Shown here in pieces: positions 1 through 42,866 of a stretch of 42,866 nucleotides of DNA (position 1 is the stretch's first letter; every line of letters starts with the position of its first letter). Source of the stretch: Saccoglossus kowalevskii (Eukaryota; Hemichordata; Enteropneusta; Harrimaniidae). Under the pieces are notes generated by a model. The model made no database searches. It saw nothing but the letters and a program-made list of their open reading frames with translations, and was not told where the DNA came from. A program made the translations under genes and the position numbers. The stretch covers positions 364,434-407,299 of the forward strand of contig NW_003108579.1 of NCBI RefSeq assembly GCF_000003605.2, read 5' to 3'.

Positions 1-1324
1 ACAAAAGTAAGGGATGGGATCAATGGCTATACAGGTTGTTTTGCATATTGGATTAATCTTAGCTTCACATCGATTATTGATATTGTAATATACTCTATAT
101 TCTATCGTCGTACAAAGAATCCCCCGTGTGATTCGGAGACTGACGAAACCCCAAAATGCTGAAAACTCAATCACAACCAAATCCACGAGACCGCTCAGTG
201 ATTCTGCCGGACTATTGGTTATGCTGATATATTGCAAATAGCGTAGATGTTGCATTTATTTCGGTCACGTGCACATATTAATTAAAATGTTATCAGCTGT
301 AAACAAGATTTGGCGGACACTACAATTTTAAGAAAGTATTCTATAGAAAATTCACGGCAGTATCAGTGCATTTACTGCCAGACTGTTAGTAAGTTTATCT
401 AGTTAATTTTAATTATCCTACGTTCAACTGTTTCCGCGGTTGTTTCAGATATTCGAGTTACCTCCAGCGTTTTTTTTCTGCCATCGTAAGAGCGACAAAA
501 CTATATCATTCGCGCATATCGAACTGTTCGGGTTTCACACCTGCATCTTTACAAATGTAAGGCTATTTTTTTTTCGCGTTAATTTTTGAGAAAGCAATGA
601 CTTTTATTTTTTTGTGATAGATAGAGGGATAACTAGTGTTGACATTTTCAAAGTAATGATGAGTTGTAACATGACAGTTTTCTTGTTTCAAAGTTTGTGT
701 GCGCCTCATTTCTAATCTGTTCGCAATATTATTATGGGAAAATGGAATGAACTTTTTTACGGAGAGCTGGGAAATCGTCAATTGATGACGTTCTCCCCCC
801 TTTTAAATACGTTGACGAATGTGCTCCCGATACTGAACGTACAATATATATGGTTTTAATGAATATTCATTAGCATAAACAGATTTATCATCTGTTAATC
901 GCGGTTTTAATCAACAACGGCACACAGAGGTTATTTTCGCACCGTTGTCAATGAGGATTTCTTTATAGTAACGCACGTGATCATCGATAATGACAACAAA
1001 CCTATTGTTCCGCCTCGAAAAATTGTATTCGTTGTTGGCAAACCTCCAACACAAAGTAGATTCAGCGAGATGACGTGGTGTGCGAGCAAATAATCATCTT
1101 TATAACCATCTTCTATTTTTCTTACTAAACCGATTTCACATAATTTGTCTTCCAAATCAGTCTGTGATCGTAAAACGTCCCTATGAAATTTCAGTCTATA
1201 ATTTGAACAAAACTTCGCAAAGGCATGCCAATATTTAGTTTCGTTAATTATATAATCTTAGTAAATTCCCGCGATCGAACTTCACCAAACCAGTCGTGTT
1301 TGTCCATATCACTAACACGCTGTT
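1..1324. other. Intergenic, no supported gene
   Basis: AT-rich sequence without a recognisable gene. A plus-strand frame is open for 60 codons (911-1093) but has no ATG at its start and only a weak acceptor-like CACAG before it. A pyrimidine-rich AG on the minus strand near 159-160 could be a splice acceptor. Neither is strong enough to call an exon. Confidence 0.5.
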
Positions 1325-1454
1325 TTAAAGGCTCGTGGTCGCTGCGAAGCGCGTGTTCTAATTCCATGTAAACAATGTATGTTACACGCGTTGTACTACG
1401 TAGTTATGAGTCCCATATCAAACACGACGCGACGTGGCGACCACCGCCCTTTAA
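1325..1454 (+). mobile_element. TTAA-flanked palindromic MITE-like element, copy a
   Basis: The element is bounded by TTAA at 1325-1328 and 1451-1454. Its ends are inverted repeats: AGGCTCGTGGTCGC on the left, and AGGGCGGTGGTCGC when the right end is reverse-complemented. The body, including GTTACACGCGTTGTAC, matches the copy at 4386-4518 in the opposite orientation. There is no coding capacity. TTAA target duplications are typical of piggyBac-type transposition, so a non-autonomous piggyBac-like MITE is plausible, but the terminal sequence does not prove the superfamily. Confidence 0.6.
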
Positions 1455-1584
1455 TGATACTATAAACACATCTGAATTGTTATCCAGGCCGTGCCAAAAC
1501 CATATTAAAATTAAAAAATATGATTTATTTCTGTTATTTCCGTTTTTATTGATAGTTTACATCTAATATTATATGAATGTATAT

Positions 1585-2555
1585 CTATTCTACAATTTGG
1601 CAATTCACTAAGGCGCAGCCAGTACTTATGATATATTTCGAAATGACACTAACGAAAAATTGCACCCTCCCATATTTCTCCGAGCACTGCCCTAGTACCC
1701 CCACTCCCAGCCAATGGTTACTTGTAACCCCAACTCCACAAATCTCAGCATCGTATAGAGTCACGGTTATTGGCAGTATTAAACTATCAAAAAGCTTAGC
1801 GCAAATCTTGAAGGTTAGTCCACCAACGTTAAGTTCGACACTGAATAAAGTAATCACTGCTTCGTTTACTCGACCAGCTAAATTACCAACGATTTTAGAC
1901 CGTGTATTCCCAAATAATCGAAATAAGTCCTAAATGTTTAAAGATGTTTACGACTTCAACAACATCTATATTTTCGCACTCTATGCCATTATGCCAAACC
2001 TTTCGAATTCAAGTTTCTACCTACTACAGAATTCATATAAAACTTCAATAAGACGTCGTAATTCATCCACAGAGTCTACGAATGTCACCACGTTTTCGGC
2101 GCACAGCAGAGAAAACACTTATCACGGGAAACTCGTACGTATCAATAACTTATCAGTGAAAAAAAAACAGCACTTGGCTTAATACACTGCATCACGCCAA
2201 TATAGCATTGAAAATAATCCAAGTTACCCCTATCTAAAAACTGACTTGACATCCCTATACACTGATTTGACTATTCCTTTTTTAACATTTAGCCTGAAAT
2301 AAAAATTGCAATTTGAAAAAAAAGTTGATGATAATCGACACAACCAAACGCTTTTGGAAAATCAATAAAAATACAATATTTTCGTTTTTTTCTTACGTAA
2401 ATTAGTTTAAAGTAATGCATATAAAATAAAAACGTGTTTTATTGTGTAAAAAAAAACACATTTACGAAACCAACTTGAGCGTTAGAAATAGCACCGTTTC
2501 CACGACAATTTGGACCATCTATTTAACATATTTGGTTGAAGATGTCATCAAGTAG
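1585..2555 (-). mobile_element. Decayed non-LTR retrotransposon (LINE) reverse-transcriptase fragment
   Basis: Reading the minus strand through several frameshifts and a stop gives, in order, RT landmarks: ISNAQVGF (usual QAGFR block), FIDFPKAFGCVDYHQL (usual FIDFxKAFDxVDH, about 2338-2375), AENVVTFVDS (the degraded FADD box, about 2070-2100), then VVEVVNIFKHLGL (usual fKYLG) and KLFDSLILPIT with a degraded LYGxEIWG (1585-1860). The catalytic FADD is lost, so the copy is dead. The order and spacing fit one element inserted on the minus strand; the clade cannot be assigned with certainty. Confidence 0.8.
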
Positions 2556-3473
2556 CTTTTACGCCTATATAATTAGCAAGATCGGTGTTTGATTTTTATT
2601 TATATAGTGTTGTGAAAACGTGCTATGGCATCAGTCTCAGATGAGCTCATACGATAAAGGAGATATTTTAGTTATATACGCATTTAAATTCTTCGCAAAT
2701 TGAACAAATATATTCAAATTTACTCAGTTTTTTGCCACAAAAACACTACTTCGAGTCAGTAATTCTGCAAGTCATGATTACGCGTCTGAAGTACGTGCAT
2801 TCTATATATTGCTCGCTTATCCACTTTCACGTTATCAGTTTCGAGATTTTCTAGCCTATGCGGTTACACACATGAAGCGGTCATTCGCGGCTAATTCACT
2901 CTTGAAAACAGTCAACCGCGAAATTTCATTCTATCTTCGATATTTGCTGCGAATACCTTTTAATTACTTTTCAAAATGATGTATTTTTTTCTATTGTATC
3001 TTAAACAAACAGTAGGGTGGGCTATATTGTAAAACAAAAAAAAATCGCTGTTTTGTGAACAAAATATAACAAAAAAAGTCAGTTTAGTACGTGCGCCCTT
3101 TTTACCAAACGCATTCCCGTAAATCGAACTTGTTCAGTGAACGGTATTACGTGCAGTGAAGCGGAGACTGTACAATAAACTGCAGCTTTATTCGAATGAA
3201 AGTTGTAAGAAATACTCTCAAACGAAAACTATTTCGATGATTTATTCTAGCGATGATAACAGTGTTACTCAAACGGTAAAAAAAAACACATCTGAGGTAT
3301 TATTGTTCGCTACCAGGTGATAAATCCGGACCTCCACCTCGTAAAAATAACATCACATTTAAATCTTCATAAAAATATACAAAAAAATCGAACAATTTTG
3401 CTATTCAATAATAGCTACCGACGGCGGCTTAATACTGCGCAAAATATAAAAAAAGAATGACTGTGAAACTTAC
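2556..3473. other. Non-coding; presumed intron 1 of the minus-strand secreted-protein gene
   Basis: No recognisable exon, RNA gene or complete mobile element. If the minus-strand exon at 3474-3557 is real, this stretch is the start of its first intron, beginning with GTAAGT at 3473 and reading leftwards. Confidence 0.4.
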
Positions 3474-3557
3474 CTCTCTAAATTCGTCCGCAAGAGCGCA
3501 TTGCAGTATGGAACATAGCAATGCTGGTACAAGGTACCGGACACTGTTCCGCAACAT
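3474..3557 (-). CDS. First coding exon of a secreted or membrane protein (partial gene)
   Basis: The minus strand reads ATG at 3557 followed by 28 codons, MLRNSVRYLVPALLCSILQC then ALADEFRE, and ends at a consensus donor (GAGAG|GTAAGT). The peptide has the n-region (RNSVR), hydrophobic core (YLVPALLCSIL) and small-residue cleavage site (ALA|DE) of a classical signal peptide. A TATA box on the same strand lies 56 bp upstream, which would give a short 5' UTR. The intron is phase 0. The remaining exons were not identified: they lie to the left, possibly beyond the window. The protein family is therefore unknown. Chance co-occurrence of TATA, ATG, signal peptide and donor in the correct order is possible but unlikely. 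Confidence 0.6.
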
Positions 3558-3612
3558 GGTGTTCCAACGACGAGTGTCGAACCTGAGTTAGAAAAGCTCA
3601 GTCCGATCCAAA

Positions 3613-3618
3613 TTTATA
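3613..3618 (-). promoter_or_regulatory. TATA box of the minus-strand signal-peptide exon
   Basis: The minus strand reads CCTATAAATTT here, 56 bp upstream of the ATG at 3557. With the usual distance of about 30 bp from TATA to start, transcription would begin near 3585. Confidence 0.5.
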
Positions 3619-3735
3619 GGTCCACGCAAGACAAATTGTTTTGATGCCTACACATACCCACACAGCATGGTTTACATTCACTTCTATGATTTGTTATACA
3701 TTCAGAAGTTGTACTGAAAACGTGTTTACTGTAAT

Positions 3736-3954
3736 TTATTTAATTAGTTCGTCAGAACTTTGCATTTCTATGACAAATCTCCTGCTGGGGACGGTTTTCT
3801 CCCTGCATGCGCTTAATTTCGGGAATTCAAACAAAAAATATGGCAGAAATATTTTTATTTTATCTTGTGTACTGTAATATTGGTTGGTAATCGTACCACT
3901 TTTAGCGATTTTTTCTGCGAATTCACGAGTTTCGAACAATGGCTCTTCATCCAT
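3736..3954 (-). CDS. Unrecognised 72-residue ORF, doubtful
   Basis: An ATG at 3954 opens 72 codons of mixed, hydrophilic composition (starting MDEEPLFETREFAEK). The stop is directly followed by an AATAAA-like string (TAAATAAA). No family is recognised, no signal peptide or splice sites are evident, and the ATG context is not decisive. It lies upstream of the TATA box of the neighbouring minus-strand exon, so it would be a separate transcript. It may be a chance ORF. Confidence 0.15.
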   Translation of the reverse strand: MDEEPLFETREFAEKIAKSGTITNQYYSTQDKIKIFLPYFLFEFPKLSACREKTVPSRRFVIEMQSSDELIK

Positions 3955-4385
3955 AATGTATTGCGTGAGTAGTAAAACTACCATTCAATACATTATATAT
4001 ATATTCAACCATAGCAGCGTTTGCAATTTTTTTAAAACTAGATTCCATTCCACAGTTTGGGTATTTCAATAGATTTAATTTCCGGGAATTTACAGTTACA
4101 TTAACAAATAATTTATTACGCTAGATGCGTATAGTAGTAGATTTACGACAGGTCAATACCGATTCCTCGAATCTTTATGAACTATATGTGATAACTAGTG
4201 AAAAACATTGTCACAGTTAAACATGGTCATTTATAAAAATCGGGAAACAGACAAAACGATGAAAAATATGTTTATTTTACAAAGGGATGATAAATGCTAA
4301 TGCACTTTATTTTCAGTTATGTTATTATCAAATGTAATTTTATTGTGAAATATAGGTTTGAAAATATGTAACCTAGAACCATCCT

Positions 4386-4518
4386 TTAAAGGGCGGTGGT
4401 CGTCGTGCCGCGTCCTGTTCGATATTGAACTCATAGCGACGTATACAACGCGTGTAACATACATTGTTTATTTACATGAAATTCAAACTAGCGCTGCGCA
4501 ACGACCACCGCGCTTTAA
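4386..4518 (-). mobile_element. TTAA-flanked palindromic MITE-like element, copy b
   Basis: The element is bounded by TTAA at 4386-4389 and 4515-4518, with terminal inverted repeats AGGGCGGTGGTCGT and AGCGCGGTGGTCGT (second read as reverse complement), one mismatch in 14. The interior (ACAACGCGTGTAACATACAT) matches the reverse complement of the 1325-1454 copy, so it is the same family in opposite orientation. It is non-coding. Confidence 0.65.
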
Positions 4519-7500
4519 CGTCCAAGAAAATGTTTGTCATCTTTCACAAATTAACCTGTATAAATGTTACCATGTTTTATGTAGCTAATTACTTCGATTT
4601 TGACCAAAATTAACAAATTGTCGTGAATTCAAAACCTTATTTGAATATGACAAACATTTTATTCTCGCAGAATTTCATTGACACGTTTTCGACGCTCAGC
4701 TTTTTCTCTTTGAATTAGCGTACGTTCTGTAAAATCATTTATTTTCACTGGCAATTAATTTGACTATTTTGTTGTGTTGAGCAATCACTATGATTTAGTA
4801 ATTTCACAAACTCGGCATAGACACAATGAGTTATGTTGTTATTCTACATATCCACGTAGATTTAACTTATCAGCAAAAATTATAGAAATTAAAAACCAGT
4901 GAATAATTGATGCAATCATAGTAGTTGGGGAAATTGAAAGAAATCACAAATAATTTGCAAACTTTGTGATTTCAATTTGATTCCATTTCTCTTAGTTTGC
5001 GCATTTTTAACTAGTTTCGCACATTGTATCTCCACCCGCTTTTTGTCTGGTCAATTATATGTTTGAGAAAACACAGGACAATGTAATCTTAGTTGCTTAT
5101 AATTTCCATACATTGAAAATCAGACGCGAAATATTAATTTATTATATGCAAATATATGTAAATATACTAGTATTTCGTTCTTCTTGTTTGACTCGCACAT
5201 TACACGTATTTATTAACTTCTATGGGTTGAATAACCTTTCACATAAGCGAATAAAAATAAATTATAGTAAAGTACATCTAAATGTTGCACCAAAACAATT
5301 ACCGTCCTTCAAAAAATGACCTTCAATCTGTTAGCATGAATGAATGATATAAAATACATTTTATTAACGTTGCTTCTGATATCGTTTGTCAATAGTATTA
5401 CAAATTGGTTTGTGCGTATAATCTGCTCTACTTAGCATAATTACGGACCCTGTATGGCTCTGTGTTCAAAACCAGTTATCCTACGTCATAGCATTACAAG
5501 CAATCATTTCACTCAAATATAGTTTATTTAAAATTTATCTCCTAGTCAAACAACGATATTCTAAAAGTAAAACTGTTTTCATATAAGTGGCAAAATGAAA
5601 ACACTTGTTTTTAACCGTCGTCGAGGCAAATCACGTGACTCTTTCACGCTATGTCGTGTACAGGAACAGATACAGGATTTGTTGTTGGGGAGCACGCTCA
5701 CAATGGCGGCATTGTCATAATGCATTGTGGGATATTATTTATTTCAAACATTGTACTTTATGCTCTTATCATAAACACAATCAATCGCAAGGGATAACCG
5801 AGGTTGTATTTTCTATAAACGTAAGTGAATTCACGCATGTGTTGCGCTAATGTTGTGTGATCTTTGTCATGATTTGAGCTGGTAGTGTTCAGAGGACAGG
5901 TTTTAGAGAACTTGCGTCGAGCAATGCCCTGTGGCGTGCCGAATATTTGAAAGTCACGTGGTGCTAAGAATTACCATTCCTCTAGGTGGTACTATTATGT
6001 CATCTGAAAAGCAGCGAAGATACCCGCGGCTTGGCAAGTAAATATGATAAATGGTGTTATTATCGCAGCTGCAAACGGTAATTTGGCGTTTCTTCTCAAT
6101 GAACCTGGAAACACTATTCTTCGAAACGCTTGTGATACGAATACAGTTATCGCTCATTTTTACTTTCGTTGCATACTATTTTCGGAGGAAAAAAAAATAT
6201 TTTTGAGCAATTAACCGCTGGTTCTATGGTGGAAGGTCTCATGCTCATTCAAAATTGTCTATCTTGTGACAAAACTATCCCTTTTTTTCCAAATGACATC
6301 AGATGAGAAAACTAAGATGATTATTATGCCTTTTTTTTATAATTAGTTTAACATCACTATGGGTTTAAATATTACGAAATTTGATAATAATTCAAAATAC
6401 TAGTTCTGTAACATTTGAAAAATAAACCTTGTTTTCATTGTAATAGAACGTAATATAAAAATAACTATAAAAATAAAATCATAATTAACACTCGGAAGGG
6501 GATAATTATCCATCATAATTTTAAAAAGTTTGCAACAAGTATCACAGCGAGCTCTAGCTACATTGACATCCGTATCCTCGGGGTCGCAGCTACGTCACAG
6601 ACGTTCCACGTTGCTAAGACGCGCACCACTGTACATGTATTTCTATGGGCTCTGTGCGCGCTGCTGTGGAACGCCGGTCGAGCCGGTGAAAATTCGAGAA
6701 AACAACACAAACTCAACTTTGAAGTAATCGCGAACAATCAAATTTATATATGTTACACACGTAGGGCTAATCTTGTTGGACTGTTCAGAGGAGTTTCAAC
6801 AATCACCCCAAAGTACCGTTTTCTGCGAGTTTTGGGCCTTTGTTTTCACCGCCGCGGGTTGCCAGGCGGTGAAAGTGCCCGGATGTCCGCCACGAGGATA
6901 GTGTATTGTGATATGTGTACGGCATTCATTGCTTTCACAAGCATTATCCTTTGGATGAAATCGACAAGTGGCGGTTTACACCAGTGTCAAACTAACTCGT
7001 GATCAACGCGGGTAAATCCGACATCTAGAATGCAGCTTTTTTCACTTTAACTGGACAAACTAAAATCAAATCACGACACAGTATAGTAAAAATACTATTG
7101 AGCATGTCATTTGCAATCAAAATTAACTTGAATGTCCCGCGACCAAGGATATACACAACTACAGCGGCGTGCTAACCGTGGTCGTGAAGTTAGTCTCTAA
7201 AAACTGTGACATCTTTCCGTCAGAGGAGATATTCAATGCTATCACCCTGTTCAGTAATTGTTTGTTTTTGGCTTTCTATTTCAATTTATATGTTTGCGGT
7301 AAACTACTAGTTGCTGAGATTGAGGGCGCACTTTAATACAAATTTGATACAACACGCGCTTTAACACAAATTTGGTACAACTTTTGTCGTATGTGGTATA
7401 AATATGAATGAGATAGGGGTACTACAATGTATGTTTCACCATGAATATCAACGTTCAAGAAAAGTATGTTTTATTTTATTTGTTCATAATTTTGATAATT

Positions 7501-8033
7501 TTGGGATGAAGCAGAGATAATATTTGTCCTAACCTTAATTGTCAAACAAACATCATGTAAAGTATTCATATTTGTAAAATAATACATAAATATACGCAAA
7601 TAACTGGACTAGACAACGAGTTCAAAAACAAGTTCCGTTCATGCTAATTGACTTCATTGCTGCGAAGTAAGTATATACACCAAATATTAGCGCAGAATAA
7701 TTGTATAATTACGCAATTAAAATAAGTTAAACCATCACAAGTGAATATAAATGGCGAGTTTCATGAAATCCCCGGGCATAGCGATCTACGGTCTCGTGTG
7801 ATGTCGGTAAATTAAAAAAAAAACGTCACACAAAGCTGCGACATCATAAAGATTACCCCCAATCACGTGACTAAGTTAATCGCTCCCCGTACACCAGATG
7901 TTGCCGCCACGAGCAGACGGCATTTTACCCGAATGATGATGAATGCTACAAACCAAGTCAACACTGATGTGTAATTATAAAACGCACATTTACAAAATTT
8001 GCGTATTTTTTTTCTTCTGACGTTTGCATCTGA
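4519..8033. other. Intergenic region upstream of the first GalNAc-transferase gene
   Basis: There is no supported gene in about 3.5 kb. A GC-richer stretch at about 6530-6710 contains TACGTCA (CRE-like) and an imperfect inverted repeat (CGTTCCAC at 6602-6609, reversed at 6666-6673); it could be a promoter or another foldback repeat. A perfect 10-bp inverted repeat lies at 6844-6874. CACAATGGCGGC near 5700 resembles a YY1-type site but no transcript can be attached to it. Confidence 0.4.
6844..6874. repeat. Perfect 10-bp inverted repeat
   Basis: TTTCACCGCC at 6844-6853 and GGCGGTGAAA at 6865-6874 are exact reverse complements separated by 11 bases. It stands in the upstream region of the first transferase gene. 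It could be a cruciform, a paired transcription-factor site or the core of an old foldback element. Confidence 0.5.
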
Positions 8034-8081
8034 GTGGATACTATTTATGACTGCGAATTCTTGTGTCGGTGTGTAAGCACT

Positions 8082-9794
8082 ATGAGGATTTCGCAGGCTT
8101 TCAGCGGGATTATTTGTTTTGCTCTTGGGGCTGCGATGTCAACATTGATTTTATTGAATGTCAGCAGGGATATGTGTACGCTGCAACCCAGAAGTGAATA
8201 CGACATCAGACGCGTGGATGACATAGCCGCAATCAGAGGTTTCCCGCCATCGTCTTTTGATCTGACCATAGACGACATTGCGGTAAACGAAGCCGTAGAC
8301 GATATCGACGACGTGTTTCCGGAAAACAACGAACCAATCGATTCAGAGCTCGGTATTGCAAACGAGACCGCCGCGTTGATGAACAATAACGAGGACAATA
8401 TCACGGCCTCTGTTATACAACGTTGGAATGAAAGACAAAATGTCGGAGCTTCGGATACTGAAAGTAAACTAAGAAACAAACTTAGACTTGATGACAAAAT
8501 TTGCGAATGTCACAGGATTCTTAAACACCCATTGGACGATGATATAGACGAGAGAAGACAACAAGAGGCGTTACTATGGTTGCAAGAAGAAAGGGAGAAC
8601 AGGGAGCCGTTGGCGATATGTAAATCTCTGTCGCCTCTTTCCTATATTGGCAGTGGTATAGAAGTTGAACCTCTACAAGCAGTAAGACTTGCTGGTATGT
8701 CATTGGACCCAACGGTTACACAGCTATTACATCAATACGGTACAGATATTTTCTCAGTCCGGCTCAAAACTGTAAATAATGTAGCGGTGCTTTTTATTTC
8801 CCGAACGACAAAAATCGACAGGTTGTTGACACGTTTTGGTGGAGTCGACGTGACTGGAAATGGTACAACGGAATTGACCATATCGAGTGTGAATCTGAAA
8901 AAAATAAATACGCTTTTGCACCAGGTTATTTACAAAAGTACATTTTATGATATTAGCATCCGGGATACTGTGTTGGTGACATTCATGGAGTTCACCATTG
9001 AAGTTCACGTTCATGTCAAACGCCAGACAATGCCCGACCTTTACGACCTAGGCCCGAGTCCTTCCATATCTGACAAAGTCACCGTTATCACTAAGACGTT
9101 CGAACGTTACGACGCGGTCAATCGCCTCGTGAAGAGCATCAAAACATTCTACCCACGTTTACCCATCATAGTGGCAGACGACAGCGAGTTTCCGCAAAGA
9201 ATTGTGGGTAGGAATGTGAAGCAAACCCTGATGCCGTTCGCGGAGGGATTCTTCGCAGGCAGAGGAGTCGCACTGAGCCAAGTCGCAACAAAATACTTTC
9301 TCTGGGTGGATGACGACTTTGTCTTTACAGAAAAGACGAAACTGGAAATTATGTTGGAGAAACTGGAAGATCCGATCTCACGAATTGATATTGTCGGAGG
9401 TATGGTGAGAGGGCGAGCCTATAACAAATGTTACACTTTCAAATATGGCGGACAATCAGGCGACTGCCTCCGAACATTTTACGGAAGTTACCGACCACAC
9501 GACAGGTATCCCCAATGTGACGTCGCCGACGTTGTTATCGACTTCTTTATGGGAAAAACTTCCAGAGTGAGAAACGTTGGTTTTGATCCGGAATATCGTC
9601 GTATTGGCCATTCGGAGTTTTTCATCGACGGATTGGGAAAGTTAAGAGTCATATCCTGTAAAGATGTTGATGTTGATCACGTGCAAGTCAGAAACCCGAA
9701 ATATTCCAAATATAGAATGCGGACGATCGATACAACTGACGCTAAGCGACACACTAATCACCTATTTTTTAATAACAATTTGAAATGTACGTAA
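8082..9794 (+). CDS. Beta-1,4-N-acetylgalactosaminyltransferase-like (GT12), copy 1
   Basis: A single-exon CDS of 570 aa. The open frame extends upstream to a GTG at 8034, but the first ATG (8082, A at -3) directly precedes the expected signal anchor, so it is preferred; a possible 5' UTR splice acceptor (TCTGAG) lies at 8033-8034. The product is a type II Golgi membrane protein: short cytosolic tail, transmembrane segment about residues 7-25, acidic stem to about 150, then the luminal catalytic region. Family signatures are VTVITKTFERYD (333 on), IVADDSE, MPFAEGFFAGRGVALSQ, the WVDDDF motif that binds Mn-UDP-GalNAc (D410-D412), GFDPEYRRIGHSEFFIDGLG and VDVDH. These match vertebrate B4GALNT1/B4GALNT2 (GM2/GD2 and Sda synthases), and the length is similar. 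N-glycosylation sequons lie at 26, 94, 106 and 260. No catalytic residue is obviously missing. The acceptor, glycolipid or glycoprotein, cannot be read from sequence. Confidence 0.93.
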   Translation: MRISQAFSGIICFALGAAMSTLILLNVSRDMCTLQPRSEYDIRRVDDIAAIRGFPPSSFDLTIDDIAVNEAVDDIDDVFPENNEPIDSELGIANETAALMNNNEDNITASVIQRWNERQNVGASDTESKLRNKLRLDDKICECHRILKHPLDDDIDERRQQEALLWLQEERENREPLAICKSLSPLSYIGSGIEVEPLQAVRLAGMSLDPTVTQLLHQYGTDIFSVRLKTVNNVAVLFISRTTKIDRLLTRFGGVDVTGNGTTELTISSVNLKKINTLLHQVIYKSTFYDISIRDTVLVTFMEFTIEVHVHVKRQTMPDLYDLGPSPSISDKVTVITKTFERYDAVNRLVKSIKTFYPRLPIIVADDSEFPQRIVGRNVKQTLMPFAEGFFAGRGVALSQVATKYFLWVDDDFVFTEKTKLEIMLEKLEDPISRIDIVGGMVRGRAYNKCYTFKYGGQSGDCLRTFYGSYRPHDRYPQCDVADVVIDFFMGKTSRVRNVGFDPEYRRIGHSEFFIDGLGKLRVISCKDVDVDHVQVRNPKYSKYRMRTIDTTDAKRHTNHLFFNNNLKCT

Positions 9795-9948
9795 ATTTTG
9801 GTCACATTTGAAAGACTCGGAAAACACTAAGTGGGTCTACATCTTGTAAATAACATGTACTGGAATACATTATGGCAGTAAAAGCGCTGTGAAAATTGAA
9901 CATTTCTGCACTTTACGTCTAAGAGTGTATGTAATATAAATCACGCCG

Positions 9949-10130
9949 AAATCTCGTTGAGAGTGAGACATTCGCGAGACTTGTTTTTGCCCCCTCAAGT
10001 AGAGTTTCATTCTCTCCCTTTATCGAGTGCACTGTTCCCTGTTTCATGTGACTACGGTATATGGGCAGTAGATGCGATGATGTATGGAACGCTAAGGTTG
10101 ACACAAGTCTCGTGGCTTTCTGGCGAGATC
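9949..10130 (+). repeat. Foldback repeat in the 3' UTR of copy 1 transferase
   Basis: The outer ends are ATCTCG (9951-9956) and CGAGAT (10124-10129); inside them CGAGACTTGT (9975-9984) pairs exactly with ACAAGTCTCG (10103-10112). A related element occurs at 11881-12075 (shared ATCTCGTTGAGAG, TCAAGTAG and ATTCTCTCC strings). It is non-coding and lies between the stop codon and the polyadenylation signal of the first transferase, so it would be transcribed in its mRNA. Confidence 0.5.
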
Positions 10131-10211
10131 CGGTTATCACACTCATAACTCGACGCGACACTGTGAACAAATACTACTTTTGTGTTAACTACAAGATCAC
10201 GTTGATTATTG

Positions 10212-10217
10212 AATAAA
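10212..10217 (+). other. Polyadenylation signal AATAAA of copy 1 transferase
   Basis: AATAAA lies 418 bp after the stop codon and is followed by a T-rich stretch. It is the first canonical signal after the CDS. Confidence 0.65.
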
Positions 10218-11880
10218 GTACACCTTTTTTTAAACCGTAAATCTGCCCCATTGCTTGTTACCTCATGATTTGTGACGTCATTAATGTTTCAGTGAATGTT
10301 TGTTGAAGGTTGTTGACTATCGTTAAATCGAAAGGTAAGATTTCCTAATAACTGTTTACATTATGGTTTTAGGTAATACTGCTGCTCACAAAATCGTTCA
10401 TCATCGAACACAACTACTGTTTGCAAAACTCACGATGTATGTAGTTACGAGATAAGTAGTTTTCGATAAATACTATTTATATTTTATTTATTCAAAACAT
10501 GTCATTTTGTTTCATTTTTTCGCACAGCTTTTTTTTGGAAAACAGTTTTTCCGAACTGCGTAAACAGACTGAATTGTTGATTACTTTACAAGCAGACAAT
10601 TTTTATGTTCCAATTTAGTTTGAAACAAAAATTGTCGCTTATATTTATCAGGTTCAAAGTCCGCGAACGGCATTGAACATAATATCGCTGTATATTGAAA
10701 TAACGATAATATACAAGTAATTCCAAGCACAAATACGCAGCGTGGTTGCTAGCAACAATAATTTAGCACACTACTTGCTGGATAATTGAGAGCCAATGAA
10801 ATTTACACGCAGCATTTCAACAAAATTAAATCAGTGGTCAACCACACACAGACGTTACTACTCGGTATGCTACTTGTGAAGAGGAACAATGTACGAAATA
10901 CCTAGAATTTTAAATACGGCTGCCTAGAACAGCAATTAATGATCACATGTCGCCTATCATATGCAATTCAAACGTCAGGTCATAAAATTATATTTGAAAC
11001 ACGACTTTGATAATTTGTTTAATCTTAGACAAGAGCCCCCCCAGAAACATATCATAAACACTTTTTGAGGGATAATTATTATTGCTGTGAGAACTAGGTC
11101 AGGGTTGTTTATAGCGCGGATCGTGCTATAAGCACAAAAAAGCAATTACTCATTTTTCTTGAATAGAATCGTCCACACATTGTGTACACGTCACAATTCA
11201 CTCTTTGCATAATCGGCTTACAGCGACGACGCACCACCTGTTACATTGAATAGCGCCCTCAATCTACGACAAAACACAATGTCGGTGTCTGATCGAGCAC
11301 GGAGTTGTTTGGGGTGAAAATGCTACATTTATCGCCTACAGATACGTGCATTAGTATTCAATTATCGGAGTGAAGGTAGGTTATCGAGTTTTTATGAGTG
11401 AATGGTTGGTATTTGAAGGTAGTATGGCTTCTCTCGGTGTCATTCATTCACTATTGAAGCATTGTATATAGAGCACGGTCTGTTTCACTGTACCACAGCG
11501 TGCTGCGTTATGAATTGGGATTTAGTTCCGGGATTTAGTTTTTGTCTAAATGCGTAACTAGTATGGTAAATATAGTATTCATATGCGTTACTGTGTGATG
11601 ATATATGTTGATGTAGGTCGCGGCGACCATACCGTGACTTACGTACTGTGCGTTTAAATACGGGTAATAACGGTTCACCGTCATTTCTATGGAGCTAACA
11701 TGACTACGCCGGGTGAATATGCACATGAGTAAACGTGTGATAACGTGTACAGACATACAATTAAATATCAGTATCGCGTATCAACCAGAGACTCTGTGAA
11801 CTTCACGAGACATTCGTCGAGTTCATTGTCTCAAACATCTATAATGGATGCGCTTTTATTCTTATACCTAAGACGTCAAG
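10218..11880. other. Intergenic spacer between the two transferase genes
   Basis: AT-rich sequence with no supported ORF, RNA gene or identifiable mobile element in this part. Confidence 0.5.
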
Positions 11881-12075
11881 ATCTCGTTGAGAGATCTCGT
11901 TGCGAGCGAGAAATCCACTTACTCAAGTAGTGTTTTTTATTCTCTCCTGTTACCGTACTCACCGATCCCCTGATTATGTAAGCATGGTATTTGAAAAAAT
12001 ATGTGCAATGAAGGGAGTAAAATCGAACACTATTGGTGGAGCGGGCAGGTCTCGCGGCTCTCCCAACATGATTTC
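11881..12075 (+). repeat. Foldback repeat, second copy of the 9949-10130 family
   Basis: It shares ATCTCGTTGAGAG, TCAAGTAGTGTTT and ATTCTCTCC with the copy in the 3' UTR of the first transferase gene, and ends with a GGTCTCGCGG string comparable to GTCTCGTGG there. The inverted ends are more decayed. It is non-coding. Confidence 0.4.
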
Positions 12076-12189
12076 GACGGCCATTTGCTCTTAGTGATTT
12101 GATTGGTTAGTGATATGCAGACTGTTTGTATTCACCAATATACTAAAAATGCTTACGTTTTCGCCCTTGAATACTCGAAAATATACATC

Positions 12190-12217
12190 CATGGGAGGTA
12201 CTAAGGTACCTTCCATG
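12190..12217. repeat. 12-bp stem, 4-base-loop hairpin
   Basis: CATGGGAGGTAC (12190-12201) and GTACCTTCCATG (12206-12217) are inverted repeats around TAAG. The one DNA mismatch becomes a G-U pair in RNA read from the plus strand, so a transcript would form an uninterrupted 12-bp stem. No function is known. Confidence 0.55.
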
Positions 12218-12579
12218 ATACGCCCAAGCTTAGCAAAGAAACTGGACGTGTTACGTTAGACCGTGTATAGACTGTATATGTTAGTGTGAAGATTGTTGAA
12301 TGCACATGTATTAATCACCGTGAATTGCAACATGTTTACCTAGGATCAACGAATCAGAGTCATATAACTCTCCGTATGATAGGTCAGTAAGGACTACCTC
12401 AATAGCAAGACGTGTTGGGTGAAAAAAGCCAAACCTTTCAAAGTTTTATTGAGCATTGTGTGCATGTGTCTGAGTGTCTGACCCTACACGAACGAATAAT
12501 TGCGTAGATCTATTAAATTATACAGTTTACATAATGCATCTGTCACTCTATCAATATTCACAATGTCATAATAACCTCA

Positions 12580-12920
12580 TATTATTATACATCTGTCGCC
12601 GTAACGCCATAAGTTACAGCGTGCCGTAATTTTGCGGTATTTTACGGGGTATTTTCATCCTACCATACTAGTATTAGGAAATGCAAATTCCAAATATGGA
12701 ATGATTACGCGCGTAAGCGTTCTCTAATAATAAAAAAAAAACTTATCTTCCCCAATAGTTTGACTGGACCCCACACAGTAAAGTTCGCTAAATTGGTTAT
12801 AAAATGTTTGGATTTCGGAAAATATTTATAATAATAATGTTGTTGCGAGGATACAGCAAAGTATGTAGAGTATATTTCCGCTGTGCATACTTTGCAGTAT
12901 CCTCGTAATAACCTTATATT
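12580..12920 (+). repeat. Dispersed hairpin-ended repeat family, copy 1
   Basis: One of three related copies (others 18211-18536 and 40299-40674). Shared blocks in order: ATTATTATACATCTGTC, AAGTTACAGCGTGCCGTAAT, TTTTCATCCTACCAT, ATTACGCGCGTAAGCG, TTCTCTAATAATAAAA, then a long terminal hairpin ending CGTAATAACCTTATA. Here the arms are 12847-12866 and 12887-12906 (20 bp, one mismatch, 20-base loop). Similar AATAACCTCATATTAT and AATAACCTTATATTAT strings stand before and after it. No coding capacity; a non-autonomous transposon or foldback element is likely. Confidence 0.7.
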
Positions 12921-13716
12921 ATCGCGAGAAGACGGTGCCTTCCTTTGTCGGTTGTATTAAAGTGAATCCGCTTAATTAAAAATCCCAGGACTGATTCGAA
13001 AATAAAGCACACAGTCGAAATAGGTGTAAAATATATGGCACTACACAGGCAGATGAGCGCGACGGGGATCACGGGAAATAATATTCATCATGATTTATAA
13101 CTAATAATAATCGAATTAGTATTAACAATTTTGTATGCAATGATACATGATGATTAAGAGTTGCCCATCTCTGTTTCCAAGAATATTAAATGTAAATTGT
13201 GGTACAGATATTGCTTCAGTTTATTCAAATAATAGACAGAGTTTCAGCTGCGCGTGAATATTCTGTTTGATTACTCAAACAGCTTGTTGGCTCGTTAGTA
13301 AGCAGTGATTGCCGGACGCTAACGGTTAGTCATACGAGTGTATCAGGTTTTCGCATTTTTATTCGAATAAAACATTACTCTGCCGTCTTTGATGATTTAT
13401 TCGACAATATAGTGATATTGTACGACTGGCCACGAACTCAGACTAAACAAAATGGCGGATTTGATAACGTACTAGGACAATGTTTTCAATACGTCTATAT
13501 CGTGTTCTATGGTTGCTAAACAGTGAAAGTTTCAGTTAGAATATTCACTTTTAAAATCCACGAGTTAAATTATCAATTATAATCACGTGGTGTGTATGTA
13601 TTTTAAATAATCATACAAGGCTATATACGATTTACCAAGGTATATACTATTTTCGTCGATATACTCATTCATGTTTTTCTCGTATCTTTACAGGTGTTGA
13701 TAAATCACTGTGTGTG
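12921..13716 (+). promoter_or_regulatory. Upstream region of copy 2 transferase with YY1-like site and 5' UTR acceptor
   Basis: AAAATGGCGG at 13449-13458 matches the YY1-type element often found just downstream of transcription starts. A good splice acceptor, CGTATCTTTACAG|G, ends at 13693, so the coding exon probably begins at 13694 with a 23-base untranslated leader before the ATG. No convincing donor for the leader exon was identified. Confidence 0.4.
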
Positions 13717-15342
13717 ATGAATGTCTCACACATATTTAGCGCTATATTATATTTCACATTCGGTGTATTCATATCGACCATGTTGTTCCTGAACAGCCAC
13801 ACCATTACACCAATACAAAATTACGACATGATTCAGTACATAGCGGATATCGTCGGAGAGAAACAGTTGGTCGAGTTGTTGAAAAATGGACATCAGATAT
13901 TACCGGATTATCAGCTCCTCGATGACGTATTCGGTGACGTCACTGTGGAGAAGTTGAACAGTCTTGCCGCGGTTATCAGTCATTGGTCACAAAACAGTAA
14001 CACGCCAGAAATGACAGAATATCGACTTCGCCAAAAAATGGCGACGCACGCAAAATCCTGTGAGTGTGAGAAAGAGCAGCGCTTTCCCCTGAATGACGCC
14101 ATGGGCGAGAGAAGAAGGGAAGAATCGTTGCTGTGGAAACGGAGGCAAAGAAGGTACCAGGAACCCCTGACAATGTGTAAGTCGATGTCCCCTCTAAGTT
14201 ACATCGGCAGCGGGATCGTCGTAGAACCAATGCAAATTGTCAGAATTGTCGGTTTGAAGTTAGACCCAATTGTTAGCACGCCCTTTTTCGAGCAAGCATT
14301 GAACGAGTTTGCAATAAGCATACGGTCCAAATATGGTCTGGGAAAACTTTTGGTGCACGGAAGAGTTGATCGTCTGCTACAGTATGCTAATTTCAGCATA
14401 GTCGGGAACAACACCAGAGAAATTAGTATGACCGCAGACAAAACGATTACAGTGAATTTTTTGTTAGACAACTTGATGTACAAAAGTACGTATTACGATA
14501 TTGATATCCGGGATATTATCGAGGTGACATTTATGCGTTTTACCGCGCAGGTGCACGTACATATTCGGCGCCAAATCATGCCGGATTTGTACGATGTGGG
14601 TACGGGGGAAAAACTGAGAGATAAAGTCACTGTCATTACGAAAACGTTCGAACGCTACGAAGCTGTGAATCGATTGGTGGACAGCATAAACCGGTTCTAT
14701 CCAGATGTGAATATCGTCGTTGCCGATGACTCAGAGGAACCGGAAAAAATCACGGGCCAGAATGTGAAACAGACATTTATGCCTTTTGCAGAAGGTTTAT
14801 TTGCTGGCAGAGGGGTCGCCCTCAGCCAAGTGACGACAAAGTATTTTTTGTGGGTTGACGATGACTTTATTTTCACCAAACAAACTAAACTGGAACGTAT
14901 GGTTGAGAAACTCGACGACTTCCCTTCGAATCTTGACCTCGTTGGGGGCACGGTGAACAACAACAGTTACAACAAGTGCTTCACAGTGAAACCCGGTGGC
15001 CAAGATGGCGACTGTCTGTGGTCCATTCATGCCAGATACCGGCCATTGGAGAGATTTCCGCAATGTGACGTTGTTGACGTCGTTGTCGACTTCTTCATGG
15101 CAAAAACTTCGGTCGTTCGACAAATCGGTTTCGACCCGGAGTATCGACGAATTGGCCATACAGCATTTTTCATCGACGGACTGGGTAAAATGCGTGTCGC
15201 CATGTGTCGTGACGTTGATGTAGACCATCAGCCAGTGCGTACCGCCAAATATATGCAATACAGGGCAAGACTCATTGACAAAGACGACCCTAGACGACAT
15301 ACAAACCACCTAATGTTCAACAATAACTTACAATGTGTTTGA
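13717..15342 (+). CDS. Beta-1,4-N-acetylgalactosaminyltransferase-like (GT12), copy 2
   Basis: A single-exon CDS of 541 aa on the same strand as the gene at 8082. The frame opens one codon earlier at a GTG; ATG 13717, just after a splice acceptor, is the likely start. The architecture matches copy 1: anchor at about residues 7-26, a shorter stem, then the conserved luminal domain with CKSMSPLSYIGSGI, VTVITKTFERYE (304 on), IVVADDSEEPE, MPFAEGLFAGRGVALSQ, WVDDDF (D381-D383), GFDPEYRRIGHTAFFIDGLG and VDVDH. The catalytic halves of the two proteins are largely identical, whereas the stems and the segment before the transferase fold have diverged, as expected after tandem duplication. Predicted to transfer GalNAc from UDP-GalNAc in the Golgi; the acceptor is unknown. 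No disrupting mutation is seen, so both copies look functional. Confidence 0.93.
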   Translation: MNVSHIFSAILYFTFGVFISTMLFLNSHTITPIQNYDMIQYIADIVGEKQLVELLKNGHQILPDYQLLDDVFGDVTVEKLNSLAAVISHWSQNSNTPEMTEYRLRQKMATHAKSCECEKEQRFPLNDAMGERRREESLLWKRRQRRYQEPLTMCKSMSPLSYIGSGIVVEPMQIVRIVGLKLDPIVSTPFFEQALNEFAISIRSKYGLGKLLVHGRVDRLLQYANFSIVGNNTREISMTADKTITVNFLLDNLMYKSTYYDIDIRDIIEVTFMRFTAQVHVHIRRQIMPDLYDVGTGEKLRDKVTVITKTFERYEAVNRLVDSINRFYPDVNIVVADDSEEPEKITGQNVKQTFMPFAEGLFAGRGVALSQVTTKYFLWVDDDFIFTKQTKLERMVEKLDDFPSNLDLVGGTVNNNSYNKCFTVKPGGQDGDCLWSIHARYRPLERFPQCDVVDVVVDFFMAKTSVVRQIGFDPEYRRIGHTAFFIDGLGKMRVAMCRDVDVDHQPVRTAKYMQYRARLIDKDDPRRHTNHLMFNNNLQCV

Positions 15343-15468
15343 GTAAATTGCAGCTGCCTCATACTTGAAAGAAGATTACGTTGACACATGATGCAATGGC
15401 CCGTATGACGCACAGATGACAAAGGATGCTGGGTATTATTAAACGTTTGGTGATAGGGGGCGCTATAT

Positions 15469-15474
15469 AATAAA
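15469..15474 (+). other. Polyadenylation signal AATAAA of copy 2 transferase
   Basis: AATAAA lies 126 bp after the stop codon. Confidence 0.6.
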
Positions 15475-16891
15475 ACCGAACTCCTTCGAGAAAACAAAAA
15501 GTACAAAACTGACAACAATGAATTTCCTGAACGCCCTTAAACCAGGATAATCTTAAAATGAGAAATACAACTGAGTACGTTTTATTCGACATTGTTATTG
15601 TCTATCTATACATACATGCAAACTAGACTCATCGTCGTAAAATGCCGGAATCTTTACGACATGCAGCTGAAGGTTGCCGCATGAAATTCTAAATATGGCG
15701 TCTGGACGCGCCAAACCGGTGCGCTGCTGTTCAAAGTGCGTACAATATTAATCGTTCTATAAACATCATGTGCATATGCTTCAGTTAACCTTTTCACTAT
15801 CAGTTCCCTCTTTTCATCACAAATTCAAAAATAGTCCCGGTTATAGTCTGCACTTTCCTTAAGAAGGTTTGGACAAAATTAGCAAAAATGGTTTGAGTAA
15901 AAACTGAAATTTGGTTCAAATTGTGTCTATTGGATCCAAAATTGGAGTTCATTTCCAGAAATATTGAAAAATATAAGAAACAAATGTAGAAAAATCCTGG
16001 GTGAGAAAGTCTGGTGGTGAAAAAGTGAATTGTACGTATTAATTTACAGCGAATGCGCATGCGCATTGGTTATTGGTATGCTGATATGAACAATTAAAAC
16101 GACATTTATAATTCAGTGTTTTATAATTAACATTCAATGTGAAGAAAAATAATAAAACGGTCTTAATGTCATTCAAATTTCTTTCTTTTTTTTGAATTAT
16201 TTCACGTTTTCTTTTTTTATTTTTTCACATACGTGTTCACATTACATTTTTTTCCTTTTTGTTACGCTCTCATTTTGAAATCAGAGAAAAACATTTGATA
16301 CATGTTAACTCAATTAGAATGTTCAGTATATTTGTAGAGCAGCCACGACTTATTGTGAACATTGTAATTACAGATTTACACGCTGACCATTCATTCTTTA
16401 TTTAAGTGTTGGCATAGTTATTGTCGCTGTACAATTGTGTATTACAGACAAACAAGTTTCACATAATTGATGAAAAGATATACACTGTCGGTGTTTACAT
16501 TGCATAACACGTAGAATTTTTCATCAGCTATGTTCTACTTGTATAGATTCAACTGATAAGCAAGCTTATAGATCACAGAGAAATTTATACATCTAAATAT
16601 GTACGTATATATTTCACGACATCACTTCTTTTTATTTCAAGAACTACGTTACTATTTTCCGAATGTGTCAAATGATTTACATTTCTTAATACACGTATTA
16701 ATACAGACGTTCATATACGACATAAAACGTCGACGTAAACAAGCATCACTGATAAACTTTTGTTTAAATCGTGCAGACAATTTTAGTAACATAAATTGAA
16801 ACTTGTGAAATAATTACGGTAAACATTTCAGTATCATTTCCTCAGTTTTCATGTGTCGCCACACTATACTTTAATACACAATGCCTACACA

Positions 16892-16908
16892 ACTGCGCCC
16901 TCCAGTGT
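16892..16908 (-). promoter_or_regulatory. CTCF-like motif
   Basis: The minus strand reads ACACTGGAGGGCGCAGT, close to the bilaterian CTCF core (CCA..AG.GGGCGC). It lies 215 bp from a second match in opposite orientation. Binding is inferred from motif only. Confidence 0.3.
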
Positions 16909-17122
16909 CAGGATGCACCGTAATGTTATAAACAACATATATTGGCGAAAGCAATGTAGTTCAACTCGATATTTGTGTTTATTGCGTAATCGTTTGTCAT
17001 CAAAAATGCGATTAAAATATAATTTTCATTGATGGATCGATTGGTTGATAGATACATATCAAAACAACATCGATGCTTTGAACGGCTTTAGTTTCACCCA
17101 ATTACGTCATAGAAGGACTTCG

Positions 17123-17140
17123 GCACCAGAGGGCGCTACT
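17123..17140 (+). promoter_or_regulatory. CTCF-like motif
   Basis: GCACCAGAGGGCGCTACT fits the CTCF core well. It could equally be part of an old repeat, since similar GGCGCTA strings recur across the window. Confidence 0.3.
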
Positions 17141-18210
17141 AATGGAGGAGGTATACTTTTGTTGGATAATCCTGTCGTCACATCACATTGTAATGAGTAT
17201 TTAATTGGATTGTAACTGTTAATGTGTTCAAATGTAGTATAATAAATACATTGTGAAAAAAGTAATGTAGTCAATTTCATATATATTATTTTATAGTGAT
17301 GTAATTGTTTAATATTGCATGTTCATATATTTGGAACTATATATAACTCGCACACTGAAAATATATCTTTGGCCAGAATTAAAATAACCTGATTTCGTCA
17401 GTTTTCGTTTATGTCATGGATGCACAAAATAAACTTCAGTTATTTTAACCAGCCTGAAATGAACACGATAAATTATATAATTAAATAAGACACTCACGAA
17501 CTTAAATTTATATGAACGTTAATGTCATATGAACAAAAAAAATCTAATTACCGTGGACACGATTGTGGCCGCTATATTAATCAAGAAATATTATTCAGAT
17601 AACCAAACATAGCCATGATTCTTCATTTTTGAACTTTAAAAATATTGGCAAAGTCAACAAATTTCAATTAACAGGAACGGAACTGTTATCCGTTTTGATT
17701 TATTTCCAATTTGAATCCGTTAATTTGTGTCGTCAATCATGTAAATTTGCTGCTTCTAGGTTCTATGCTTATTAATGAGAATCAAATATTCCGGGAATAT
17801 GAAATTCATATATAGATTGTAATTGCCAATGAACGTTAAACACACCACACATTAAAACGTAATCAATTATGATAAATTAAATACGCTGTCAACATCGGAT
17901 GTTATAAGACTAGACCGTAGGCTAGCATACACAAAACTCTGTGAACGACATCGGAAAGAAACTTCCAAGAAGACATTCACGTGGATATTATATCTGGTAT
18001 GTAAAATATAATATTTTCTCTATTTTATTTATTTATTTATTTGTTTATCAATTGAAAAAGATTGCATAATCAAAATACTGCATAGTTTCACAGTTTTGTT
18101 TTGTTGTTGTGAAATGAGAAGAACAATCTCCTTACACAAACTTCATAAAGTTATATAGTATTGTATCGTCTTTTATTCCAATGAAGCGATGAACATATAA
18201 GGAATAACGA

Positions 18211-18536
18211 TTATTATTATACATATGTCACCGTACCGCCGTAAGTTACAGCGTGCCGTAATTTTGCGATATTTTACATGGTATTTTCATCCTACCATAA
18301 TAGGAAATGCGACTTCCAAAAATTGAATTATTACGCGCGTAAGCGTTCTCTAATAATAAAAACAAACTTGGCTGCCACCAGAGTTTGACCGGACTCCACA
18401 CAAAGAAGTTCGCTGGTTCTGTTCTAAACATTCCCATGGTGTATCCTTGGAAGGAACATTTGTACAATAATAAGTTTATTACGAGAATACCTCAAAGTAT
18501 GCACTCAGACTCGTATTCTCGTAATAACCTTATATT
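18211..18536 (+). repeat. Dispersed hairpin-ended repeat family, copy 2
   Basis: It has the same block order as 12580-12920 (AAGTTACAGCGTGCCGTAAT, TTTTCATCCTACCAT, TTACGCGCGTAAGCG). The terminal hairpin arms are 18471-18490 and 18513-18532, 20 bp with one mismatch around a 22-base loop. Relative to copy 1 both arms carry the same change (GAGGATAC to GAGAATAC with its complement), so pairing is preserved. Confidence 0.7.
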
Positions 18537-19838
18537 CATACTTAAAACAGAAAATTCAGACAGGTATGAATAATAGTGTTACGTTACGCCCAACATCTTT
18601 AGCGGAGGCGAGTCCATTTATTTCCATCTTATTTCATGTAATTTTACGCCACGACATGTCATTTCGTGATTCGAGTATTGCGATTTCATCTGACTTTGTG
18701 ATATCTTGCCAACATCACGCAATGTCAACTTTGCACCATGCTATTGGATGATATAACATTCCATATCATTATGTGTTATTTAATTAAATAATTTAATGTG
18801 CGTTGTGCCATTTCACAATGCGTCATTCCGTTTGTAGTATGCTTTTTTACGCTTTCGCATTTTGCGTCATGCAACTTGAACCAACCTCATTTTACGCCTT
18901 CGAGTTCTGCAATAGTGTTTATTTTAGTTTGTTTTACAGTTTATCAACAGTATTATGACATTTTGTTCATCAGTGTACTACTTTTTATTGTATTAAGGTA
19001 CCGACATTAGATTTTTTTTCAAAATATATAACCATCACATTCGGGCCGCTATTACTCTCAAGTGGCTCGGTCAGTTATTGAAGGCCATTTAAAGCGAGAG
19101 GCTGATTACATTCAGATTACATACAAATCGTCACTTTCTCTTTTTTACACGTATAAAGTATAAATTCTACTCATTGAATCGTGTATTAGTTCATGACATA
19201 CAGTCGAAACTGTTAAATAATTAATATATTTATATTTCCATCCAACAAATAAGAAACAACTCGAGTAATCTTTAAATATTGTTTGAAGTTCCTTATTTCA
19301 TAGTCACTGTATTATACTTGTTTGCTTTAAATGTATCTCCTAAGCATTTGTGGTTTGCTGAATGTTTGCCAGCAGCCATCATTAATTTGTTATTTTAAGA
19401 ATAATGAAAAACACATTATTAGTGATATATACAAAGCCTATATAAAACAAATTCCCAAATTGTGAATCTTGAGTCTTATCTAGCGATGCATTTAGGCATG
19501 CAGGTTGAACTTGCTATTGACGTAAAACGTATCGCTCGATTCAGTGACCATCGTCTTGCAAAGGACGAATGTTCTCCCCTTCCCATTTTCCCAAACACAC
19601 AATATTTTTTCAGATTTTGATATGAGGTAAACCTAAAAATTTGAACCCCCTCCTACTACTTTTTATGTGATATTCATTGTACTTTCAGCAGTCCCATAAA
19701 AATCAATCAATTGTCAAATTGCTTACAAATAATTCAGATACGAAGATAATTAGTCAGCTGAGCTTTCGAATGTCCTAATATCAATTGTTGGCCACATGAA
19801 CATAGTTTCTCACTACTTCCGGTTCTTCATCAACATTT
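18537..19838. other. Intergenic; no gene seen
   Basis: Short ORFs only, with low-complexity composition and no recognisable domain. No RNA gene seen. Confidence 0.45.
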
Positions 19839-20470
19839 AAATATATATATATATATATTATTATTATTGAGGTTTATTTCAAATTAAAAATATTACACCT
19901 TAGAAGTTAAAACATATGTACACATCAAAATATGTTCGTGCTCCACAGTTTCCATAAAACACTATCCAATAAAATAGAAATGGATAATACAGCTGTAACA
20001 AGTGAGTTGTCAGACAAGTGTAAACGTGAAAAAAACAAACTAAAACACTTCTTTCTAACAATTTCGTCAAAGGTTAAAAGAGATTAACCAACAAACATCA
20101 AACTATTGCTTTGAACATAAGAGTATTTAAAACAATTTTCGAAAAACTTGTGAATGAGCTCTGTGTAATTACTATAAGGCTGAATGGTGTAATAACACCA
20201 TAAATAAGTACACTATGGAACATCACAAAAAACAGAGAACAAATTGCCTCTAACATAAAACATTCTAGTCTTGTTACATATATCACTATCATCTTTAAGA
20301 TCAGAGGTTATTAAATGACCCAAATATTTATATACGTCAACATACTTAAGAATTCTACCATTGAAAAGGATAGACACTGGATTAATTATTCTAATATAAA
20401 ACAGATTATACAAGTTTATTTTACAAAGTTGAATCTTTCCGTTCCAATCGACTAAGTATGTACTTTTTCT
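19839..20470 (-). mobile_element. 5'-truncated LINE fragment (RT C-terminal part and 3' end)
   Basis: The minus strand reads KIQLCKINLYNLFYIRI, then VSILFNGRILKYVDVYKYLG (the LINE post-catalytic YLG block), HLITSDLKDDSDICNKTRMF, a broken FCDVP..CTYLWCYY block, and a decayed YN..R..LM FV segment down to about 20090. An (AT)n tract at 19839-19859 marks its probable 3' end. The catalytic RT domain is absent. Several frameshifts and stops show that it is dead. It stops within about 20 bp of the first coding exon of the cysteine-rich gene on the opposite strand. Confidence 0.75.
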
Positions 20471-20485
20471 AGTCTTTTAATAGTC

Positions 20486-22724
20486 ATGATGACGTGGTCA
20501 AGACAGTTGATGGTTTTCAACCTGCTGTTGGTTATGTTCGTTGCTATGTTGATGATCGACGCAGTTCCAATCGACTCAGAGAACGACACACCTGATATGA
20601 AGCAGTCAGCAATGGACAAATATCATAGTAAGTTTCATGTCAGATATTTTTTACAGCGAAAGCAATTCTGGTTTTGTATTTTTTTTCTCAAAACAAATAA
20701 TTCTAGCGACACAGATGTAATTTCTGCGATAAAATGTATTTAAAGTTAAAAATTTTGTTGCTATCTTGATTACATATGTTAATGATCTTCTAAATTATTA
20801 TTGTTAGTGTCATAAAACTAAAACTCCGTATCATTATGTAGATTAGCTTACTATATTATGCAAATGATGTTTCTAGTCAAAACTGGTCACACTTATGCAA
20901 TGTGTTGTTAATTTAGGGTAGAGCATGTGTTGTCAGCGAATACAACATGTTCCGATTGCATTAAGAAATGTATCACATACCATCTTTGGTCACGTGAACC
21001 TCAAACGTATTTCAGTTTAAATGTTATCGTAATTATTAATTACGCAATGTTTAGGTAAATACGCTCTTTCATCATGCTCCAATAATTAGTTTTTATTCCC
21101 TCGGTGCAGGTATTGCGTTCCCGTTGAATTACCCCTTCTTAGCCCCCCCCCCCTCCACAGGGCAAGAAAACGTTATATACATTTTAGCAGTATTATATTA
21201 TAAAACAAAAGCAGTCAGATCTTACCTGATTTCAAAACAACCCACTTGTGTAATCATCAAAATTGTGTATTCATGAAGCCTATCTATATTGTTTTCAGTT
21301 TGTAAACATGAATTTGTTGACATGCCATGCGTGTGTGATGACAAGGGAAACATTCTGCTGTGCACACAATGGTAAGGACCCTTAATCCTTTTTCTTACCA
21401 GTCTTTGATATTATCTTTTAATATGTGTTATTTAGACAATAACGATTCCCTAACATCACCACATTACATGAGGAGAAGAGTCTGTGGCAAAATAATGTGC
21501 GAGGCGAAGCCAGTGTGACGTTGTGGGAGATTCATTGTTAAGCCGTCACTATCAGAGTTAAAACCAATTCAGTTAAATTTGGAGGATTTTTCGAATGTAT
21601 TTGCGAATAGAGTTTTATTGTATCGTGTAATAATGTAAACCTTTGATAGTGGTGATTTATAACAGAGATTATTGCGGATTCTTTATTTCAATTATAATAA
21701 CCTGGTCTGTCGAAAAATTGAATATACTCGCTGTATTAATAGTAGATAGCGCGTCGTACCCACTTGCATTTCAGTTACGCATAGAAACTCACGAGTCAAT
21801 AACATGTAAATCCACGCAAATAGGTAACATTCCAAATAAAAATGACCAGGATTTCTTAACTTAGATTAATGGTGGATTTGTTGCTTAAACGAACCACACA
21901 AATATGAAGAAATATTGAATACTGATGAAGCACACACGTTCTCGTTTGTATATTAAAGCGGAAGGGTCGTCACCTGCGCACGCGCGGGAATTGAATCCCA
22001 AGCGACGATAACAACACACGCTAAAACGCAAAAGCTCATGGGGGGGGGGTAGTAGTAGACGCTTGTTTATAAACAATGACACGCTATGGCCATCTAAAGC
22101 ATGCGCAGGTGACGACTCCCCCCGCTTTAAACCTGGCACTGCGCTGTTGTATTTTACACGCGTTTTACACGTTGTGTGAGGCCCATATTGAACCCAACGC
22201 GACCCTTTCACTACAACGATCAAAGTATATCCATATATTACTCCAGAAATATGACGCCAACGTATTTATCGTGAGTTGTAGGGCAAGAATGGTTAAGGTG
22301 GTATAGCATTATGTGCAGTCGATATCTAAATGCATACTTCATACTGTGTAGAGAGACTGTTCTCGTCACAAACAGAACACAAAACAACTATTTTGTTCGA
22401 TTTAGTAAGACTACTCGGACTACTAGACTAAATACACTACATAAGACGATAATATCATAAGTTAGGCAAGGCTTTACTAAACTGTATACAACTAAACTAA
22501 GCCAAACTAGACTATACTACACGAGAATAGACTGGACTAAGCAAGACTATACTGCTTTAGACAAGACTGGTTCAAGCTAGACCAGTCTATACTACACTAG
22601 ACTAGTCTAAGCTAGACTTGACAATATTTCATCAGGCTAGAAGAGGAAATAATGTTGTACGCGGTCACATGATCACTTACCCTGTATCTTATTTTTCTCT
22701 TCCAGGAGTACGTTCTTTATATAA
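20486..22724 (+). CDS. Small secreted cysteine-rich (pacifastin-like) protein, three exons, 77 aa
   Basis: The gene is read as a join of 20486-20627, 21299-21371 and 22706-22724. Splice sites are consensus (CATA|GTAAGT, TTTTCAG|TTTG, ATG|GTAAGG, CTCTTCCAG|GAG) and the frame is continuous across both introns (phases 1 and 2) to a TAA; AATAAA follows 106 bp later. Exon 1 encodes a signal peptide (hydrophobic LMVFNLLLVMFVAMLMI, cleavage near IDA|VP) and an acidic linker. Exon 2 encodes CKHEFVDMPCVCDDKGNILL followed by CT: cysteines C49, C58, C60 and C69. The CxCxxxGxxxxCT string resembles pacifastin serine-protease inhibitors and also VWC-type modules. The mature chain would be about 51 aa with two disulfides and no dibasic processing site. 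An acceptor at 20472 (TTTTTCTAG) suggests an additional upstream untranslated exon. Function is unknown: protease inhibitor, signalling or defence peptide are all possible. Confidence 0.7.
21299..21371 (+). CDS. Exon 2 of the cysteine-rich secreted protein
   Basis: This 73-bp exon, too short to appear as an ORF, carries all four cysteines of the protein. It is flanked by a TTGTTTTCAG acceptor and a GTAAGG donor. Confidence 0.7.
21953..22130 (+). mobile_element. TTAA-flanked foldback element in intron 2
   Basis: The element is bounded by TTAA at 21953-21956 and 22127-22130. The left arm AGCGGAAGGGTCGTCACCTG pairs with the right arm (AGCGGGGGGAGTCGTCACCT read as reverse complement), continuing into GCGCAYGC. 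The sequence just to its right (22131-22215) has ACACGCGTT and CCCATATTGAACCCAACGCG strings comparable to the interior of the 1325-1454 element, so the two are probably related or nested. It contains a G10 run. Non-coding. Confidence 0.55.
22404..22620 (+). repeat. Degenerate ACTAGACT minisatellite in intron 2
   Basis: The stretch is composed of imperfect repeats of ACTA(G/A)ACT, CTAGACTA and AAGACTATACT units. It ends about 85 bp before the acceptor of exon 3 of the cysteine-rich gene. Confidence 0.6.
22706..22724 (+). CDS. Exon 3 (coding part) of the cysteine-rich secreted protein
   Basis: After the CTCTTCCAG acceptor the frame continues for six residues (WSTFFI, the W shared with exon 2) to TAA at 22722-22724. 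Confidence 0.6.
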
Positions 22725-22829
22725 ACAGACACCATGCTACTCGCTTCCGTTCACATCACTATTAATGAAGTAACGTGTTGATGGCACATTTTCACTTGCA
22801 AAAAAGTATATATTATATATGTATGTGTT

Positions 22830-22835
22830 AATAAA
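22830..22835 (+). other. Polyadenylation signal AATAAA of the cysteine-rich gene
   Basis: First AATAAA after the exon 3 stop, 106 bp downstream. Confidence 0.55.
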
Positions 22836-24622
<1,787 letters not shown>

Positions 24623-24787
24623 GTATGCATAGTGATTACTACCTTCCCATCATGCATGCACAATTTAGTAGTGATTCAAATCTCAAACTTTTCACTCATC
24701 TGGAAACCCCCTTTTCCCTATTAAAGGTGATTGTACTCGACAATAATTTGTATTACTATAATTGCATTATGATAGAAAGTTGTCATC

Positions 24788-25420
24788 GAGATCTGTGACG
24801 AAGCAGGAAGTATTTGTGCATAAATGAATATAGTGCCCTCAGCGATAAGTTTCAGTTTATATTCCTGGTAAGACGCCACGTGGGGGCGTGCAGTATACAT
24901 TGTGTAGTAGGTGAACAGACAGATTGCACACTGTAATGTGCCCTGTAACACATAACACAATAATAAACTGACTACAGAGCATTACCAAGTTATGATTGCT
25001 TGTTACTGCACTGATGCACCTGCCAAGGGACTGGTGTGCAGCTTCTATGTAAATACATGACTAAACTATTTCAATATTGCCTCGATCCACGTGGCGCTTA
25101 TTATTTATTATCTCAGAGTGCGTGGATCTATAATTGCTAAATAATGTATAAAGGTAGTGATCTTTCATAGTGCAGTATTGTATGAGGTGATATGTTATTA
25201 CAATTAGTCTGTGTCATTTTTTTGATCAAGACTTGCCGTTAATGGTTGAATTATATCAATTTGGTCTAAAATTAACTAAATTATAAAATAAAAGTGACCA
25301 CTCAGATGTAAGCGTGTAAACACATCACAAACTTCAAGCGTTGGTGTACGAGCTTTAATGCCGGAAAACAACTAAGAATATAGTCAGTATTGCAACAAAG
25401 TGAACACGCATGAACACCCG
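24788..25420 (+). repeat. Old duplicated block, partner of 35305-35560
   Basis: Shared strings include GGTAAGACGCCA (24867 region and 35371 region) and CAGTATTGCAACAAA (25386 and 35540 regions), in the same order and orientation but with indels. No gene is recognised. Confidence 0.45.
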
Positions 25421-25599
25421 GTCACATATTTGAATAAGATCATGTGAACAAGTTTTCTTTGAAGAATTTTGGAGAAAAGATTGAGATGCACATCTTTGAA
25501 TCCCCGCTGAATAGTGTAACAGGATATTCTCTGTGAGTTCTCGTGAGCGTGAGCAATGATTACCAATCCATATCCAAATTAAACGCACAAAATGAGCGT

Positions 25600-28235
25600 C
25601 ACAAATAAGACGTATATAACACATATAAGCTTTAAAACGGATGCACGACAAAACCGTGTCTCGTCCAAACCTTCGGGTTATGAAAAAAAAGAAGATTCGT
25701 ACTATGTGCAATTAAAGTAACGGATATATTTTTGCTTATTTAAATACGAATCAGCGAAATAGTCTTTTGAATCAAACATAGATTCTTATTCTATATAAAT
25801 CTTAGTTGGTGTTAGTAGTGTATGACATCATCCTCTTTGTATAATTACCCAGGGTTATCAGTCTAGAATCTAATTCGTTTGTACCAAACATTAGTCTATA
25901 ATTCTACGAATGTACGACGTAATGATTTTACCTTGATGTCACTTAAGACTAAGTACGGAATCATGTTTGTTAGTATTCGATTCTACCGCTTTAATACATG
26001 TTGTGAAATATCATGTGTCTTAGGCATAACTCTGTAAACTCATACATTGACTATACACTGGCGGATCCAGCAAAATGTATTGAGGGGGGGGGTCCAAGCT
26101 TGGCCTAAAATATACGGAGCGTAAATCGCAGAGAAGCTATGCGTAATCCAGATGATATGAATCGTCATGCGTTTGGCGAGGGGGTTAGCCCCCATGCCCC
26201 CTTCTGGATCAGCCCCTGGACCTATAGTCAGGCACAATGTAAAGTAAGAGCTGTCTGCATGTATTCAAGGTTGCTGAAAACAGAACAACTTAACATTTAG
26301 CGGGCCATGTAATGTTTGCACGAGAAAATTATGTTTGTTGGACATTTTAGTTTTCTTGTGAGGTATCCAGATTACGATGGTCTAACAGCAGTTCTAAGTT
26401 TTAGACGAAGACAGGAAATGATTTATAAATAATCAATTAATAATCAATTAATTTTTGAGACACGATTTTGTATCGCATCTATGCATTTAAACACAAACAA
26501 CCATATCGTGACTTGATAAAATACATTGATATCTGAAAAAAAAAGATTTTATAATTGTATAACATGCATACCATCGATGATTTGCTTTCAAACGTTGCAG
26601 AGAAACAGACACAACCGGACGTTAAATAATTCCAATTCAAGGTGTCATATTTTCTGCAAGTCAATGCACGTTTCTTCAAATTGACCCACTTTGAATGAAT
26701 TATATTCTGGCGGATATTCTATGTGTCTTGATATTGGGCAGCATTCACAACCCGGTGATATCCTTGACACTGAGTGCACAATAACTGATCTATAATTCGA
26801 AACTGAATCTGTGTCATTATCTCCTAATCTGATAATTGTGGAATTCGAGATTCCGTAGGTCACGCGCCATCACCTCTAATGTCATAGTGCACGTGAACAC
26901 CACCTGTCTCTATAATAATGAGTTCCGAACAGGATCAAAGAATTTTCATTTCACATTTGTATTATTATGGTTAGTAATAATTCGTCATTTGATATCTAAC
27001 AAAATTGTCAGTTTCAATTTGTTTTATATTGAAATTTATAGTTAAATTAAGATAAATATACAAATTTTATTAATAATGCAAATCAAACAAAATTTTTTAA
27101 CGGTATAGTGTTTCTCCAGAAGCTTCCCGATTGAAGCAAATAACATCGACAGAAGTCTCCTTAAACAACCGATTAGAACATAACGAACGACATGAAGATA
27201 TCGATCTGAAATCAGATACGCATATTATTCGTATGTTTTCGTAGTTTTTGGAATCAGTAAATAACTCTTAAATCTTAAGGTAAGATGTAATGAAGATCTC
27301 CCCTTTGTCGAAAAATCTCAAAGAAGCGATTACACCCTTTTTATGTTATCATTTGAACATCACCCTACGTATGTAGATTAATTGCATGTTAAAGGTGCAT
27401 TTAGAGTCGAGACGCAGGGCATCAATGTAAACGAAGATGGTGATAACAATCGCATGTTGTGTGTGGTACCTTGATGTGATTTTCCATGTACATTTACAAA
27501 CGGATTCCTGCTTATTTATTTACATCCAACAAAAAAATCACATAATGTATTATAGTAAAAGCCACAGTTGTCGCATTGAGTCTCGTTTGACAACTGTTCA
27601 TCACTTCCAAAGTGACCTATTCCCTGACTCATTACCATCATAATATTTATACACAAATCTCTTCTGGTACACATGAATAATGCAAGCAATTTGACTTCAA
27701 AATATCTCGGCAGTATTTTCGACCATTCTTTTATATTTGCATTGGTATTTACGTGGAAACGGGCTAAGAAGTTATATGCTGTGAATGACAATTCATCTTG
27801 CATAATACATTGCACATTTACATACTTGTGGGAACATATGGAATCAATCCTATACAACGAGATCGTGGGTGTGAGTAGTGTGACGAGGGAAACATCGCGA
27901 CGCACTCGCGACGCACTATCCAGTCTTATTTGTTTTATTGCAAGTAACACAGTCGAATCGTTGTGGACTGTATATACCGAAGATAAAATATGTTATTTGC
28001 ATGCTTTTGTTTTCTGATAATCCTTTTACAATTCTCGTCCTAAGGTACACTTGAAACACAATTTTTTTACACTCGTGATGTGCAACTAATCTTTATAGTA
28101 TTTTGATATTCCGATCTCGTCTGTGTCGAATAGCAGATTGTAATTATAAAAAAATAATAAAAATCATTCTATGCTAAGAAAAATCAGAACCAATTACGTC
28201 AAATTGATTTTTAATTCTTAATCAGAAATAAAGGT
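25600..28235 (+). repeat. Old segmental duplication, partner of about 39100-41975
   Basis: Colinear matches to the right end of the window include ACGTATATAACACATATAA (25608/39107), GGTTATCAGYCTAGAATCTA (25854/39354), GACTAAGTACRGA (25949/39440), GTGTCATTATCTCC (26811/40081), AAATGTAAACGAAGATG (near 27424/41099), and ATTYCGATCTCG (near 28108/41853). It contains a MITE at 26056-26221 that the partner lacks. No gene is recognised; overlapping ORFs on both strands at 27516-28017 are unsupported. Confidence 0.6.
26056..26221 (+). mobile_element. MITE-like element flanked by CTATA
   Basis: The element begins CACTGGCGGATCCAG and ends CTGGATCAGCCCCTGGAC, an imperfect terminal inverted repeat. CTATA stands on both sides (26051-26055, 26222-26226), a probable target duplication. 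The paralogous block near 39.5 kb lacks it. G/C-rich internal runs, no coding capacity. Confidence 0.6.
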
Positions 28236-30585
28236 CAATAAGGAGTGCTTCAATTGAAATGAGATCCCTTCCACAAGAAAATGAATGACACAAGTATTCG
28301 ACTTGTATCACAAGTCATTTCAGAAACCACCGAATGTCACATGGTTCATTTTTAATCATCAACAAATAAAATGATATTATCTTCCTTAATTGGAATTCTG
28401 TAAATCGAGATTTTCTATTCGTGAACTGTGCCAAAACCATTGCATCCACACCCCGTTTATACAGACACATTCCTAAAATAAATCGAAATTAAAAAATACA
28501 ATTGTCGATGGTAGATTACGGGGTAGTCTCTGAATTATCAATATGATAATAAGTTAACACAAAAAACTACTTTAGTTTGTCAATAACTGGTTTGAGAAAA
28601 ATTGCTTAAAAGAAAACAATTTATTTTTTATATATAATAATATGCGTTAACTTATTTATATATATATATTCATAGTCGAAATTATTGAGTAAACTATATC
28701 ATATACATTTAACTTAAATTTAAAACATTTACTTATTGTAAAAAATGTCTTTTTGCGAGCATGTCTTTTTCGCGAATTTCAAGATGTCGCTAATGACTTT
28801 ATTGCCAATTCAAAATGGCCGCCAAAAAAAACCCAGATTGACAAGAGATATTCGCTAAATCAACATTTCGCTATTACGTCATTTTACCACAATTTGCTAA
28901 ATTACATGCCGCTTTTTCAACATGTTTTACAGTATTGATCTTATTTAAAATACCTTTTGGGTCACTAGTCATTCTCACCAAGAACATATCTTAGAGCCAG
29001 CTAGATCTTTTACAACTTGTCCAAAATGATCAAGCTGATTCCAAGAAGTTAGATAGTTTCTAAATCGTTTAATGTAATTTAGTTTTGCTTCCCATTCTTT
29101 ATCATTTGATGTATACATACCAACAATTTTAATGGGTTTAGCGTGAATTAATAAAATTGTATGAAATTGAATATACTTTACGCAATAAATTGGTTTTCAG
29201 ATAAGACTTGCCTGAAAATTAAGGTAAGTTAATCAAGAATACTTCTCTGGCAGTGTGTCCCATAATCTTGAAACTGCAATTTTAAATGCCCGATTTCTGT
29301 AGTGCTACATAATTTAAAACGTGACTAAAGAAGAAATAGTATTGATGATAACGATGTGCTTGGTGTTGTGTGTTCCTCATCTGGGTAAGATGCAACTCGG
29401 TGAGCATTATCAGTTTACATCAGCCACCTTGAATCTGTCAGCGGACAATGCCTTGATTCTGCAATCCCACCAATTCGTAAATTAATTTCTTTATGTATTT
29501 GCAGATTGAGTACATCCGCTAGAATTTTCTATTGCGAACATAATTGCTTGTTATGTCACAAGTTTATTTTCCTTGCTGATCCCGTTCTTCAAAACCATTC
29601 CTACCTCCCCATCAGTTTGTCTAATATTGTGTTGTACAATACCGGCCTTTCCTAGTTTGGCACCCGCACAATTCATTCGAACTAAGGTTTATCTATATTT
29701 CATTGTCTACCATTTAGTAACGTAATTTGATGGCTATACTGCGCTAAAGTTTATGTGATCCTGTTGCTCGCAGAACTTTACAATCTACTAGTGTTGATTG
29801 ATTCGAGCATTCGTATTGTATTAGCATATTGCAATGGTGTTCTTTTAAAATTCGTACTATATGTCCCATTATGTCTCTCTTTGCAACGTGGGAATGTTGC
29901 AGTAGTAACAATATTGTAATCTATTACCACTTTTCGACGTGGATGGGTGTATGTAGTTGGCACGGCTATACCACTATCTTCGATATGGGTTGTTGATGCA
30001 GTGAATCGTAGGACATTTGGATCTTTCTGGAATATTTGCAGGATGCCATTAAAAATTAATGTTTTCATATATATGTATGTATATATATATATATATATAT
30101 ATATGACAATTATAAGTAAATGATAGTAAATAACAATTATAATGTATTTATCCACAATATTATTCGTCTTAACGTAACCAAAGTTTTATTGTTTAAGGTA
30201 TAAACGAGTTTGACTAGTACTTTCCTAGTAATGACATAATTATCATAGACCCATACATTGGGCGAAATGAGAACTTAATTTTTAACAGCCTTTTAAAAAA
30301 GCATGCATGGCGTACTAAAAGCTTTGGGGCATTTGTGTGCAGAATAATATATGAGTGGCTCGCAATCGTTCCCATATTGAACGAAGCAAGTCATTTGCGT
30401 CTATTACCATAAAATGACAATTTGGTATTTTCTATGTGCAAGAATATTCACAATATACACTGTCTCTAAATTGAATCGGATGTTTACTTCGTATCTAGAT
30501 GTTGGATGGAGTAATACCCAAATAATCCCTTACGCTCAGGCAGTCGGTCAGCAGTCGGTCAGTGTATTCTCCGCAGGAACTCGAC
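28236..30585 (+). repeat. Tandem duplication unit, copy A
   Basis: It matches 30638-34862 in the same order and orientation. 28236-29143 against 30638-31554 is nearly identical by eye, then the match resumes at 29144 against 32590 with lower identity. Copy A lacks three segments present in copy B (31555-32589, about 32770-33287, and 33670-33945). The unit carries a truncated piece of a LINE on the minus strand and an (AT)n tract (30067-30104). Confidence 0.85.
28800..29143 (-). mobile_element. L1/Tx1-like LINE remnant, internally deleted copy
   Basis: This is the same sequence as the corresponding part of the minus-strand LINE at 31200-31554 (PIKIVGMYTSNDKEWEAKLN and the following C-terminal portion). 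The homology stops abruptly at 29143, where the rest of the RT is missing. Confidence 0.65.
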
Positions 30586-31199
30586 AAGACTCGGAAAAAC
30601 ATTGAATTCAACTTTTAGAAAATAAGTTTATTTTCCTCAATAAGGAGTGCTTCAGCTGAAATTAGATCCCTTTCACATAAAACTGAATGACAAAATATCC
30701 GACATGTACCACAAGTCATTTCAGAAACCACCGAATGTCACATGGTTCATTTTTAATCATCAACAAAAAAAATGCTATGTTGGTTATTATCTTTCTTAAT
30801 TGGAATTCTGTAAATCGAGATTTTCTATTCGTGAACTGTGCCAAAACTATTGCATCCACACCCCGTTTATACAGACACATTCCTAAAATAAATCGAAATT
30901 AAAAAATACAATTGTCGATGGTAGATTACGGGGTAGTCTCTGAATTATCAATATGATAATAAGTTAACAAAAAAAACTACTTTAGTTTGTCAATAACTGG
31001 TTTGAGAAAAATTGCTTAAAAGAAAACAATTTATTTTTTATATATAATAATATGCGTTAACTTATTTATATATATATATTCATAGTCGAAATTATTGAGT
31101 AAACTATATCATATACATTTAACTTAAATTTAAAACATTTACTTATTGTAAAAAATGTCTTTTTGCGAGCATGTCTTTTTCGCGAATTTCAAGATGTCG

Positions 31200-32390
31200 C
31201 TAATGACTTTATTGCCAATTCAAAATGGCCGCCAAAAAAAAAACAAGATTGACAAGAGATATTCGCTAAATCAACATTTCGCTATTACGTCATTTTACCA
31301 CAATTTGCTAAATTACATGCCGCTTTTTAAACATGTTTTACAGTATTAATCTTATTTAAAATACCTTTTGGGTCACTAGTCATTCTCACCAAGAACATAT
31401 CTTAGAGCCAGCTAGATCTTTTACAACTTGTCCAAAATGATCAAGCTGATTCCAAGAAGTTAGATAGTTTCTAAATCGTTTAATGTAATTTAGTTTTGCT
31501 TCCCATTCTTTATCATTTGATGTATACATACCAACAATTTTAATGGGTTTAGCGGCCAGTTGATGCCAAATAATATTTGTATTTGTTTTCCTACTTACCA
31601 AGCCAATTGCTTCTGTGTTGTCTCGATTATTAAGTAGTCTTGATGAAATATGATTTTTTTAAAAGGTTGAATAAAAGTTCGCAAAGTTTCTTGGCATTAA
31701 GCGGCCTGGTCAGGCGATCGGCAAAAACAGTTTTCCAAACGTGTTCATTGTCTACTTGAAATCCGTATATATTTAGATTAAATCGAATAGTTACTGAAAA
31801 CGTTTCTACTGCTTGTACAAAAATCGCTGGCGAAAAACGGTCACTCTGTCTGACACCACAAGGTATATCCATGTTTGTAGCTATAATAGATAATTCAACA
31901 AACTTTTACGAGACATGGCACAAATCTTAATGTATGAAAATATTGATAAAGGTAATCCCATTTAAGACAATTAAATGCATTCTGACAGGTTGTGTTCATC
32001 GGTATATGACATACAAACCGAAATATTTCGGACCTGAGCAAAGACAGACTGTGTACAATGAATAATACTAGGATGGTTTTCTCCAACGGCATAGCAATAC
32101 ACAAATATCCAACTTGATGTCAACATTAATAAGAGAAATATGACGCCAGGTTTTAATTAGTTGCTAATCTTTACGCTTTTTATCAATTTAATAATACTTT
32201 GATGTTGTGCTGTTAGCGCACATTTGAAGTTAAAAAAAGGAAGTTACCAACTCTTGGCCAAAAATGCAGATGAAACTCAACCGGGATACCATCATTTCCA
32301 TGTGTTATTCCAGCTGGCATCCAACATATAATTTTATAGGCTTCTTTAACACTATTCCGGTCTTCACACATGCTAACACTCTTGGATAAC
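31200..32390 (-). mobile_element. L1/Tx1-like LINE reverse-transcriptase fragment
   Basis: Minus-strand landmarks from high to low coordinates: GNDGIPVEFHLHFWPRVGNF (usual PGxDGIPxEFYxxFW, about 32245-32300), QNAFNCLKWDYLYQYF (usual KAFDSLxWxFL, 31940-31985), CGVRQSDRFSPAIFVQAVET (usual GVRQGxPLSPxLF, 31810-31860), FADR in place of the catalytic FADD, then AKPIKIVGMYTSNDKEW and YLTSWNQLDHFGQVVK, and a decayed NGKMT..RNV block. Catalytic loss, frameshifts and stops show that it is inactive. The PG.DGI and GVRQGxPLSP set is typical of L1/Tx1-type elements. Confidence 0.8.
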
Positions 32391-33669
32391 TGAGAAATAT
32401 TGTCAGTAATACATTTATTGTAACAAATTGTTGGCCTATCATTGTTTGATTTTTAAAATAATATTTATTTCTTATATTATAGCGCATCACATAAAAGAAT
32501 AATATGAATGCACTTGACACGAAAAAAAAATCCAGCAGGTAAATTAAATGATACATCCAAATTGTAATAATTTGTGTAACTATTTTCTGTGAATTAATAC
32601 AATTTAAAAAAAAAACCCTTGTTGCAATACACTTTACGGGATAAGTTGACTTTCAAATAAGACTTGCTTGAAGATTAAGGTAAGTTAATCAAGAATACTT
32701 CTCTGGCAGAGTGTCCCACAGTCTTGAAACTACAATTGTAAATGCCTGATTTTTTTAGTGCTCCATTATGTTTATGAATTGATTGTAGATGAAGAACGAG
32801 TTGCTCTAACTAGCCCATAAATATGAACGAGGTCAGACAAATAGGCTGTTGCTTCTTCATACCAGATCTGATAATATGTCAAAGTTTGAGGTTTGACAAG
32901 TCAGTCTTATGGTCATTGATTACTTACTACTATTTTCTATTTTCAAGGCTTAAAAATTACTTTTTTTATAATTTTTGTTTGCTGGGTCAGAAATAAGAAG
33001 ACCTTTCAATTCAATTAACTGTTGTTCCAACTCGTTATTATTTTATTACCGCTGTGTTGTTCTGTCTTGTTTTGCTTTTACTTGTCGTTGCCAAAAACTT
33101 TCATTCTTTTGAACACAATCTCATTTGATTGTTTCATTCCTAGGGAAGCAAACCTTTTTTTTCTTCATTTTCTAAATTGTTTTACACTATTTATGTTAAA
33201 GTACTGCACTTTGTTCTTAGCCATGCAAACTTCAGTAAAAGATATGGCACATAACAAAAATGAGCTATAAAACAAAATAATACCAATTAATTCAAAACAT
33301 GACGAAAGAAGAAATACTATTGATGATATCGATGTGTCCTGGTGTTGTGTGTTCCTCATCTGGGTGAGAGGTAACTCGGTGACCATTATCGATGTTTACA
33401 TTACCCATCTTAAATCTGTCAGCGGGCAATGCCTTGATTCTGTAATCCCACCAAATCGTAAATCAAATCTCTTCAGATGTATTTGCAGATTGTGTACATC
33501 CGCCAGAATTTTCCATTGCGAAAACAATTGCTTGTTGTTATGTCACAAGGCAATTCATTAACTTTGCTGATCTTGTTTCCACCTCGCTAATGTTTTCCCC
33601 ATCAGGTTGTCTAATATTGTGTTGTACAGCAGCGGTCCTCCCTAATTAGGCACCTGCACACTCGAACTA

Positions 33670-33945
33670 CGAAGCTTCTCCATAACACTAACTACAGATA
33701 GAAAACATATGGTGGACGTGCCTTTTCATATGCAGCTCCAAAACTCTGGAATGACCTCCACTTGATCTTCGTGAAGTTACTGATGTCAATATTTTTAAAA
33801 AGAGACTTAAGATCTACTTGTTCAGCAAAGCCTACAGTGTGGAATAACTCTACAAATTTGTAGTGTTCGCTTTCAGCACCTTTGAACAAAACTTAGTTTT
33901 GGATACCTGCGCTATATAAGTTTTTTAGATAGATAGATAGATAGA
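33670..33945 (+). mobile_element. CR1/L2-type LINE 3' tail insertion with (GATA)n end
   Basis: The plus strand encodes GGRAFSYAAPKLWNDLH and, after one frameshift, LREVTDVNIFKKRLKIYLFS then KAYSVE and a stop at about 33846. This is the well-known C-terminus of CR1/Rex-like ORF2 (AAPxLWNxLP...FKxxLKTYLFxxAY). It ends in a GATA microsatellite (about 33926-33945), the tail type used by CR1/L2 elements. The paralogous unit has the empty site: TCGAACTA joins AGG directly near 29684. Confidence 0.85.
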
Positions 33946-34862
33946 AGGATTATCTATATTTCATTGTCTGCCAGGAAGCGTGTCAAAACGAGTAATTACC
34001 ATTAGCAAGACAATGTAATTCGATGGCTATACTGCGCTAAAGTTTATGCCATCATGTCGATCGCAGAACTATACAGTCTACGAGTGTTGATTGATTTGAG
34101 CATTCGTATTGTATAAGCATATTGCAATGTTGTTCTTTTGAAATTCATACTGTATGTTCCATTACGTCTCTCTTCGCAACTTTGGAGTGCTGCAGTAGTA
34201 ATACTATTGTAATCTATTACCACTTTCCGACGTGGTGGGGTGTATGTAATAGGCACGGCTATTCCACTATCTTCGATATGGGTTGTTGATGCAGTGAATA
34301 GTATGCACTTAAAGTACATAGAATAGAATAATTGGACCCTTCTGGAATATTTGTAGGATGCCATTAAACATTGATGCTTTCATATATACGTATATATATA
34401 CGACAATTATAAGTAAATGATGATAAATAACAATTATAATGTATAAGGATGTATCCACAATATTCTTCTTAACATAATCAAAATGTTTTATGTTTAAGGT
34501 ATAAACGAGTTTGATTAGTACGTATCTAGTAATGACATAATTATCGTGAATTCATACATTCGACGATATGAGAACTTAATTTGTATCACTCTTTTCAAAA
34601 AACATGTATGACGTAATAAAAGCTTTGAGGCAGTTGTGTGAAGAATAATATATGAGTGGCTCGCAATCATTCACATATTGAACGAAGCAGGTAACTAGCG
34701 TCTATTACCATAAAATTACAATTTGGTATTTTCCATGTGCATGAAGGTCACAATATACTTACAGTCTCTAAATTTACTTTGTATCTAGATGTTGGGCGGA
34801 GTGATACCCAGATAATGCCTTACGCTCGGGCAGTCGGTCAGTGTATTCTCCGCAAGAACAGA

Positions 34863-36237
34863 AAAGAAATAGAAAAGTGTAGACATTTGTTTATCCCATG
34901 TATTATACCTGTTCCACTCGACATTGTCAATTGGAAGTATAATGCTGTAAGAAATACTATTTCGAAATTATTTCAATTGAAAAAATCAAGTCGACCACAG
35001 GCAGTTTAGCTCTCAAGCGTAATATTCATTGTTTACCCGGAACCACCGAGTGTCAAACAGTAAAATTTCACTCATCTACAACCTCAATTTATTTTCTATA
35101 TTTTAAAGAGAAATATGTTTTTCTGGAATGTTCATAATCTCGAATCTTTGCATTCAAACCCATTCAGACATACGTGCATTATGTCCACTCTAACGCGCAA
35201 TCTAAATTAGAAAAAACAACGATAATATTGATGAAAACTGACGAAATTTAGTCTCTGTCGTTGGTGTCGAGTTTGCTTCCCATGATTGAGTTATGCCAAG
35301 AAGATATCATCTAGATCCGGAACCAAAAGTATATAGCGCCACCAGTGACCAGTCTGAGTACGGATTTCGGGTAAGACGCCATGTGAAGGAGTACAATAGA
35401 CATTTTAAAGTAGCCAGGTATAAACTATACACACTCCATCATCAATTGTTAATATGGAACCATCACTAATTTTAAATGACAGTGTGTGCACTTTAAAGCC
35501 GTAAAATTCAAAAACAAAGACAAGGAATAAAAAATTATGCAGTATTGCAACAAAAACACTACTGGAGTCACATGGTTGCTACTTACAATATAGCGCCTGG
35601 CTCGATGCGTAAGCGTGTGCGCTTTTGACCTTAGAATATCCGCTTAAATTCTACTAACAGATAATTGATTTAGTAAATTTCTTCCATGATCATCATATTT
35701 CCTTCTATTTAATGAAAAGTCACAACTCACAAGGCATTGTGCATATCCCCAGTAACATGCTCAGTGAGAAAAACTTTGAATTTAACTTTCATATAATAAA
35801 TAAGTTTATTCTCCTCAGACAACGCTGGTGTTTAAGAACTCTATTGTAGATCTAGAACCAGACACCATTACCCACCCCGCAATATGATTCATTGACAAAA
35901 ATTAGGTAAACGCAATGAAATTACACTATTCACAACTTTGTTTAAAAAAGGGAATTGAGAATAAAAGTTTATACAAATAAATATTATATCAATAACATAT
36001 AATCGTTAATGTAAAATGTCAAAGAAAAAACCCTAAATTATTGGTACAAATCTCTTATCTCTAGCTTAAGATGATATCGGGTTTAATATATCTTCATTAT
36101 GCTTCACGACTTTTTGTACATAATTTAATATTTATTAATAACTACAGCCGATATATATCAGGTGTTGCCATCATAAATAAAGATATTAGGAACATGTAAA
36201 AACCTCGGCTTGAGTTCCAATATATAATTAAATGCAG
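34863..36237. other. Region downstream of the GPCR gene; diverged duplicate fragments
   Basis: No supported gene. 35305-35560 is a diverged copy of 24788-25420, and 35748-35830 resembles the start of the tandem unit (AATAAGTTTATTYTCCTCA). A CTCF-like string lies on the minus strand at 35332-35350. Confidence 0.45.
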
Positions 36238-36243
36238 TTTATT
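36238..36243 (-). other. Polyadenylation signal AATAAA of the GPCR gene
   Basis: The minus strand reads AATAAA 75 bp after the GPCR stop codon. Confidence 0.6.
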
Positions 36244-36317
36244 GAATGATTAGTCACGTCATCGCACGTTATCACTGAAACTGTGGAATTAGTTTACCTC
36301 GTCTTGCATATTTCGTT

Positions 36318-37526
36318 TCAATATTTGATTGGTGGAACCAATAGACGTTCAGACTGCCCGACAAAGCTAGGAGCTGGTGGTATATAGCTATGACTCGAAG
36401 GCAGAGCGGAGATAAAACTGCTCCCCGAGGTAGTATGAATGGTCGACGTCGTCAGTAATGTATTCCTTGACAACATCGGCTGTTCAATGGTATGATTCGG
36501 TATTCGCGTGCCACGTCCTGAATTATGAGACGATGCTGGGTTTATTTTACGAGATTTCCTCCACAGGCGGCACAGGAGCGCATTTTTGTAGGCATTTCGG
36601 AAACTGTCGTTAAAACACGCGTAGATAACGGGATTTACCCAACTATTTGAAAAGTTGGAACAGACAGAGAAAAGAGCCACTGCCCTCAGATTGGCATGAC
36701 TACGTGTATAGTCCACATAATTGACGTACAGGTAAAATGTATAGTGAGGTAGCCACATCACGAAAAACAAAATAACCACCATCGAGAGCATTTTCACAGC
36801 GTTTTTCTTTTTGTAACCCGTGCTGCTGACTGGTTGCTTCTCCAGCCACAGTTTATAGACCATTGGAGCGTATAACCCCGTGAGAACAAATAATGGTATT
36901 AAAAACAACACAAAGAAGTCAATAACACGAAATGTCTTTAGCGTATACTGCGGGAGGTGGTGGCAATATGGAATCTCAAACGTCTCATTGCCGATCTGGT
37001 ATCGATATATCTGATACTCCCACGCTATCGGAACGTAGCTGGCGTAACTCATCGCACAAGACCATGCCACGACCACCATGATAGCAGCCTGTCCCCGCGT
37101 GATCTTCGGCTTCAGTGGTGTGACAATTGCCCTGAAGCGATCCGAAGCGATGGCGATGAGAGTGAAAACACTGGCTCCCGTGCTGGTGAGTTGGATAAAT
37201 CCGTCGATGTTACAAATGATTGGGTTTACCATAAGACTCAGCGCTTTGTTCCACATAATTACCGACGGAATGTAATAGGCACCCACGAGAAGATCGGAGA
37301 CCGCTAGTGATGCTATTAGCACATTGGAGCCAGCTTGGCGTAGCTTTGGCTCTAAAAGTACCGCCACAATAACCATGAGATTCCCAGACACAATAAGAAA
37401 CATACATAAACCATACATGGTGTATATCACGCTTTCTGACACGTATCCATATGTTGGTTCGATGACATCACTATAGGACGTGGTCTCGTTAAGTAAACTT
37501 CCGTTTTGCGTGATCAGGTTATTCAT
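36318..37526 (-). CDS. Rhodopsin-family (class A) neuropeptide-type GPCR
   Basis: A single coding exon of 402 aa. The frame extends six codons upstream to a GTG, but ATG 37526 sits four bases after a splice acceptor (TTTATTTGTAG), so it is the likely start with a 5' UTR intron. Seven hydrophobic segments are visible. Landmarks: glycosylation sequons N8, N13 and N180; GN49 in TM1; LAVSD78 in TM2; C105 at the top of TM3 paired with C188 in loop 2; D129-R130-F131 (DRF for DRY); W155 in TM4; P211 in TM5; MWLP (W258, P260) in TM6 where CWxP is usual; NPVIY (298-302) in TM7; C319 as probable palmitoylation site; Ser/Thr-rich tail. SDRFRAIVTPLKPKIT resembles the NPFF-type (RFamide) receptors, so a plasma-membrane receptor for an amidated peptide is likely, but the ligand is not determinable. 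No disruption is seen. Confidence 0.92.
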   Translation of the reverse strand: MNNLITQNGSLLNETTSYSDVIEPTYGYVSESVIYTMYGLCMFLIVSGNLMVIVAVLLEPKLRQAGSNVLIASLAVSDLLVGAYYIPSVIMWNKALSLMVNPIICNIDGFIQLTSTGASVFTLIAIASDRFRAIVTPLKPKITRGQAAIMVVVAWSCAMSYASYVPIAWEYQIYRYQIGNETFEIPYCHHLPQYTLKTFRVIDFFVLFLIPLFVLTGLYAPMVYKLWLEKQPVSSTGYKKKNAVKMLSMVVILFFVMWLPHYTFYLYVNYVDYTRSHANLRAVALFSVCSNFSNSWVNPVIYACFNDSFRNAYKNALLCRLWRKSRKINPASSHNSGRGTRIPNHTIEQPMLSRNTLLTTSTIHTTSGSSFISALPSSHSYIPPAPSFVGQSERLLVPPIKY

Positions 37527-37530
37527 TTCA

Positions 37531-39099
37531 CTACAAATAAACACATATTAAATTAACGGTTACACCATAAAATGCTGTACTATACAAAACAGATGCATTT
37601 TAGAATTGATGATATACACACGGCTGTGAGATACAAAAAGTAATATTACTGAACACTTATTATTGTGCCCTTCTAGGTGAGAATCAAGAACTATTATGTT
37701 AATATAGCTATTTCTTTCATGTAATATCCACAAAAACAAGTTTAAAACTTGTTACCACCCAATATTCATAAGCGATGGGGTTATCTGCAAAGAAAGATTG
37801 ATGCGAATTGGAAGCGTATAAGTCCTCGCTTATCGCCTATGACAAACTACTGAACTGCCGTATTTTTTACAAATAGGCCTGTGACCTCTATATCCAGTAC
37901 GCGACACACTGTTTTAAAACCAATGGGCAAACCTCGTCGTGTTTGAATTTGTCCTTATGGTGCTCGTAATCACTGTAAAGCTATCGTTTGTTTGCATAGG
38001 TTATTTCATAACAATATGCAAAATATTTCTCAGCAGTTTCAAAGAGATATTTTTTTGAAACTGTATTGACGTATCTCAACGCGACAAATAAATGTTGACC
38101 AAACACAGTCACAACTAAAATCTTATTCAGCCTATTAAGTTGTTTAACTTCCCATTGTATCTCATGGCAAGCAAAAGATTGTGACGAAAACAACAGCCAA
38201 CTTCGAAAAAAAAGGTTATACACGTCTTGGGCAGCAATAAATAAACACACATGAGATACACACGTGTATTTACCGTGTACAAATTAGGGCGCTATTAAAT
38301 AATAATTTTGGACATTATCCCACACAAATATCTTTGGATATTTATTTTATTTAGGGGTATAACATAAGGTGCAATGCTTAGATTACTTGCCTTTTTTATT
38401 GTAATGTAGTATTGTATACATCTAGGTGCTATTGGTTTATACATCCATCACTCGGTAGATGATTGGCATATCGGCTACATATACAACTCCTGCAACATTA
38501 GATACACATGAATTTAGTCAATGATTCGATTGCTCGTCATACACTGTACACACATATCAAATCTAACCCATCATATCAAAAGCCGTTCAAACCACGACGA
38601 AAAGGTTGTAGTCGCTAATTATCTATTGTTATCTGGCTTGTTCAATACTTGCCATAACACGAAATAGATGTGAATTGTGGATTGCATTACTGGAAATTTC
38701 TAAACTTCTTGCCACGTGGCGAAATACATTTTTTTTTTCAATTTACGTGGTATTTGAAATACCACGCATTTGTACATATAATAAGACTTAAACTGGGATT
38801 GTGTATTTATTCCCAAATCACTGAATTTCTCAAATCATTAAGACTAATGTGTACCAAACAGTATAAATAGAGAAAAGAAAACAAACTTGAATAGATTAAG
38901 TTCATGTGAACAGATACTAAGTTTGTTTTCGTGAAATTTGGCGTTTTTAATAAAAAAACAATCTAGTTAACAAATCTATTTAATTGCAACTTACTATTGT
39001 AACATCAATGTAGCCGTGTTCTAGTGATAGGGAGGCAATGCTGATTCAATAAGATTTGAATGTAATAAACAATAAGTAGCAGTGCCAATGTTTCACCAC
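37531..39099. other. Upstream region of the GPCR gene; no other gene seen
   Basis: AT-rich, with the presumed 5' UTR intron and promoter of the minus-strand GPCR gene. No leader exon, TATA box or other gene could be assigned with confidence. Confidence 0.4.
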
Positions 39100-40298
39100 A
39101 CAAGAACGTATATAACACATATAAACTTAAAAACTGACTGAACAATTTGAGTTATGAAAAAGGAACTTACGTATAATGTACAAATGAAGTAGCGGATTTG
39201 GTCACGGAATATATTCAGAAGCTAAACAGTGAATCCGATTTTTATACAAAGTTAGAGCAGATATATCTATACAAATTTGAGTGGGTTTTAGTTAGGTATT
39301 TCTAATGTATGACATCAAACAATTCCCTTTTGTAAAATTCCTCAGGGGTTATCAGCCTAGAATCTAATTCGTTTTCATCAAACACTAGTCTATAATCCGG
39401 CAAATGCACGGCGTAATGAGTTTACCTTGATGTTATTTCAGACTAAGTACAGAGTCGCGTTTGCTAGTATTTTACTGTTGCAACAGCTTGATACTTTCCG
39501 GAAATAATTATGCGTCTCTGTAATCTCATACAATGGCCTACAATCAGGCACATTCTTACATTCAACATAATACATTTTTTTCAAAGTGTGGAGAGCAAAA
39601 CAACTGCAACAGGCATTGTAATTTTTTTCAAAAATGATTTCATCATACCATAAGTGGAGTACTAAAACAATACTTCGAATAAATAATTGTTGTTAGTCAA
39701 ATCACATGAAATAACAACGTCGCAACAAGATTTCAACAAGATTTAGATATATGATATCTTTAGATATATGTAAATCATGATGTAGGGTTTTATATCAGTG
39801 ATTCACACGTTAACAGGTGGTAAATATTTCAATTACTGGCGTCAGTTTTGTTGCGAGTCAATGCATGTTTATCATGTAATTACAAAAGTGTATTAGATGA
39901 GTATGCCTGTGTTATATTTTTTCTCCAAATTTATCCACTTTATCCACTTTATCCTCTTTTAATGGCTCATATCTAGGCACGTTATGTTGTACCTGTCCCG
40001 GTATTGGGTGTCATTAAGAACTCTGTGACATACTTGACACTGAGTGCACAATAAATGATCCATCATTCGAAACTGGATCCGTGTCATTATCTCCCAACAT
40101 GAAAATTGTGGAAATGGAGTCTTCCCTATGGAATAAGTTGCAATCGTGACGTACGTGAGTTGATTATTTTCTAAGCCACATGTTTCTCCAGTAATGGGTT
40201 TTTGACAGATATTTTCCATCGTATTTTTATTTGTATGGTTTAATAATAGTCGAAGTATAGACAAATTGTTCGAGGAAAATTACTCCGAAATATCGTAT

Positions 40299-40674
40299 AT
40301 TATTATACACCTGTCATCGTAAGTTACAGCGTGCGGTAATTTTGTAGTATTTTACGGTTTTTTTTCATCCTACCATTAGGAAATGCGAATTCCAAAATAT
40401 GGAATGATTGCGCGCTTAATCGTTCTCTAATACTAAAAACAAACACCAGGGTTCGACCGGACTCCACACAATAAAAAAATTCTAAAGACTTCTGTATTTC
40501 GGCATTCCCATGAGGTATCTTGGGAGTAAACGATGTATAATAATGAAGTAATTACGACGATACCAACAGGTATACACTCAGACAGTACGCGGTCGCATCG
40601 ACCTCCGCTGCTCGTCGGTGGATACTGTAGTGTATTCGTGCATACGTGTCGGTATCCTCGTAATAACCCTATAA
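40299..40674 (+). repeat. Dispersed hairpin-ended repeat family, copy 3
   Basis: It has the same block order as 12580-12920 (TTATTATACACCTGTC, AAGTTACAGCGTGCGGTAAT, TTTTCATCCTACCAT, GGAATGATTGCGCG). The terminal inverted repeat is longer and less exact: TTACGACGATACCAACAGGT on the left, and TTACGAGGATACCGACACGT when the right side is reverse-complemented, enclosing a GC-richer interior. It ends CGTAATAACCCTATA. Confidence 0.7.
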
Positions 40675-40703
40675 AATAAATACGAATGCTGAAAAATAAT
40701 ACC

Positions 40704-40724
40704 AAAAAAAAAAAAAAAAAAAAA
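40704..40724 (+). repeat. Poly(A) tract
   Basis: About 21 consecutive A shortly after the end of repeat copy 3. It is separated from that repeat by about 30 bp, so it may or may not be the tail of a retroposed sequence. Confidence 0.8.
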
Positions 40725-41975
40725 CGTACAATTTAGAAATTGTTTTAGCGTTATAACGTGTCTTCATTCTTTTTTTTGTGAATTTTATAAGACAATAGAT
40801 TCATTCGATAGTGTGAAAGAAATAATATCGGCTGAAACTCCTTAAACAACGGGAACGAGCATAACTAACGAGATGAATATATATTGATGTGATGTCAAAT
40901 GCGCATCGCACCCTCGTTTATATTATTTTTAGGGGTTTAGAAAATCGGTAAATAACTCTTATCAATCAAATGCTTCTAACATCGTAGGATGTCGTAAAGA
41001 TGACCTTTTGTAGAGTAATCTCAATGTGGTTATTGCACTGATTTATGTTATCATTTATCAGCATCTTTAAGGTGTATTTAGAGTGGAGACATAGGATATA
41101 AATGTAAACGAAGATGATAATCACCACAACGCACATCATCCTAAATAATCCGTAATACAAACGTGATAAACTTTGACATGACTATGTATGTACATCTAAT
41201 AACAGATTCCTGGTTATTTATTTACAACACAACAATTGCAATGTATTATAATAACAACAACAGTTAGTGCATTGCGTCGTGTTTGATAGTGATCCTAATT
41301 AACAACTTTTCAGCACTTCCAAAGTAACTCATTCATGTTGTTACAAAACCACTAAAGATATTATTAAACTATTTAAATAGCGTGAATCTGAACCTGTTAT
41401 ATACTGTTGCGCTTGAAGTGCAATGCTATTATACAAGTGACAATACACGGTGCTACATTGGTGGAACATTTTTATTCGAATGAACCAACAAAATTGCATA
41501 TTTGGAATGTTATTATTAGTTATTCATTTCATAATATACATTGCCCATATGTGAACAACATATTGAAACGATCAAAACTTCTTTTTACAAGAGTTTAAAA
41601 ATCAGAGACCGAAGATACTTTCACAATTATAGATGGTATGTTTATAATCTTTCAGTACGAGAATAGACAAGATAGATCGAGATATCCTCAAGTGTACTTT
41701 TGCAGAATTGTAATATAGGTTACCCCATGAGTTAATTTGTTTTAGTATATTGAACGTTTACAATCTTCCACATTATTCGAAATGTTTGAATTTTCGTTTC
41801 ATTAAACTGTATTACATCCTATGATTTTCACATTTACAGTATTTCTTCGATATTTCGATCTCGCTTGTGGCGAATGAACAAACATATTATTAAATAAAAC
41901 CTGGCACGAAAAACGAGAAAGAGCTATTTATCATTTACCTCTAATTGATTTTTAAATATGTTTATTAATTATTGA

Positions 41976-42866
41976 TTAAGGTGAAATTTGATACCTCTCA
42001 CATAAAGTAATTAAATGACAAAATTAGTCTACCTGTATCGCAAACAAATCATTTCAGAAACCACCAAATGTCACATAGTTCATTTTCTGCAATAAATAAT
42101 TTGAAATGATATATTGGTTATTATCTTCCTTAATCAGAATTCTGTAAATTGAGATTTTATATCCGTGAACTGTGCCCACATCATTGTGTCTACGACCAAA
42201 GTATACAAGTAGTGTATGCAATCTTACACGAAATCTAAATTAAAAGAAATTCTGACTTATATGAAATATACTAGTACTAAGTAACAAACAAATATACGCT
42301 GAGTATCATTCCAAATTAACGCGAACATCTACTTCAGTTTATCAACGATGTTGTTCGCGATGTTGAATGAGGAACACTTTGATGAATAGATAGTGCACAA
42401 GTAACTGGTTGCTCAAAAGTGCAGTGCAGCCAAAAACATATGTCAATTTGTAAAATACTTACCAAAGTGCATCAGCTGTTAGTATATTTAGTATCATATT
42501 CATATTTAACATTTGGTTTCATATTCATATTTAATGTCACAATCACAATATGAAAATTATTATATAACCTATAATTACAACTAAAGCAATGTCATTATTG
42601 TATTTTATCTTAAGGTAGAGATGCAGTTTATTTGGCTTGCTTTTTAATTGAGTAATTAGACAATGAAGATGGTATTATATATCCAACATGTTATATATTT
42701 TCTGAAAGCTTATTATACAAACTTTGTAAAACTTGTCTTTATTTTAAATATCCAGAATGCGTTTTTGATTTTGGGTCAAAAATATGTTTTTTTGGACAAA
42801 AGTGGTTTAAAAAAAATTAGCTTAAAAACTTCAAGTCCGTTTGTGGGTAAAATTACATCACTGGAT
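41976..42866. other. Diverged start of the tandem unit, then featureless AT-rich DNA
   Basis: 41976-42200 resembles 28236-28450 and 30638-30860 (shared CATTTCAGAAACCACCRAATG and GTGAACTGTGCC strings). The remainder to the end of the window shows no gene, RNA or identifiable repeat. Confidence 0.5.

Follow-up and report, generated by a model that had tools for sequence, protein, structure and literature searches.

A small three-exon protein-coding gene of an invertebrate-type animal genome appears to lie on the forward strand of a 42,866-nt stretch of Saccoglossus kowalevskii DNA (contig NW_003108579.1, positions 364,434 to 407,299; hereafter "the window"). At a probability of roughly 60%, it would encode a 77-amino-acid secreted precursor giving rise to a lineage-specific extracellular ligand or effector, and not a canonical pacifastin. 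The open frames, splice signals, hydrophobic start, exon 1 codon usage, stop codon, and AATAAA behind this reading can be read directly from the DNA. Orphan, lineage-restricted secreted cysteine peptides are a common kind of animal gene, and the product is most likely an ordinary one of these. The initial annotation of the locus had proposed an unrecognized small secreted peptide gene with a pacifastin-like pattern of cysteines; the first part of this proposal is plausible, and does better than chance by codon score and in Markov controls, while the pacifastin part did not survive. Annotation easily overlooks small secreted peptides that are spread over several exons. If expressed, this would be one more orphan cysteine peptide in an animal secretome, with no bearing on pacifastin evolution unless spacing intermediates appear.

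Gene model and predicted peptide

Exon 1 (20486..20627; all exons are on the plus strand) carries the start codon, a signal-peptide-like segment with a candidate cleavage site after Ala26, and an acidic linker. A 671-nt, phase 1 intron with the donor GTAAGT (20628..21298) separates it from exon 2 (21299..21371), which holds all four cysteines in the arrangement C-x8-C-x-C-x8-C-T. Intron 2 (21372..22705) is 1334 nt long and in phase 2, with both donor and acceptor strong, and leads to the coding part of exon 3 (22706..22724), which supplies the last five residues and a TAA at 22722-22724. An AATAAA polyadenylation signal follows 106 nt beyond the stop (22830..22835). Joined, the three exons contain no internal stop and yield the 77-aa product MMTWSRQLMVFNLLLVMFVAMLMIDAVPIDSENDTPDMKQSAMDKYHICKHEFVDMPCVCDDKGNILLCTQWSTFFI. 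The three-exon observation of the initial annotation is thereby confirmed: all the exon borders and the GT/AG introns were reproduced exactly from the sequence, the spliced frame translates as claimed, and the signal-peptide-like start, the stop, and the nearby AATAAA are at the positions given for them. Transcription of this model, and the exact borders of its second and third exons, are predictions.

Upstream, a candidate TATA box (TATAAAA, 20395..20401, plus strand) is found 91 nt 5′ of the ATG; it is modest evidence, since there are 17 such heptamers on the plus strand of these 42.9 kb. If transcription starts near 20425, as we infer, the transcript would include an upstream ATG with a four-codon uORF (ATG TAC TTT TTC TAG, 20458..20472, plus strand). 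Just upstream of the gene, on the minus strand, there is also a stop-free stretch of 87 codons (20216-20476). By a motif, it resembles the end of a retroelement reverse transcriptase; a retroelement remnant suspected at this position was rejected, as Pfam gave no support for one.

Intron 2 contains a short, MITE-like dispersed repeat (21953..22132) that is bounded by terminal inverted repeats (21966-21983 and 22099-22116). Copies with 82% identity are found in two pieces of flanking DNA (L005, 4329-4495, and L002, 8051-7887). The repeat is within the intron and outside all exons, which was counted in favor of the gene model. It also underlies part of a 112-aa ORF on the minus strand (21885-22223). 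A second short repeat (22148-22203) has copies at 1376-1433 and 4409-4463 and in L002, with 76-81% identity.

At the protein level, the candidate signal segment has a mean Kyte-Doolittle hydrophobicity of 3.2 over 12 residues; it was judged only by hydrophobicity and by the −3,−1 rule, and could still be a signal anchor. If the gene is expressed, residues ~1-26 would send the precursor into the secretory pathway, and cleavage after Ala26, where the −3,−1 rule places it, would release an acidic mature peptide of ~51 residues (computed pI 4.46, 5.9 kDa). Its four cysteines (C49, C58, C60, and C69) would probably form two disulfides, closing a C-terminal loop from C49 to C69. The mature peptide may then have an extracellular role, as a ligand or defence effector specific to the lineage. 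By simple rules, a signal-like start followed by four cysteines in 51 residues qualifies the product as a generic small secreted cysteine-rich peptide.

Coding signal, competing exons, and chance

Support is unequal among the exons. A codon score derived from the window's three long genes places exon 1 above every one of 4538 overlapping, stop-free noncoding segments of the same length, and within the 5-95% range of the long genes, which are also the training set; the segment past the signal peptide likewise scores positive. Of 16,456 stop-free noncoding segments, 14.6% score as high as exon 2 or higher, so that by codon usage exon 2 is not distinguishable from noncoding sequence. Splice sites were scored with approximate metazoan matrices and ranked against all GT or AG sites on the plus strand of the window. 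Among 2563 GT sites the donor of intron 1 (20628) ranks 83rd, a moderate score, and that of intron 2 (21372) 8th; among 1936 AG sites the acceptor at 21299 ranks 96th, moderate to mediocre, and that at 22706 is 2nd. Support for exon 1 is good; for exon 2, with its ordinary codon score and its acceptor at rank 96 of 1936, it is weaker.

This imbalance, with the strongest coding signal in exon 1 and little in exon 2, is what would be expected if exon 1 were a real signal-peptide exon joined to the wrong second or third exon, and the four-cysteine pattern were an artefact. The true continuation could be an exon at 22876, or exons farther away. Within intron 1, two acceptors, at 21110 (rank 4 of 1936) and 21161 (rank 1), outscore the one at 21299. 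Beyond exon 3, an alternative terminal exon (22876..22891, plus strand) has an acceptor of rank 6 of 1936 and its own AATAAA at 22970; a product using it would contain six cysteines, reading ...LLCTQCCLNY at its end, with Cys72 and Cys73 two and three positions past Thr70. Against this, the products made via 21110 and 21161 run into stops after 55 and 38 more residues, with neither AATAAA nor ATTAAA within 300 nt of their ends; a poly-C run directly precedes 21161; and the donor of exon 2 is at rank 8 of 2563. A misassigned second or third exon is on balance somewhat unlikely.

The model could also describe a dead gene, or open frames and splice-like sites that fit together by chance in AT-rich intergenic DNA. 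Frame continuity over the two introns, offered earlier as evidence for the gene, does little against this: stretches of 23 codons without a stop can be read from ~26% of positions, exon 2 is free of stops in two of its three forward frames, and any terminal exon will soon meet a stop. Consistent with a chance origin, no homologue was found in Pfam, PDB, or viral contigs. As a null, order-3 Markov copies of the window were searched, strand by strand, for three-exon models. In two runs, a model with a summed splice score equal to the candidate's, a hydrophobic start, four or more cysteines, and an AATAAA was present in 24 of 3868 strands and in 29 of 4971; requiring in addition a hydrophobicity of at least 3.0 (the candidate has 3.2) left 2 of 4971, and requiring the candidate's codon score as well left none of 4971, but since the criteria were fixed post hoc, after the candidate had been seen, these counts flatter it and are not unbiased probabilities. 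The same applies to a smaller run with stricter limits on single sites (0 of 40), and to models with four cysteines including C-x-C, which turned up in 17 of 3868 null strands at a summed score of at least 12 and in 3 of 4971 at a score of at least 15. The stop-free reading across the three joined exons is a further point against chance. Because the combination of features beats chance in these post hoc controls, the locus is likely to hold a real gene for a small secreted peptide, and a chance assembly or dead gene is unlikely.

The peptide of such a gene may have four cysteines or six, depending on whether the acceptor at 22706 or the second terminal acceptor at 22876 is used. It could conceivably belong to a new secreted-peptide family with a C-x8-C-x-C-x8-C core, in which the choice of last exon (22706 or 22876) would give a four- or a six-cysteine peptide; we consider a family of this kind quite doubtful.

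Relatives and genomic neighborhood

Searched as DNA against the host genome (4830 contigs, 572 Mb; E ≤ 0.001), exon 1 returned a single match, itself, so no recent near-identical duplicate of this exon is seen. By tblastn, the best match in the window outside the gene had an E-value of 1.1, and none was credible. Nor was a credible paralogue found in 100 kb of flanking sequence, searched as ten 10-kb pieces with matches considered to E 3; 12,776 of these bases are N, including all of L006, the flank adjoining the window. The best match in the flanks (L007, E 0.16) aligned one cysteine. Two others, both with E 0.53, aligned two cysteines each: L009 5547-5582 (CKHWFVSCAMAC) and L008 2330-2359 (CVHEHFNFPC). 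These were rejected as paralogues, as they run into stops and are without the G-x4-C-T half of the pattern.

Pfam searches with the 77-aa peptide and with its C-terminal 30 residues gave no match above cutoff. A hit to Brr6_like_C_C (E 0.0071; 16.6 bits vs. a cutoff of 25; residues 10-72) spans the signal segment and was set aside as a chance match, and the two viral chains matched in PDB (E 0.49 and 0.68) are at chance level. Among viral contigs there were two pattern matches and no relative.

The window has a GC content of 35% and animal-like gene content. Two similar single-exon glycosyltransferase genes are arranged in tandem (8034-9794 and 13714-15342), with Pfam GT2 in both; the product of the first, the only one of the pair tried against PDB, matches B4GALNT1 (9h6j, E 4.5e-73). 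On the other side of the three-exon model, on the minus strand, there is a single-exon rhodopsin-type receptor (36318-37544), for which neuropeptide FF receptor 2 is the nearest PDB match (E 9.6e-37). Similar translated stretches, also on the minus strand, at 29781-30185 and 34047-34379 (FTASTTHIEDSGIAVP...) are apparently copies of one repeat, with no Pfam match, and those on the plus strand at 29449-29535 and 33271-33558 (CLDSxIPPxRK...CICRL...TSARIF.C) are perhaps copies of another; both pairings were made by eye. A long (AC)65 microsatellite occupies 24492-24622. Some 33 kb upstream of the window, a C-type lectin stretch was found on the minus strand (L003 5985-6569; Pfam Lectin_C, E 1.5e-05), and a Thr/Pro-rich repeat is present at the end of L002. 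Rfam had no match in the window.

Comparison with pacifastins and other cysteine-rich domains

The pacifastin consensus, as given in a 2009 survey, is C1-x9-12-C2-N-x-C3-x-C4-x2-3-G-x3-6-C5-T-x3-C6 (PMC2689174). In the candidate, only the interior of this pattern is found. C58-V-C60-DDK-G64-NILL-C69-T70 agrees with C3-x-C4-x2-3-G-x3-6-C5-T. The other elements are absent: from C49 to Asp55, at the position of Cys2, there are five residues instead of 9-12; Asp55-Met56-Pro57-Cys58 stands where Cys2-Asn-x-Cys3 would be; and Thr74 takes the place of Cys6. The six-cysteine form made via 22876 does not provide a Cys6 either, its two extra cysteines being two and three, not four, positions past Thr70.

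The spacing can also be compared with known structures. Ten pacifastin sequences from PDB, five each from lists of 15 and 17 distinct sequences (the 17 including one unrelated ubiquitin hydrolase), all have 9 residues from C1 to C2 and 12 from C1 to C3. The PDB tables name 1kgm and 1kj0, which are SGCI and SGTI, serine protease inhibitor I and I/II. In the candidate there are only 8 residues between C49 and C58, vs. the 12 of the PDB pacifastins. With spacings of 5 and 8 instead of 9 and 12, C49 is not at pacifastin position 1, and the claim that the candidate's cysteines fit positions 1, 3, 4, and 5 fails.

Pacifastin disulfides had been given as 1-4, 2-6, and 3-5, which is correct according to two sources (PMC2689174, PMC5691223). 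The argument built on it, that exactly one bonded pair (2-6) has been lost, needs C49 to be Cys1, which the spacing denies. The inhibitory loop, with its reactive bond, is described as lying between Cys5 and Cys6, the last two cysteines (PMC2689174); since Cys6 is missing, this loop is absent. PF05375 was not reported for either the 77-aa peptide (E ≤ 1) or its C-terminal 30 residues (E ≤ 10), in searches whose HMMER filters can drop weak matches. Pacifastin membership was rejected on the basis of the C1-C2 spacing, the missing Asn, the missing Cys6, and the lack of a profile report. A degenerate pacifastin, reduced by loss of the 2-6 disulfide to a two-disulfide inhibitor or signal, could account for the agreement from C3 to C5-T, but is highly improbable given the C1-C2 distance, the absence of Cys2, Asn, Cys6, and a closed reactive loop, the Pfam result, and the statement in the 2009 survey that its authors had found no pacifastin in Deuterostomia, Annelida, or Mollusca (PMC2689174).

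Exon layout decides nothing here. According to the same survey, the pacifastin domain is spread over two exons in Trichoplax and contained within one in insects, most insect pacifastin genes encoding the signal peptide in exon 1 and the domain in a separate exon (PMC2689174). Among the papers listed in literature searches, none reported a pacifastin-like four-cysteine peptide in its title or at the start of its abstract.

Of other cysteine-rich domains, fibronectin type I, VWC, antistasin, and TIL were considered; Pfam returned none of them, whether queried with the complete peptide (E ≤ 1) or with the last 30 residues (E ≤ 10). Several of these domains share a C-x-C followed by a further Cys, and they differ from the candidate in number of cysteines and in spacing to the first one. 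Compared to pacifastin (PF05375; 1kgm, 1kj0, and PMP-C, 1gl1), the candidate has its C49 four residues nearer to C-x-C than is Cys1 in the PDB sequences, and is without C2, the Asn after it, C6, a reactive loop, or a profile match. What it does share with pacifastin is a short motif, C-x-C-x3-G-x4-C-T, and the form of a small secreted precursor, with signal peptide and cysteine part on separate exons.
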